Source: Halopseudomonas xinjiangensis
GTDB lineage: Bacteria; Pseudomonadota; Gammaproteobacteria; Pseudomonadales; Pseudomonadaceae
NCBI RefSeq assembly: GCF_900104945.1
Contig: NZ_LT629736.1
Coordinates: 186,001 to 250,000 of the forward strand
Length of the DNA stretch: 64,000 nucleotides
Direction: 5' to 3'
Program-made: the position numbers and the translations under genes
Notes under the pieces: generated by a model
The model's database searches: none
What the model saw: only the letters and a program-made list of their open reading frames with translations
Told to the model about the DNA's origin: nothing
In this document: positions 1 to 64,000 of the stretch, in pieces
How the letters are laid out: every line of letters begins with the position of its first letter
How positions within the stretch are numbered: the stretch's first letter is position 1

Positions 1-30
1 GCCCGCCTCGGCTTCCCGTGGCGGGCTTTG
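1..30. terminator. Hairpin downstream of the thiolase gene, cut by the window edge
   Basis: GCCCGCC at 1-7 pairs with GGCGGGC at 19-25, just beyond the thiolase stop at 43-45. On the minus strand this would be the thiolase terminator, but any T-run lies outside the window. On the plus strand the stem is followed only by TTT, so it could equally end a gene arriving from the left. Confidence 0.5.
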
Positions 31-42
31 GACCGAACGGCT

Positions 43-1224
43 TCAGACCAGTTCGATAGCTACTGCTGTCGCTTCACCGCCGCCAATGCACAGCGATGCG
101 ACGCCGCGCTTGCCACCAGTTTTCTGCAGGGCATTGATCAGCGTGACAATGATGCGCGAGCCGGTGGAGCCGACTGGGTGGCCCTGAGCGCAGGCACCGC
201 CGTAAATGTTGACCTTGGCGTGGTCGAGGCCGTGTTCGCGCATCGCCAACATAGTGACCATGGCGAAGGCTTCGTTAATTTCGAACAGGTCGACCTCGTC
301 CTTGCTCCAGCCGGTCTTGTCGAACAGGTTGGCCATGGCGCCAATCGGGGCCAGAGTGAACTCGCTCGGGTCCTGGCTCTGGGTCGCGTGCCCGACGATA
401 CGCGCCAGCGGCTTCAGGCCGCGGCGCTCGGCTTCGGCTGCGGTCATCAGCACCAGCGCGCTGGCACCGTCGGAAATCGAGCTGGCGTTGGCCGCGGTGA
501 CGGTACCGTCCTTGCGGAATGCTGGCTTGAGCCCGGAGATCTTGTCGATATTGGCGTTGTGCGGCTGTTCGTCGTCCTTGACCACGACTTCACCCTTGCG
601 GGTCTGCACGGTGACCGGAACGATCTCGCTTTCCAGCGAACCATTATCGATCGCCGCCTTGGCGCGCTTGAGTGATTCGATGGCGTAGGCATCCATCTCC
701 TCGCGGGTGATGCCGCTCTTGTCAGCGGTGTCCTGCGCAAATGAGCCCATCAGACGTCCGGTGCGGGCGTCCTCCAGGCCATCGAGGAACATATGGTCCT
801 TGATTTCGGCATGACCCATGCGCATGCCGCTACGCGCCTTTTCCATCAGATACGGGGCATTGGACATGCTTTCCATGCCGCCAGCGATCATGACCTGGTT
901 GGTGCCGGCCTTGAGCGCGTCATGGGCGAACATGACCGCCTTCATGCCCGAGCCGCACAGCTTGTTGATGGTGGTCGAGCCGGTGGAAGCGGGGAGGCCG
1001 GCATTCAGCGCGGCCTGCCGCGCAGGGCCTTGCTTGAGGCCGGCGGGCAGCACGCAACCCATGATGACTTCCTGTATATCCTGCGGTGCGATACCGGCGC
1101 GGGAGACAGCTTCGCGGATGGCCAGGGCGCCAAGATCGACTGCCGAAACGCTGGACAGGCTACCCTGGAAGCCACCCATCGGGGTGCGCACACCGCTAAC
1201 GATAACGACGTCGTTCTGAGACAT
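43..1224 (-). CDS. Acetyl-CoA C-acyltransferase (thiolase)
   Basis: This 393-residue protein is a full-length type II thiolase, the normal family length. It interconverts two acyl-CoAs with a 3-ketoacyl-CoA, in fatty-acid degradation or acetoacetyl-CoA formation. The acyl-enzyme nucleophile is Cys90 in LCGSGMKAV. The NEAFA motif, GGACAQGHPVGSTG with the active-site His, and the second catalytic Cys379 in CIGGGEATA are all present. The start has an AGGAG-like site (CAGGAGC). It is divergent from the acyl-CoA ligase, and a TATAAT-type -10 lies at 1285-1290 on the minus strand. Sequence cannot separate a biosynthetic AtoB/PhaA role from a BktB-like long-chain role. Confidence 0.93.
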   Translation of the reverse strand: MSQNDVVIVSGVRTPMGGFQGSLSSVSAVDLGALAIREAVSRAGIAPQDIQEVIMGCVLPAGLKQGPARQAALNAGLPASTGSTTINKLCGSGMKAVMFAHDALKAGTNQVMIAGGMESMSNAPYLMEKARSGMRMGHAEIKDHMFLDGLEDARTGRLMGSFAQDTADKSGITREEMDAYAIESLKRAKAAIDNGSLESEIVPVTVQTRKGEVVVKDDEQPHNANIDKISGLKPAFRKDGTVTAANASSISDGASALVLMTAAEAERRGLKPLARIVGHATQSQDPSEFTLAPIGAMANLFDKTGWSKDEVDLFEINEAFAMVTMLAMREHGLDHAKVNIYGGACAQGHPVGSTGSRIIVTLINALQKTGGKRGVASLCIGGGEATAVAIELV

Positions 1225-1326
1225 TTTTAGCTCCTGAAATGACCAAGTATGTATGTGAAGTCATCAAGCGACTTTATGCGCGAGATTATACGCTTAATAA
1301 GACGATGCTGGCCGAGTATGATCAGG

Positions 1327-1373
1327 TTCATACTTTGGAGTGATAGGTGGCCATTCTCCGGCTTGGCTATAGT
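1327..1373 (+). promoter_or_regulatory. Promoter with activator-type box upstream of the acyl-CoA ligase
   Basis: TTCATACTTTGGAGTGAT at 1327-1344 is followed by CTTGGCTATAGT at 1362-1373, whose TATAGT makes a good -10. Nothing resembling TTGACA lies at the -35 position. The same pair of elements, with one mismatch in 18 and an identical 12-mer, precedes the DUF1329 gene at 3268-3313. The box would be centred near -44, the usual place for a class II activator. The elements are seen in the sequence; their function is inferred. Confidence 0.6.
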
Positions 1374-1441
1374 GCTCTACATGGCGCGCCTCGATGCGCG
1401 ACCAACGACCCATACAATCCCAAGAAGATCAGGTCACACAT

Positions 1442-3124
1442 ATGCTCAATACGCGCGTTCTCCCGCCGAACGACTCGGCCCATTCCACGCCTTTGCTGAT
1501 CAAAAATCTGCTGTTGTCAGGCAAGCGCTACGAGCGCAGCCAGGAAATCGTCTACCGTGACATCAGCCGCTACGATTACGCCACCTTCAATCAGCGCATC
1601 TGCCGTGCCGCCAATGCGCTGAGCCGGGCAGGGGTCAAGCCGGGCCAGACGGTCGCGGTCATGGATTGGGACAGTCATCGCTATCTGGAAATGATGTTCG
1701 CCGTGCCGATGTTGGGCGCGGTTCTGCATACCATCAATATCCGCCTGTCGCCTGAGCAGATTCTCTACACCATGAACCACGCCGAAGACATCTTCGTGCT
1801 GGTCAACAGCGAGTTCGTACCGATCTACAAGGCCATCGAAGGCCAGCTGACCACAGTCGAGAAAACCATCCTGCTGACCGATGGCGACGAAAAGACCGCG
1901 GATCTGCCGGGACTGGTCGGCGAATACGAGCAACTGCTCGCGGCCGAAGAGCCGGAGTACGAGTTCGCGGAATTCGATGAGAACTCGGTCGCCACCACCT
2001 TCTACACCACCGGCACCACGGGCAACCCCAAGGGCGTGTACTTCACCCATCGTCAGCTGGTGCTGCACACCATGACCCAGGCGGGGGTCCTCGGTGGGCT
2101 GGACAGCGTGCGCATGCTTGGCAATCGTGATGTGTACATGCCGATTACGCCGATGTTCCACGTTCACGCCTGGGGAATTCCGTATACCGCTACGCTGCTC
2201 GGCGTGAAGCAGGTCTACCCGGGCCGCTATGACCCGGAGTTACTGGTGGAGCTGATCAAGCGCGAGAAGGTCACCTTCTCCCACTGCGTGCCGACGATTC
2301 TGCAGATGGTGCTCAATACGCCCAGCGCCAAAGGTCACGACTTCGGTGGCATGAAGGTGATCATTGGCGGCAGCGCGCTGAACCGCGGTTTGTACGAAGC
2401 GGCCAAGAGCAAGGGTATGCATCTGTCCGCGGCCTACGGCATGTCCGAAACCTGCCCACTGATCTCCAATGGCTACGTCAATCTGGAAATCGAGGCGGGT
2501 AGTGAGGACGAGCGCGCCACCTACAAGATCAAGGCCGGCGTACCGGTACCCCTGGTCGAAGCGCGGCTGATGAACGCCAAAGGCGAGTTCCTCCCCCACG
2601 ATGGCAAGACCCAGGGCGAACTGGTACTGCGCGCACCCTGGCTGACGCAGGGTTATTACCGCGAGCCGGAGAAGAGCGATGAACTATGGGCACACGGCTG
2701 GATGCATACCGGTGACGTCGCGGCGATCGACTCCATGGGCTTCATCGAGATTCGTGACCGCATCAAGGATGTGATCAAGACCGGCGGAGAGTGGATTTCC
2801 TCGCTGGAGCTGGAAGATCTGATCAGTACCAGTCCGGCAGTGAAGGAAGTCGCCGTGGTGGGTGTGCCTGATCCTCAGTGGGACGAGCGTCCGTTTGCTC
2901 TCATCGTGGCCTGTGAAGGTTACGAAATGGATGCTAAGACCCTGCGCGATCATCTCAAGCCGTTCGTCGACGAAGGTCGGATCAACAAGTGGGCCATACC
3001 CACCCAAATCGCCAGTGTTACCGAAATACCCAAAACCAGCGTAGGCAAGCTCGACAAGAAGCGCATTCGCACCGAAATTGCCGAGTGGCAAGAGGCGCAA
3101 GCCCCCTTCCTGTCTACGTTATAG
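1442..3124 (+). CDS. AlkK-type fatty acyl-CoA ligase (AMP-forming)
   Basis: This 560-residue AMP-dependent synthetase should activate a medium- or long-chain fatty acid with ATP and CoA. The P-loop-like YTTGTTGNPKG motif, AYGMSETCP, the hinge region around HTGDVAAID and IRDRIKDVIKTGGEWIS, and the C-terminal catalytic Lys in PKTSVGKLDKKR are all present. Overall resemblance is to AlkK-type medium-chain ligases rather than FadD. I place the start at the ATG at 1442, since the upstream in-frame codons from 1394 lie in the leader of the promoter described separately. It neighbours a divergent thiolase and the DUF1329 gene, which fits acyl-chain catabolism. Substrate chain length is not determinable. 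Confidence 0.9.
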   Translation: MLNTRVLPPNDSAHSTPLLIKNLLLSGKRYERSQEIVYRDISRYDYATFNQRICRAANALSRAGVKPGQTVAVMDWDSHRYLEMMFAVPMLGAVLHTINIRLSPEQILYTMNHAEDIFVLVNSEFVPIYKAIEGQLTTVEKTILLTDGDEKTADLPGLVGEYEQLLAAEEPEYEFAEFDENSVATTFYTTGTTGNPKGVYFTHRQLVLHTMTQAGVLGGLDSVRMLGNRDVYMPITPMFHVHAWGIPYTATLLGVKQVYPGRYDPELLVELIKREKVTFSHCVPTILQMVLNTPSAKGHDFGGMKVIIGGSALNRGLYEAAKSKGMHLSAAYGMSETCPLISNGYVNLEIEAGSEDERATYKIKAGVPVPLVEARLMNAKGEFLPHDGKTQGELVLRAPWLTQGYYREPEKSDELWAHGWMHTGDVAAIDSMGFIEIRDRIKDVIKTGGEWISSLELEDLISTSPAVKEVAVVGVPDPQWDERPFALIVACEGYEMDAKTLRDHLKPFVDEGRINKWAIPTQIASVTEIPKTSVGKLDKKRIRTEIAEWQEAQAPFLSTL

Positions 3125-3179
3125 CGCGTCCGGCCCACTCTGATGCCGCGGTAACACTTGCGGCTATGCGGTAGCTCAA

Positions 3180-3222
3180 ACACAGCGAGCTGGCGATGAT
3201 ATCGCCGGCTCGCTGTGTTTTT
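3180..3222 (+). terminator. Rho-independent terminator of the acyl-CoA ligase gene
   Basis: ACACAGCGAGC at 3180-3190 pairs with GCTCGCTGTGT at 3208-3218, with an inner GGCGAT/ATCGCC stem, and is followed by TTTT. It separates the ligase from the DUF1329 promoter, so the two genes are separate transcription units. Confidence 0.9.
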
Positions 3223-3267
3223 GGCGGCAGCGTTTTGGCGGTGCAACACTTCCTCGCTTTGACTCAA

Positions 3268-3313
3268 TTCATACTTTGGACTGATCACGCCCGGCATGGC
3301 GCTTGGCTATAGT
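3268..3313 (+). promoter_or_regulatory. Second copy of the activator-type promoter, upstream of the DUF1329 gene
   Basis: TTCATACTTTGGACTGAT at 3268-3285 and CTTGGCTATAGT at 3302-3313 repeat the acyl-CoA ligase promoter. Start-to-start spacing is 34 bp here against 35 bp there. The core is a small dyad, ACT-TTGG-AGT/ACT. No -35 hexamer is visible. Confidence 0.6.
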
Positions 3314-3412
3314 TCGCGACCGAATCAGGGCTGTCTTGCGTGACGCGACGGCCGCTGCATCGTCCATTGCCTGGACGTTCTGTCCCGGCCCCAAGCAAAG
3401 CAGAGCAAAACC

Positions 3413-4771
3413 ATGAAGCCAATTCTTCTATCTTCGGCTGTTCTGACATGGGCCCTGGCGGCCGGTGTAGCGAACGCGGCCGTTTCCGAGCAGCAAGCCG
3501 CTGAACTCGGCAAGAGCCTGACTCCGATCGGCGCTGAAAAAGCCGGCAATGCCTCCGGCACCATCCCCGAGTGGACTGGCGGTCTGGCCAAGGATGCCGG
3601 CCCCGTGCAGAACGGGTTCATGACCAACCCCTATGCCGATGACAAGCCGCAGTTCGTCATCACTGCAGCCAACTATGAGCAGTACGCCGAGCAGCTGACT
3701 CCCGGCCAGATCGCGATGTTCAAGCGCTATCCGGACAGCTACAAGATGCCGGTTTACCCGACTCGCCGTAGCGTAGCCCTGCCTGACGACGTCAATGCAG
3801 CGACCCGTCACAACGCAGTCAACACCCGCCTGGTTCAGGGTGGCAACGGGCTGGAAAACTACAAGCTGGCGAATGCCTTCCCGATTCCGCAGGACGGCCT
3901 GGAAGTGATCTGGAACCAGATCACCCGTTACCGCGGCCACTCCATGGAGCGCGTGCTGACTCAGGCGACCCCGCAGACCAACGGCAACTTCACCATCGTC
4001 CGCTTCAATGAGCAGTACGTGGTGCCGCAGGCGCTGACCGACTACGATGCGGAGCGCATGGGTAACATCCTCTACTACTTCAAGCAGCAGGTGACCGACC
4101 CGGGTCGTCTGGCCGGCAACGTATTGCTGGTTCACGAGACCATCAACCAGGTCGAAACGCCGCGCATGGCATGGATCTACAATGCTGGTCAGCGCCGTGT
4201 TCGCCGTGCACCGCAGGTGTCCTACGACGGTCCAGGTACCGCGGCCGATGGCTTGCGCACTTCCGACAACCTCGACATGTACAACGGCGCCCCGGATCGT
4301 TACGACTGGGAGCTGGTCGGCAAGAAGGAAGTGTTCATCCCGTACAACAGCTACGAGCTGGAATCGCCGGAGCACAAGTACACCGACGTGATCAAGGCCG
4401 GCCATATCAATCAGGACCTGACCCGCTACGAGCTGCACCGCGTGTGGGAACTGAAGGCCAAGGTCAAGCCTGACCAGCGCCACATCTATGCCCAGCGCCA
4501 TGTGTTCATCGACGAGGACTCCTGGCAGGCTGCGCACATCGACCATTACGATGGTCGTGGCGAGCTCTGGCGCGTAGCCGAAGCGCATGCGCTGCATCGT
4601 TACAATGCGCAGGTTCCGGGCTATGCACTGGAGACCCTGTATGACCTGGTCGCCGGTCGTTACCTGGCCATGGGCATGTACAACGAAGAAAGCCGTGGCT
4701 ACAACTACGACTACAAGGCCAGCTCTAACGAGTTCACTCCAGCCGCGTTGCGTCAGTCCGGCGTACGCTGA
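3413..4771 (+). CDS. DUF1329 domain-containing exported protein
   Basis: This 452-residue protein begins with a Sec signal peptide (MKPILLSSAVLTWALAAGVANA), then a mature domain typical of DUF1329: a TPIGAEKAGNASGTIPEWTGG opening, a tyrosine- and asparagine-rich middle, and a conserved end around SRGYNYDYKAS. DUF1329 proteins are outer-membrane or periplasmic proteins of unknown biochemistry, often encoded beside DUF1302 proteins, lipases or fatty-acid genes. No DUF1302 gene is present here. The promoter box shared with the acyl-CoA ligase gene suggests a role in uptake or handling of a lipid-like substrate, which is inference. A terminator follows at 4786. Confidence 0.88.
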   Translation: MKPILLSSAVLTWALAAGVANAAVSEQQAAELGKSLTPIGAEKAGNASGTIPEWTGGLAKDAGPVQNGFMTNPYADDKPQFVITAANYEQYAEQLTPGQIAMFKRYPDSYKMPVYPTRRSVALPDDVNAATRHNAVNTRLVQGGNGLENYKLANAFPIPQDGLEVIWNQITRYRGHSMERVLTQATPQTNGNFTIVRFNEQYVVPQALTDYDAERMGNILYYFKQQVTDPGRLAGNVLLVHETINQVETPRMAWIYNAGQRRVRRAPQVSYDGPGTAADGLRTSDNLDMYNGAPDRYDWELVGKKEVFIPYNSYELESPEHKYTDVIKAGHINQDLTRYELHRVWELKAKVKPDQRHIYAQRHVFIDEDSWQAAHIDHYDGRGELWRVAEAHALHRYNAQVPGYALETLYDLVAGRYLAMGMYNEESRGYNYDYKASSNEFTPAALRQSGVR

Positions 4772-4785
4772 TCTAGCCTGGTCAG

Positions 4786-4817
4786 AACCCCGCCCGCATC
4801 ATGCCGGCGGGGTTTTG
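4786..4817 (+). terminator. Rho-independent terminator after the DUF1329 gene
   Basis: AACCCCGCC at 4786-4794 pairs with GGCGGGGTT at 4806-4814, followed by a short T-run. Confidence 0.85.
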
Positions 4818-4878
4818 TCGTGTCAGTCTGTTACAAAACGATATAACCGCAGCGTGCCGCAGTGGATAAACTGCCGGC

Positions 4879-7614
4879 ATGGCCTCACCGATTCCGCTCT
4901 ATCCGGGCAAGAGTTTCCGCCCGCCGCTCCCTGCGGACCATTTGCCACGCCCGCGTCTTGTCCAGCTTCTGGGCGATTCCGCTTTGCGCCGACTGATTCT
5001 GATCAGCGCCCCGGCCGGCTTCGGCAAAAGTACCCTTGCGGCGGAATACTGCGAGCAATTGCCCGATCGCTGGCGCTCGGTATGGCTGGCACTCGACCCG
5101 CGCGATGCCAGTGCCGGGCAGTTTCTTCGCACCCTGATCAGCGGGCTGCAGAGCGTTCTTCCGCGCCTCGGTGAGCAACAGCTGACGTTGCTTGAGCAAA
5201 CCCATAGCCAGCAACCCCTGGATCTGGAGTCAGTGACCCGGGCATTGTTAGCCAGCTTGGCCGAGCGCTGCGAAGCGACTGGTCGCAACGCTCCCGAGCG
5301 TGTGGTGCTGGTACTCGATGATTATCACCTGGTGCAGAGCCAGCAATGCGACCGCCTGTGTGCGCTACTACTCGAGGGCTTGCCCGGCTCTTTCCAGTTG
5401 ATGCTGACCAGTCGCAAGAAGCCTGGCTGGCACCTGGCCCGGCTGCGTCTGGGCAATCAGGTACTCGAACTGGGCGAGGACCATCTGCGTCTGGGCAACG
5501 AGTCCGCGGCAGAATTTCTCCGGCGTGCTGGCGTCACCGAGCCGGACCCGGAATGGGCGAGGCACATCCTGCAACGCAACGAGGGCTGGTTCGCCGGCTT
5601 GCGCCTGATGGCAATAGCCGCCGAGCAGGCGGCGGGGGCACTGCGGCCCTTGACCTTGCCCAAGACTCCGGGCCCCTTGATCAACGAGTATTTGCTGGAA
5701 GAGGTGGTGCTACGCCAGCCCCAGCAAGTGCAGACTTTTCTGCAGGATGCCGCCTGGCTCGACCGGTTCAGTGCGGAGCTGTGCGACAGCGTTCGGGACA
5801 GTGAAGACAGCGCGGCGATTCTCGAACATCTGGCCAGCCACAGAGTCTTCCTGGTGCCGCTCGACCCGGAAGGTCACTGGTACCGGTTCCATCATCTGTT
5901 TTCAGACGTGCTGCGTAACCGTGGTGCGGCGGCCGACCCGAAACGGCAGTTGCGGATTCATCGGCGAGCGTGCCAATGGTTTGCTGCGCAGGGCCTGATC
6001 GCCGAGGCCATCGAGCATGCGCTGGCCGCCGAGCGGCCGGACGAAGCAGCAAGCCTGGTGCAGGCCTTGCCGCTTGATCAACTGCTGGCCGAGCAGCCTG
6101 TAGCCAAGCTGCTGCGCTGGAAAGCCGAGCTGCCGACGGTGCTGCAGGCGAGTTCCGAGCGGTTGGTGCTGGTGCATGCGTGGACGCTGGCGCTGGCATG
6201 CCAACTGGAGGATGCCGAGCTGATGCTTGATCGTCTGAGTGCGTTTCTGCCGCAGCCGGACGCCCATCGTCAGGAACAGCTGCTCGCACTGGCTCTGACC
6301 TTGAAGGGCTACCTGGCGCGGCAAGCCGGGAAGCTGGAGGAGGCGTTCAGCTGTCTTGGGCAGGCGCTCGACAGCCTGACCGACGACGCATCGGGTAGCC
6401 GGTTGATCGCGATGCTCACACTCGCCGAAATTGACCTGGCGGAGCGGCGCATCGACGATGCGCGTGGCCGGGTGCGTGATGCTATTGCCCTGGCGCAGCG
6501 CACCGGTAGTCCGTTGTTCGAGGCTCAAGCGCAACTCATGCGGGCGCGTCTGCAACAGGCGCGTGGACTGGTGGAGCGTGCCCGGGGAACGGTGCAGGCT
6601 CAGCTCGCCCTGATCGATGCGGGCGATCATGCCGAGGATCTGTCGATCCGTGCGCGACTGACCATGTATGAAGGCTACCTGGCCGGTCTGCAGGGCGAGC
6701 GGGAGCAGGCGCTGGCGACACTGGATGTCGGGATAGCCGAAGCGCGGCGCTGCCGGGATATTCACGTGCTGCTGGGTTACTGCATGAAGGCCAGCCTGCT
6801 CGGTAGGCAGCGCGACACGCTTGGCGAGGGCTTTGACACGCTGACCGAGGCCGAACGCCTGATGCACATGTGGGACATACCTCCGGTGCTGCATCTCGGC
6901 TGGCTTACCGTCCTCAAATGCGACCTGTGGATGAGCACCGACAGGCGCGAGCTCGCCGATCAATGGCTGCCCCGGCTGCGCCAGACCTACTGCGGCCCGG
7001 CGCCGGCCGCTCCTCCACCGTTCTACCACGCTCTGGCTGCCTATATCGAACTGGTCAATGCTCGGCTGCTCTGGCTGCGTGGAGACCAAGCCGGCTGTGA
7101 GCATGCGCTGCGGGCTCTCCTGGCTACGCTGCAGCGTGCCGGAGAGGGCTTGCAGCTGATCATCGTCCAGGTGCATCTGGCCAGGTTGCTGTTCCACACC
7201 AACCGTGAGGTGGAGGCGGGCGCACTTCTGCGTGCCGCGCTGGACATGGCTGCGGCGCAACGCATCGTCGATCCATTCCTGTCGCTGGTTCGACAGAGCC
7301 CGCCCGGTCTGCATAGCGCTCTCGCCGATGCTCCGGCCAGCACCTTGCGAGACGATTTGCTGGCGATGCTTCCGGCGATTGCGGGCCCGACTGGCAAGCC
7401 CGTCGCCGCAACCCTGCGTGAACCGCTCAGCACCCGGGAGCTGGATGTGCTGCGCTGCATCGCGCAGGGCTACTCCAATCAGCAGATAAGCGAGGCGCTG
7501 TACATTTCGCTGCATACGGTGAAAAGCCATGCCCGGCGCATCAATAACAAGCTCGGGGTGGCTCGCCGCACCCAGGCTGTGGCTCAAGCGAAGGCGCTGG
7601 GTCTGCTTGGCTAG
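4879..7614 (+). CDS. MalT-like LuxR-family transcriptional regulator (ATP-binding)
   Basis: This large 911-residue regulator has the MalT/LAL architecture. An N-terminal STAND-type NTPase carries Walker A APAGFGKST (residues 44-52) and a Walker B-like VLVLDDYH near residue 145. A helical TPR-like sensor region follows, and a C-terminal LuxR helix-turn-helix occupies roughly residues 850-911 (LSTRELDVLRCIAQGYSNQQ, then SLHTVKSHARRINNKLGV). Such proteins are ATP-dependent, inducer-responsive activators. It lies just downstream of the acyl-CoA ligase and DUF1329 genes with the shared promoter box, so it is the obvious candidate activator, though that is inference from position. The ligand is unknown. 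It has its own start region after a terminator. Confidence 0.9.
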   Translation: MASPIPLYPGKSFRPPLPADHLPRPRLVQLLGDSALRRLILISAPAGFGKSTLAAEYCEQLPDRWRSVWLALDPRDASAGQFLRTLISGLQSVLPRLGEQQLTLLEQTHSQQPLDLESVTRALLASLAERCEATGRNAPERVVLVLDDYHLVQSQQCDRLCALLLEGLPGSFQLMLTSRKKPGWHLARLRLGNQVLELGEDHLRLGNESAAEFLRRAGVTEPDPEWARHILQRNEGWFAGLRLMAIAAEQAAGALRPLTLPKTPGPLINEYLLEEVVLRQPQQVQTFLQDAAWLDRFSAELCDSVRDSEDSAAILEHLASHRVFLVPLDPEGHWYRFHHLFSDVLRNRGAAADPKRQLRIHRRACQWFAAQGLIAEAIEHALAAERPDEAASLVQALPLDQLLAEQPVAKLLRWKAELPTVLQASSERLVLVHAWTLALACQLEDAELMLDRLSAFLPQPDAHRQEQLLALALTLKGYLARQAGKLEEAFSCLGQALDSLTDDASGSRLIAMLTLAEIDLAERRIDDARGRVRDAIALAQRTGSPLFEAQAQLMRARLQQARGLVERARGTVQAQLALIDAGDHAEDLSIRARLTMYEGYLAGLQGEREQALATLDVGIAEARRCRDIHVLLGYCMKASLLGRQRDTLGEGFDTLTEAERLMHMWDIPPVLHLGWLTVLKCDLWMSTDRRELADQWLPRLRQTYCGPAPAAPPPFYHALAAYIELVNARLLWLRGDQAGCEHALRALLATLQRAGEGLQLIIVQVHLARLLFHTNREVEAGALLRAALDMAAAQRIVDPFLSLVRQSPPGLHSALADAPASTLRDDLLAMLPAIAGPTGKPVAATLREPLSTRELDVLRCIAQGYSNQQISEALYISLHTVKSHARRINNKLGVARRTQAVAQAKALGLLG

Positions 7615-7658
7615 CAAAATGCGCTAATCTCCCGGGTACTGCCTACAAGGAGTCGCGC

Positions 7659-8924
7659 ATGCCCAGCCTCAATCAACAGATTCTTATTGCCGCCTGTCTT
7701 GGCTTGCTCATCGGCTGGCTGGTGGGCGCCATGCCGGACGAAGCTGCCGCGCGCACCTCAGTGCTCTATGCCAGCACCCTGGTCGGCAGCGTTTTCATCG
7801 GACTTTTGAAGATGATTCTGGTGCCGCTGATCTTCACCTCGATCGCCGTGGGTGTCGCGAATCTGCAGGCGCATCATCAGGTTCACCGCGTGTGGGTCAC
7901 GACACTGGTGTATTTCATCGGCACGTTGGCGCTGGCCATGCTGGTAGCCTTGATCGCGGCGAACCTGTTCAAGCCGGGAGCAGGGCTGTCTCTGACGCTG
8001 TTCGAAGACGCGATGTCGACTTTCGAGGCGCGCCAGCTCACCTTGCCTGAGTTCTTCCAGCACTTCTTCGCCAATCTTTTCCAGAATCCTTTTACCGCTT
8101 TCGCCAATAACAGCATTCTCTCGATCGTGGTTTTCGCGATCTTTCTCGGTGTGGCGCTGGTGGCGGGTGGGGCGCGTTACGGCAATATCCTCAAGGTACT
8201 GCAGGAGTTCCTCGAGCTGCTGATGCGCATAGTCGGCTGGATCATGCGCCTGGCACCGCTGGGCATCCTGGCGCTGTTGATCCGGCTGGTCGCCGAGCAG
8301 GACGCAAGTCTGCTTACTGCCGTGCTCGGCTTCATCGTCCTGGTGTTCGCCACCACCCTGTTTCATGGCATCGTCGTGCTGCCCGGCATCCTCTGGATCG
8401 TCACCCGCAAATCGCCGTTGTGGTTCTGGCGCGGTTCGCGCGAGGCGATCATCACCGCCTTCGCTACCAGCTCCAGCGCGGCGACACTGCCGATATCGAT
8501 GCGCTGCGCCGAGGAAAATCTTCAGGTCCAACGCGGCGTCGCCGGGTTCGTGTTGCCGCTCGGTGCGACCATGAACATGGATGGCACTGCCTTGTATGAA
8601 GCCGCCGCCGCACTGTTCGTCGCCAATCTGATGGGCATCGAGCTGAGCTTCGCCCAGCAGATGGTGGTGTTCTTCACTGCGATGGTGGCGTCCACCGGCG
8701 CACCGGGTATCCCCAGCGCGGGGATGGTGACCATGGTGATGGTGTTGCAGGCGGTTGGACTGCCTGCCGAAGCCATCGCCATCCTGCTGCCAATCGACCG
8801 GTTACTGGATACGGTGCGTACTGCGGTCAACGTGGAAGGTGATATCGTCGGCAGCGTGGTGGTGCAGCAGTTGGCCGGTGTGCCCGAGCAGGCCGAGGAT
8901 CTCGCTGAGGTACAGCGTGCCTGA
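7659..8924 (+). CDS. Dicarboxylate/amino-acid:cation symporter (DAACS family)
   Basis: This 421-residue inner-membrane protein has the hydrophobic pattern of the GltP/GltPh fold. The serine-rich re-entrant hairpin SSSAATLPISM and the diagnostic NMDGTALYE motif of helix 7 are present, followed by TGAPGIPSAGMV of hairpin 2 and the IDRLLDTVRTAVNVEGD helix. These residues bind Na+/H+ and the acidic substrate in the family. A good ribosome-binding site (AAGGAG) precedes the ATG. It starts 44 bp after the regulator gene, so co-transcription is possible. Whether it carries glutamate/aspartate, C4-dicarboxylates or another acid cannot be told. Confidence 0.93.
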   Translation: MPSLNQQILIAACLGLLIGWLVGAMPDEAAARTSVLYASTLVGSVFIGLLKMILVPLIFTSIAVGVANLQAHHQVHRVWVTTLVYFIGTLALAMLVALIAANLFKPGAGLSLTLFEDAMSTFEARQLTLPEFFQHFFANLFQNPFTAFANNSILSIVVFAIFLGVALVAGGARYGNILKVLQEFLELLMRIVGWIMRLAPLGILALLIRLVAEQDASLLTAVLGFIVLVFATTLFHGIVVLPGILWIVTRKSPLWFWRGSREAIITAFATSSSAATLPISMRCAEENLQVQRGVAGFVLPLGATMNMDGTALYEAAAALFVANLMGIELSFAQQMVVFFTAMVASTGAPGIPSAGMVTMVMVLQAVGLPAEAIAILLPIDRLLDTVRTAVNVEGDIVGSVVVQQLAGVPEQAEDLAEVQRA

Positions 8925-9056
8925 AAGATGCTGCGGGCTTGTCGCGGAGCCGGGATAAAAGGCCTGGCATCGTCCCGAACCTGATGCGCTGGTGTTTCTG
9001 GCTGGCCCTTGGCATCCTTGCAGCCGCTTGGCTCGATAGACGCATCAGGAGAATTC

Positions 9057-9701
9057 ATGCAGCCCAACCCCTCGACGCTTGTTCGTGAAACCTTTCCGGT
9101 GGGCCCGCTGGGCTGTAACTGCACCATCGTCGGCGACCCGCAGACGAAAAAAGCCATCGTCATCGATCCGGGCGGAGACCACCAGTTGATCCTTGATCGT
9201 CTCGACGCGCTGGGCCTGAAGGTGGTCAGTATCATCCACACCCATGCGCACCTGGATCACTTTCTCGCCTCTGGCGAAATGAAGAAGGCCACCGGAGCGA
9301 CGCTGCATCTCCACAAGGACGACCAGTTCCTCTGGGATAACCTGGAAATGCAGTGTCGCCTGTTCGGCGTGGCTTACACGCCGGTTCCGGCCCCCGATCA
9401 ATGGTTGCAAGATGATGAAGAGCTCGCCTGTGGCTGCGGAGTGGCGTTACATACGCCAGGCCACACTCCGGGCTCGATGAGCTTCTGGTTTCCCCAGGAT
9501 CGGCTGTTGATCGCGGGCGATACGCTGTTTCGGCGCGGCATTGGTCGTACCGATCTGTGGGGCGGCGACCATCAACAGATCGAGCGGTCGATCCGCCAGC
9601 GTCTGTACACGCTTGACGAAGAAGCAGTTGTGGTGACTGGTCACGGCCCGGATACGGTCCTCGGCGAGGAAATCCGAGAGAACCCATTCATTCGCGGCTG
9701 A
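9057..9701 (+). CDS. MBL-fold metallo-hydrolase (glyoxalase II-like, YcbL type)
   Basis: This 214-residue cytoplasmic hydrolase carries the HTHAHLDH zinc motif, then HTPGHTPGSM, the metal-bridging Asp in LIAGDTLFRRGIGRTD and a final His in VVTGHGPDT. The family includes glyoxalase II (hydroxyacylglutathione hydrolase) and persulfide dioxygenases; its short C-terminus resembles YcbL-type enzymes more than classical GloB. I chose the ATG at 9057 because AGGAGA lies 5-10 bases upstream; the reading frame extends back to a TTG at 9009 without a comparable site. The substrate is uncertain. Confidence 0.88.
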   Translation: MQPNPSTLVRETFPVGPLGCNCTIVGDPQTKKAIVIDPGGDHQLILDRLDALGLKVVSIIHTHAHLDHFLASGEMKKATGATLHLHKDDQFLWDNLEMQCRLFGVAYTPVPAPDQWLQDDEELACGCGVALHTPGHTPGSMSFWFPQDRLLIAGDTLFRRGIGRTDLWGGDHQQIERSIRQRLYTLDEEAVVVTGHGPDTVLGEEIRENPFIRG

Positions 9702-9793
9702 GCTTTCGTCCGGATTGTGCTCTGAAGCTCTTCCGAATCTGGTTTATTCAGGTAATCTGCGGCGATGCCGTACCCATGAAAGGAATATACCCC

Positions 9794-10450
9794 ATGAAGA
9801 TACAAGGTTTGATCGCTGCAGGTTTGTGCTCGGCTCTGCTCGCAGGCTGCACTACCAACCCGTACACCGGCGAGCAGCAGGCAGGCAAGTCGTCCATCTA
9901 TGGTCTGGGCGGCGCTGCGGCCGGCGCAATCGTTGGGGCAGCGACGTCCAGCAAGAAGGATCGTGGCAAGGGCGCATTGATCGGCGCAACCGTTGGTGGT
10001 GCCGCGGGTGCCGGCTACGGTTATTACGTCGATCAGCAGGAGGCGCGGTTGCGCCAGGAGCTGTCAGGCACCGGCGTGCAGGTCGTGCGCAACGGCAATG
10101 ACATTCAGCTGGTCATGCCGGGCAACATCACGTTCGCCAGCAGCTCGGCGGATATCGCCAGCAGTTTCTACCCGACGCTGAATTCGCTGGTGCGTGTATT
10201 CAAGGAATACGACCGCAATGGTGTCGACATCGTCGGTCACACCGACAGCACCGGCTCGCTGGAGCTGAATATGCGCCTGTCGCAGCAACGTGCGACCAGC
10301 GTAGCGTCCTATCTGACTGGTCAGGGTATCTCCGGGGCACGCATCACCAGCCGCGGCGTAGGTCCGAGCCAGCCGATAGCATCCAACGAAACCCAGGAAG
10401 GCCGTGCGCGCAACCGCCGCGTCGAGATCAACCTGCGGCCGATGCAGTAA
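9794..10450 (+). CDS. OmpA-family lipoprotein with glycine-zipper region
   Basis: This 218-residue protein has a lipoprotein signal peptide ending in LLAGC (Cys16). A glycine/alanine-rich zipper segment follows (AAAGAIVGA, then GALIGATVGGAAGAGYGYY), and a C-terminal OmpA domain contains DIVGHTDSTGSLELN and RNRRVEINLRP. This is the YiaD-like layout: anchored in the outer membrane and binding peptidoglycan through the OmpA domain. An AAAGGAAT site sits upstream of the ATG at 9794; an ATG at 9776 overlaps that site and is less likely. It is convergent with the acyltransferase gene. Confidence 0.9.
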   Translation: MKIQGLIAAGLCSALLAGCTTNPYTGEQQAGKSSIYGLGGAAAGAIVGAATSSKKDRGKGALIGATVGGAAGAGYGYYVDQQEARLRQELSGTGVQVVRNGNDIQLVMPGNITFASSSADIASSFYPTLNSLVRVFKEYDRNGVDIVGHTDSTGSLELNMRLSQQRATSVASYLTGQGISGARITSRGVGPSQPIASNETQEGRARNRRVEINLRPMQ

Positions 10451-10476
10451 GCTGAGTTGAATCCGCCTCGTCAGGC

Positions 10477-11385
10477 TCAGGCCTGGCGCGGCGGATACTC
10501 CATGTGCAGCCGTTCGAGCTGCGCATCCTTCTCTTCCCACAAACTGTTGATCCAGCCCTGGAACTCGCTACGGAAGGCCTCGTCATTTTGATAGTCCCTG
10601 CCGAGGAACTGCGACGGAATCGGCTTCAGCTCGCAGCGCATGACCACCTTGCGAATCCTGCCGCTTAGCAGATCCCAGAAGGTCGGATTGCCATCCGGGT
10701 AATGGATGGTGATGTCCACCAGCGAGCGCAGCTGGGTGCCCATCGCGTCGAGTACGAAGGCAACGCCGCCCGACTTGGGTTTGAGCAGATAACGAAACGG
10801 CGAGTTCTGCTGGTCGTGCTTGGCCTGGGTGAAGCGCGTGCCCTCGAGAAAATTGAAAACCGCTACCGGCGTCGTCTTGAATTTTTCACAGGCGCGGCGG
10901 GTGGCGGCCACGTCCTGCCCAGCCTTTTCCGGATGCCGGTCAAGGTAGGCCTTGGTGTAGCGTTTCATGAACGGAAAATCGAGCGCCCACCAGCAGATGC
11001 CGATGATCGGCACCCAGATCAGCTCCTGCTTGAGAAAGAACTTCAACATGGGCATGCGGCGGTTGAGGTTGTGCTGCAGCGCGAGGATGTCGACCCAGCT
11101 TTGATGGTTGCTTATGACCAGATACCAGCCATCGTAGGCCAGTTGCTCATGGCCTGATACATCCCACTCGGTGCGCCCGGCGAGCTTCATCCAGCCGCTG
11201 TTGCAGAGGATCCAGAACTCGGCGATGCGAATCAGCAGGACGGTGCAGGCTTTCTGCAGCGCAGGCCACGGCAGCAGTTTGATCAGGGCCAAGGGCAGCA
11301 GCACGCTGAAGCAGACGACGGTGTTCAGCACCAGTAACAGGGCAGACAGGCTCCCGCGAATCGACGCGGGTAGAAAGCTCAGCAT
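10477..11385 (-). CDS. PlsC-type acyltransferase (YihG-like)
   Basis: This roughly 302-residue membrane protein has an N-terminal hydrophobic anchor and the lysophospholipid acyltransferase motif NHQSWVD (HX4D), followed by NFLEGTRFT, the second PlsC motif. It probably acylates a lysophosphatidate or related lipid at the inner membrane. Length and sequence resemble E. coli YihG/Agpat-like enzymes rather than the shorter PlsC. The start is uncertain: ATG at 11385 gives a typical N-terminus (MLSFLPASIRG), while a GTG at 11403 adds six residues. It follows pta on the same strand with a gap of about 46 bp. Confidence 0.87.
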   Translation of the reverse strand: MLSFLPASIRGSLSALLLVLNTVVCFSVLLPLALIKLLPWPALQKACTVLLIRIAEFWILCNSGWMKLAGRTEWDVSGHEQLAYDGWYLVISNHQSWVDILALQHNLNRRMPMLKFFLKQELIWVPIIGICWWALDFPFMKRYTKAYLDRHPEKAGQDVAATRRACEKFKTTPVAVFNFLEGTRFTQAKHDQQNSPFRYLLKPKSGGVAFVLDAMGTQLRSLVDITIHYPDGNPTFWDLLSGRIRKVVMRCELKPIPSQFLGRDYQNDEAFRSEFQGWINSLWEEKDAQLERLHMEYPPRQA

Positions 11386-11431
11386 AAACGATGACTCGGT
11401 CACGGGCCCGGCCTCGGGGCCTGGGCGATTT

Positions 11432-13570
11432 TTATTCGGAATTATCGGCCTGAATTGCCGTCAGCGCGATGGTGTAGACGATATCGTCGACCAATGCGCC
11501 GCGCGACAGATCATTCACCGGCTTGCGCAAGCCCTGTAGCATCGGGCCGACGCTGACCACGTTGGCGCTACGCTGAACGGCCTTGTATGTGGTGTTGCCA
11601 GTATTCAGATCGGGAAACACGAACACAGTGGCCTTGCCGGCCACCGGGCTGTCCGGTGCCTTTTGCAGACCTACGCTGGCGATGGCGGCGGCATCATACT
11701 GGAGCGGCCCGTCGATCAACAATCCCGGCTCACGCTCCCGAGCGATGCGTGTCGCCTGGCGAACCTTTTCCACATCCGCACCGGTACCCGATTCCATGGT
11801 CGAGTAGCTGATCATCGCCACTCGCGCCGGAATGCCGAACGACTCGGCAGAGCGAGCGCTCTGGATGGCGATTTCAGCGAGCTCCTCTGCGTTCGGATCC
11901 GGGTTGACCGCGCAGTCCCCGTACACCAGCACCTGATCTGGCAGCAGCATGAAGAAAATCGATGATACGAGGTTGTAACCCGGTGCCGTCTTGATCAGCT
12001 GGAAGGCCGGGCGAATGGTATTGGCAGTGGTGTGCACCGCGCCGGAAACCAGCCCGTGCACTTCGTCCAGCGCGAGCATCATGGTGCCGAGTACCACATT
12101 GTCTTCAAGTTGCTGCAGCGCCATGGGGGCGTTCAGGCCACGGCCCTGGCGCAGCTTCACCATCGGCTCGACATACCGCTCGCGTACCACGTCGGGGTCG
12201 AGGATGCGCAGACCCTCGGGCAGCGTGATGTGTTGTGCGCGGGCGACCGCCTCAACTGCCTCGGGCTTGGCCAGCAACACACAGTCGGCGATCCCGCGTC
12301 TTTGACAGATGGCAGCTGCCTGGACGGTGCGCGGCTCGTCACCTTCCGGCAACACGATGCACTTGGCGGCCTTCTGCGCCCGGCGGAACAGCTCATAGCG
12401 AAACGCCGGCGGAGACATGCGCAGCTCACGCGGCTTGCCGCAACGCTCCTGCAGCCAGGCGTGATCGATATGCGAGGCGGCGTAATCGGTGACCATTTCG
12501 GCGCGCTCGATATCATCGACCGGGATCTCCCGGTTCATGCGGTCTAGATGCGTGGCCGTGTTGAAACTGTTGGTAGTCACGGTCATCACCGGCAAACCGC
12601 TTTCCAGAGCCGGTTTGCACAGCTTCATGACGCGGCTGTCAGGGCTTATGCCGCCGGTCAGCAGCAGGCCTGCCAGCGGTGTGCCAGCCAGCGAGGCGAG
12701 GCAACTGGCGATGAACACGTCATCGCGATCGCCCGGAGTGACGATCAGGGTCCCCGGCTTGAGGCGCTCGATGATGTTCGGCACGGTGCGCGCGCACAGC
12801 GATATTTCTGCCACCCGGCGTGTGCGGATGTCGCCTTCGTTGAGAATCTGCGCGCCCAGCAGTTCCGCAACATCGCCGGTGCGGGGGGCATTGAGTTCAT
12901 CCTTCCAGGGAATGCAGCCGATAAGCCGGAAGTCCTCGGTATCCAGTACCTTGGATTGTTGCTTCAGCGCCTGCGCGTATTCCTTCAGGGTGCGCTTGAG
13001 CTTGCCCAGTTCAGTGGCCAGGCCCTCGTTCTCATCGATACCTTCGACCTTGTTGACGATAGCGCCGAGCACCTTCGGGTCACGCGGGCCACCGAAGGTC
13101 TGCGCATGGATTTCGATGCGGTTGGCCAGCGCGGCCATGTCAGCGTCATTCGAGTCAGGCGCGGTCACCAGAATGACGTCGGCATCCAGGCTCTTGGCCA
13201 GATGGTTGTTGATTCGTGCCGCATAGCTGGCCTGCCGTGTCGGCACCATGCCTTCGACCACGACGACATCGGCATCGACGGCTGCCTGCTGGAAGCGGCT
13301 GATGATGTCTTCAAGCACCTCGTTCAGCTCGCCCTTGGCCAGACGCTGCTCGACTTCGCTCAGGCCCAGTGGCTGCGGCGGGGCGAGACCGAGCGTGCGC
13401 GCTATCAACTCGCTCGAGCGTTCCGGTCCCGTGTCGCCCGCGTGCGGCTGGGCGATGGGTTTTAGGAAATGTACGCGCAGGCCGGTTCGTTCCAGTGCGC
13501 GAATGAGACCCAGGCTGATCGAGGTGAGACCGACGCCGAACCCAGTGGGGGCTATGAAAAAGGTATGCAT
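11432..13570 (-). CDS. pta: Phosphate acetyltransferase
   Basis: This 712-residue long-form Pta converts acetyl-CoA and phosphate to acetyl phosphate. The N-terminal third is a BioD-like P-loop domain (IAPTGFGVGLTS), the middle a DRTGG regulatory domain, and the C-terminal part from about residue 390 the catalytic PTA_PTB domain (IVLPEGDEPRT, then SYSTMESGTGADVEKV). Length matches the gammaproteobacterial form. It starts 10 bp after ackA on the same strand, so the two form an operon for acetate activation and overflow. A GGGAG site precedes the ATG. Confidence 0.96.
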   Translation of the reverse strand: MHTFFIAPTGFGVGLTSISLGLIRALERTGLRVHFLKPIAQPHAGDTGPERSSELIARTLGLAPPQPLGLSEVEQRLAKGELNEVLEDIISRFQQAAVDADVVVVEGMVPTRQASYAARINNHLAKSLDADVILVTAPDSNDADMAALANRIEIHAQTFGGPRDPKVLGAIVNKVEGIDENEGLATELGKLKRTLKEYAQALKQQSKVLDTEDFRLIGCIPWKDELNAPRTGDVAELLGAQILNEGDIRTRRVAEISLCARTVPNIIERLKPGTLIVTPGDRDDVFIASCLASLAGTPLAGLLLTGGISPDSRVMKLCKPALESGLPVMTVTTNSFNTATHLDRMNREIPVDDIERAEMVTDYAASHIDHAWLQERCGKPRELRMSPPAFRYELFRRAQKAAKCIVLPEGDEPRTVQAAAICQRRGIADCVLLAKPEAVEAVARAQHITLPEGLRILDPDVVRERYVEPMVKLRQGRGLNAPMALQQLEDNVVLGTMMLALDEVHGLVSGAVHTTANTIRPAFQLIKTAPGYNLVSSIFFMLLPDQVLVYGDCAVNPDPNAEELAEIAIQSARSAESFGIPARVAMISYSTMESGTGADVEKVRQATRIAREREPGLLIDGPLQYDAAAIASVGLQKAPDSPVAGKATVFVFPDLNTGNTTYKAVQRSANVVSVGPMLQGLRKPVNDLSRGALVDDIVYTIALTAIQADNSE

Positions 13571-13580
13571 GCTGCTCCCG

Positions 13581-14783
13581 TTATGACTGATTGCGCAGTT
13601 GGTCGATCAGGCTCAGGCTCTCATCGGCGATCTGGCGTTCTTCGTCAGTTGGAATGACAAGGATCGCCGGTGAACCGCTACGGTGCACCGCGCCGGCTTG
13701 GCCGCGTGGCAACCGGCTGTTGGCATCCGGGTCGATGTGCAGGCCGAGAATGGCCAGGTGGCGCAGCGTCAATGCTCGAACCAGTGCCGAGTTTTCGCCG
13801 ATACCGCCGGTGAAGATCAAACCGTCCAGCCGCGGCAGGGCGACCGCCAGGCCGGCCAGCGAGCGCGCCAGGCGATAACAGAACACCTCGATGGCGAGAT
13901 GCGCACCGTGATGCCCATCCTCGCGCGCCTGCTCGAGCTGGCGCATGTCGTTGGACAGGCCCGAGAGTCCCAGCAAACCACTTTCGCGATTCAGCAACTG
14001 CTCTATGCGCGGCAGATCCCAGCCTAGCGTGCGGGCCAGATGTGCGTGCAGGTTCGGATCGACGTCACCGCTGCGGGTGCCCATCACCAAGCCCTCGAGC
14101 GGCGTCAGTCCCATGCTGGTATCCAGGCTCTTGCCATCGAGCACCGCACAGCTGGAGCACCCGTTGCCAAGGTGCGCGCTCAGCCAGGCTCCGTGTCCGA
14201 ACTGGCGACCCGTGAGCAGGCTGGCCTGGTTGGTCACATACTGATGGCTGGTGCCGTGGAACCCATAGCGGCGGACGCCGTGGACCGCATACAGATCGTC
14301 GGGCAGGGCATAGCGGTAGGCGTGGGCCGGCATGCTCTGGTGGAAGGCGGTATCAAAGATCGCGACCTGCTGAACGTCCGGCAACAACTCCATGGCCGCG
14401 CGGATACCGGTTAGGTTCGCCGGATTATGTAGCGGGGCAAGCGGAGCACTGGCATCAATGGCTGCTATGACCTCGTCATCGATGAGCCGCGCCCCGGTGA
14501 AGTGTTCTCCGCCATGCACGACGCGATGCCCGACGGCCGCCAGCGGCTGGCTGGTATGTTCACCGATCAAGGGCAACAGTCGCGCCATGGCCTGCGTATG
14601 GTCTGCCTCCCCGAGGGGCTCTTCGTGCTTGTGATCACCAAGTCGCCATTCCAGCGTCGCCTGAGGCGTTCCGAGGCGCTCGGCAAGGCCGCTGAGCAAC
14701 GGCTGGCTGGTGTCCTCCTCGCGAACAGCGAATTTGATCGATGAACTACCGCAGTTAATCACCAGTACCAGTCGGCTCGACAT
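13581..14783 (-). CDS. ackA: Acetate kinase
   Basis: This 400-residue acetokinase-family enzyme interconverts acetyl phosphate plus ADP with acetate plus ATP. The phosphate-binding opening [12 protein letters not shown], the HRVVHGGE segment with an active-site Arg, HGTSHQYV, the [14 protein letters not shown] loop and [13 protein letters not shown] are all present. It is the first gene of the ackA-pta pair and is divergent from the FKBP gene with about 136 bp between starts. Confidence 0.97.
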
Positions 14784-14919
14784 GAATTTCCCATATTTTG
14801 ATCTATATTGCTTATTGTCCTCGGGAGGATGGGCCGAGTTCCCCCGGTCGAACCGTGCGTTCGGACGGCATTCGGCGTAGACTCACCGGTTTTGCACACG
14901 ACATTACAGGTACCAGATT

Positions 14920-15405
14920 ATGCAAGTTGCCGCCAACAAGGCCGTATCCATCGACTATACGCTGACCAACGACGCTGGCGAGGTGATTGATTCCTCCGCT
15001 GGTGGTGCACCCCTGGTCTACCTGCATGGCGCGGGCAACATCATCCCGGGTCTGGAGCAGGCGCTCGAAGGCAAGCAGGAAGGTGACGAGATCAAAGTCT
15101 CTGTCGAGCCAGAAAATGCATACGGCGAATTCAGCCCCGAACTGGTCGCCGTGCTCGGTCGCAACATGTTCGAAGGCGTCGACGAACTCGAAGTCGGCAT
15201 GCAGTTCCACGCTTCCGGTCCGGATGGCGGCATGCAGATCGTCACCATCACCGCTCTGGAAGGCGACGAAGTGACTGTCGACGGTAATCACCCGCTCGCC
15301 GGCCAGCGCCTGAACTTCGACGTCAAGGTCGTTGACGTGCGCGAGGCCAGCGCTGATGAACTGTCCCATGGTCACATCCATGGCGAAGGTGGCGTGGAGC
15401 ACTAA
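14920..15405 (+). CDS. SlyD-like FKBP-type peptidyl-prolyl cis-trans isomerase
   Basis: This 161-residue protein has the split FKBP domain with an inserted IF chaperone domain: YTLTNDAGEVIDSS at the start, YLHGAGNIIPGLEQALEG, then ENAYGE and the insert after residue 70. It should catalyse prolyl isomerisation and assist folding in the cytoplasm. E. coli SlyD has a long Cys/His-rich metal-binding tail; here only a short HGHIHGEGGVEH end remains, so a nickel-storage role is doubtful. A strong terminator follows at 15439, marking a single-gene unit. Confidence 0.93.
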   Translation: MQVAANKAVSIDYTLTNDAGEVIDSSAGGAPLVYLHGAGNIIPGLEQALEGKQEGDEIKVSVEPENAYGEFSPELVAVLGRNMFEGVDELEVGMQFHASGPDGGMQIVTITALEGDEVTVDGNHPLAGQRLNFDVKVVDVREASADELSHGHIHGEGGVEH

Positions 15406-15438
15406 GCGCGCGCACGGCGCCTGGAAACAGGCGCACCG

Positions 15439-15468
15439 GAAAAAGCCGAGCCATTGCTCGGCTTTTTC
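15439..15468 (+). terminator. Rho-independent terminator after the SlyD-like gene
   Basis: GAAAAAGCCGAG at 15439-15450 pairs with CTCGGCTTTTTC at 15457-15468, ending in a T-run. Confidence 0.93.
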
Positions 15469-15564
15469 ATGTCCGGAGCATTTCTGATCTGTGGCGCAGA
15501 GCGGCGAGCTATTTGCTCGTATCACTGATAATGATGTTGATCCGATCTCGTATCGAAGAAAGAT

Positions 15565-15572
15565 GACCGGTC
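15565..15572. promoter_or_regulatory. GACCGGTC palindrome, probable repressor operator upstream of the TetR gene
   Basis: The perfect 8-bp palindrome GACCGGTC, flanked AT and GT, lies 14 bp before the chosen TetR start. An identical 8-mer lies at 16188-16195, before the adjacent Old Yellow Enzyme gene. E. coli NemR binds a palindrome built on GACC/GGTC half-sites, so autoregulation is plausible. Confidence 0.55.
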
Positions 15573-15586
15573 GTATAGTGGCGTCC

Positions 15587-16174
15587 ATGAACACTATCCA
15601 GGATAAGCGGGCGCGCATACTTGCTGCGGGTACCGAAGTGATGTTGCTCAAGGGCTATAGCGGGACTGGCGTGCAGGAGATCACCCAGGGGGCCGGTGTG
15701 CCCAAGGGCTCCTTCTATCACTACTTCGAAAGCAAGGAAGACTTCGCCATTCAGGCGTTGCACTTCTACTACACGCCACGGCTGGAGCGCTTCGCAGCTG
15801 CGCTGCGCGCCGCCGATGCCGCTCCCCGCGAGCGCGTGCTGCGCTTCTATCGCGATCTGGTTGGCTATTTCGCCAATCAGCAGGAGCCGACTCACCAGTG
15901 CTTCATCGGCAGTCTGTGCCATGAAAAGGCTGATGAGAGCCAGCCGATCGGCTACGCCGCCCGCGCTATTCTCAAGCGCTCCAGTGCGGTACTGGCCGAA
16001 TGTCTGCAGGCGGCGCAGGAGCAGGGCGAGATCGCCGCTGACCAGGACCCGACAGAGCTGGCAGCCTTCATCGGTGCTGCCTGGGAAGGTGCCTTGCTGC
16101 GCATGAAGGTGGATCGCCAGGTTGGCCCGCTGCGCACATTCATCACTCAGCTGGAGCGATTGCTTCGGCGCTGA
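15587..16174 (+). CDS. NemR-like TetR-family transcriptional repressor
   Basis: This 195-residue regulator has an N-terminal TetR helix-turn-helix (GTGVQEITQGAGVPKGSFYH, residues 26-45) and the NemR-type effector-domain motif HQCFIGSLCHE, with Cys105 at the position of the redox-sensing Cys106 of E. coli NemR. NemR-type proteins sense electrophiles and reactive chlorine or aldehydes. I start at the ATG at 15587 because the frame's upstream codons (GTG 15491, ATG 15563) would place the GACCGGTC operator inside the gene. It is followed by a flavin oxidoreductase, the classic nemR-nemA partner. Confidence 0.85.
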   Translation: MNTIQDKRARILAAGTEVMLLKGYSGTGVQEITQGAGVPKGSFYHYFESKEDFAIQALHFYYTPRLERFAAALRAADAAPRERVLRFYRDLVGYFANQQEPTHQCFIGSLCHEKADESQPIGYAARAILKRSSAVLAECLQAAQEQGEIAADQDPTELAAFIGAAWEGALLRMKVDRQVGPLRTFITQLERLLRR

Positions 16175-16187
16175 TCGAAAACGAGAC

Positions 16188-16212
16188 GACCGGTCAACTG
16201 GCGACGGTCGCC
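16188..16212. promoter_or_regulatory. Second GACCGGTC palindrome plus GGCGACGGTCGCC dyad before the Old Yellow Enzyme gene
   Basis: GACCGGTC at 16188-16195 repeats the operator candidate of the TetR gene. Immediately beyond it, GGCGACGGTCGCC at 16200-16212 is another perfect palindrome around a central base. Both lie in the 73-bp gap between repressor and oxidoreductase, which would allow the second gene its own repressed promoter. Confidence 0.5.
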
Positions 16213-16247
16213 CACCAAGACCAACGATAACCTCAGGAGCATTTGGC

Positions 16248-17357
16248 ATGTCCGCAGATACCCGCCCGCTATTCGAATCCTTTGAGCTGGGCCCGCTTTC
16301 GCTCAACAACCGCATCGTCATGGCGCCGATGACGCGCAACTTCTCGCCCCGTGGCGTACCGACCGAGCAGGTCGTGGATTACTATCGCCGCCGCGCCGAG
16401 TCGGGCGTGGGCTTGGTCATCACCGAAGGCACTACGGTCGATCACCAGGCAGCTAACGGTTATCCGAACGTTCCTGCGTTCCACGGTGAGGAAGCACTGG
16501 CGGGTTGGAAGAAGGTAGTCGATGCGGTGCATGCGGTTGGCGGCAAGATCGCGCCGCAACTGTGGCACGTCGGCAACGTCCGTCGGCTGGGTACCGAGCC
16601 GAACGGGGATGTCCCGGGTTATGGCCCGATGGACAAGATCAAGGATGGCAAGAAACTCGTGCACGGTATGACCAAACAGGACATCGACGATGTGGTGCAG
16701 GCCTTTGCCAAGGCGGCGAAGGACGCCAAGGCGATCGGCATGGATGCGATCGAGCTGCACGGTGCGCACGGCTACCTTATCGACCAGTTCTTCTGGGAAG
16801 CGAGCAATCAGCGCGACGACGAATACGGCGGCAGCATGGAAAACCGTGGCCGCTTCGCAGTCGAGATCGTCCGCGCAGTGCGTGAGGCAGTCGGGCCTGA
16901 CTATCCGATCATCTTCCGTTTCTCGCAGTGGAAACAACAGGATTACACCGCGCGGCTGGCGCCCACTCCCGAGCTGCTCGAGCAGTTCCTCAAGCCGTTG
17001 TCCGAGGCAGGCGTCGACATTTTCCACTGCTCGCAGCGTCGCTTCTGGGAGCCGGAATTCGAAGGTTCGGACCTCAATCTAGCCGGCTGGACTCGCAAGA
17101 TCACTGGCAAACCGACCATCACCGTCGGCAGTGTCGGGCTGGATGGCGAGTTCCTTGAGTTCATGGTCAAGACCGACAAGGTTGCCGAAACCCAGAACAT
17201 CGACGGGCTGTTGGAGCGCCTCGGCAAGGGCGAGTTCGATCTGGTCGCGGTAGGTCGCGCACTGATCGTCGATCCGCAGTGGGCCGAGAAGGTTCGCGAA
17301 GGTCGCTTCGCCGATATTCTCCCGTTCAGCCGCGAAGCGCTGAAAACGCTAGCCTGA
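16248..17357 (+). CDS. Old Yellow Enzyme-family NADH:flavin oxidoreductase
   Basis: This 369-residue TIM-barrel flavoenzyme begins FESFELGPLSLNNRIVMAPM, the typical OYE opening. GAHGYLIDQFFWEASNQRDDEYGG and SMENRGRF follow, with the FMN-binding VAVGRALIVDP near the end. It should bind FMN and reduce activated alkenes or related electrophiles with NAD(P)H. The ATG at 16248 has a CAGGAG site. It is paired with the upstream NemR-like repressor, which supports an electrophile-detoxification role. Its stop overlaps the end of the convergent glycosyltransferase gene by 9 bp. Confidence 0.92.
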   Translation: MSADTRPLFESFELGPLSLNNRIVMAPMTRNFSPRGVPTEQVVDYYRRRAESGVGLVITEGTTVDHQAANGYPNVPAFHGEEALAGWKKVVDAVHAVGGKIAPQLWHVGNVRRLGTEPNGDVPGYGPMDKIKDGKKLVHGMTKQDIDDVVQAFAKAAKDAKAIGMDAIELHGAHGYLIDQFFWEASNQRDDEYGGSMENRGRFAVEIVRAVREAVGPDYPIIFRFSQWKQQDYTARLAPTPELLEQFLKPLSEAGVDIFHCSQRRFWEPEFEGSDLNLAGWTRKITGKPTITVGSVGLDGEFLEFMVKTDKVAETQNIDGLLERLGKGEFDLVAVGRALIVDPQWAEKVREGRFADILPFSREALKTLA

Positions 17358-18593
17358 CCGACCGGACCCGCCGCTCTGTGCGCTGGGTCCGCGTCTGATC
17401 ATCATGTCGGTCGCCGGACTCGTTCGAGTCGCGGCGGCTTTCTGCAGATAGCCCGCAAAGCGTTCGATCACCGCATCCCAGGTCAACTGGCAGGCGCTGT
17501 GCCGTGCATGCAGGCGGACCCCGCGTAGCCCTTCAGCGTCGTCGATCAGCCATCTGAGATTTTCCGCAAATTGCCTTTCATCCGCAGCGGTCGCCAGGCA
17601 GCCACTGTAGCGGTCGTGTATATGCTGGTTAGCTGCGGCCAGATCGAAGGCGTTGACTGCCAACCCTGAAGCCATGGCCTCGATCACCACGTTCCCGAAG
17701 GTTTCGGTCAGGCTGGGGAAGAGGAAAATGTCGGCGCTGGCATAGTGTCGGGCGAGCTCCGGGCCGTTCAGATTGCCGGTGAATAACGCGTCGGGAAGCG
17801 CTTTCTGTAGCTGGCGCTTGAGCGGTCCGGTACCCGCAAGTACCAGACGCAGCTGGCTGGCGGCCTGGCCGGGCTGCTCATTCAGGCTGCGCCAGGTATC
17901 CACCAGCAGTTGCAGGTTCTTCTCGTTCGCCAGGCGACCGACGTATAGCAAGACCAGATCGTCGTCCCCAGCCTGCCAGGTCTCGCGCAGCTCTGCGCTG
18001 CGGTGGCGGGGGTGGAAACGTTCATGGTCCACGCCTCGCCCCAGCGCTGCCAGATTATGGATGCCAAGCCGGGCCAGTTCGTTCTGCTGCGTCATGCTTG
18101 CGGTCAGGGTCAGCTGCGACTGGTTGTGAAACCAGCGCAAGTAGGCACCGGCCGCGGCGCCGAACATCCCTAGTCCGTAATGTTCGGCGTACTGATGAAA
18201 GTTGGTATGAAAGCCGCTGACCACCGGCAGCCCCAGCCGGCGGGCCGCGCGCAGGGCAGACCAGCCGAGCGGGCCTTCAGTCGCGACATACACTGCGTCG
18301 GGTCGCCGCCGGCTCCAGATTTGCGTCAGCAGCCGGCGCGCAGAGCGCCCCACCTGCAGTTCCGAATAGCGAGGTATGGGCATGCCCATCACGCGCTGCT
18401 CGGACAGATCGCCGGCATCGTCGCGGCCGGGCTGCTCCCCAGGCTGAGCCGGACGAACCAGCTCGACCTGGTGGCCGAGTTGCAGCAGTCCTTCGCAGAG
18501 ATGGCCGAGCGTGTTGGCTACGCCATTGACCTGCGGCGGATAGGTTTCGGTTACCAGCGCGTAGCGCTGAAGCGGAGAAGAGGGTGTTTTCAT
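17349..18593 (-). CDS. Glycosyltransferase family 4 protein
   Basis: This 414-residue GT-B enzyme opens with YALVTETYPPQVNGVANT, as in bacterial GT4 mannosyl- and glucosyltransferases. It carries the Rossmann segment VLLYVGRLANEKNLQLL and the EX7E-type nucleotide-sugar motif in FPSLTETFGNVVIEAMASG. It resembles enzymes that glycosylate diacylglycerol (phosphorus-free membrane lipids) but the acceptor cannot be assigned. It lies 53 bp after cysZ on the same strand. GGACCA/TGGTCC dyad symmetry abuts the start codon. Its last 9 bp overlap the Old Yellow Enzyme gene tail to tail. Confidence 0.88.
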   Translation of the reverse strand: MKTPSSPLQRYALVTETYPPQVNGVANTLGHLCEGLLQLGHQVELVRPAQPGEQPGRDDAGDLSEQRVMGMPIPRYSELQVGRSARRLLTQIWSRRRPDAVYVATEGPLGWSALRAARRLGLPVVSGFHTNFHQYAEHYGLGMFGAAAGAYLRWFHNQSQLTLTASMTQQNELARLGIHNLAALGRGVDHERFHPRHRSAELRETWQAGDDDLVLLYVGRLANEKNLQLLVDTWRSLNEQPGQAASQLRLVLAGTGPLKRQLQKALPDALFTGNLNGPELARHYASADIFLFPSLTETFGNVVIEAMASGLAVNAFDLAAANQHIHDRYSGCLATAADERQFAENLRWLIDDAEGLRGVRLHARHSACQLTWDAVIERFAGYLQKAAATRTSPATDMMIRRGPSAQSGGSGRSG

Positions 18594-18594
18594 C

Positions 18595-18609
18595 GGACCA
18601 TTCTGGTCC
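18595..18609. promoter_or_regulatory. 15-bp inverted repeat abutting the glycosyltransferase start codon
   Basis: GGACCA-TTC-TGGTCC at 18595-18609 ends one base before the ATG of the minus-strand gene. In mRNA it would put the only purine-rich stretch upstream of the AUG into a 6-bp hairpin. It could act on translation or be a protein-binding site; neither is shown. Confidence 0.4.
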
Positions 18610-18646
18610 CGATGAGTGATCGAATTATGACGGAATCATTGCGAAT

Positions 18647-19390
18647 TTATGGCATCGGCAGCTCGCGCTCGCGTACCCACATGATGGTCGAGCCGGCCAC
18701 TGCAGCCGGCATGACCAGCAGATTCACCAGCGGGATCAGCATGCCGAAATACACCGGCAAGCCGAACCCGAGTGACAGCAGCCGCCGGCCTTTCATCCAG
18801 CGCAGCATGTCGATGAAGCTGACCTTGTCGTTGTCGGCCTGATAATCCACATACTGCACAGCCATCATCCACACACCGAACGCCAGTAACAGCGGCGAGG
18901 CGACCAGATTCACCACCGGCACCAAGGTAAGTAACAGCAATACCAGCAGGCGCGGCAGATAGTAGGCGATCTTGCGCAGCTCGCGACCGATGCTGCGCGG
19001 CACGACCATCAGAATGTCACCGTAGCTGGTCGGCGGGCTGACCAGACCGCGCTCTTCTTCGGCGACTTTCTCCGCGAGAAATCCATAGAAGGGCGAAGCG
19101 ATCAGGTTGGCCAGCACACTGAAGCCGAAGAACAGCGTCACTATCACCACCAGCGCGAACAGCGGCCATAGTAGCCATTCGACGAAGCTCGCCCACTCCG
19201 GCAGCCGCGGGACGAGTTGATCCATCCAGTAGTTGAACTGCCGCGCACCGAAGCCGATCAGTGCCACGAACAACACCAGATTCAGCAGCAGCGGGATGAC
19301 CATGAAACGGCGCAAGCCGGGGCGTCGAATGGCGGCCCAACCTTCTCGGAAGTAGTCGGGACCGCGTAGCGGATTCAAAGGAGGGTTCAT
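18647..19390 (-). CDS. cysZ: Sulfate transporter CysZ
   Basis: This 247-residue inner-membrane protein is of the EI24/CysZ family, with hydrophobic segments near residues 30-55, 70-100, 140-175 and 205-240 and the conserved DYFREGWAAIRRPGLRRF opening. CysZ imports sulfate for cysteine synthesis. The ATG at 19390 has an AAGGAA site 8 bases upstream; an ORF extension to 19504 lacks support. It is divergent from the peroxiredoxin gene, and the intergenic region carries an inverted repeat at 19485-19506. Confidence 0.9.
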   Translation of the reverse strand: MNPPLNPLRGPDYFREGWAAIRRPGLRRFMVIPLLLNLVLFVALIGFGARQFNYWMDQLVPRLPEWASFVEWLLWPLFALVVIVTLFFGFSVLANLIASPFYGFLAEKVAEEERGLVSPPTSYGDILMVVPRSIGRELRKIAYYLPRLLVLLLLTLVPVVNLVASPLLLAFGVWMMAVQYVDYQADNDKVSFIDMLRWMKGRRLLSLGFGLPVYFGMLIPLVNLLVMPAAVAGSTIMWVRERELPMP

Positions 19391-19484
19391 GCGGTGCAAT
19401 TCCTTGATCGAGAACAGTCGTCGGCAGAGCCGATAGCGGTAAACTATGCGCGCGATATGCCGATTGGAATACCTAACTTGCCTT

Positions 19485-19506
19485 CGGTGCCCTAAGATGG
19501 GCACCG
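19485..19506. promoter_or_regulatory. Inverted repeat enclosing a -10-like hexamer upstream of the peroxiredoxin gene
   Basis: CGGTGCCC at 19485-19492 and GGGCACCG at 19499-19506 form a perfect 8-bp dyad whose 6-bp spacer, TAAGAT, looks like a -10 box. The site lies 22 bp before the peroxiredoxin ATG and about 95 bp before the divergent cysZ start. Confidence 0.5.
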
Positions 19507-19528
19507 CTTGATATCACAGGAGTGTTAC

Positions 19529-20128
19529 ATGAGCGTACTGGTCAACCGCCCCGCACCGGATTTCGTGGCCCCGGCGGTCCTGGCGAATGGCAGTATTGTC
19601 GAGGACTTCGATTCCTCCACGCTGCGCGGCAAGTACGTGGTCGTGTTCTTCTGGCCGCTCGACTTTACCTTCGTCTGCCCGTCCGAGATCATTGCGCACA
19701 ACAACCGCATGGACAAGTTCAAGGCGCTAGGCGTCGAAGTGCTCGGCGTATCGATCGATTCGCAATACACGCACTATGCCTGGCGGAATACGCCGGTAGA
19801 GAAAGGCGGTATCGGGCCGGTAGAGTTCGTCATGGTCGCCGATGTAAAGCATGAGATCACCCGAGCCTACGGAATAGAGCACGATGACGGCGTTGCGTTG
19901 CGCGCCTCATTCCTCATCGATCGTAAGGGTATCGTCCAGCATCAGGTAGTGAACAACCTGCCGCTGGGTCGCGAGGTCGACGAGATGATCCGTCTGATCG
20001 AAGCACTGCAATTTACCGAAGAGCACGGTGAAGTGTGTCCTGCCGGCTGGCGGAAGGGCCAGAAGGGCATGAAAGCGGACGCCGAGGGTGTCGCTGCCTA
20101 TCTTGCCGAAAATGCCGGCCAACTCTGA
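19529..20128 (+). CDS. 2-Cys peroxiredoxin (AhpC/Prx1 type)
   Basis: This 199-residue thiol peroxidase has the peroxidatic Cys50 in DFTFVCPSE and the resolving Cys in EVCPAGWRKG near residue 169, so it is a typical 2-Cys Prx that reduces H2O2 and organic hydroperoxides in the cytoplasm. The C-terminal extension expected of sensitive Prx1 enzymes is present. The ATG at 19529 follows CAGGAG. The next gene on the same strand, about 98 bp on, is trxB, and no ahpF is present, so the reductant is probably thioredoxin. Confidence 0.93.
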   Translation: MSVLVNRPAPDFVAPAVLANGSIVEDFDSSTLRGKYVVVFFWPLDFTFVCPSEIIAHNNRMDKFKALGVEVLGVSIDSQYTHYAWRNTPVEKGGIGPVEFVMVADVKHEITRAYGIEHDDGVALRASFLIDRKGIVQHQVVNNLPLGREVDEMIRLIEALQFTEEHGEVCPAGWRKGQKGMKADAEGVAAYLAENAGQL

Positions 20129-20193
20129 ATTCGCTTTGTGAGCGGCGTCCGGAATCTGTCCCCTTTGACCGGCGTAACCGCTCCTTTTATTGA

Positions 20194-21174
<981 letters not shown>

Positions 21175-21192
21175 TCGGTCTGTAAGCTGATG

Positions 21193-21214
21193 CCGGAGCC
21201 CGCCAGGGCTCCGG
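21193..21214 (+). terminator. Hairpin after trxB, terminator-like
   Basis: CCGGAGCCC at 21193-21201 pairs with GGGCTCCGG at 21206-21214 around GCCA. The T-run is poor (ATAACTTCC), so termination strength is uncertain. Confidence 0.6.
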
Positions 21215-21314
21215 ATAACTTCCGCTCAGCGGCACCTTCGCAAGCGGTCAAGCTCTGGTAGTCTGTGCGCACCCGCGCCGGTATTCCGGGGCTTTGATCA
21301 TTTGAGGAATTTTG

Positions 21315-21629
21315 ATGAAACCAGTCTCCCTAGTCGCGCTTTGTCTGTTGGGTTTTGCTTCCGGCTCTTTTGCCAGCAGCTTCGTTGCTACCACCGACAC
21401 CATTGGCGCCTCGCTGGCCAACACGGTCGAAGGCACAACCAACGTCACCTCCTCGGTTGGTGATGATAAGGTCGTGCTCGAAGCGCGCCCCGATGCGGCT
21501 TCATTTGTGGCCAGCGAAGGCGACATCCGGGGCGTCCGCCTCGAAGCGGCACTGAAGCACATCCGCACCGAACTGCCGCAGGTCCAGGCGAGCGATATGC
21601 AGCTGGCCGAGGCCATCCTCGCTCTTTGA
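21315..21629 (+). CDS. DUF2388 domain-containing exported protein
   Basis: This 104-residue protein has a short signal peptide (cleavage probably after SFA near residue 20) and a mature part matching DUF2388, a small Pseudomonas-type family: ATTDTIGASLANTVEG, the TSSVGDDKVVLEARPDAASF core, and the end ASDMQLAEAILAL. No function is known for the family. A TGAGGA site precedes the ATG. Its stop overlaps the proposed TTG start of the DUF4105 gene, so the two are probably translationally coupled and may act together in the periplasm. Confidence 0.85.
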   Translation: MKPVSLVALCLLGFASGSFASSFVATTDTIGASLANTVEGTTNVTSSVGDDKVVLEARPDAASFVASEGDIRGVRLEAALKHIRTELPQVQASDMQLAEAILAL

Positions 21630-23584
21630 ACGATACGTACACAGCGTTGCGATCGATACTCGTAACGCTGATTCTTTGTCTGTGCTTTTCAGCTAAGGCG
21701 GCTGCCCTCCAGCTGCTTTTCGACGATCCTACGTTAACCCCGCTCGAACGCCAGATCACGCTCGATCTGCTGGATCAGGCGCATCGGTCGCTTCCGCCGA
21801 CTATGGTGGAGCGCCTCGATCGGTCGGTGGAGGTCAGCTGGAGTCGCCGCTTGCCGCCGCACGTGATCGGTCGTGCTACCGTCGCCGGGCAGCTGTGGCT
21901 GAATAGGCAATGGTTGGCGCCGCTGGTCGCAGCGGTAGGAGATTCTCCGTTTGACGAACGCAGTCACGGCGGCTTGCGCAAGGAGTTGCTCTCAACCGTC
22001 ATACATGAGCTTGGGCATATGTACGACCGTGCTCAGACCGGGCCGTCGGAACAGCGAGGGACGCTCCGGCGTTGTCGGTGGCAGTTTCAGAGCACGGGCG
22101 TTGTTGGGCTCTCCGCTGCGTGTCGTGGCAGCGGTCAACGTCGACACAGCCTCAGTGACGATCCGCGGGTGCTCGATCTGGCGGGCTGGTCGGAACTGAC
22201 CGGAGGCCGCGGTCAGCGGTACTTGGCAAGCGATCGGCCGGACCGCACCCCGGATGCCTATGAGCTCAAGAGTCCGGCGGAGTTTGCCGCGGTCAATCTG
22301 GAGTATTTCCTGCTGGACCCGGAGTACGCCTGTCGGCGGCCGGAGCTTTACGACTACTTCGCGGATCACTTTGATTGGGCGCCACCCCGTGCCGCTTGCG
22401 GTCAAAGCTATCCTTACCTGCGCGCTGGCTTGCGTGATGATCATCCGGTGGTCGGCTCGATCGATCCATCCCGTCTCTACGCCGTGCACTATCTGCTGGC
22501 GGAGCCGAACCGGGAATGGGCAAGTCGCTGGGGGCACAGCATGTTGCGAGTGGTACTGTGTGCCCCAGGCCGTGCGCCAGGACCTGACTGTCTACTCGAC
22601 CTGGAGCATCATCTCGTGCTCTCGTTCCGAGCCTTCGTCAATGACCTGCAGCTTTCCAGTTGGGATGGTCTGACCGGCGAATACCCGTCTCGCCTGTTCA
22701 TCCTTCCGCTGGGTCAGGTGGTCGATGAATACACTCGGCTGGAGCTGCGCGGCTTGCAATCTATTCCGCTCGAGCTCAGCGCAGAGCAACGCGCCGACCT
22801 GATCAGGCAGGCCGCGCAACTGCATTGGAGTTATGACGGGCGCTATTACTTCGTCAGCAACAATTGCGCGGTGGAAACGCTCAAGCTGCTACGGATCGGC
22901 ACGCGAGATTCCCGGCTGGCGACACTGGAGAGCATCACCCCGACCGGGCTCTTGCAAGCACTGGACGCGCGGGGAATGGCTGATCTCGAGGTGATCAACG
23001 ATCGCAACGCCGCATTGCGCCGGGGCTATTACTTCGACTCGCAACGCCAGCGCTATGAGCGAATGTTGATGGTGGTACGCGACGAACTCCCTATTCAAGC
23101 TGAAGATCTTGATGGCTGGCTGGAGCTACCAGCCGCGTCACGGCGCTCTGTGATTCAGCAGGCTGGGCGCCGCGCTTCAGCGGCTTTGCTGGTGCTGGAA
23201 CAGGCTGCTCATGATCGACACATGATGCTGGCGCAACAGGAGGTCAAACGGCTCTATCTGAGCCAGCCCCAGGGTGATGGCGCTGCGGCAGGTCATTTGG
23301 TCGAGCAGTTGCTGGCCCAGAGCGCCTTTCTCAGTCGCCCGGCGTCTTTGTCTGTGTCGGGTTATGGCTTGCCGCAGCCCGAGGAATGGGCGCTGATGCA
23401 AGACCAGGCGCGGCGACGACATTCCGAATTGAAGCAGCTGGCCGAGAGCGTCGAGCAGATGCTGCCTGGGTTGTTGAGCCCTGATCGACAGAGAGAATTA
23501 GAGGGTGCGAAACACAACCTGGAGTTGCTGGCCGAGCGTATCCGCACGATGCACAGGGCGTCGGGAGGTATGCAGCTGCACTGA
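21626..23584 (+). CDS. DUF4105 domain protein with HExxH and permuted NlpC/P60-like motifs
   Basis: This exported protein of about 652 residues has a signal sequence (ILVTLILCLCFSAKA). The N-terminal region contains HELGH at residues 127-131, the zincin zinc-binding motif, with Glu225 in NLEYF as a possible third ligand. The C-terminal half is DUF4105, with His304 in RWGHSML and Cys414 in SNNCAVETLKLL, an order resembling circularly permuted NlpC/P60 (YiiX/LRAT-like) enzymes. Both activities are inference. The start is probably TTG at 21626, overlapping the DUF2388 stop, or TTG at 21647; the first in-frame ATG would remove the signal peptide. Confidence 0.8.
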   Translation: MNDTYTALRSILVTLILCLCFSAKAAALQLLFDDPTLTPLERQITLDLLDQAHRSLPPTMVERLDRSVEVSWSRRLPPHVIGRATVAGQLWLNRQWLAPLVAAVGDSPFDERSHGGLRKELLSTVIHELGHMYDRAQTGPSEQRGTLRRCRWQFQSTGVVGLSAACRGSGQRRHSLSDDPRVLDLAGWSELTGGRGQRYLASDRPDRTPDAYELKSPAEFAAVNLEYFLLDPEYACRRPELYDYFADHFDWAPPRAACGQSYPYLRAGLRDDHPVVGSIDPSRLYAVHYLLAEPNREWASRWGHSMLRVVLCAPGRAPGPDCLLDLEHHLVLSFRAFVNDLQLSSWDGLTGEYPSRLFILPLGQVVDEYTRLELRGLQSIPLELSAEQRADLIRQAAQLHWSYDGRYYFVSNNCAVETLKLLRIGTRDSRLATLESITPTGLLQALDARGMADLEVINDRNAALRRGYYFDSQRQRYERMLMVVRDELPIQAEDLDGWLELPAASRRSVIQQAGRRASAALLVLEQAAHDRHMMLAQQEVKRLYLSQPQGDGAAAGHLVEQLLAQSAFLSRPASLSVSGYGLPQPEEWALMQDQARRRHSELKQLAESVEQMLPGLLSPDRQRELEGAKHNLELLAERIRTMHRASGGMQLH

Positions 23585-23610
23585 AAGGGATGTGTTGCTG
23601 GAAATACTGA

Positions 23611-23631
23611 CCATCCGAAGAGTTCGGATGG
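23611..23631 (-). terminator. Hairpin just downstream of tRNA-Leu
   Basis: CCATCCGAA at 23611-23619 pairs with TTCGGATGG at 23623-23631, starting at the tRNA CCA end. It may end the tRNA transcript or guide 3' processing. The following bases are not a strong T-run, and it also lies 27 bp past the DUF4105 stop. Confidence 0.5.
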
Positions 23632-23715
23632 TGCCTCGGGGGAGAATCGAACTCCCACTCTGTCACCAGAAACGGATTTTGAATCCGCCGCGTCTACCAA
23701 TTCCGCCACCGAGGC
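23629..23715 (-). tRNA. tRNA-Leu (anticodon CAA)
   Basis: Read on the minus strand, the 87-nt sequence folds as a class II tRNA. The acceptor stem GCCTCGG/CCGAGGC is followed by discriminator A and an encoded CCA. The D arm contains GGTAGACGC, the anticodon loop is TTCAAAA (anticodon CAA, reading UUG), the long variable arm is typical of leucine tRNA, and the T arm contains GTTCGATTC. A promoter with TTGACC and TATACT lies upstream at 23742-23771. Confidence 0.96.
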
Positions 23716-23741
23716 TTTGCGCTTTTGCCAAGCCGGCGCGG

Positions 23742-23771
23742 AGTATACGAATCCGCCCCCACTGTGGTCAA
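23742..23771 (-). promoter_or_regulatory. Promoter of tRNA-Leu
   Basis: On the minus strand TTGACC (23771-23766) and TATACT (23747-23742) are separated by 18 bp. A GC-rich discriminator (CCGCGCC) follows, as expected of stringently controlled stable-RNA promoters. Confidence 0.75.
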
Positions 23772-23841
23772 TGCATTCGTAGAGACCTTCGGTCATTTCC
23801 GCTAAGATAGCCGGCTTTTCATCCAGGCGGTCCCCACTTTC

Positions 23842-26015
<2,174 letters not shown>

Positions 26016-26069
26016 AATGCGTCACGGAAGCCCAATTTCGTTTTGCGAATCATAAAACAGGAGTAGCAC

Positions 26070-26405
26070 ATGAGCTTTTTCATTCCGGCCGCCGTGGCCC
26101 AGACTGCCGAAGGCGCCGCTGCGCCCATGGGTGGTGGTTTCGAGTGGATTTTCCTGATCGGTTTTCTGGTCATCTTCTATCTGATGATCTGGCGTCCCCA
26201 GGCCAAGCGCGCCAAGGAACACAAAAACCTGATCGGCGGCCTGAGCGCGGGAGATGAAGTCGTCACCGGCGGCGGTATCCTCGGCAAGGTAAAGAAGGTC
26301 ACCGACGAGTTTGTCGTGCTCGAGGTATCCGACGGCCAGGAGCTGAAGTTCCAGAAGGGCGCCATCGTCGCATCGTTGCCCAAGGGCACGCTCAAAGCGA
26401 TCTGA
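26070..26405 (+). CDS. yajC: Preprotein translocase subunit YajC
   Basis: This 111-residue single-pass inner-membrane protein has one hydrophobic helix (IFLIGFLVIFYLMIW) followed by RPQAKRAKEHKNLIGGLSAG and a small cytoplasmic domain with GGILGKVKKV. It associates with SecDF and the holotranslocon. A CAGGAG site precedes the start. A 9-bp hairpin lies between it and secD. Confidence 0.96.
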   Translation: MSFFIPAAVAQTAEGAAAPMGGGFEWIFLIGFLVIFYLMIWRPQAKRAKEHKNLIGGLSAGDEVVTGGGILGKVKKVTDEFVVLEVSDGQELKFQKGAIVASLPKGTLKAI

Positions 26406-26426
26406 TCTCTCTGATAATCACCGTTT

Positions 26427-26450
26427 CCGGGCGCCCTTAAAGGCGCCCGG
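26427..26450. terminator. Hairpin between yajC and secD
   Basis: CCGGGCGCC at 26427-26435 pairs perfectly with GGCGCCCGG at 26442-26450 around CTTAAA. It is followed by ATTGTT rather than a long T-run, so it may attenuate rather than terminate, or stabilise the upstream mRNA. It ends 19 bp before the secD start. Confidence 0.5.
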
Positions 26451-26469
26451 ATTGTTAGCGGGCTACCCA

Positions 26470-28341
26470 ATGCTCAATCGTTACCCCTTGTGGAAATACA
26501 TGCTGATCGTCGTTGTGCTGGCGCTCGGTGTGCTCTATGCATTGCCTAACCTGTATCCCGACGATCCGGCCATTCAGATTTCCGGATCCAGCTCCACGCA
26601 GACCATCAGCGAGGCGGAGTTGGACCGCGCCCGTAATGCGCTGGCTGGCGCTGGTATCGAGGTCAAGGGCACCGAGGTCGGCTCCAACGGCCGTTCGGGC
26701 CTGATCCGGCTTGTGAGCCAGAGCCAGCAGCTGCCGGCGCAGGATGTGATCCGCCGGGAGCTCGGCCAGGATTATGTCGTTGCGCAGAATCTCGCCCCCA
26801 CCACGCCCGATTGGCTGAGAAGCATCGGTGCGGGTCCGATGAAGCTCGGTCTCGACCTCTCTGGTGGCGTGCACTTTCTGCTTGAAGTTGATATGGACCG
26901 AGCGGTGACCAACCGCGTCAACGTCTACGAAAGCGAGGTGCGCAGCCTTCTTCGCAGCGAACGAATTCGCTATCGCAGCTTGCCGAATCAGGGCAATACG
27001 CTGCAGTTCGGTTTCGAAACCGACGAACAGCTGAATCGCGCGCGGGGCGTCATTGCCGCCCAGTACAATCAGTTTCAGTTGACCGAGGCGAGCCGCGAAG
27101 GGCTCGAAGTGTTGCGTCTTACTCTGACCGATGCCGAGATGGCCGAGATCCGCGAGTACTCCCTGCGGCAGAACCTCACCACGGTCCGCAACCGGGTGAA
27201 CGAGCTGGGCGTCGCCGAGCCGCTGGTACAGCGTCAGGGCGCCAACCGCATCGTCGTCGAGCTTCCGGGTGTGCAGGACACGGCGGAAGCCAAGCGCATT
27301 CTCGGTAAGACTGCCAACCTTGAATTCCGTCTCGCGGCCGAACCGAACGCCCCGCGCGCTACCGTCGAAACCTTCGAGTTCCGTGGCGGCGAGGGTCGCC
27401 CGCCGGCAGAAGTCGAGCGCAGCATCATTCTTACCGGTGACCAGGTAACCGACGCCCAGTCCAACTTCGACGAGAACGGCCGCCCGCAAGTGAACATCCG
27501 CCTGGATGGCCACGGCGGCGAACTGATGACGCGAGCCACCCGTAACAACATCGGTCGGGGCATGGCGGTTCTGTTCATCGAGCAGCGCCAGATCAGCCGT
27601 GAGGTCGAGAAGGAAGTCGACGGCCAGATGCAGACTGTCGAGGTCCCGGCGTTCGTCGAAGAGAAGTCGATCATCAGTCTGGCGACGATACAGAGCACGC
27701 TGGGCAACCAGTTCCGAATCACTGGTCTGGATTCGCCGGCCGAGGCGTCTGAACTTGCGTTGCTGCTTCGTGCGGGTGGTCTTGCTGCGCCGATGTACTT
27801 CGTCGAAGAGCGCACCATCGGCCCGAGCCTGGGTGCGGAGAACATTGCCAAGGGTGTCACTGCCACCCAGGTCGGTTTCCTCGCGGTGCTGGTGTTCATG
27901 GTGATCGTGTACAAAGCCTTCGGCATCATTGCCGGCGTCGCCCTGTCGTTGAACCTCGTTTTGCTGCTTGCGCTCATGTCGCTGCTCGGCGCAACACTGA
28001 CATTGCCTGGCATCGCGGGGATCGTCCTGACGCTGGGTATGGCGGTCGACGCGAACGTGCTGATCTTCTCGCGCATCAAGGAAGAAATCTCCTCCGGGGT
28101 CTCCGTCCAGCGCGCCTTGCATGAAGGTTTCGACAAGGCGTTCTCGGCCATCCTCGACGGCAACCTGACCACCTTGCTGGTAGGCGTGATCCTGTTCGCG
28201 ATGGGCTCCGGCCCGGTCAAGGGGTTCGCGGTGACGCTGTCCCTGGGGATCATCACGTCAATGTTCAGTGCCATTATGGTCACCCGCGCCATGGTGAACC
28301 TCTCTGTGGGCGGGCGCGACATCAAGAAGCTGTGGCTGTGA
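26470..28341 (+). CDS. secD: Protein translocase subunit SecD
   Basis: This 623-residue member of the RND-like SecDF complex uses the proton gradient to help pull exported proteins across the inner membrane. It shows an N-terminal membrane helix (MLNRYPLWKYMLIVVVLALG), a large periplasmic domain, the GLDLSGGVHF motif and a C-terminal block of five membrane helices with GMAVDANVLIFSRIKEE, which carries the conserved Asp. The ATG at 26470 matches the family N-terminus; the frame is open back to a TTG at 26452. Confidence 0.97.
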   Translation: MLNRYPLWKYMLIVVVLALGVLYALPNLYPDDPAIQISGSSSTQTISEAELDRARNALAGAGIEVKGTEVGSNGRSGLIRLVSQSQQLPAQDVIRRELGQDYVVAQNLAPTTPDWLRSIGAGPMKLGLDLSGGVHFLLEVDMDRAVTNRVNVYESEVRSLLRSERIRYRSLPNQGNTLQFGFETDEQLNRARGVIAAQYNQFQLTEASREGLEVLRLTLTDAEMAEIREYSLRQNLTTVRNRVNELGVAEPLVQRQGANRIVVELPGVQDTAEAKRILGKTANLEFRLAAEPNAPRATVETFEFRGGEGRPPAEVERSIILTGDQVTDAQSNFDENGRPQVNIRLDGHGGELMTRATRNNIGRGMAVLFIEQRQISREVEKEVDGQMQTVEVPAFVEEKSIISLATIQSTLGNQFRITGLDSPAEASELALLLRAGGLAAPMYFVEERTIGPSLGAENIAKGVTATQVGFLAVLVFMVIVYKAFGIIAGVALSLNLVLLLALMSLLGATLTLPGIAGIVLTLGMAVDANVLIFSRIKEEISSGVSVQRALHEGFDKAFSAILDGNLTTLLVGVILFAMGSGPVKGFAVTLSLGIITSMFSAIMVTRAMVNLSVGGRDIKKLWL

Positions 28342-28351
28342 GGGCTGAACC

Positions 28352-29266
28352 ATGATCGTCAAGAACACAATCAATTTCATGGGGCTGCGCAGGTTCTTCT
28401 ATGCGGTCGCCGTGGTGCTTATGCTCGGCTCCGTCGTCAGCCTGGTTGTCAAACAGCTGAATCTGGGCCTGGATTTCACCGGCGGTGCGCTGGTCGAGCT
28501 CAACTATGAAGAGGCGGCTGATCTGGAGTCGATCCGCCAGACGCTGCACGCGGCGGGCTGGGATGATGCCGTTGTGCAGAACTTCGGTGCATCCACCGAT
28601 GTGTTGATCCGTCTGGCCAGTGATGATCCCGATCTTGGCAGCGAAATCGCCAGACTGATTCAGACCGAAGATGCCGGTGAGGTTACCGTCGAGCGGGTCG
28701 AGTTCATCGGGCCGCAGGTCGGCGAGGAGCTGCGTGACCAGGGTGGTCTGGGCATGCTGCTGGCGATGGGGGGCATTCTTCTCTACGTTTCGCTGCGCTT
28801 CCAGATGAAGTTTGCTGTGGCGGCAATCGTGGCGTTGGTGCACGACGTGATCTTCACGCTTGGGTTCTTCGCCTTCTTCGGTCTGTCTTTCGATCTGACG
28901 GTGCTGGCTGCGTTACTGGCGGTGATTGGCTACTCGTTGAACGACACCATCGTGGTGTTCGACCGGGTTCGGGAAAACCTGCGGTTCATGCGCAAGACCG
29001 ATCTGGTCGAGATCATCAACGTATCCACCACCCAGACGCTTGGCCGTACGTTGGCCACGTCGTTATCGACGGTGATCGTGCTGCTGGCATTGTTCTGGTT
29101 CGGCGGCGAGAACATCCATGGCTTCGCCACGGCACTGCTGATCGGTGTAGGCGTCGGTACTTATTCGTCGATCTACGTGGCGAACGGCCTGTTGGTGACC
29201 ATGAACCTCACCCGCGAGGATCTGATTCCTCCGCAGGTAGAGGAGGCTGTAGACGACCGCCCCTAG
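28352..29266 (+). CDS. secF: Protein translocase subunit SecF
   Basis: This 304-residue partner of SecD begins 10 bp after it. The first membrane helix and the GLDFTGGALVEL motif are followed by a periplasmic domain and C-terminal helices containing IGYSLNDTIVVFDRVRENLR, the conserved SecF signature. The last residues are acidic and cytoplasmic. A strong bidirectional terminator follows. Confidence 0.97.
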   Translation: MIVKNTINFMGLRRFFYAVAVVLMLGSVVSLVVKQLNLGLDFTGGALVELNYEEAADLESIRQTLHAAGWDDAVVQNFGASTDVLIRLASDDPDLGSEIARLIQTEDAGEVTVERVEFIGPQVGEELRDQGGLGMLLAMGGILLYVSLRFQMKFAVAAIVALVHDVIFTLGFFAFFGLSFDLTVLAALLAVIGYSLNDTIVVFDRVRENLRFMRKTDLVEIINVSTTQTLGRTLATSLSTVIVLLALFWFGGENIHGFATALLIGVGVGTYSSIYVANGLLVTMNLTREDLIPPQVEEAVDDRP

Positions 29267-29293
29267 GCAAGCAAGGCCGAGTCGGCGCAGACT

Positions 29294-29327
29294 AAAAAGC
29301 CCGCACGGATATCCGTGCGGGCTTTTT
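29294..29327. terminator. Bidirectional rho-independent terminator between secF and suhB
   Basis: The 17-bp arms AAAAAGCCCGCACGGAT (29294-29310) and its exact complement (29311-29327) form one uninterrupted palindrome with A- and T-runs at its ends, so it can serve both converging genes. Confidence 0.95.
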
Positions 29328-29399
29328 CATTCTTAGGGCTACGAAGCAGAAGTTGCGTTGATGATCTTCGAAATCGGAGCCCTGGCCTCCCCCGGCTGG

Positions 29400-29427
29400 C
29401 TTGCAGCTTACAGCTAGCCGCTTGAGG
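29400..29427. repeat. Degenerate heptamer repeat (four 7-bp units)
   Basis: CTTGCAG, CTTACAG, CTAGCCG and CTTGAGG stand in tandem. Read on the other strand the phase is AGCTGTA, AGCTGCA and related units. A similar array (AGCTGAA AGCTGAA CGCTGAG on the minus strand) lies at 48243-48270. It sits between the secF terminator and the suhB stop. Confidence 0.55.
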
Positions 29428-29439
29428 CTGATGAAACGC

Positions 29440-30255
29440 TCAGCGCTTCATGCCTGGCGTCAGGTGCGGCTGGATCGCGGTCAATACTGCCTTGAAGCAT
29501 TTGGGATTGCCGGCAACGATGTTGCCTTTTTCCAGGTAGTGATGCCCGCCAGTGAAGTCACTGACCAGCCCGCCAGCTTCCTGAATCAGCAGTGTGCCTG
29601 CTGCCATGTCCCACTCGGCCAGGCCGAATTCCCAGAACGCATCGAAGCGGCCAGCGGCTACGTATGCCAGATCCAGGCTGGCAGCCCCGGCGCGGCGAAT
29701 GCCTGCAGTCTGACCGACCAGGGCGCGGAACATGCCAAGGTAGTTGTCCAGCGCATCGAGCTGATCGTCACGGAACGGGAAGCCTGTGCCCAGCAGCGCG
29801 CCGTCGAGACTCTTGCGCGGGCTGACGCGCAGGCGTTTGCCGTTGAGTGCGGCGCCCCGGCCGCGGCTGGCCGTGAATTCTTCCTGGCGAATCGGGTCGA
29901 GGACGACAGCGTGCTCGATACGACCCTTGATGCGACAGGCAATGCTTACGGCGTAATGCGGCACGCCGTGGATGAAATTGGTGGTGCCATCCAGCGGATC
30001 GATGATCCACACCACATCCGCACCGTCACCGCGGCCCGGCTGAAAGCCCGACTCTTCTGCATGGATGCCATGGTCGGGGTAGGCCTTGCGCAACTGCTGG
30101 ACGATGGTCTGCTCGGCAGCCCGGTCGACCTCGGTGACGTAGTCCTTTGCGTCCTTTTCATTGATGGTCAGAACATCGAGGCGGTCTATGGAGCGATAAA
30201 TCAGTTCTCCAGCGCTGCGCGCGGCGCGCAGAGCGATGTTCAACATGGGCTGCAT
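29440..30255 (-). CDS. suhB: Inositol monophosphatase family protein SuhB
   Basis: This 271-residue Mg2+-dependent phosphatase carries the family motifs: Glu in EESGFQPG, WIIDPLDGTTNFIHG, and WDMAAGTLLIQEAGG with the third-site Asp. SuhB hydrolyses inositol phosphates in vitro and, in E. coli, is also a partner of the transcription antitermination complex on rRNA operons. I start at the ATG at 30255 (MQPMLNIALRAARSAGELI), as in SuhB proteins; the long upstream frame has no homologous content. It is divergent from trmJ, as in many gammaproteobacteria. Confidence 0.95.
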   Translation of the reverse strand: MQPMLNIALRAARSAGELIYRSIDRLDVLTINEKDAKDYVTEVDRAAEQTIVQQLRKAYPDHGIHAEESGFQPGRGDGADVVWIIDPLDGTTNFIHGVPHYAVSIACRIKGRIEHAVVLDPIRQEEFTASRGRGAALNGKRLRVSPRKSLDGALLGTGFPFRDDQLDALDNYLGMFRALVGQTAGIRRAGAASLDLAYVAAGRFDAFWEFGLAEWDMAAGTLLIQEAGGLVSDFTGGHHYLEKGNIVAGNPKCFKAVLTAIQPHLTPGMKR

Positions 30256-30393
30256 TGGGGAAATCTCTGTAAAGGAACACGAAAAGCCGGAAATTGTAGC
30301 AGACATGCTGTCCGACTTGTATGCGTCATGGTTATTGCGCGCTGGCTTTTGTAAGATGCACGGTTCCTTTAAACGCACGGCCGAGGGCAAGGT

Positions 30394-31170
30394 GTGAACA
30401 GAGTTCGCGTAGTGTTGGTGAACACCAGTCATCCGGGAAATATCGGTGGTGCCGCCCGGGCAATGAAAAACATGGGCATCTCCGAGCTGGTGCTGGTCGA
30501 CCCCGAGCGCTTCCCCGATCCGGACGCCCGCGCCCGTGCTTCGGGCGCTGACGATGTGCTCGAAGGGGCGAGGATCGTCGCGACACTCGAGGAGGCAATC
30601 AGCGATTGCGTCCTGGTGCTGGGCACCAGCGCGCGCGACCGGCGTATTCCCTGGCCGGTGGTCGATCCTCGTGAAGCGGCTGGCCTGGTGCTGGATCAGC
30701 TGGACGACGCGCCCGAAGCGACCGTGGCACTGGTGTTCGGTCGTGAAGACTCCGGCTTGACCACTGATGAGCTGCAGCGCTGCCAGTATCACGTGCATAT
30801 CCCGTCGAACCCGGAGTTCAGTTCGCTCAATCTCGCTGCCGCAGTGCAAGTGCTCTGCTACGAACTGCGCATGCTCGATTTGCAGCGGTCCGGCCAGCCA
30901 ACCAAGATGAAGAAGACCGAGACCACCTCTATCCAGAACGAGATTCCCGCTACGGCGGAGGAGATGGAACGTTTTTATGTTCATCTGGAGCAGGTGCTGG
31001 TTGAAATCGGCTTCCATGACCCTCAGAAACCGAGGCAGCTGATGCCGCGTCTGCGTCGTCTGTATGGCCGGATCAGACCCAACCAGGTGGAAATGAACAT
31101 TCTGCGCGGTATCCTGACCGAAACCCAGAAAGCTATCGGCGTCCAGGCGTCCGGTGAGCGGAGACGTTAA
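30394..31170 (+). CDS. trmJ: tRNA (cytidine/uridine-32-2'-O)-methyltransferase TrmJ
   Basis: This 258-residue SPOUT-class methyltransferase 2'-O-methylates position 32 of several tRNAs using [22 protein letters not shown] at the N-terminus, [17 protein letters not shown] and the [22 protein letters not shown] knot region are the family motifs, followed by a helical C-terminal extension. The start is a GTG. The stop lies 4 bp before cysE. Confidence 0.95.
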
Positions 31171-31174
31171 AACC

Positions 31175-31999
31175 ATGTTCAAGCGCATGAAGGAAGACAT
31201 TGCCAGTGTGTTTCACCGGGACCCTGCCGCCCGGAATACGCTTGAGGTGCTGTTCTGTTATCCGGGTTTGCATGCGATCTGGATCCACCGGCTGAGTCAC
31301 TGGCTCTGGCAGCACGAAGCGCGTCTGCTGGCACGCATGCTGTCAAATTTCGCGCGCTGGATGACCGGCATCGAGATCCATCCGGGGGTAAAGCTGGGTC
31401 GTCGCTTCTTTATCGATCACGGCATGGGTGTGGTGATCGGCGAGACCGCCGAAATCGGCGACGACGTTACCCTTTATCAGGGGGTCACGCTTGGCGGTAC
31501 CAGCTGGGGCAAGGGCAAGCGTCATCCCACGCTGGAAGACGGCGTGGTCGTCGGAGCCGGCGCCAAGGTGCTGGGGCCGTTCACCGTGGGCGCCGGGGCC
31601 AAGATCGGCTCGAACGCAGTGGTGACCAAGCCGGTACCCGCCGGCGCCACGGCTGTGGGAATTCCCGGAAGGATCATTGTGAAGGAGCCGGCAGAGGAGC
31701 TGGGCGAGCAGTCGGCTCGGCGCCAGGAGATGGCCGAGAAGCTCGGCTTCGATTCCTACGGCGTCACCAAGGACATGCCGGACCCGGTCGCGCGTGCCAT
31801 CGAGCGCATGCTCGACCACATGCACGCCGTAGACAAGCGTATGGAAGGCATGTGCCGCGCTCTGAGCGAACTGGGCAGCGACTACTGCGCCAAGGATCTG
31901 CCGCGTCTGGATGATCATGACTTCGACATACTCAAGAGCGACTCGGTCGCGCCGGATACCGGCGCCGCGCCAGTCGACGAGACACAGGCCAAGTACTGA
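31175..31999 (+). CDS. cysE: Serine O-acetyltransferase
   Basis: This 274-residue left-handed beta-helix acyltransferase makes O-acetylserine from serine and acetyl-CoA, the first step of cysteine synthesis. [19 protein letters not shown] contains the catalytic His/Asp set, and hexapeptide repeats run on through [20 protein letters not shown]. It is the short Pseudomonas/cyanobacterial-type CysE, with a long C-terminal tail. The ATG at 31175 is chosen over an upstream GTG that overlaps trmJ. Its TGA overlaps the iscS ATG, giving unusually tight coupling to the desulfurase. Confidence 0.94.
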
Positions 32000-33153
32000 T
32001 GCGACTGCCGATCTACCTCGACTATGCAGCGACTACGCCGGTTGATCCGCGCGTCGCCGAGAAGATGATGGCCTGCCTGACGTTGGACGGCAATTTTGCC
32101 AACCCGGCCTCGCGGTCGCATATTTATGGTTGGAAGGCCGAGGAATCGGTCGAGGCCGCTCGCCGTCAGGTCGCTGATCTGGTTGGTGCCGATCCCAGGG
32201 AGATCGTCTGGACGTCCGGCGCCACCGAATCGAACAATCTGGCGATCAAAGGCACGGCCCATGCTCTGGCGCACCGCGGCCGCCATCTGGTCACCTCGCG
32301 CATCGAGCACAAGGCGGTACTCGATAGTTGTCGCCAGCTCGAACAGGAAGGCTTCGAGGTGACCTATCTCGATCCGGGTGCTGACGGCGTAGTCACTCCG
32401 CAAGCGCTCGGCGAGGCGCTTCGGGAAGACACCATCCTGGTGACACTGATGCACGTGAACAACGAAATCGGCACGGTGCATGATCTGGCGGGGCTGGGAG
32501 CGGTCGTGCATGAGCATGGTGCGCTGTTCCATGTGGATGCAGCGCAATCCACCGGCAAGCTTGCGATCGACCTGAAGACGCTGCCGGTCGATCTGATGTC
32601 CTTCAGCGCGCACAAGACGTACGGGCCCAAGGGTATCGGGGCGCTATACGTTCGCCGCTCACTCGAGGTGCGGCCACAGGCGCTGATACACGGGGGCGGC
32701 CATGAGCGCGGTATGCGCTCCGGGACCCTGCCGACACACCAGATTGTCGGCATGGGCGAGGCTTTCGAGCTGGCAGGGCTATCCATGTCGGCAGAGCGCG
32801 AACGAATCAGCGATCTGCACACGCGCTTTCTGGCAGGGCTGGAGGCACTTGAGGGCGTCCAGCTCAATGGCAGCGCGAGCAGCCGCGTACCGCATAATCT
32901 CAATGTGTCGTTTTCCGGAGTCGACGGCGAGTTGCTGCTGCTGTCGCTCAAGGATCTGGCACTCTCGACCGGTTCGGCCTGCACCTCTGCGGCGGTGGAA
33001 CCATCCTATGTGCTCCGCGGCATCGGCTTGTCCGACGAGCGAGCACATGGCTCGCTGCGCATTTCCCTGGGCCGATTCACCTCCGCGGAAGAGGTGGACC
33101 AGGCGACTGGCATCCTTTGCGACGTCGTCACCCGCCTGCGCAAGAGTTCCTGA
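31999..33153 (+). CDS. iscS: Cysteine desulfurase IscS with a shortened C-terminus
   Basis: This 384-residue PLP enzyme releases sulfur from cysteine as an enzyme persulfide. Numbering matches E. coli IscS: His104, Asp180, the PLP Lys206 (SFSAHKTYG) and the persulfide Cys328 (STGSACTSA), and [15 protein letters not shown] is intact. E. coli IscS has 404 residues; this protein ends at LRKSS and lacks the PLWEMYKQGV-type tail that contributes to IscU binding. No iscR, iscU, iscA, hscB, hscA, fdx or iscX flanks it; cysE overlaps it by one base and ndk is next. It may serve tRNA thiolation rather than cluster assembly (inference). Confidence 0.9.
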
Positions 33154-33201
33154 CACAACGCCTTGCAGTTCGATCTGCAGGGCTGTTACGCATTTGTAAT
33201 C

Positions 33202-33224
33202 AACCTGCGTATAATCCGCAGGTT
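33202..33224. promoter_or_regulatory. Inverted repeat enclosing the ndk -10 box
   Basis: AACCTGCG at 33202-33209 and CGCAGGTT at 33217-33224 are exact complements, and the spacer TATAATC holds a consensus -10. A weak TTACGC at 33186-33191 could be the -35. A protein bound here would cover the promoter. It lies 52 bp before the ndk ATG. Confidence 0.55.
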
Positions 33225-33275
33225 AACAATCTCTCGTAACCTTCTATCCTGTCTAATAACTGTCTGGAGAGTTTT

Positions 33276-33707
33276 ATGGCTGTTGAACGCACTCTGTCCA
33301 TCATCAAGCCCGACGCCGTTGCCAAGAACGTCATCGGTCAGATCATCAGCCGTTTCGAGCAGGCTGATCTGCGCGTGGTCGCGGCCAAGATGGTACAGCT
33401 GTCCCAGTCGGACGCCGAAGGCTTCTACGCCGAGCACAAGGAGCGTCCGTTCTTCAAGGATCTGGTTGCGTTCATGACTTCCGGTCCGGTCGTTGTCCAG
33501 GTGCTTGAAGGCGAAGGCGCGGTACTGAAGAATCGCGACCTGATGGGCGCTACCAACCCGAAGGAAGCGGCTGCCGGCACTATCCGCGCCGACTTCGCCG
33601 AGTCAATCGATGCGAACGCCGTTCACGGTTCCGATTCGACTACTTCGGCTGCCCGCGAAGTCGCTTACTTCTTCGCTGAAACCGAACTCTGCCCGCGTAG
33701 CCGCTAA
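33276..33707 (+). CDS. ndk: Nucleoside-diphosphate kinase
   Basis: This 143-residue enzyme moves the gamma-phosphate of ATP to other NDPs through a phosphohistidine in NAVHGSDS (about His117). The [13 protein letters not shown] opening and the [15 protein letters not shown] to YFFAETELC end are diagnostic. TGGAGA precedes the ATG. In related genomes ndk follows iscX; here it follows iscS directly, with its own promoter. Confidence 0.97.
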
Positions 33708-33739
33708 GCGCAGACCCGACCTGGAGTGATGTCATCTCT

Positions 33740-34897
33740 ATGACCGACACCGTTACCAAGACCAATCTGCTGGGTCTGACTCAGCCGAAGATGGAAGCGT
33801 TCTTCGAGGAAATCGGGGAAAAGCGTTTCCGTGCCGGTCAGGTGATGAAATGGATACATCACTTCGGCGTCGCCGATTTTGACGAGATGACCAATCTCGG
33901 CAAGGCCCTGCGCGAAAAGCTCAAGGCCCGTGCCGAGATTCGCGGTCCGGAAATCGTCAGTGAAGATATTTCCCGAGACGGCACGCGCAAGTGGGTCGTG
34001 CGTGTCGCTTCGGGCAGTTGCGTCGAGACGGTGTACATACCGCAAAACGGCCGCGGCACCCTGTGTGTTTCCTCGCAGGCGGGCTGTGCGCTGGACTGCA
34101 GCTTCTGTTCGACCGGCAAGCAAGGTTTCAATAGCGATCTGACCGTGGCCGAGATCATCGGTCAGGTCTGGGTCGCCAACAAGTCTTTCGGGACAGTCCC
34201 GGCGAAAGTCGACCGGGCGATCACCAACGTGGTGATGATGGGTATGGGTGAGCCGCTGCTCAACTTCGACAACGTCGTCGATGCCATGACCCTGATGATG
34301 GACGACCTCGGTTACGGTATTTCCAAGCGCAAGGTGACACTGTCCACCTCGGGCGTGGTCCCGATGATTGACAAGCTGGCGTCGGTCACCGACGTAGCGT
34401 TGGCGTTGTCGTTGCACGCGCCCAACGATCAGCTGCGTAACGAGCTGGTACCGATCAACCGCAAGTATCCTCTGGACATGCTGCTCGCTTCTTGCAACCG
34501 GTATATTGCCGGGCTTGGCGAAAAGCGTTACCTGACCATCGAATACACTCTGCTCAAGGACGTCAACGACCAGCCTGAGCACGCCGAACAGTTGATCGAG
34601 CTGCTGCGCCAGACGCCTTGCAAGATCAACCTGATTCCGTTCAATCCGTTCCCGCATTCGGGCTACGAGCGGCCGAGCAACAACGCCATTCGCCGTTTCC
34701 AGGACATGCTGCATCGGGCCGGCTACAACGTGACCGTGCGCACGACGCGGGGCGAGGATATCGATGCGGCCTGCGGTCAGCTGGTAGGCCAGGTGGCCGA
34801 CCGTACCCGCCGTAGCGAGCGCTACATCGCGGTGCGCCAGTTGGCGACCGATGGTACGGCCGGCATCGTGCCGCCTGTCTCCAGTCGCCAGGTCTGA
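33740..34897 (+). CDS. rlmN: Dual-specificity 23S rRNA/tRNA adenine-C2 methyltransferase
   Basis: This 385-residue radical-SAM enzyme methylates A2503 of 23S rRNA and A37 of some tRNAs. The 4Fe-4S ligands are Cys116, Cys120 and Cys123 in [14 protein letters not shown], and the methyl-carrying Cys lies near residue 352 in [24 protein letters not shown] is the SAM-contact motif. It lies 32 bp after ndk and precedes the pilus lipoprotein gene in the conserved order. It depends on an FeS cluster, which matters because the isc genes are missing upstream. Confidence 0.96.
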
Positions 34898-34912
34898 CGA
34901 GGTGATTCAGGA

Positions 34913-35671
34913 ATGATCAAGCCGATAGTCACAGTATGGATGCTGAGCTTGGTATTGACCGGTTGCATGACCACGACCGGGGATAAGCCGCGCAAGACCG
35001 ACCCGAATGCAGCGCGCGATTCCTATATACAACTTGGCATCGGGTATCTGCAGGAAGGCGAGACCGAGCGCGCCAAGGCGCCGCTCAGCGAGGCATTGCG
35101 GATCGATCCACGTTCGTCAGCCGCCCATATGGCGCTGGCCCTGGTGTTCCAGCAGGAAGGCGAAGACGTTTCGGCGGAAAAGCATTTCCGCGCAGCGCTG
35201 GCCAGCGAGCCGGACAGCGCCCGCATTCTGAATAACTACGGAGCCTTCCTGCTGGAGCAGGAGCGCTACGAGGAAGCATTGCGTCACTTCGAGAAAGCTG
35301 CGCTCGATACCCTGTATCGAGAGCGCTCACGAGTGTTCGAGAATCTTGGTCTGACGCACATGCGGATGGGCAATATGGACGAAGCCAAGGCCAGCTTCGA
35401 GCGCGCGCTGCGGCTGAATAGCCGGCAGCCGCTGGCTCTGCTGGAATTGGCAAAGATCGAATTTGAAGCCCAGAATTATGTACCAGCCTGGGAATACTAT
35501 CGCCGCTTTACCCAGCTGTCGGGCCAAACTGCATCCAGCCTCTGGTTGGGCGTGCAACTGGCTCGTCGGTTCGAAGACCACAGCCGGGCTGCGAGCTATG
35601 CATTGCAACTGCGCCGCCTCTATCCAGTCAGTCCCGAGGCCAAAGCGCTCAAAGCGTCGGAGTCATCATGA
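34913..35671 (+). CDS. pilW: Type IV pilus biogenesis/stability lipoprotein PilW (PilF)
   Basis: This 252-residue outer-membrane lipoprotein has a lipobox LTGC (Cys18) and a run of TPR repeats from about residue 35 (IQLGIGYLQEGETERAKAPL, then ILNNYGAFLLEQERYEEALR). It is the pilotin that helps secretin PilQ assemble for type IV pili. It overlaps the next gene by 4 bp (ATGA), suggesting coupled expression with the RodZ-like protein. Confidence 0.92.
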   Translation: MIKPIVTVWMLSLVLTGCMTTTGDKPRKTDPNAARDSYIQLGIGYLQEGETERAKAPLSEALRIDPRSSAAHMALALVFQQEGEDVSAEKHFRAALASEPDSARILNNYGAFLLEQERYEEALRHFEKAALDTLYRERSRVFENLGLTHMRMGNMDEAKASFERALRLNSRQPLALLELAKIEFEAQNYVPAWEYYRRFTQLSGQTASSLWLGVQLARRFEDHSRAASYALQLRRLYPVSPEAKALKASESS

Positions 35672-36642
35672 GCTCAGATCAAAACGATTTTGCAGCCGGC
35701 AGCCAGGATGCGCCGCGGTTCGCCAGCCCCGGCGAGGCCCTGCGCGACGCGCGGCTCCAGCATGGACTGGATGCGACCCAGGTCGCGGAAGCGCTGAGGT
35801 TGTCGCCGAAGACCCTGGAATACATCGAGACCGGGCAGTTCGATCGGTTGCCGGGCGACACGTTCGGTCGCGGTTACATCCGCGCCTACGCCCGTCTGCT
35901 GAAACTCGATCCAACCCCTTACGTACTCGCCTATGATCGCCAGATGGGGATCCAGGAGCGTGAACGGCCTGTCCACGGCATCAGTCAGGTGGCGCCCTAC
36001 ACCCAATCCAGCCGGTTGTGGGTGCGCGGCACGACGGCAGCGTTGATGCTTGCGGTGGTCGGTTGCGGTGTATGGTGGTGGAGCGCGGATCAGCGGCCCC
36101 AGCAGGCACAGCTTGCCAGTAGCCCGGATGGACTGCTCGAAGACGTGCAGATCGATTCACTGCCGCCGCCGGTGCCGATTCCAGGTATGCAGCGCGCCAA
36201 CCTGTCATTGATCGAGCGGCCCGAAAGCGGCGCGGACCTGGCGAGCTACAGCGCGCCAGGGGGCGCGGCCGAGCAGGCCGATACCGCCACTGAGCAACGC
36301 GCGGTAAGCGCGTCGAATACAGCGGCAGCGCCGACGCCACCGGCAGCAGTCGAGCCACAGCCGGCCACCGCCACTGCCACCTCGACCAGCGACGGTCGCA
36401 ATCTGCAGATGAGCTTCAGCGACAACTGCTGGGTGCAGATCAGCACGATGGAGGGCAGGGTCGTGCACAGTGGGCTTATGCAGGCCGGGCAGAGCATTAC
36501 CATCCCGCAGCAGGGCCCGCTTCAGGTGGTCATTGGCGCCGTCGAAGCAGTTGAATCCATTCAGCTTGCCGGTGCGCCTGTCCAGTTGCCCAGCCACAAA
36601 CAGTCCGGCGTAGTGCGTCTGCGTCTCGACGAACGGGGTTGA
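35668..36642 (+). CDS. RodZ-like helix-turn-helix / DUF4115 membrane protein
   Basis: This 324-residue protein has a cytoplasmic HTH_25 domain ([35 protein letters not shown]), one membrane helix near residues 113-133 ([17 protein letters not shown]), an Ala/Pro/Thr-rich periplasmic linker and a C-terminal DUF4115 domain ([20 protein letters not shown]). This is the RodZ layout; RodZ links MreB to the cell-wall machinery and sets rod shape. It overlaps both pilW and ispG. Confidence 0.9.
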
Positions 36643-37757
36643 TGATGCACCAGTCTTCGCCGGTCAAACGCCGGATATCGCGACAGATCAAGGTTGGCTC
36701 GGTTCTGGTTGGAGGCGATGCACCGATTTCGGTGCAGAGCATGACCAATACGGAGACTTGTGACGTCGATGCGACCGTTGCGCAGATCCAGCGCCTGGAA
36801 GCGGCCGGTGCCGACATCGTGCGTGTCTCGGTGCCGAGCATGGAAGCTGCCGAAGCCTTCGGCAGAATCCGCCAGCAGACCAGCATGGCCCTCGTTGCGG
36901 ATATTCATTTCGACTACAAGATCGCTCTGCGGGTAGCCGAACTGGGCGTCGATTGTTTGCGGATCAACCCGGGCAACATCGGTCGTGAAGATCGTGTGCG
37001 CGCCGTAGTCGATGCTGCAAGACATCACGGCATCCCGATCCGTATCGGCGTGAACGCCGGCTCGCTGGAAAAGGACCTGCAGAAGAAATACGGCGAACCG
37101 ACGCCGGAGGCCCTGGTCGAGTCGGCATTGCGCCACGTAGAGCATCTGGATCGCCTGGACTTCCAGGACTTCAAGGTCAGTGTCAAGGCGTCCGACGTGT
37201 TCATGGCGGTCGGCGCCTATCGGCTGCTCGCCAGCCAGATCGAACAGCCGCTCCATCTGGGTATTACCGAGGCCGGTGGCTTGCGTTCGGGTACGGTGAA
37301 GTCTGCGGTCGGTCTGGGCATGCTCCTGGCCGACGGTATTGGCGACACCATCCGCATCTCGTTGGCAGCCGACCCGGTCGAGGAGATCAAGGTCGGTTTC
37401 GATATCCTCAAGTCGTTGCGGTTGCGCTCGCGCGGTATCAACTTCATTGCCTGCCCCAGCTGCTCGCGGCAGAACTTCGATGTGGTCAAGACCATGAACG
37501 AGCTGGAATCCCGGCTGGATGATGTACTGGTTCCGCTGGACGTCGCGGTCATCGGCTGCGTCGTCAATGGTCCGGGTGAAGCGCGCGAAGCGGATATCGG
37601 GTTGACTGGCGGTACGCCGAATAATCTGATGTACGTCGATGGGAGTCCTGACCAGAAGGTCGACAACGACAACCTGGTGGACCGTCTGGAACAAATGATT
37701 CGTGAGAAAGTAGCCGCCAAGTTGGCGCTCGACGCCAACACCATCGCTCGCGGCTGA
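36642..37757 (+). CDS. ispG: 4-hydroxy-3-methylbut-2-enyl-diphosphate synthase (flavodoxin)
   Basis: This 371-residue enzyme makes HMBPP in the MEP isoprenoid pathway using a 4Fe-4S cluster. [24 protein letters not shown] and [10 protein letters not shown] are at the N-terminal TIM barrel, and the cluster Cys residues lie in [10 protein letters not shown] and [10 protein letters not shown]. The ATG at 36642 overlaps the rodZ-like TGA. This essential FeS enzyme shows that the cell must assemble clusters somehow despite the missing isc genes. Confidence 0.97.
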
Positions 37758-37771
37758 TTAAGGAAAGTACT

Positions 37772-39049
37772 TTGAAGACCCTCCAAGCCGTGCGCGGCAT
37801 GAATGATATCCTGCCCGCCGACAGCGCTCTATGGCAGTACCTTGAGCGTACGGTAGCCGATCTCCTGCGTGGCTACGGTTATCAGCAGGTTCGCTTGCCG
37901 ATTGTCGAGCCCACCGAATTGTTCAAGCGTTCGATCGGCGAAGTGACCGACATCGTTGAAAAGGAAATGTATACCTTCGCCGATCGGAATGGCGACTCGC
38001 TCACCCTGCGTCCGGAAGGGACGGCCGGGTGCGTACGTGCGATGCTTGAGCATGGTCTGCTGGGCGGCGGCATGAGTCAGAAGGTGTGGTACACCGGCCC
38101 GATGTTCCGGCACGAGCGTCCGCAGAAAGGCCGATATCGCCAATTCAACCAGATCGGTGTGGAAGCGTTCAATCTGTCGGGCCCCGACATCGATGCCGAG
38201 CTGATCATCCTCAGCTGGCGCCTTTGGAAGCAACTCGGCCTGAGCGAAGCCGTGACATTGGAACTCAACAGTCTGGGAACCGCTGGGGACCGTGCCCGCT
38301 ATCGTGACGACCTTGTGAGTTACCTACGTGAGCGCTTCGATCGGCTCGACGAAGACAGCCAACGTCGTCTGGAAAGTAACCCTCTGCGTGTGCTGGACAG
38401 CAAGAATCCCGACACCCAGGCACTCCTGGCCGACGCCCCTAAGCTTGCGGACTATCTCGACGAACAGGCACGTGCGCACTTTGAAGGTTTGCGTGCGTTG
38501 CTCGATGCAGCCGGGGTGCCTTACGTCATCAATCCCCGTCTGGTACGAGGCCTGGACTACTACGGTTTGACCGTTTTCGAGTGGGTGACCGATCGGCTCG
38601 GCGCGCAGGGAACCGTATGCGCCGGCGGTCGATACGACGGCCTGGTCGAGCAGCTCGGAGGCAAGCCGGCACCTGCGGTAGGCTTCGCCATGGGTATGGA
38701 GCGTTTGCTTCTGCTCATCGACACGCTGGGGCAGGTTCCTGAAGAGCTGGCGCGCCAGGTGGACGTCTATCTCGTCACCCTGGGTGACGCGGCCGCCACA
38801 GCCGGGTTCCGGCTCGCCGAGCAACTGCGTGACAGCTTGCCTGGCCTGCGGCTGGTAGTGCATTGTGGCGGCGGCAGTTTCAAGAGCCAGTTCAAGAAAG
38901 CAGACAAATCCGGCGCGCTGTATGCGCTGATCCTCGGCGAAAACGAAGCAGCGGAGAGCAAGGTTGGCCTGAAGCCGTTACGTGCCGAGAGCGAACAGGA
39001 AAATCTGGGCTGGCACGACGTGCCGGCTCGGCTGGCAGAACTGATTTAG
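37772..39049 (+). CDS. hisS: Histidyl-tRNA synthetase
   Basis: This 425-residue class II synthetase charges tRNA-His. Motif 2 is in [19 protein letters not shown], the HisRS signature [15 protein letters not shown] follows, and motif 3 is in [12 protein letters not shown]; the C-terminal anticodon-binding domain begins near residue 330. The start is TTG, supported by an AAGGAAAG site 5 bases upstream and by the family's [12 protein letters not shown]-terminus. No ATG lies upstream. Confidence 0.96.
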
Positions 39050-39087
39050 CGATTCCATGCGCTCTGGGGCGCAGCAAGGAGTGTTAG

Positions 39088-39726
39088 GTGGACCGGACAG
39101 AAGAAGAACAGATCGAACATCTCAAGGACATGTGGCGTCGCCACGGCGTGCCGATTCTTGTCGGTGCCGGCCTGGCGCTGGCTGCCGTGGCTGGCTGGAA
39201 AGCCTGGGTGAGCCATCAGGAGTCGCAGGCGGCTGGGGCCTCGAGCGCCTACCAGACCATGCTGGAAACTATCCTGACCGCTGATGATGAAGCCTCCAGG
39301 TCGCGTGCCGCCGAGCTTGCTGATCAGTTGCGTGAAGACTACGCCAACACCCGCTACGCCGAGTTCGCCGGTCTGATGCAGGCTCGCCTTGCGGCGGATG
39401 CCGGGGATTTCGCTGGTGCCGAGACGCTACTCGAGAATGTCGTGCAGTCTACGGACGACGGGGCTCTGGCCGAGATCGCGCGGCAGCGCCTGGCCCGTGT
39501 ACTGGCCCAGCAGGACCGGGCTGAAGCCGGTCTTGAACTGTTCAGCGGAGAGGTGTCCGGCTTGCTCCTGGCTGGTCGAGAGGAAGTTCGCGGCGACCTG
39601 CTGGTCAGTCTCGGTCGCCATGACGAAGCGCGCCAGGCCTATCAGGCAGCCATCGAAGCGACTGAGGATCCCCGCAATCGCCCGCAGTTGCAATTGAAGC
39701 TCGATGACCTGGCGGAGGAAGCCTAG
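39088..39726 (+). CDS. yfgM: YfgM-type tetratricopeptide membrane protein
   Basis: This 212-residue protein has a short cytoplasmic N-terminus (TEEEQIEHLKDMWRRHGVPI), one membrane helix near residues 22-42 and a periplasmic TPR_21-like domain. In E. coli YfgM associates with the Sec translocon and periplasmic chaperones through PpiD. It starts at GTG with AAGGAG upstream. Its TAG overlaps the GTG of bamB. Confidence 0.91.
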   Translation: MDRTEEEQIEHLKDMWRRHGVPILVGAGLALAAVAGWKAWVSHQESQAAGASSAYQTMLETILTADDEASRSRAAELADQLREDYANTRYAEFAGLMQARLAADAGDFAGAETLLENVVQSTDDGALAEIARQRLARVLAQQDRAEAGLELFSGEVSGLLLAGREEVRGDLLVSLGRHDEARQAYQAAIEATEDPRNRPQLQLKLDDLAEEA

Positions 39727-40871
39727 TGAAGCGGATGTCCCGATTGTTGATTGCCGGCTTTGCTGCAGCCGTGCTGGCAGGTTGCGGCTCGTCCAGCAAG
39801 AACGAACTTCCGCCAGCGGAGCTGGAGAAATTCGAAGCAGAGGTCGAACTCGATCGCGTATGGAAGCGCAACATCGGCGTCGGCCAGGGCAAGCTGTATA
39901 ACACTCTTGTGCCTGCTCTCGACGGCTTGCGCCTGTACGCCGCCGATGCGCGCGGCCGGGTGGTGGCAATGGATCGTGATGACGGTTCGGTCGCCTGGCA
40001 GGTCAAGCTCAAGGAGCCGCTGTCCGGCGCAGTGGGCACTGGCGGTGGTCGCGTTCTGGTTGGCACGCTCGACGGCAAGGTCATCGCGCTGGACGAAACC
40101 GATGGCAGCGAAGTCTGGCGCGCCAGCGTGTCCAGCGAAGTGCTCGCTCCGCCGCAGTCCAACGGCGATGTGGTCGTGGTCCAGACACAGGACGACAAAC
40201 TGTTTGCGCTGGACATCAGCTCGGGTGAGCGTCGCTGGTTATATGAATCAACTCAACCGGTGCTGACTGTGCGCGGTCACAGCACGCCTGTGGTGAGCCT
40301 GCGTCAGGTATTCGCAGGTCTGTCCAGCGGTCGGGTGGTATCGGTGGCCGCGGAAAACGGTATTCCGATTTGGGAACAGCAGGTCGCCCAGCCAAAAGGC
40401 CGTTCGGAGCTTGAGCGGATGGTCGATATCGACGGCAAGCTGGTACTGGACGATCGGACGTTGTATGCCGCGTCCTTCCAGGGGAATCTCGCTGCGCTCG
40501 ACGCAGAGTCCGGCAACCAGCGTTGGCAGCACAAGGCATCCAGTCACGGTGGTCCGGCGGTCGGGTTTGGCAGCGTATATCTGAGCCAGGCCGATGGTGT
40601 GGTGGAAGCGGTCGACCAGGGTCGTGGCACCACACTGTGGCGCAACGAAGATCTGCAGCGCCGTCGCCTTACCGCCCCGGTAACCTTCAGCAGCTACGTC
40701 GCCGTTGCCGACTTCGAAGGTTACGTGCATCTGCTGGCACAAACCGACGGACGTATGGTCGGGCGGGTTCGGGTTGACCGCAAAGGCGTGCGCGTGGCGC
40801 CGATCGTGGTTGGCGACACCTTGTTCGTGTTCGGTAACAGCGGCGATCTGGTTGCGCTGAAACTGGACTGA
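39726..40871 (+). CDS. bamB: Outer membrane assembly lipoprotein BamB
   Basis: This 381-residue lipoprotein has a lipobox LAGC (about Cys20) and repeated beta-propeller blades with PQQ-like motifs such as VVAMDRDDGSVAWQ, VIALDETDGSEVWR and LFALDISSGERRW. It is an accessory subunit of the BAM complex that inserts outer-membrane barrels. The GTG at 39726 overlaps the yfgM stop; ATG at 39735 is the alternative and would still leave a complete signal peptide. A terminator follows before der. Confidence 0.94.
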   Translation: MKRMSRLLIAGFAAAVLAGCGSSSKNELPPAELEKFEAEVELDRVWKRNIGVGQGKLYNTLVPALDGLRLYAADARGRVVAMDRDDGSVAWQVKLKEPLSGAVGTGGGRVLVGTLDGKVIALDETDGSEVWRASVSSEVLAPPQSNGDVVVVQTQDDKLFALDISSGERRWLYESTQPVLTVRGHSTPVVSLRQVFAGLSSGRVVSVAAENGIPIWEQQVAQPKGRSELERMVDIDGKLVLDDRTLYAASFQGNLAALDAESGNQRWQHKASSHGGPAVGFGSVYLSQADGVVEAVDQGRGTTLWRNEDLQRRRLTAPVTFSSYVAVADFEGYVHLLAQTDGRMVGRVRVDRKGVRVAPIVVGDTLFVFGNSGDLVALKLD

Positions 40872-40894
40872 TCCGGAAACGGGTTATACTTTCC

Positions 40895-40930
40895 CGGCCG
40901 CTGCGCATTGGTGCAGCGGCCGTTTTGTTT
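40895..40930 (+). terminator. Rho-independent terminator between bamB and der
   Basis: CGGCCGCTGC at 40895-40904 pairs with GCAGCGGCCG at 40913-40922, followed by TTTTGTTTT. The hairpin ends about 28 bp before the der start, so der depends on read-through or on a promoter within this short gap. Confidence 0.88.
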
Positions 40931-40958
40931 TCAGGCACTTTAAGTGCGCGGAGTGATC

Positions 40959-42401
40959 ATGGTTCCTGTCATTGCCCTGGTAGGGCGGCCGAATGTCGGC
41001 AAATCCACGTTGTTCAACCGTCTGACCAAAAGTCGTGACGCAATCGTGGCGGACGTCGCCGGGTTGACCCGCGACCGGCAGTACGGCGAGGCGCAGTGGC
41101 AGGGGCATACCTATATCGTGGTGGACACGGGCGGTATCAGCGGTGACGAGCAGGGCCTGGACATGATCATGGCCGGCCAGTCGCTGCAGGCCATCGAAGA
41201 AGCCGACGCCGTACTGTTTCTGGTTGACGCTCGGGCTGGGCGTACCGCAGGCGACGAGCAGATCGCCGACCACCTGCGCAAGCGCAACAAACGCACCTTT
41301 CTTATCGCCAACAAGGTAGATGGAGCCGATCAGGATTCGATCATGGGCGAGTTCGCCAAGTTGGGTCTGGGCGATCCGCTGGGAATCGCCGCGGCCCATG
41401 GGCGCAACATAAACCCGATGCTGGAAGCAGTCCTGGGTGAAGAGGGCGTCGTCAGCCCGGACATCGACGAAGAAGGCAATCCGATTGAACGCCTGATCGT
41501 CGAGCCCATCGGCACCAAGATAGCCGTCATCGGCCGGCCCAACGTAGGCAAGTCGACGCTGGTCAACCGCATGCTCGGTGAAGACCGCGTCGTTGTCTTC
41601 GACCAGGCGGGTACCACACGCGACAGCATCTACATTCCCTACGAGCGCCATGACAAGCCCTATACCCTCATCGATACGGCGGGCGTTCGGCGCCGCGGCA
41701 AGGTATTCGAGGCGATCGAAAAATTCTCGGTGATCAAGACGCTGCAGGCTATCCAGGATGCCAACGTAGTGATCTTCGTCGTCGACGCGCGTGAAGGCAT
41801 CGTCGAGCAGGATCTGCACCTGCTCGGCTTCGTGCTTGAGGCAGGGCGCGCGCTGGTCATTGCGATCAACAAATGGGACGGGATGGAAGAGCGGGAGAAG
41901 GAGTTCGTCAAGACCGAGCTGCAGCGTCGGCTTATCTTCGCCCAGTTTGCTGACCAGCATTTCATCTCTGCGCTGCACGGCAGCGGCGTCGGCCTGCTGT
42001 ACAAGTCGGTCGACAAGGCGTTCGAAAGCGCGATGACCAAGATCCCGACGCGCAGGATGACCGAGATCCTCGAAGCGGCAGTGGCGGAACACCAACCACC
42101 GCTGGTCAATGGTCGACGCATCAAGCTGCGCTACGCGCACCTGGGTGGCTCGAATCCGCCTATCGTCGTCATACACGGCAACCAGGTCGATTCGGTGCCG
42201 CGTTCCTATACGCGTTATCTGGAAAACACCTTCCGCAAGGTGTTGAAGATCACCGGTACGCCGATCCGGATCGAATACAAGAGCGGCGACAACCCGTTTG
42301 CCGAGCGCAAGAACAAGCTCACCGAGCGGCAGGTCAACAAGAAGCGTCGACTCATGTCCCACCACAAGAAGGCCGAGAAGAAACGCAAGGACAAGCGATA
42401 A
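40959..42401 (+). CDS. der: Ribosome-assembly GTPase Der (EngA)
   Basis: This 480-residue protein has two tandem GTPase domains with P-loops [12 protein letters not shown] (near residue 8) and [12 protein letters not shown] (near residue 190), each followed by its DTGG or DTAG and NK(V/W)D motifs, then a C-terminal KH-like domain. Der is essential for 50S maturation. The ATG at 40959 fits the family N-terminus [12 protein letters not shown]; a GTG at 40944 is unlikely. The tail is very Lys-rich. Confidence 0.97.
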
Positions 42402-42426
42402 CCGTCTCGGCGGGTCTGCAAAACGA

Positions 42427-42455
42427 AAACCGGCGCCCAGGGCGCCGGTTTTTTA
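42427..42455. terminator. Bidirectional terminator between der and leuA
   Basis: AAAACCGGCGCCC at 42427-42439 pairs with GGGCGCCGGTTTT at 42441-42453 around a single base, flanked by A- and T-runs, so it can end both converging genes. Confidence 0.93.
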
Positions 42456-42475
42456 TTGCTTGCCTACCGCTGAAC

Positions 42476-44146
42476 TCAGGCGGCCTGCTGCCCTGACTGA
42501 CGTGCCGCGCGATTCAGGGCGCTGAACAGCGCACGGAAGGTGGCGGTGGTAAGGTTCTCGTCGATGCCCACGCCGTGCAGCGGGCGACCACCATCGACGC
42601 GAATCTCGATATACGCCGCCGCCTTGGCGTTGGTCCCCGAACCGATAGAGTGCTCGTGGTAGTCCATGATCTCCACCGCAGTTGGCAGCCCTGCGACCAG
42701 TGCTTCTAAGGGACCTTTGCCGAGGCCGCGCCAGTGTTGGGTTTCGCCATTGACCAGCACTTCAACGTCCACTGCACTAGTGCCGTTTTCTTCCTGCAGA
42801 CGATGCCGGATCAAGGCGTACGGGCTCGCCGCCTGCAGATATTCGCGGTCGAGCAGTTCATGAATTTGCTTTGCAGTCATCTCCAGACCGAGACGATCGG
42901 TCTCGCCCTGAACGACCTGGCTGAACTCGATCTGCATGCGCCGCGGCAGGCTGATCCCGTATTCGGTTTCCAGCAGGTAGGTGATGCCACCTTTGCCTGA
43001 CTGGCTGTTGACTCGGATGACCGCCTCGTAGCTGCGGCCGATATCGGCCGGGTCGATTGGCAGGTAGGGCACTTCCCAGACAGTGCCCGGCTTCTGCTGG
43101 ACGAATCCCTTGCGGATAGCATCCTGGTGCGAGCCGGAGAAGGCTGTATGCACCAGATCGCCAACATAGGGATGTCGCGGATGAACCGGAAGCTGGTTGC
43201 ACTCTTCAACGACCTTGCGGACAGCGTCGATGTCAGAGAAGTCGAGCTGCGGGTGGATGCCCTGGGTATAAAGGTTCAATGCCAGCGTCACCAAATCCAC
43301 GTTACCGGTGCGCTCGCCATTACCGAACAGGCACCCTTCGACACGGTCCGCGCCGGCCAGCAGTCCGAGCTCGGTCGCGGCAACGCCGGTGCCGCGGTCG
43401 TTATGCGTGTGCAGGCTGACCAGTACGCTGTCGCGGCGGCTGACGTGCCGACAGAACCACTCGATCTGATCTGCGTAGTGATTGGGCGTGGCGACCTCTA
43501 CCGTCGCCGGCAGGTTGAGGATGACCTTGTTGTCCGGCGTCGGCTTCCAGACATCCAGCACGGCGTCACACACCTGCACCGCGAATTCGAGTTCTGTAGA
43601 GGTGAAGATCTCCGGCGAATACTGGAACGTCCATTCGGTGTCAGGCTGTTTCGCGGCAAGTTCGCGGATCAGGGTCGCAGCGTTTACGGCGATATCGACG
43701 ACGCCCTGCTTGTCCTGATTGAACACGATCCGTCGGAAGCTGGGCGCCGTCGCGTTATAGACATGCACGATGGCTCGCTTGGCGCCGCGAAGCGACTCGA
43801 AGGTGCGTTCGATGAGATCGCCACGCGCCTGAGTGAGCACCTGAATGGTCACATCGTCGGGGATATGCCCGTCCTCGATAAGCGTACGAACGAAGTCGAA
43901 GTCCATCTGCGAAGCAGATGGAAAGGCGACTTCGATCTGCTTGACGCCAACCTGCACGAGGGTCTGGAAGAAGCGCAGCTTCTTGGCCGGATCCATGGGC
44001 TCGATCAGCGACTGGTTACCGTCGCGCAGATCGGAACTGCACCAGATCGGCACCTCGGTAATCGTGCGAGACGGCCATTGCCGGTCGGGGATGTCGACGG
44101 GCTCGAATGGACGATATTTGATCGACGGGTCTGTGAGCATGCTCAT
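42476..44146 (-). CDS. leuA: 2-isopropylmalate synthase (long form)
   Basis: This 556-residue enzyme condenses acetyl-CoA with 2-oxoisovalerate, the first step of leucine synthesis. [16 protein letters not shown] holds the metal-binding and catalytic residues, [17 protein letters not shown] the metal-ligand histidines, and a C-terminal LeuA regulatory dimer follows from about residue 430, with the usual site of leucine feedback. It is the longer LeuA type found in Pseudomonas and actinobacteria, not the E. coli type. The start at 44146 ([14 protein letters not shown]) suits the family; ATG 44140 is also possible. Confidence 0.96.
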
Positions 44147-44364
44147 GGTGTGCGTTCCGAATGTTCGCGTCTTGTGGACGCTGAGAATATTGGCAGTAGA
44201 TGCATACCACACTAACGGTCGAGCATATCTGTTGCAAGATCGCTGAAAAATTAGCAATATCCTGTCGGAAGAGTCCTTTTTACGAGCAGGTATGAGCCGG
44301 AAACGCGGCGCGTCTGCTGTTTTGTTGTGCGAGCAGGGCGGTGACTGTCGACCTCTGGTTCCGC

Positions 44365-45189
44365 CTATTCGAAGGCGCCGATGAAGATCGCCGGATCAAC
44401 ACGGGCGTCGTTCAGGCTCACGTTCCAGTGCAGGTGGGGCCCGGTTGCACGGCCGGTTGCTCCGACCTTGCCCACCACGCCGCCTCGGTTGATTTCGTCA
44501 CCGACCTTCACATCGATGTCCGAGAGGTGACAGAACATGCTGATCAACCCCTGCCCATGATCGACAAATACCGTCTTCCCATTGAAGAAATAGTCCCCCA
44601 CCAGTATCACCTGCCCGGCGGCGGGCGCCTTGATCGGGGTGCCGGTTGGCACGGCGAAATCGAGGCCCGAATGCGGATTGCGTTCCTCGCCATTGAAGAA
44701 GCGGCGTAGTCCGAAGGCGCTGGAGAGTCGTCCGTCTACCGGTCGGTCGAACAACAGGTTGCTCGGCTGTCGCGGGCTGAACTGACGATAGGCGGCGATC
44801 TGTTCTTCCAGCTCCCGCTGAATGCGCTTGAGACGTGCGGCATCGGGCGTCACCTGCTGCTGGTTACGCAGCGTGATGTGCTGCGCTTCGTATTCGCGCG
44901 GCTGAACGGTAAACGACAATGGCTGGCCACTACCGACCTCGATCTGTTCGGTGCCCGGTTTTACCGTCAACGGGATGCCAACGATGGCGATCCAGCGCTT
45001 TCCGTCTTCACGGACGGTGAGTACCGGCTTGCCTTGATAGGTGGCCTTTACCGGCTCGTCGGTTTCCGGCAGTGGCACCACCGCCACACCTCCCGGCACG
45101 GGCTTGTCCAATAGCCGGGTGAGGAAACCTTCCGCATGCAGAGGAAGGGCTAGGCAGGCAAGCAGTATGACAACGAATAGACGGCTCAT
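44365..45189 (-). CDS. M23 family metallopeptidase (LytM-type), exported
   Basis: This 274-residue protein has a Sec signal peptide ([19 protein letters not shown]), an N-terminal beta domain and a C-terminal peptidase M23 domain. Its zinc-ligand motifs are intact, with [11 protein letters not shown] and GPHLHWNV. Such enzymes cut peptidoglycan cross-links or act as regulators of amidases. The intact motifs suggest an active endopeptidase. It starts 7 bp after the xseA stop on the same strand, so the two are co-transcribed. Confidence 0.91.
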
Positions 45190-45196
45190 GGGGTAC

Positions 45197-48180
<2,984 letters not shown>

Positions 48181-48242
48181 TCGCCGACTCGCATTTGCTG
48201 AGAACAGATGATCGGGGCCTCGCCTTGGCGAAGCCCCGGTAC

Positions 48243-48270
48243 CAGCGCTCAGCGTTCAGCTTTCAGCTGT
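48243..48270. repeat. Degenerate heptamer repeat (four 7-bp units) in the guaB-guaA gap
   Basis: CAGCGCT, CAGCGTT, CAGCTTT and CAGCTGT stand in tandem just before the guaA ribosome-binding site. A hairpin with CGGGGC/GCCCCG arms precedes it at 48213-48238. The pattern matches the array near suhB at 29400-29427 when read on the same strand. Confidence 0.5.
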
Positions 48271-48286
48271 TTCTCAAGGAACGTCC

Positions 48287-49867
48287 ATGGCTCATCAAGA
48301 CATTCACGCTCACCGGATCCTGATCCTGGATTTCGGCTCGCAATACACTCAGTTGATCGCTCGGCGAATCCGTGAGATCGGCGTTTATTGCGAGATCCAT
48401 CCGTGGGACATGGACGAAGCAGCCATTACCGCGTACGCCCCGCGCGGCATTCTTCTGGCTGGCGGCCCGGAATCGGTGCCACTGCCTGGCTCGCCGCGTG
48501 CGCCGGAAATTGTCTTCAGCATGGGTGTGCCGGTCCTGGGTATCTGTTATGGCATGCAGACCATGGCCGATCAGCTCGGCGGCAAGGTCGAAGGTTCGCC
48601 GGAGCAGGAATTCGGCTACGCGCGCGTGGATATCGTCGGCAAGAGCGATTTCCTCTCCGGGATCGAAGATCATGTCGACGATCATGGCCAACTGAGCCTC
48701 GACGTCTGGATGAGCCACGGCGACAAGGTCATCAGCCTGCCCGACGGGTTCCAGATCATCGCCAGCACGCCAAGCTGCCCGATCGCCGCGATGGGCGACG
48801 AATCCCGCCACTTCTACGGTGTGCAATTCCATCCGGAAGTGACCCACACCCGCCAGGGCGGACGCATCCTGTCGCGCTTCCTTCTGGAGCTCTGCGGCTG
48901 TGAAGCGCTGTGGACGCCGTCGAACATTGTTGACGATGCGATCGCTACCGTGCGCGAGCAGGTCGGCGACGCCAAGGTGTTGCTGGGCCTTTCCGGGGGC
49001 GTCGATTCGTCGGTCGTGGCCGCACTTCTGCACAAGGCCATTGGCGACCAGCTGACTTGCGTGTTTGTCGACAATGGCTTGCTGCGTCTGCATGAAGGCG
49101 AACAGGTGATGGCGATGTTCGCCGAAAACATGGGTGTGAAGGTGATCCGGGCCAACGCCGAGGAGAAATTCCTGTCGCGCTTGCTTGGCGTTACCGATCC
49201 CGAGGAAAAGCGCAAGATCATCGGCCGCACCTTCATCGAGGTGTTCGACGAGGAGGCGACCAGGCTCCAGGGGATCAAGTATCTGGCGCAGGGCACCATC
49301 TACCCGGACGTCATCGAATCCGCCGGAGCCAAAACCGGCAAGGCCCATGTAATCAAGTCGCACCACAACGTCGGCGGCCTGCCTGACGACATGGCTTTCG
49401 AATTGGTCGAGCCGCTGCGGGAACTGTTCAAGGATGAAGTTCGCAAGATCGGCCTCGAGCTCGGCCTGCCCTACGACATGGTCTACCGCCACCCATTTCC
49501 GGGCCCAGGTCTGGGTGTGCGTATCCTCGCTGAGGTGCGCAAGGAATACGCCGATATCCTTCGCCGTGCAGACCATATTTTCATCGAGGAGCTGCGCAAG
49601 GCCGATCTCTACCAGAAGACCAGCCAGGCGTTCGCGGTTTTCCTGCCGGTCAGGTCGGTTGGGGTGGTGGGCGACGGCCGCCGCTACGAATGGGTCATCG
49701 CGCTGCGCGCGGTAGAAACCATCGATTTCATGACAGCGCGCTGGGCACATCTGCCTTACGAGTTCCTGGAAAAGGTATCCAATCGCATTATCAACGAGAT
49801 CAGCGGCGTATCGCGGGTGACCTACGATATTTCCAGCAAGCCACCGGCAACCATCGAGTGGGAATGA
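48287..49867 (+). CDS. guaA: GMP synthase (glutamine-hydrolysing)
   Basis: This 526-residue enzyme aminates XMP to GMP. The N-terminal class I glutamine amidotransferase has its Cys in VLGICYGMQ and its His in HPEVTHT; the ATP pyrophosphatase motif [14 protein letters not shown] follows, and the C-terminal dimerisation domain ends in PPATIEWE, as is usual. A CAAGGA site precedes the ATG. It is in an apparent operon with guaB. Confidence 0.98.
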
Positions 49868-49888
49868 AGCTTGTTCGCTGGTGAAGCC

Positions 49889-49916
49889 AAAAAACCCGCC
49901 TTTCGGCGGGTTTTTT
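49889..49916. terminator. Bidirectional terminator after guaA, overlapping the stop of the convergent lipoprotein gene
   Basis: AAAAAACCCGCC at 49889-49900 pairs with GGCGGGTTTTTT at 49905-49916 around TTTC. The minus-strand lipoprotein gene's TAA occupies 49917-49915, so its stop codon lies partly in the hairpin arm. Confidence 0.93.
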
Positions 49917-50541
49917 ATCGTGCTTCGGATGCTTCGAGCAGCTGCTCTCGGGCCCAGGGGATGAGCTCGGCTTCCAGGCGTGCGGTGGCGCGCCCGAACG
50001 CCCGCACCACGGCGGGCACCTCGGTGTCTTCGAGTACTTCTTCTACGAGAAAGGTACGGTTGGCCAGCATGCGCCGGTTGCTGGGGTCGACCAGTCGGGC
50101 ATCGAGTTCAATGATCGCACGCGTCGGCCCGCCAATGTAGCTGACCTGGAAGCGGCGCAGATCCGAACTCAGGAAATAGTCTGCATGCAGCGCATGATCG
50201 TCGTTGCTGACCTGTTGCATTGCTCCGCTGAGGTTGAATGCGCGGGTCAGGTGTTCGCGTAGCATGGCCGGCGCCGGATCAGACCACCGCACCCCTTTGT
50301 ATGCGCTGATCTGATCACCTTCCGGATTGACCAGCATGCGCGGCCCGCTTACGGCGATACCAGCATGCGGCGTGTTGATACGCAGCGAAACCGGGGCCGG
50401 CTGGCCCTCTACCTGACTGACCGAAGGAGCGGGCAGTTGGTAGACAGTGACTGGCTCGGTCTCAGGGATGACGCTACAGGCAGCGAGCCAGGCGATGCCG
50501 GCGATCAGGCCCAGGGACCGCAGGCGGGGCAGGGCAATCAT
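49915..50541 (-). CDS. ABC-type transport auxiliary lipoprotein (PqiC-like)
   Basis: This 208-residue lipoprotein has a lipobox LAAC (about Cys22) and belongs to the ABC transport auxiliary family (DUF330/PqiC): PVTVYQLPAPS, then SGPRMLVNPEGDQISAYKGVRWSDPAP. It should sit in the outer membrane and connect an Mce-type lipid transporter. It is the last gene of a four-gene operon and overlaps the MlaD gene by 4 bp. A terminator follows. Confidence 0.9.
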   Translation of the reverse strand: MIALPRLRSLGLIAGIAWLAACSVIPETEPVTVYQLPAPSVSQVEGQPAPVSLRINTPHAGIAVSGPRMLVNPEGDQISAYKGVRWSDPAPAMLREHLTRAFNLSGAMQQVSNDDHALHADYFLSSDLRRFQVSYIGGPTRAIIELDARLVDPSNRRMLANRTFLVEEVLEDTEVPAVVRAFGRATARLEAELIPWAREQLLEASEAR

Positions 50542-51479
50542 GGTTCGAACTCCTCAAGCGAATCGCGTCCAAGCAGGAAACGGGTCGGGTTGTCTTCGAT
50601 GCGTCGGGTGATAGAGCGCAGCGACGACAGGCTGCCACGTAGTTCGTTGATGGCCGGCTCGAGCTGGCCGAGACCCTGCATGCCGCTGGCGAACGCGTCG
50701 CGATTCTGGTTGATCATTTCCTCGAGGGTAGCGGTGGTCCGTGCGATGGATGCCAGCGCTTCTTCGGCACCGTCGAGCGTGCGGGAGCCCTGTTCGTTGA
50801 GCAACTGGTCGGCGCTGGCCATCATCTCGCTGGTCTGCTCCAGCGTCAGAGTGGCCTGGCGGCTAACTGTGGTGAGCTCGTCGATCAACTCCCCGACGTC
50901 CCCGCTTTGCGCGGACATGTTCTGTGCGGCGCTGTCGATGGACTCGAGCGTCGCGCCGATCCGTCCGATATTTTCCTCGGACAATATGCTGCGGGCCGCC
51001 GCGACCAGTTGGTTGACGTTTGTGACCAGGTCCTCGCCGTTGGCGAGTAACGTCGAGATCGGCGATGGCGAAGCTACGATCACCGGCGGCTCACCTTTCT
51101 CGTCACGCGTCAGCGGCGGGCTTTCCGGGCTGCCGTGGCTGAGTTCGATCACCGAGGTGCCGGTGATGCCGGTGAAGGAGAGGCGCGCGCGGGTGTCTTC
51201 CTTGATCGGTACACTCGATTCGATACGCACGGTGGCAAGAACGCGGCGCGGGTCCTGCGGGTCCAGCTTGAGCTCGGTAATATCCCCGACGCGAATACCG
51301 CTGTACTGGACCGTGCTGCCACGCGACAACCCGGTAACGGCTTCGTTGAAGACGACGACGTATTCATCGTATTCGCTGTTTGTAGCCGTGTTGCCCAGCC
51401 AGATGGCGAACACCACCGCAGCCGCCGCGGCGAGAAGCGTGAACAGCCCGATCAGAACGTGATGTGCGCGTGTTTCCAT
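50538..51479 (-). CDS. MlaD-family (Mce domain) lipid transport protein
   Basis: This 313-residue protein has one N-terminal membrane helix (HHVLIGLFTLLAAAAAVVFAIWL), a single MCE domain (about residues 35-115: VVFNEAVTGLSRGSTVQYSG) and a long helical tail. MCE rings form a hydrophobic tunnel for phospholipids between membranes. The start is either ATG 51479 or ATG 51488; the latter would overlap the upstream stop by 7 bp. It works with the ATPase and permease encoded upstream. Confidence 0.92.
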   Translation of the reverse strand: METRAHHVLIGLFTLLAAAAAVVFAIWLGNTATNSEYDEYVVVFNEAVTGLSRGSTVQYSGIRVGDITELKLDPQDPRRVLATVRIESSVPIKEDTRARLSFTGITGTSVIELSHGSPESPPLTRDEKGEPPVIVASPSPISTLLANGEDLVTNVNQLVAAARSILSEENIGRIGATLESIDSAAQNMSAQSGDVGELIDELTTVSRQATLTLEQTSEMMASADQLLNEQGSRTLDGAEEALASIARTTATLEEMINQNRDAFASGMQGLGQLEPAINELRGSLSSLRSITRRIEDNPTRFLLGRDSLEEFEP

Positions 51480-51481
51480 GG

Positions 51482-52288
51482 TCAACATTGCTCCGGCTGG
51501 GTGTTCGAATCCGCGGCGGCAGCCGCCGCGCGCCCACGTGGGCCGTGAAAGTACTCCTGGATCCAGGCATTGTCGGTCGCAGCGACGCGCTCCAGCGTAT
51601 CGGCGACCAATACTCGACGATCCGATAGCACGGCGATCCGGTCGCAGATCGCATACAGCGTATCGAGATCGTGGGTGACAAGAAAGACACTGAGTCCAAG
51701 CGCATCCCTCAAGGTCCGGATCAACTGATCGAAGGCGGCGGCACCGATCGGATCAAGTCCCGCAGTGGGCTCGTCAAGAAACAGGATGTCTGGATCCAGC
51801 GCCAATGCCCGGGCTAGCGCCGCCCGCTTGACCATGCCTCCGGACAGCTCCGACGGGTATTTGCCGCCTGCGGTAGACGGGAGCCCGGCAAGCGCCAGCT
51901 TCATTCCCGCCAGGTGCTCCGCGTCGCGGCGGGTCAGGCCGGCATGCTCGATCAATGGCAGCGCGACATTCTCGGTAACGGTGAGCGACGAGAACAGGGC
52001 GCCGCCCTGGAACAGCACGCCGAAGCGTCGCTCAACTTGCGAACGTTGAGCGGCATCGAGACGCAGCAGGTCCTCGCCAAAGACACGCACGCTCCCTGCT
52101 GTGGGGCGGCGCAGTCCGACGACGGAGCGCAGCAATACTGACTTGCCCGTACCCGATCCGCCGACCACGCCGAGAATCTCACGGCGCCGGATATCGAGGT
52201 CGAGGTTGTCGTGGATGGTCTGAGTGCCGAACCGGTTGACCAGTCCGCGCACTTCTACCAACGGCGTATCGTTGTGATCCGGCATCAC
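51482..52288 (-). CDS. MlaF-like ABC transporter ATP-binding protein
   Basis: This 268-residue ATPase has Walker A GGSGTGKSVLLR, the Q-loop near LFQGGALFSSLTV, the signature LSGGMVKRAALARAL and Walker B ILFLDEPTAGLDP, followed by the His switch in VTHDLD. The M in the signature (LSGGM) is typical of MlaF/Mkl-type ATPases that drive MCE systems. It overlaps the permease gene by 4 bp. Confidence 0.95.
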   Translation of the reverse strand: MMPDHNDTPLVEVRGLVNRFGTQTIHDNLDLDIRRREILGVVGGSGTGKSVLLRSVVGLRRPTAGSVRVFGEDLLRLDAAQRSQVERRFGVLFQGGALFSSLTVTENVALPLIEHAGLTRRDAEHLAGMKLALAGLPSTAGGKYPSELSGGMVKRAALARALALDPDILFLDEPTAGLDPIGAAAFDQLIRTLRDALGLSVFLVTHDLDTLYAICDRIAVLSDRRVLVADTLERVAATDNAWIQEYFHGPRGRAAAAAADSNTQPEQC

Positions 52289-53421
52289 CAGCCCATTTCC
52301 ATGTAGAACAATGCCGCTATCGCATCCACCAGGATGACCACGAAGATCGACTGCACCACGCTTGAGGTAGTGTGTTCACCTACTGACTCGGCGCTGCCGG
52401 TGACCTTGAAACCTTCGAGACAGCCGATAATGGCGATCAGGAAGGCAAACACCGGAGCCTTGGCGATACCGAGCACAAAGTGATGCATGTCCACATTCTG
52501 CTGCAGAACTTGCATGAACATGGTGGGTGAAATGTCCAGGGCGAGCGCGCAGACGAGCGCGCCGCCGAACAGGCCTGACAGCATGGCGACGAACGTCAGC
52601 ATGGGCAGGGCGATAACCATGGCGAGCACGCGCGGGAGCACCAGCAGATCAAGCGGATCCAGGCCCAGCGTGCGGATCGCGTCGATTTCCTCGTTGGCCT
52701 TCATCGAACCGATCTGCGCAGTGAAGGCGCTGGCAGTGCGTCCGGCCATCAGGATGGCGGTCAGCATGACGGCGAATTCGCGCAGGAACGAAAAGGCTAT
52801 GAGGTCGACAGTGTAAATGCTGGCTCCGAATTCGGAGAGCACCGTTGCACCCAGAAAGGCGACGACGGCACCGACCATGAAGGTCAGCAGCGCCACGATC
52901 GGCACTGCATCGAGCGCGGTTTGCTCGACCTGAGCAACGGTGGCTGTGATGCGCCATGCGCTGGGCCGGAAAATGTTCCTCGCGAATCCTGCAAGCGTGA
53001 GGCCGATGAAGCCGAGCAGCGACGTGACGTGTTCAATGAACCTCAGCGTAGCCAGTCCGACCCGGACCAGCAGTTCACCCACTACATTGCTGCTTTCCGG
53101 TTGGACGTCTTCTTCACCGCTGAGGCTGGCAGCGATGCGTCGCAACAGGGTGCGCCGCTCTTCGGGGAGACGGTTGTCGCTGGTTATGCGCTGAAGCAGT
53201 TCGCGTCCGAGCAATTCCGCCAGCAGCTGGCCTCCCGCGGTGTCCAGATGCCCTACCTCGGCTATATCGGCAGTCTCGATGCGCGGTGTATTGCTTCTGG
53301 TCGCGCCAGTCAGGCGCCGGAGCTCGGCATAATGCTCGAGCGTCCAGTCGCCACGGATGTTCAGCTCGGCGGGATTCGCGGGGTTCAGCGTGATGAAGGG
53401 ATTGTCAGGCAGGGCCGGCAT
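52285..53421 (-). CDS. MlaE-type permease with N-terminal STAS-like domain
   Basis: This 378-residue membrane protein is the first gene of the lipid transporter operon. Residues 1-110 form a STAS-like domain (NIRGDWTLEHYAELRRL), and residues from about 130 form the MlaE permease with GLDPLDLLVLPRVLAMVIALP and the final SVGEHTTSSVVQSIFVVI. In the E. coli Mla system the STAS protein (MlaB) is separate; here it is fused, as in YrbE/PqiA-independent MCE systems of pseudomonads. Transport direction cannot be told. Confidence 0.93.
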   Translation of the reverse strand: MPALPDNPFITLNPANPAELNIRGDWTLEHYAELRRLTGATRSNTPRIETADIAEVGHLDTAGGQLLAELLGRELLQRITSDNRLPEERRTLLRRIAASLSGEEDVQPESSNVVGELLVRVGLATLRFIEHVTSLLGFIGLTLAGFARNIFRPSAWRITATVAQVEQTALDAVPIVALLTFMVGAVVAFLGATVLSEFGASIYTVDLIAFSFLREFAVMLTAILMAGRTASAFTAQIGSMKANEEIDAIRTLGLDPLDLLVLPRVLAMVIALPMLTFVAMLSGLFGGALVCALALDISPTMFMQVLQQNVDMHHFVLGIAKAPVFAFLIAIIGCLEGFKVTGSAESVGEHTTSSVVQSIFVVILVDAIAALFYMEMGW

Positions 53422-53476
53422 CGCTTGGAGTGTCCAGGGTTTGGCCCCTGATGCGGCCGGCGCCAGGGGTCACGAA

Positions 53477-53929
53477 TCAGTGCTTGCGCTTAAGGCCGAA
53501 CTCTTCGGAAAGGGTGCCCGGCCCTTCCTCTTTGAGGGCGTAATCACGGGGTGGTTCCAGCGTGTCGAATACCGGCTCGCCACGGCGGTGGTCGCGGACG
53601 GGCTTGTCTTCCTGCTCCAGCGCCGCCAGAAGGCGCTGACGAGTCATGTCATCCGGCGCCAGTTCGACGGCACCCTGGGTGAGATGTTCCTGAATATCCT
53701 GATGACTGCGGTTCAGTCGAGCGACCAGACTTGCTGTCGTCTTGAAATGATTGGCGACTTCCTGCTGATACTCCTCGAAACGCAGCTGCAGACTTTCGAG
53801 CTGCGACTGGCTGCCGGAGCCAGGCCCGCCCCCTACACGCTTGGCGACCTGAGCCAGGACAACACCGATGACAATTCCGACAGCCAGCGCGACGGCGACT
53901 GCGATCCACAGGTTTTCGCTTGCTTCCAC
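53477..53929 (-). CDS. YhcB (DUF1043) family membrane protein
   Basis: This roughly 150-residue protein has one N-terminal membrane helix (LWIAVAVALAVGIVIGVVLA) and a coiled-coil cytoplasmic part (LQLRFEEYQQEVANHFKTTA) that matches YhcB/ZapG, a factor linked to cell division and envelope synthesis. I choose a GTG start at 53929 because AGAGGG lies 7 bases upstream and the helix then starts as in the family. The frame is open back to an ATG at 54013, which would add an unusual basic segment. Confidence 0.86.
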   Translation of the reverse strand: MEASENLWIAVAVALAVGIVIGVVLAQVAKRVGGGPGSGSQSQLESLQLRFEEYQQEVANHFKTTASLVARLNRSHQDIQEHLTQGAVELAPDDMTRQRLLAALEQEDKPVRDHRRGEPVFDTLEPPRDYALKEEGPGTLSEEFGLKRKH

Positions 53930-54082
53930 CTTGGGTCCCTCTTGATCTGATTGCAGCGCATCGACCTGATCCGCCTGCCGAATGGTTCTACGGTAACGAG
54001 ATTTCATGGACAAGGCTAGTACTTGCTAGTCTTGTAGCCCATGCGACGTCAGTCGATATGTCATGGTCACGGAGAGCTTTAA

Positions 54083-54706
54083 ATGAGCGCAAGCGCTGAA
54101 CAAAAATTCCTCATCGAAGGACCCGCCGGCCCCCTCGAGGTAGTGGTGACCCGCGCGGACAACCCCAATGCGGTGGCGATTATCTGTCATCCCAACCCGG
54201 TGCAGGGCGGCACGCTACAGAACAAGGTGGTGCATACGCTGATGCGCGCTGCGCGCGACTGTGGTGCGACGACGGTCCGGTTCAACTTCCGCGGGGTCGG
54301 CCGCAGCGGCGGCGAGCACACCGGCGGCCCCGGCGAGATCGACGACTGCATGGCGGTGATCGATTGGGCGCGGCAACAGCTCGGTGAGGCGCCCCTGTGG
54401 TTGATGGGCTTTTCCTTCGGCGGCTACGTGGCCGCTGCCGCAGCGCGTCAGCTCCGACTCTGGCCAGCGAAGCTGATCCTCATCGCGCCCTCGGTAGAGA
54501 AACAGGATTTCGCCGAACTGCTGCCGTTCCCCGGCCCTGCGCTGGTGGTTCAGGGTGAGACTGACGAGGTGGTCGCGCCCGGGGCGGTTTATCAGCTGCT
54601 GGAGAACCAGCCCCAAGTCGAGTTGGTTCGCTTCGCCGACACCGGGCACTTCTTCCACGGCAAGCTGACCGAGCTCAAGGACGCGGTACAGGCGGGTCTG
54701 GGCTGA
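54083..54706 (+). CDS. Alpha/beta hydrolase
   Basis: This 207-residue protein has a compact hydrolase fold with the nucleophile in GFSFGGYVAAA (Ser near residue 112), HPNPVQGGTLQNKVVHTL and RFNFRGVGRSGG upstream, and His in ADTGHFFHGK near the end. It belongs to the YfhR/Dienelactone-hydrolase-like group conserved beside zapE in pseudomonads. The substrate is unknown. A GGAGAG site precedes the ATG. Confidence 0.9.
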   Translation: MSASAEQKFLIEGPAGPLEVVVTRADNPNAVAIICHPNPVQGGTLQNKVVHTLMRAARDCGATTVRFNFRGVGRSGGEHTGGPGEIDDCMAVIDWARQQLGEAPLWLMGFSFGGYVAAAAARQLRLWPAKLILIAPSVEKQDFAELLPFPGPALVVQGETDEVVAPGAVYQLLENQPQVELVRFADTGHFFHGKLTELKDAVQAGLG

Positions 54707-54779
54707 ATGCAGCGATTTGCCAAGCGAGGGGGGCGCGGGTAGAGTATCGGCCCCGTCGATACCCTTACTGGTTCCTGCA

Positions 54780-55871
54780 ATGACGCCACTCGAACGCTAT
54801 CAGGCGGACCTTCAGCGTCCGGATTTCTTTCACGATCCTGCGCAGGAAAAAGCGGTCCGTCATCTGCAGCGACTCTATGACGAACTGGTCGCTGCCGAAT
54901 CTTCCGGTCCGGGTCTGCTCGACAAGTTGCTGCGGAAAAAGCCCGAACCGATCAAGGGATTGTATTTCTGGGGCGGGGTAGGCCGCGGCAAAACCTACCT
55001 GGTTGATACCTTCTTCGAGTCGTTGCCGATCAAGCGTAAGATTCGCACCCACTTCCATCGTTTCATGCAGCGGGTACATCACGAGCTGGATGGCATGAAG
55101 GGCGAGAAGAATCCTCTCACGCTCATCGCGAGACGGTTTGCCGATGAGGCGCGAGTGATCTGTTTCGATGAATTCTTCGTGTCGGACATCACCGATGCGA
55201 TGATCCTCGGCACGCTCATGGAAGAGATGTTCGACCATGGCGTAACCCTCGTTGCCACCTCCAACATCGTCCCGGACGGTCTGTACAAGGATGGCCTGCA
55301 GCGCGCCCGTTTCCTGCCTGCTATCGCTCTGCTCAACGAGCGCACCGAAGTGGTCAACGTCGATAGCGGCGTCGACTATCGTCTGCGCGCTCTGGAGCAG
55401 GCCGAGCTGTATCACTGGCCGCTGGGGCCGGAGGCCGATGCGAGCCTGCGGCGTAGTTTCGAGAGCCTGGTTCCTGATCTGGACGGCGCGGTGGAAGGCG
55501 AAGTGCTGACAATCGAGAATCGGCCAATCCGGTCGCTCCGAGTCTGCGAAGATGTGGCCTGGTTCGAGTTTCGCGAACTGTGTGACGGGCCGCGGAGCCA
55601 GAACGACTACATCGAACTGGCGAAGATTTTTCACGCGGTGCTGATTGCCAATGTCGAGCAGCTCAATGTCAGCAAGGACGACATGGCGCGTCGATTCATC
55701 AACCTGGTTGACGAATTTTACGACCGTAACGTGAAGCTGATCCTCTCCGCTGAAGTGGAGTTGAAGGATCTTTATACCGGCGGACGGCTGGAATTCGAAT
55801 TCCAGCGCACGTTAAGCCGGCTGCTGGAGATGCAGTCGCACGAATTCCTGTCCCGCCCGCATCGGCCCTGA
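54780..55871 (+). CDS. zapE: Cell division ATPase ZapE (AFG1-like)
   Basis: This 363-residue AFG1-family ATPase has Walker A WGGVGRGKTYLVD, RKIRTHFHRFMQRVH, Walker B VICFDEFFVSDITDAMIL and RFLPAI sensor residues. ZapE acts on the Z-ring during late division under stress or low oxygen in E. coli. The ATG at 54780 matches the family start TPLERYQADL; the frame is open back to 54717 without support. It ends 10 bp from the convergent regulator gene. Confidence 0.94.
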   Translation: MTPLERYQADLQRPDFFHDPAQEKAVRHLQRLYDELVAAESSGPGLLDKLLRKKPEPIKGLYFWGGVGRGKTYLVDTFFESLPIKRKIRTHFHRFMQRVHHELDGMKGEKNPLTLIARRFADEARVICFDEFFVSDITDAMILGTLMEEMFDHGVTLVATSNIVPDGLYKDGLQRARFLPAIALLNERTEVVNVDSGVDYRLRALEQAELYHWPLGPEADASLRRSFESLVPDLDGAVEGEVLTIENRPIRSLRVCEDVAWFEFRELCDGPRSQNDYIELAKIFHAVLIANVEQLNVSKDDMARRFINLVDEFYDRNVKLILSAEVELKDLYTGGRLEFEFQRTLSRLLEMQSHEFLSRPHRP

Positions 55872-55881
55872 GCCGGACCGC

Positions 55882-56895
55882 TCACGAGGCAGCTTGATGC
55901 TGGAACTGGCGCCGGTATTGATTGGGTGACAGTCCGGTGTGCTGGCGGAACAGCCGGGCGAAGAAGCTCGCGTCGTCATAGCCGATGTCATAGCTGATCG
56001 TCTTCACGCTGCGCCGCGTGGTGCTCAGCAGGGTTTTCGCTGTTTCGACTCTGAGCCGCTGCAGGTAATGCAATGGCTTGTCTCCGGTCGCACTCTGGAA
56101 GCGCCGCATGAAGTTGCGGATGCTCATGCCGTGGTGGCTGGCGACGTCCTCGAAGCGAAACTTTTCCGAGAAGTGCTCTTCCAGCCACTGCTGTATCTGC
56201 AGAATGGTCGCGTCCTGATGAAGCTTCTGCCCGCCGAAGCCGATCATGCCGGGCGTGTAATTGCGCTGCATCTCGAACAGCGTGTCCCGCGAGACCGCCT
56301 GGGCAATGTGCCCGCCGCAGAACATCTCGATCAGATGGATATACAGATCGCACGCCGAGGTGATGCCGGCCGCGCAGTAGACGTGGTCTGCATCGGTGAC
56401 ATGTTTGTCGCGATTGAGCTGTACCTGGGGAAAGCGCTGGGTGAATTCGTCGAAGAAGCGCCAGTAGGTGGTGGCTTCCCGTCCTTCCAGCAAGCCCGCC
56501 GCGGCCACCCAGAACACGCCGGTAGCCTGCGCGGTTATGACAGTGCCGCGGGCATGTTCGGCGCGCAGCCACGGCACTACGTTGGGATAGCGGGTCAGCA
56601 ATTGATCGAAGTCGCCCCAGAACGCCGGTAGTACGATCAATCCGGGCTGTACCTCTTCGAGTCTGGCCTCGATCGCTACGCGCTCTTCGCTGAACGCGGT
56701 CACCGTATTGCTGTCCGGTGCGACGGTGAGCGTCTGATAGGCCGGTCGCAATCCCTGGCCCTGTTGACGACCCAGGCGCAGGCTGGCCATGTGAAAGAAG
56801 TCCCTGGCCTGAGTCAGGGTAGAGTTGATAACCCCGTCGGTGGCCAGTATCACCACCTGCCGCAAGGAGGGTGTGGTTGAGGCTGGATGAGTCAT
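55882..56895 (-). CDS. GlxA-family AraC-type transcriptional regulator
   Basis: This 337-residue protein has an N-terminal DJ-1/PfpI-like amidase fold (about residues 10-190, with VLPAFWGDFDQLL and GVFWVAAAGLL) and a C-terminal AraC HTH (RFEDVASHHGMSIRNFMRRF, then RVETAKTLLSTTRRSVKTIS, DIGYDDASFFARLFRQHTGL). The Pfam DJ-1 Cys position cannot be seen clearly, so the domain is probably a ligand sensor, as in the CdhR/GbdR group of amine-catabolism regulators. The target is unknown. Confidence 0.9.
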   Translation of the reverse strand: MTHPASTTPSLRQVVILATDGVINSTLTQARDFFHMASLRLGRQQGQGLRPAYQTLTVAPDSNTVTAFSEERVAIEARLEEVQPGLIVLPAFWGDFDQLLTRYPNVVPWLRAEHARGTVITAQATGVFWVAAAGLLEGREATTYWRFFDEFTQRFPQVQLNRDKHVTDADHVYCAAGITSACDLYIHLIEMFCGGHIAQAVSRDTLFEMQRNYTPGMIGFGGQKLHQDATILQIQQWLEEHFSEKFRFEDVASHHGMSIRNFMRRFQSATGDKPLHYLQRLRVETAKTLLSTTRRSVKTISYDIGYDDASFFARLFRQHTGLSPNQYRRQFQHQAAS

Positions 56896-57022
56896 GTTCA
56901 GACCTTGTTGTTATCGTGTCTTCCGTCCTGTCATGACTAAAGCATCTTCGCCTGTGGTGCAAGTGTCTCATTGGGACACAATGCCGGCCGCGGTTTCCGG
57001 TGTCGCGACCGGCGCTGTGAGC

Positions 57023-58063
57023 TCAGGGTGCCGGGTTTGGCTGGCTGCGATGAATCTCGGCGATGGCTTCGAGAACCTTGTCGGTCAGCCCCATGTTGAT
57101 GCTGCTCAGGTTGCGATTGAGCTGGTCCATGTTGGTGGCGCCGATGATGTTGCTGGTTACGAATGGCTGGCGGGTAACGAATGCCAGGGCCATCTGCGCC
57201 GGATCCATGCCATGATCGCGCGCCAGCTGCACGTAACGCGCGCAGGCACTTTGTGCTTGCGGGTTGGTGTAGCGACTGAAGCGACTGAACAGCGTCAGGC
57301 GACCCTTTTCCGGCCGCAGCCCGTTGAGGTACTTACCGGTCAGCGTGCCGAATGCCAGGGGTGAATACGCCAGTAGCCCGACCTGTTCGCGAATCGACAT
57401 CTCCGCCAATCCCACCTCGTAGGAACGGTTGAGCAGGTTGTAAGGGTTCTGAATCGAGGCTATACGCGGCCAGCCGCGCGTTTCGGACAGGTGCAGAAAG
57501 CGGCTGACGCCCCATGGCGTCTCGTTGGACAGGCCGATGTGACGGATCTTGCCTGAGCGCACCAGTTCGTCGAGCACCTCCAGGGTGTCCTCGATTGGTG
57601 TCATGGCTTCGTCCGGATTGTGCTGATATCCGAGGTGCCCGAAATAGTTGGTGCGCCGGTCCGGCCAGTGCAGCTGATAGAGATCGATGTAATCGGTTTG
57701 CAGGCGGGAGAGGCTGGCATCCACCGCGGCGGTAATGTGCGTGCGGTCGAAGCGCGTCTGACCATACCGGATATGGGACATGCCATTGCCCGGTCCGGCG
57801 ACCTTGCTGGCTATGATCCACTTGTCCCGGCCGCCGCGGTCCTTGAAATAATTACCGATGATGCGTTCTGTCTCGCCGTAGGTCTCGCCCCGGGGCGGTA
57901 CCGGATACATCTCCGCGGTATCGATGAAGTTGACGCCGGCGTCCCGTGCCCAGTCGATCTGAGCAAAGGCGTCGTTTTGGTTGTTCTGTTCTCCCCAGGT
58001 CATTGAACCCAGGCACAAGGCACTGACCTTGAGCTGACTGCGGCCGAGCGGGCGGTATTGCAT
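57023..58063 (-). CDS. Aldo/keto reductase (Tas-like)
   Basis: This 346-residue NADP(H)-dependent TIM-barrel reductase has the catalytic tetrad positions: Asp in FIDTAEMYPVPP with the Tyr, Lys in IIASKVAGPG and His in LYQLHWPDRRTNYFG. GLSNETPWGVSRFL is the nucleotide-side motif. It is close to E. coli Tas. The physiological carbonyl substrate is unknown. It stands alone with about 127 bp to the GlxA-type gene on the same strand. Confidence 0.92.
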   Translation of the reverse strand: MQYRPLGRSQLKVSALCLGSMTWGEQNNQNDAFAQIDWARDAGVNFIDTAEMYPVPPRGETYGETERIIGNYFKDRGGRDKWIIASKVAGPGNGMSHIRYGQTRFDRTHITAAVDASLSRLQTDYIDLYQLHWPDRRTNYFGHLGYQHNPDEAMTPIEDTLEVLDELVRSGKIRHIGLSNETPWGVSRFLHLSETRGWPRIASIQNPYNLLNRSYEVGLAEMSIREQVGLLAYSPLAFGTLTGKYLNGLRPEKGRLTLFSRFSRYTNPQAQSACARYVQLARDHGMDPAQMALAFVTRQPFVTSNIIGATNMDQLNRNLSSINMGLTDKVLEAIAEIHRSQPNPAP

Positions 58064-58118
58064 GTAGGGTGACTCCTGGATGTATCGTGGGACGTGGTCC
58101 GACTACCTTAAATAAAGG

Positions 58119-58146
58119 TTGTAATTTTTGCGACCCTTGGCATAAT
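58119..58146 (+). promoter_or_regulatory. Candidate upstream promoter of rplM-rpsI
   Basis: TTGTAA at 58119-58124 and CATAAT at 58141-58146 are spaced 16 bp. They lie about 180 bp before rplM. Confidence 0.5.
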
Positions 58147-58252
58147 GCCGCCCACTTTCGACAGGATGCCTAGCCTGTCGTTGTTGTTACAGCGCAGATG
58201 CCACCCAGACCCACAGAGCCCCCACCTGAGTGTCTGTCTAGGCTATGTTGGC

Positions 58253-58281
58253 TTGTAAAAACACATTTCATTCTGTAAGAT
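58253..58281 (+). promoter_or_regulatory. Candidate proximal promoter of rplM-rpsI
   Basis: TTGTAA at 58253-58258 and TAAGAT at 58276-58281 are spaced 17 bp, giving a leader of about 35 nt before the rplM ATG. The leader contains two short dyads (CTCT/AGAG and GCCTC/GAGGC). Confidence 0.55.
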
Positions 58282-58322
58282 TCGCCCTCTTATTTATAGA
58301 GCGGCCTCTGAGGCTAGGATTA

Positions 58323-58751
58323 ATGAAAACCTTTAGCGCCAAACCGGAAACCGTAAAACGTGATTGGTACGTCGTAGACGCCAGTGGCTTGACCCTGGGC
58401 CGTCTGGCTACCGAGGTGGCTACCCGCCTGCGCGGCAAGCACAAGCCCGAGTACACCCCACACGTGGATACCGGTGACTACATCGTTATCGTCAATGCTG
58501 AAAAAGTGCACGTGACTGGTAACAAGGCTCAAGACAAGATCTACTACAGCCACTCCGGTTTCCCGGGTGGTATCAAGTCGATCAACTTCGAAAAGCTGAT
58601 CGTTCGTGCTCCTGAGCGTGTAATCGAATCTGCAGTCAAGGGCATGTTGCCGAAGAACCCGTTGGGTCGTGCCATGTACCGCAAGATGAAGGTTTACAAG
58701 GGTGCGGCTCACCCGCACGCAGCTCAGCAACCCCAAGAACTGAAGATCTAA
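58323..58751 (+). CDS. rplM: 50S ribosomal protein L13
   Basis: This 142-residue protein matches L13 in length and sequence: [36 protein letters not shown], and [20 protein letters not shown]. It is an early-assembly protein of the large subunit and, in E. coli, autogenously represses its own operon. The ATG at 58323 is the family start. rpsI follows 13 bp on. Confidence 0.99.
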
Positions 58752-58764
58752 CAGGAGCACCATC

Positions 58765-59157
58765 ATGTCGGCGACACAAAACTACGGTACTGGCCGTCGT
58801 AAAACCGCCACCGCTCGGGTGTTCCTGCGTCCGGGTAATGGCAATATCTCCATCAACAATCGCAGCATCGACACCTTTTTCGGTCGTGAGACTGCTCGCA
58901 TGGTCGTGCGTCAGCCGCTTGAGCTGACCCAGAACACCGAGAAGTTCGATGTATACGTCACCGTTAGCGGCGGCGGTATCTCCGGTCAGGCCGGTGCTAT
59001 CCGTCACGGTATCACTCGTGCACTGATGGAATACGACGAAACTCTGCGCGGCGCATTGCGCAAGGCTGGTTACGTGACTCGCGATGCTCGCGAAGTCGAA
59101 CGTAAGAAGGTCGGTCTGCGTAAAGCACGTAAGCGTCCCCAGTACTCCAAGCGTTAA
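58765..59157 (+). CDS. rpsI: 30S ribosomal protein S9
   Basis: This 130-residue protein matches S9: [33 protein letters not shown] and the basic end [11 protein letters not shown], whose terminal Lys-Arg reaches the P-site tRNA in ribosomes. AACAGGAGC precedes the ATG. It forms the usual rplM-rpsI operon, closed by a terminator. Confidence 0.99.
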
Positions 59158-59177
59158 GCTTCGGCTGGTACTCAGAG

Positions 59178-59211
59178 CGCCCGGGTCCCATTGTGGACGC
59201 CGGGCGTTTTT
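59178..59211 (+). terminator. Rho-independent terminator of rplM-rpsI
   Basis: CGCCCGG at 59178-59184 pairs with CCGGGCG at 59200-59206, followed by a run of five T. Confidence 0.88.
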
Positions 59212-59427
59212 GTTTGTGCGGCACGGTGTCGCGCTTGCCTCTCGGTTCCTCGCCGAGCCCGCGAAACTCCTCGCTTTGCGCCGAATTGGCGGCATAATCC
59301 AAAGTGCTTATCGCCTTGTCAAGAATGGGGGTTTTCATTACCATCTGTTTCATTTTGTGCGGGCTGTGTAAAAACTTCAAAAAGGCCTCCGTTATAGAGG
59401 CCTGTTTAGCTGATGGGAGACGACTGG

Positions 59428-60021
59428 ATGAGTAATGACGGCGTGAATAATGGCCGGCGTCGCTTCCTGGTTGCAGCCACGAGTGCCGTGGCCGCAGTCG
59501 GAGCAGTGGGGGCAGCAGTACCCTTTGTAGGGTCCTGGTTCCCGAGCGCCAGAGCCAAGGCGGCTGGTGCGCCGGTAAGAGTAAATATCAGCAAGTTGGA
59601 GCCGGGCCAGCAGATCGTCGCCGAGTGGCGTGGTCAGCCGGTCTTCGTGTCGCGCCGGACGCCGGAGGCGTTGGCGATTCTTGACGAGAACACCGAGATT
59701 CTCGCCGACCCCAACTCCGAAGCTTCCGTGCAGCCCGACTACGTCGATCAAACGACTCGTGCCATCAAGCCGGAAATTCTCATCGTGCTGGGTATCTGTA
59801 CCCATCTGGGCTGTTCGCCGCTGTTTCGTCCGGAAGTTGCTTCCGCCGACATGGGTGCCGACTGGAAGGGCGGCTACTTCTGTCCATGCCATGGCTCGCA
59901 TTACGACATGGCCGGTCGCGTATGGCGCTCCCAGCCTGCGCCGAAGAACCTCCCGGTGCCCCCGCATTCGTATGAGAGCGACGATATCGTCGTGATTGGC
60001 GCCGACGAGGAGACTGCCTGA
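59428..60021 (+). CDS. petA: Ubiquinol-cytochrome c reductase Rieske iron-sulfur subunit
   Basis: This 197-residue subunit of the bc1 complex has a twin-arginine-type anchor (NGRRRFLVAATSAVAAVG), one membrane helix and a periplasmic Rieske domain. The 2Fe-2S ligands lie in CTHLGCSP and CPCHGSHYD, two Cys and two His. It passes electrons from ubiquinol to cytochrome c1. The ATG at 59428 has GGAGA 8 bases upstream; the in-frame ATG at 59413 is less likely. It overlaps petB by one base. Confidence 0.97.
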   Translation: MSNDGVNNGRRRFLVAATSAVAAVGAVGAAVPFVGSWFPSARAKAAGAPVRVNISKLEPGQQIVAEWRGQPVFVSRRTPEALAILDENTEILADPNSEASVQPDYVDQTTRAIKPEILIVLGICTHLGCSPLFRPEVASADMGADWKGGYFCPCHGSHYDMAGRVWRSQPAPKNLPVPPHSYESDDIVVIGADEETA

Positions 60022-61244
60022 TGAGCAAGCTGTCCAACTGGATCAATGAGCGGATGTCCATCCAGCGCGTGTGGGAGGATCACCTCACCCGCTATTACGC
60101 TCCGAAGAACTTCAACGTTCTCTACTTCTTCGGCTCGCTCGCCATGCTGGTCCTGGTCAACCAGATCGTAACCGGTATCTGGCTGACCATGAGCTATGAG
60201 CCTTCCGCTGCAGGCGCCTTCGCATCGGTCGAGTACATCATGCGCGACGTCGACTACGGCTGGCTGCTGCGTTATCTGCACTCCACCGGCGCCTCGGCAT
60301 TCTTCGTCGTGGTCTACATGCATATGCTGCGTGGCATCATGTACGGCTCTTACCAGAAGCCTCGTGAGCTGGTGTGGCTGTTCGGCATGCTGATCTACCT
60401 GGTGCTGATGGGCGAGGCCTTCATGGGCTACCTGCTGCCATGGGGTCAAATGTCCTACTGGGGTGCGCAGGTGATCATCTCGCTGTTCGGCGCGATTCCG
60501 TTCATCGGGCCGGATCTCGCGCAGTGGGTACGTGGTGACTATCTGATTTCCGGTATCACCCTGAACCGTTTCTTCGCGCTGCACGTTATCGCGCTGCCGA
60601 TCGTTCTGCTCGGCCTGGTCGTGATGCACATCATCGCGCTGCACGAAGTCGGCTCGAACAACCCGCTGGGTCTGGATATCAAGAAGTTCAAGGACGAGGC
60701 AGGCAAGCCGCTCGATGGCATCGCCTTCCATCCCTACTACACCGTCAAGGATATCGTCGGCGTGGTGGTGTTCCTTTTCGTGTTCTGTACCGTTGTGTTC
60801 TTCTTCCCGGAAATGGGCGGTTACTTCCTTGAGAAGCCCAACTTCGAGATCGCCAACCAGCTGAAGACGCCTGACCATATTGCGCCGGTCTGGTACTTCA
60901 CGCCGTTCTACGCCATCCTCCGCGCCGTCCCGGCGATCGGTGGGTCTGCGTTCCCCGGCGTGCTGGCCATGGGTGCGGCGATCGCGGTGCTGTTCGTACT
61001 GCCCTGGCTGGATCGCAGCCCGGTGCGCTCGATCAAGTACAAGGGCTGGATGAGCAAGGCCTGGCTGATCACGTTCTGCGTATGCTTCGTGATTCTGGGC
61101 GTGCTCGGTGCCATTCCGTCCAGCCCCGGTCGTACTCTGCTCTCGCAAGTGTGTACCGTGCTGTATTTTGCCTTCTTCCTGCTCATGCCGTTCTACACCC
61201 GCATGGAGAAGACCAAACCGGTTCCGGAGAGGATTCCTGGCTAA
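60021..61244 (+). CDS. petB: Ubiquinol-cytochrome c reductase cytochrome b subunit
   Basis: This 407-residue protein is a full-length fused cytochrome b with eight membrane helices. The four haem-ligand histidines fall in RYLHSTGASAFFVVVYMHM and the helix D segment with FFALHVIALPIVLLGLVVMH. The Qo-site PEWY-type motif appears as PVWYFTPFYAILRA, a conservative variant (PVWY). It starts within the petA stop and ends within the petC start, so the three genes are tightly coupled. Confidence 0.97.
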   Translation: MSKLSNWINERMSIQRVWEDHLTRYYAPKNFNVLYFFGSLAMLVLVNQIVTGIWLTMSYEPSAAGAFASVEYIMRDVDYGWLLRYLHSTGASAFFVVVYMHMLRGIMYGSYQKPRELVWLFGMLIYLVLMGEAFMGYLLPWGQMSYWGAQVIISLFGAIPFIGPDLAQWVRGDYLISGITLNRFFALHVIALPIVLLGLVVMHIIALHEVGSNNPLGLDIKKFKDEAGKPLDGIAFHPYYTVKDIVGVVVFLFVFCTVVFFFPEMGGYFLEKPNFEIANQLKTPDHIAPVWYFTPFYAILRAVPAIGGSAFPGVLAMGAAIAVLFVLPWLDRSPVRSIKYKGWMSKAWLITFCVCFVILGVLGAIPSSPGRTLLSQVCTVLYFAFFLLMPFYTRMEKTKPVPERIPG

Positions 61245-62026
61245 TGAAAAAACAATTGATTGCGTTACTGTTCGCCCTCGTCCCGGTAACCGCCATGGCG
61301 GCCGGTGGCGCTGGTGTTCCGCTGGACGAGGCCAATATCGACCTGACCGACAAGGCTTCGCTGCAGGACGGTGCTCGGACTTTCACCAACTACTGCATGG
61401 GCTGCCATTCCGCGCAATACCAGCGTTATGAGCGTGTCGCCACGGATCTGGGCATTCCGGAAGATCTGATGATGGATAACCTGGTGTTCCCGGACACTCT
61501 GATCGGCGATCACATGAAAATCGGTATGCGTCCGACTGAGTCCAAAGGCTGGTTCGGCGCGGCGCCGCCTGATCTGACCATGGTTGCGCGGGTCCGCGGC
61601 ACCGACTGGCTGTACACCTATATGCGTTCGTTCTACGAGGATCCGTCACGCCCCTTGGGCTGGAACAACCGCGTATTCCCGAACGTGGGAATGCCGCATG
61701 TGCTTGCCGAGCTGCAGGGCAAGCCTGTGGTTGGCTGCAAGGCCATGCCGGTACGCGAAGGCAACACCATCAAGCGTGACAGCCTGACCGGCGACCCGGT
61801 TACCGATGAGCAGTGTGATGTGCTGGTCGTGGAAGAGGGTACTGGCACGCAGACCGAGGAAGAGTACGACACTACTGTGCGCAACCTGGTCGCGTTCCTG
61901 GCCTATTCGGCGGACCCCATCAAGCTCGAGCGTCACCGCATCGGTGTTTATGTTCTTCTCTACTTGGCGGTGCTGTTCGTCTTCGCTTACCTGGTCAAGC
62001 GTGAGTACTGGAAAGACGTGCACTGA
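61244..62026 (+). CDS. petC: Ubiquinol-cytochrome c reductase cytochrome c1 subunit
   Basis: This 260-residue protein has a signal peptide (LIALLFALVPVTAMA), the haem motif CMGCH near residue 50, the sixth-ligand Met in the PNVGMPHVL region and a C-terminal membrane anchor (GVYVLLYLAVLFVFAYLVKR). It takes electrons from the Rieske centre and hands them to soluble or bound cytochrome c. The ATG overlaps the petB TAA. A terminator-like hairpin follows. Confidence 0.96.
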   Translation: MKKQLIALLFALVPVTAMAAGGAGVPLDEANIDLTDKASLQDGARTFTNYCMGCHSAQYQRYERVATDLGIPEDLMMDNLVFPDTLIGDHMKIGMRPTESKGWFGAAPPDLTMVARVRGTDWLYTYMRSFYEDPSRPLGWNNRVFPNVGMPHVLAELQGKPVVGCKAMPVREGNTIKRDSLTGDPVTDEQCDVLVVEEGTGTQTEEEYDTTVRNLVAFLAYSADPIKLERHRIGVYVLLYLAVLFVFAYLVKREYWKDVH

Positions 62027-62048
62027 TCCCGTTGTTTTGCGAAACCTT

Positions 62049-62080
62049 GCACGCGCCCTTAGGGGCGCGTGCTCGTTTCT
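62049..62080 (+). terminator. Hairpin after petC, terminator-like
   Basis: GCACGCGCCC at 62049-62058 pairs with GGGCGCGTGC at 62063-62072, followed by TCGTTTCT. It separates petABC from sspA. A TATACT -10 candidate for sspA lies just after, at 62085-62090. Confidence 0.65.
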
Positions 62081-62198
62081 GGGGTATACTACGCCACTGC
62101 TGGCAGCGGCCGGAAAGGTTGGCCGGCCGATGTGACTGCTTTACATCCCGTGGAGCAGTGTGTATCGCGTGTATCGCCACAGGATGAGGGTTTGATTT

Positions 62199-62828
62199 AT
62201 GGGTGTTACTGCCAACAAGCGTTCCTCGATGGCCTTCTTTTCGGATCCGGCCGATCATTATTGTCATCGGGTGCGGATAGTTCTGGCGGAAAAGGCAATT
62301 ACGGTCGACATCGTCAATGTCGAGCCAGGCCGTCATCCGCAGGAGTTGGCTGAAGCGAATCCGTATAACAGCGTTCCAACTTTGCTCGACCGCGATCTGG
62401 TTCTGTATGAATCGACGATCATGATGGAATATCTGGACGAGCGTTTTCCCCATCCCCCGTTGTTACCGGTTTATCCGGTTGCTCGCGCCAACAGCCGTTT
62501 GCTGATGCACCGCGTCCAGCGCGACTGGTGCGGTCTGGTAGACACCCTTCTGGATTCGCGTACGCCTGCTGCAGCCGCAGCCAAGGCACGCAAGGAGCTG
62601 CGAGAAAGCCTGATCGGCGTCGCTCCGGTGTTTGCCGAAATGCCATTCTTCATGAGCGAAGAATTCAGTCTGGTCGATTGCTGCATCGCGCCGATCCTCT
62701 GGCGACTTCCAGCTCTGGGCGTCGAGTTGCCGCGTCAGGCAAAGCCGCTGACCGATTACATGGAGCGGCTGTTTCAGCGTGATGGTTTCATCGCCAGTCT
62801 GTCCTCCGCTGAGAAGGACATGCAGTAA
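62199..62828 (+). CDS. sspA: Stringent starvation protein A
   Basis: This 209-residue GST-fold protein binds RNA polymerase and alters transcription in stationary phase and stress. It shows [20 protein letters not shown] (thioredoxin-like N-domain), [19 protein letters not shown] and a helical C-domain with [21 protein letters not shown]. SspA lacks glutathione-transferase activity in characterised cases. Its leader of about 100 nt contains a CGGCCGG/CCGGCCG dyad. sspB follows 29 bp on. Confidence 0.96.
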
Positions 62829-62857
62829 CGTCCCCTATCTGCCCCAAGGAGGCCCGC

Positions 62858-63277
62858 ATGGCTCAGATGAAATCCAGCCGCCCGTACCTCTTGCGCGCGT
62901 TGTATGAGTGGATTCTCGACAACAACTGCACGCCCTACCTGCTGGTCAACGCGGGTTATCCTGAAACTGTCGTTCCGCAGAACTTCGTCGAGGATGGTCA
63001 GATCGTCCTGAACGTGTCACCTAGCGCGGTGCGTCAGCTTGAGATGGATAACGACCGCGTCACCTTTGACGGTCGCTTCGGCGGCGTCCCCCAGCAGGTG
63101 TGGTTGCCCGTTCAGTCGGTGATGGCCATCTATGCGCGAGAAAATGGCCAGGGCATGGTCTTCGAGATAGAGCCGGTGAACCCGCCGGAACCGCCGGAGG
63201 GCGGCGAGAAGGGGGGCGAGAAGAAACCCGACGCCAAGCCCGCCACCGCCCGTCCGTCCTTGAAAGTGGTGAAATAA
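62858..63277 (+). CDS. sspB: ClpXP protease specificity-enhancing factor SspB
   Basis: This 139-residue adaptor delivers ssrA-tagged proteins to ClpXP. The folded domain spans about residues 5-110 (RPYLLRALYEWILDNNCTPY, NFVEDGQIVLNVSPSAVRQL). An acidic/Pro/Lys-rich linker follows, and the C-terminal peptide RPSLKVVK is the ClpX-binding tail. AAGGAGG precedes the ATG. It is in an operon with sspA. Confidence 0.96.
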   Translation: MAQMKSSRPYLLRALYEWILDNNCTPYLLVNAGYPETVVPQNFVEDGQIVLNVSPSAVRQLEMDNDRVTFDGRFGGVPQQVWLPVQSVMAIYARENGQGMVFEIEPVNPPEPPEGGEKGGEKKPDAKPATARPSLKVVK

Positions 63278-63309
63278 ACTCGTCAGACGGGAACGGCGGG
63301 AGGGAAGCA

Positions 63310-63340
63310 GGTAGCGCGCCGTTGCACGCTACCGGGTTTT
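63310..63340 (+). terminator. Rho-independent terminator after sspB
   Basis: GGTAGCG at 63310-63316 pairs with CGCTACC at 63327-63333, followed by GGGTTTT. Confidence 0.7.
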
Positions 63341-63343
63341 GCT

Positions 63344-64000
<657 letters not shown>

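Follow-up and report, generated by a model that had tools for sequence, protein, structure and literature searches.

Introduction

Most Pseudomonadales have been described as using the ISC system of iron-sulfur (FeS) cluster assembly, with the basal P. phragmitis and Halopseudomonas having SUF only (Lo Sciuto et al., 2024; PMC11559095). The loss of ISC in Halopseudomonas has thus been in print since 2024 and is not new in itself, and our results agree with that report on the absence of ISC and the presence of SUF. It was the sole relevant paper among the matches listed when the open-licence literature was searched for Halopseudomonas together with SUF, cysteine desulfurase or iron-sulfur, and the portion of its text available to us holds no mention of a leftover iscS, its tail or CyaY for Halopseudomonas. 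The lost IscS tail and the kept frataxin reported here go beyond this published SUF-only state, and neither was noted in the initial annotation of the locus.

A lone iscS is known from Mycobacterium tuberculosis, where iscS is likewise all that is left of ISC, SUF is complete, and effects of IscS on FeS proteins and SUF expression have been reported; its neighbourhood differs, however, as iscS there forms an operon with trmU (PMC10848736). In Escherichia coli, IscS contacts IscU through helix 8 (309-316), E347 and a C-terminal helix (R379-K391), and IscS lacking residues 376-404 does not bind IscU; TusA needs W45, E49 and D52, and CyaY and IscX need R220, R223 and other residues (PMC2854127). 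Compared with the ISC operon of Pseudomonas, the Halopseudomonas locus has the same chromosomal place, the same flanking genes and the same IscS catalytic residues, but it keeps only iscS, which lacks the IscU-binding tail and is joined to cysE.

The trmJ-ndk locus

We analyzed a window of 64,000 nucleotides (positions 186001-250000) on the single 3.54-Mb contig of Halopseudomonas xinjiangensis, a marine relative of Pseudomonas whose genome is rated 100% complete. The gene order at the locus is trmJ-cysE-iscS-ndk-rlmN, with iscR and iscU through iscX gone from there:

30394..31170, + strand: trmJ, tRNA 2'-O-methyltransferase (NCBIfam PRK15114, 285 bits, cut-off 280)
31175..31999, + strand: cysE, serine O-acetyltransferase (TIGR01172, 257 bits, cut-off 211)
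31999..33153, + strand: iscS, cysteine desulfurase of 384 aa lacking the C-terminal tail that binds IscU (PRK14012; tail and footprint analysis)
33154..33275, + strand: gap of 122 bp, the place of iscU-iscA-hscB-hscA-fdx-iscX in other genera
33276..33707, + strand: ndk, nucleoside diphosphate kinase, right-hand synteny anchor (PRK00668, 218 bits, cut-off 155)
33740..34897, + strand: rlmN, radical-SAM FeS enzyme, right-hand synteny anchor (TIGR00048, 473 bits, cut-off 290)

NCBIfam gave names for trmJ, cysE, IscS, ndk, rlmN and ispG in the window. The IscS scored 592 bits with PRK14012, above the cut-off of 548, and 583 bits with TIGR02006, below the cut-off of 643. The initial annotation had read a one-base overlap of cysE with iscS and a distance of 122 bp between iscS and ndk, and both readings hold: the overlap is the shared A of TGATG, and iscS ends at 33153 and ndk starts at 33276. 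It had also listed rlmN, ispG and petA as FeS enzymes of the window; the first two are named by NCBIfam, and given a Rieske (petA-type) motif at position 59797 of the window the list stands. As trmJ and cysE are only 4 bp apart, trmJ-cysE-iscS looks like a single predicted operon headed by trmJ. A promoter scan gave four promoter-like matches where 0.8 were expected, and one such match, to the consensus only, lies inside the iscS-ndk gap (33223-33250); matches in the terminator scan of the same run were no more than chance.

Of the 37 genomes of the genus, 36 have an IscS-type match, the remaining one (G024) being 83% complete; in G004 the match lies on two contigs, and 30 genus loci were returned for reading. 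All 30 have trmJ, cysE and iscS in the same order and an IscS of 382-384 residues, and ndk lies right of iscS at 29 of them, the other locus running off its contig. Three loci have a cysE-iscS spacing of -1 bp and the other 27 one of 3-26 bp; close linkage of the two genes thus characterizes the genus, but the precise overlap does not. The tight spacing at all 30 loci makes a coupling of cysteine synthesis to desulfuration, as proposed in the initial annotation, plausible.

That annotation had taken trmJ-cysE-isc-ndk as the usual pseudomonad order, and hence the present arrangement as a loss, which agrees with what we saw in the other genera fetched. Of the 16 other genera of the family that were fetched, 15 have trmJ-(cysE)-iscR-iscS-iscU-iscA-hscB-hscA-fdx-iscX-ndk-rlmN at the same place, and in the 16th (L034, at a contig end) isc genes alone are visible. 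In this last genome (G085, 77% complete) the iscS of the ISC locus appears split over two frames, reflecting either sequencing error or decay. Three ISC genera of the family (L022, L024, L028) have no cysE between trmJ and iscR.

In several lineages of the order, suf genes occupy the isc place itself. At 12 loci of family f26 (between L207 and L225), sufE lies directly before a tail-less iscS, with sufT, sufA and sufS farther before, and ndk follows iscS at 11 of the 12; here SUF took the isc place. In two genomes of family f36 (G432 and G468; loci L281 and L289), the isc place is cut down to iscR-iscS-iscA-ndk, iscA being retained despite there being no IscU-type match in either genome.

Loss of ISC and presence of SUF

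Genome-wide statements on gene content rest on profile or protein searches. Of 398 genomes of the family, 360 contain an IscU-type protein (NifU_N/IscU, PF01592), and 18 of the 19 genera are represented; the profile search returned none in the 37 Halopseudomonas genomes. The initial annotation had named a complete isc operon elsewhere in the genome as a point to check; protein searches for IscU, HscB and IscX gave no match in any of the 37 genus genomes, and the genome from which the queries came returned all of them, Fdx included. Ferredoxin matches in the genus were at 28-47% identity only, with none in H. xinjiangensis itself, and hscA was not seen at the trmJ-ndk locus. Reading of the locus and comparison within the genus likewise confirmed that no trace of iscR or of iscU through iscX is present there. 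For iscR this is true of the locus and not of the genome, since one IscR (TIGR02010, 213 bits, cut-off 208) heads a suf operon. The presence of SUF elsewhere, which had been anticipated, was found in the same genome:

G000:C1, about 1303.9-1310.7 kb (L003 3899-10702): suf operon iscR-sufB-sufC-sufD-sufS-sufA-sufT-sufE, 1.1 Mb from the locus

With sufB, C, D, S, A, T and E in one operon-like run, this is a SUF system of the SufABCDSE type with SufT. IscR, SufB, SufC, SufD, SufS and SufT scored above their NCBIfam cut-offs; SufA (110 of 161 bits) and SufE (134 of 160) scored below theirs, and both pass Pfam (PF01521, PF02657). A matching operon occurs in H. pertucinogena, H. pelagia and H. aestusnigri among others, and the gene 5' of it, an aldehyde-dehydrogenase-like ORF named from its sequence, is common to all 15 named Halopseudomonas-group loci compared. 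A second, SufS-like match was present in 36 of the 37 genus genomes. Of 148 family genomes, 19 matched SufB/D (PF01458); every one of these is a Halopseudomonas, so that a single genus of 19 is represented, and 109 of the 129 non-matching genomes are given without a name.

Pseudomonas sp. CC6-YY-74 (G678) and the MAG G679 were considered as a missing ISC/SUF intermediate and rejected. Both (loci L078 and L124) have IscU, HscB, Fdx and IscX plus a Halopseudomonas-like SUF operon. This SUF branches inside Halopseudomonas, beside H. pelagia and H. laoshanensis (FastTree support 1.0), and lies in a different neighbourhood with none of the H. xinjiangensis suf flanks, so that it was probably transferred from Halopseudomonas to these two genomes.

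IscS tail and docking sites

The IscU-binding C-terminal tail (379-404), a mark of the IscS of complete ISC systems, was found in none of the 30 Halopseudomonas IscS, all of which lack the last ~20 residues (after about 384). When scored as SPLW.M[YF].[DE]G[VI]D, the full tail is present in 15/15 ISC-linked IscS of the other family genera. Further docking residues have changed in the genus: in helix 8, S312 and M315 are Leu in all 30 sequences, and at the CyaY/IscX site R223 is lost from all 30 (Asp or Glu in 14), with R220 retained in 30, R225 in 24 and R340 in 29. The PLP lysine K206, H104 and the catalytic C328, residues expected of the IscS subfamily, are retained in 30/30, as are W45, E49, D/E52 and D65 of the TusA site, and the TusA family itself is present in all 11 genus genomes sampled. 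F89 matters for ThiI binding in E. coli; it is Ala in all 30 Halopseudomonas IscS, so the ThiI branch may be weakened.

Across the order, IscU-type matches were found in 151 of 293 genomes and IscS-type matches (E 1e-60 or better) in 282. We read 65 of the 132 IscU-less genomes with an IscS match outside the genus, namely 35 (all such genomes among 137 taken from outside the own family) and 30 chosen by family. The ISC-bearing order loci read comprised 29 best matches and nine chosen ones; this set overlaps the family, as L181 and L183-L190 are Pseudomonadaceae. The full tail was present in 38/38 of these loci vs 0/65 of the IscU-less genomes. Taking the family and order sets together, 53/53 ISC-linked loci, from 52 genomes because L185 is of the same genome (G049) as L029, have the full tail, and none of three genomes with only a long NifU-type match has it. 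These counts exclude L034, in which iscS is split, and L239 and L243, which have a weak or fragmentary NifU_N and were read but not counted. Remnants in the IscU-less IscS were SPLW in one of the 65 (L214, genome 86% complete) and SPxW in three (L230, L231, L237). Both states occur within ten families (f1, f16, f18, f23, f28, f37, f39, f40, f44 and f47), with partial decay only in f18. Loss of the IscS tail goes with loss of IscU across the order. No report of such a rule was among the matches listed in an open-licence literature search on the IscS C-terminus.

Within a single genus of family f44 (g80), G476 has IscU and G530 (L231) does not, the latter having a decaying tail, SPQW; this is perhaps a recent loss.

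Origin and role of the remaining IscS

We consider it probable that a switch from ISC to SUF has left IscS as an IscU-free sulfur donor to TusA-type carriers and tRNA thiolation. The gene contents, synteny, tail loss and residue patterns are direct observations, from which we infer an order of events. In an ancestor of Halopseudomonas, cluster assembly would have passed to an iscR-sufBCDSATE operon, and the isc neighbours of iscS would have been lost in place, giving trmJ-cysE-iscS-ndk. IscS, presumably co-transcribed with cysE, would now be an IscU-free desulfurase, whose persulfide sulfur would reach TusA-type carriers by the putative client pathway and serve tRNA thiolation and similar tasks. 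Once IscU was gone, the IscU-docking tail would have been lost and the CyaY/IscX docking patch eroded, and the catalytic and TusA-docking residues would have stayed fixed. A reason for keeping IscS may be that its other clients are not supplied by SufS-SufE; in E. coli, SufS reportedly acts in FeS cluster synthesis only. As judged from these residue and gene patterns, survival as a sulfur donor for tRNA thiolation is the most likely explanation for the retention of iscS.

Alternatively, IscS may have been replaced in place, a tail-less donor stretch of the iscR-iscS-sufBCDSATE kind having recombined into the isc locus and suf having moved away later. We regard this as unlikely, although stretches of this kind exist: the marine relatives L086 and L091 carry trmJ-iscR-iscS-sufBCDSATE-ndk-rlmN at the isc place, and of the SUF from outside the Halopseudomonas group that of L086 is nearest. 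In addition, IscS trees place Halopseudomonas among IscU-less lineages, and with all columns the AU test rejects a clade of Halopseudomonas IscS with the ISC IscS of the family (p 0.008), which could mean that IscS came from an IscU-less donor. However, the rejection is gone when the 53 columns that shift with IscU loss are left out (AU p 0.257), backbone support in the IscS trees is weak, and the nearest IscU-less IscS vary by tree (f25, f31 and f9 vs Marinimicrobium, f37g76 and Nitrincola). As a control, the ISC and IscU-less members of family f37 were held together; this clade was not rejected either way (AU p 0.272 with all columns, 0.174 without those 53), so the control shows neither convergence nor replacement. 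The flanking genes argue against replacement, the identity to the H. xinjiangensis protein being 82-87% in the family vs 45-69% in IscU-less lineages for rlmN, 70-77% vs 61-70% for cysE, and 65-71% vs 41-58% (one partial sequence 67%) for trmJ; ndk identity does not separate the two groups. The tree of the suf-linked IscR (AU p 0.548) does not settle the origin of that gene. From the kept place and neighbours, vertical descent with convergence appears to be the favoured reading.

It is also conceivable, if improbable, that IscS still makes clusters by feeding SufBCD or apoproteins directly beside SufS, as might be suggested by the reported effect of the lone M. tuberculosis IscS on FeS enzymes (PMC10848736). 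Against this, the suf operon of H. xinjiangensis encodes a SufS and a SufE, and IscS has lost both its IscU tail and, at the CyaY/IscX site, R223. Finally, a local assembly deletion is refuted for the genus as a whole and can be put aside with near certainty, because the same cysE-iscS order was read at all 30 genus loci and IscU is missing from all 37 genomes.

Frataxin without IscU

The H. xinjiangensis genome also encodes a frataxin:

G000:C1:3274788-3275123 (L155:1986-2321): cyaY (PF01491, 60.2 over 21.3 bits; TIGR03421, 68.8 over 53.3 bits)

CyaY is present in 29 of the 37 genus genomes and IscU in none, so the two do not co-occur in the genus; among the 33 genomes with completeness of 90% or more and contamination of 5% or less, 26 have CyaY. 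On a quick tree of 31 genus genomes, its presence and absence need two changes. A CyaY without IscU runs against a published statement that all genomes with cyaY also hold iscU. In the order, CyaY (PF01491) occurs in 87 of 293 genomes, 85 of which contain an IscU-type match as well; the other two are H. xinjiangensis, the one Halopseudomonas included in this sample, and G448, which is 75% complete and has a genus-mate with IscU. A search of the open-licence literature for CyaY with SUF gave no report of CyaY without IscU among the matches listed.

Since lysA and/or cyaA adjoin cyaY at 11/11 genus loci and 8/9 loci of ISC genera (L171 has neither), the gene looks like an ordinary ortholog. Its profile scores are 55-66 bits in the genus vs 79.5-102 bits in the rest of the family, ISC-linked sequences of the order reaching down to 66.5. 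A motif, GRQPASRE[LI]W, is shared by all 11 Halopseudomonas sequences, the corresponding pattern in all nine ISC-genus sequences being SRQ.....LW. The dN/dS ratio was 0.07-0.11 in four close pairs and 0.3-0.4 in the other ten pairs listed, and pN/pS averaged 0.36 over 55 pairs, with synonymous sites near saturation. The conserved motif and the low dN/dS in close pairs suggest that Halopseudomonas CyaY works, as opposed to the rival reading of a slowly decaying relic. Its absence from 8 of the 37 genus genomes, among them the lineages G005/G015/G029 and G020/G028/G036, suggests that it is dispensable.

Alongside Roche et al., also cited on frataxin, Olivieri et al. (2024) found binding of E. 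coli CyaY to SufS and an almost complete loss of SufS-SufE activity, whereas no such effect was seen in earlier work on the B. subtilis frataxin binding SufU-SufS (PMC11446229). A frataxin is thus able to bind and shut down a SUF desulfurase; E. coli, however, also has ISC, while no ISC was found in Halopseudomonas and its CyaY has a changed conserved motif. We therefore offer only tentatively, as a possibility somewhat short of an even chance, that frataxin was freed from ISC and kept by selection, that the stretch GRQPASRE[LI]W was remodelled and then frozen, and that the protein now regulates SufS-SufE, perhaps by acting on SufS.

Implications

In genomes, the IscS tail could serve to indicate a functional IscS-IscU pair. 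Loss of IscU also amounts to a natural experiment, in which one docking tail of IscS is removed and the other docking site stays, so that the FeS role is separated from the thiolation role. Frataxin without IscU also allows a direct test of whether the protein has a job outside ISC, SUF being the sole cluster machinery found in the organisms concerned. If the proposed role is true, Halopseudomonas would hold a natural SUF-only frataxin and offer a clean case of such a job.
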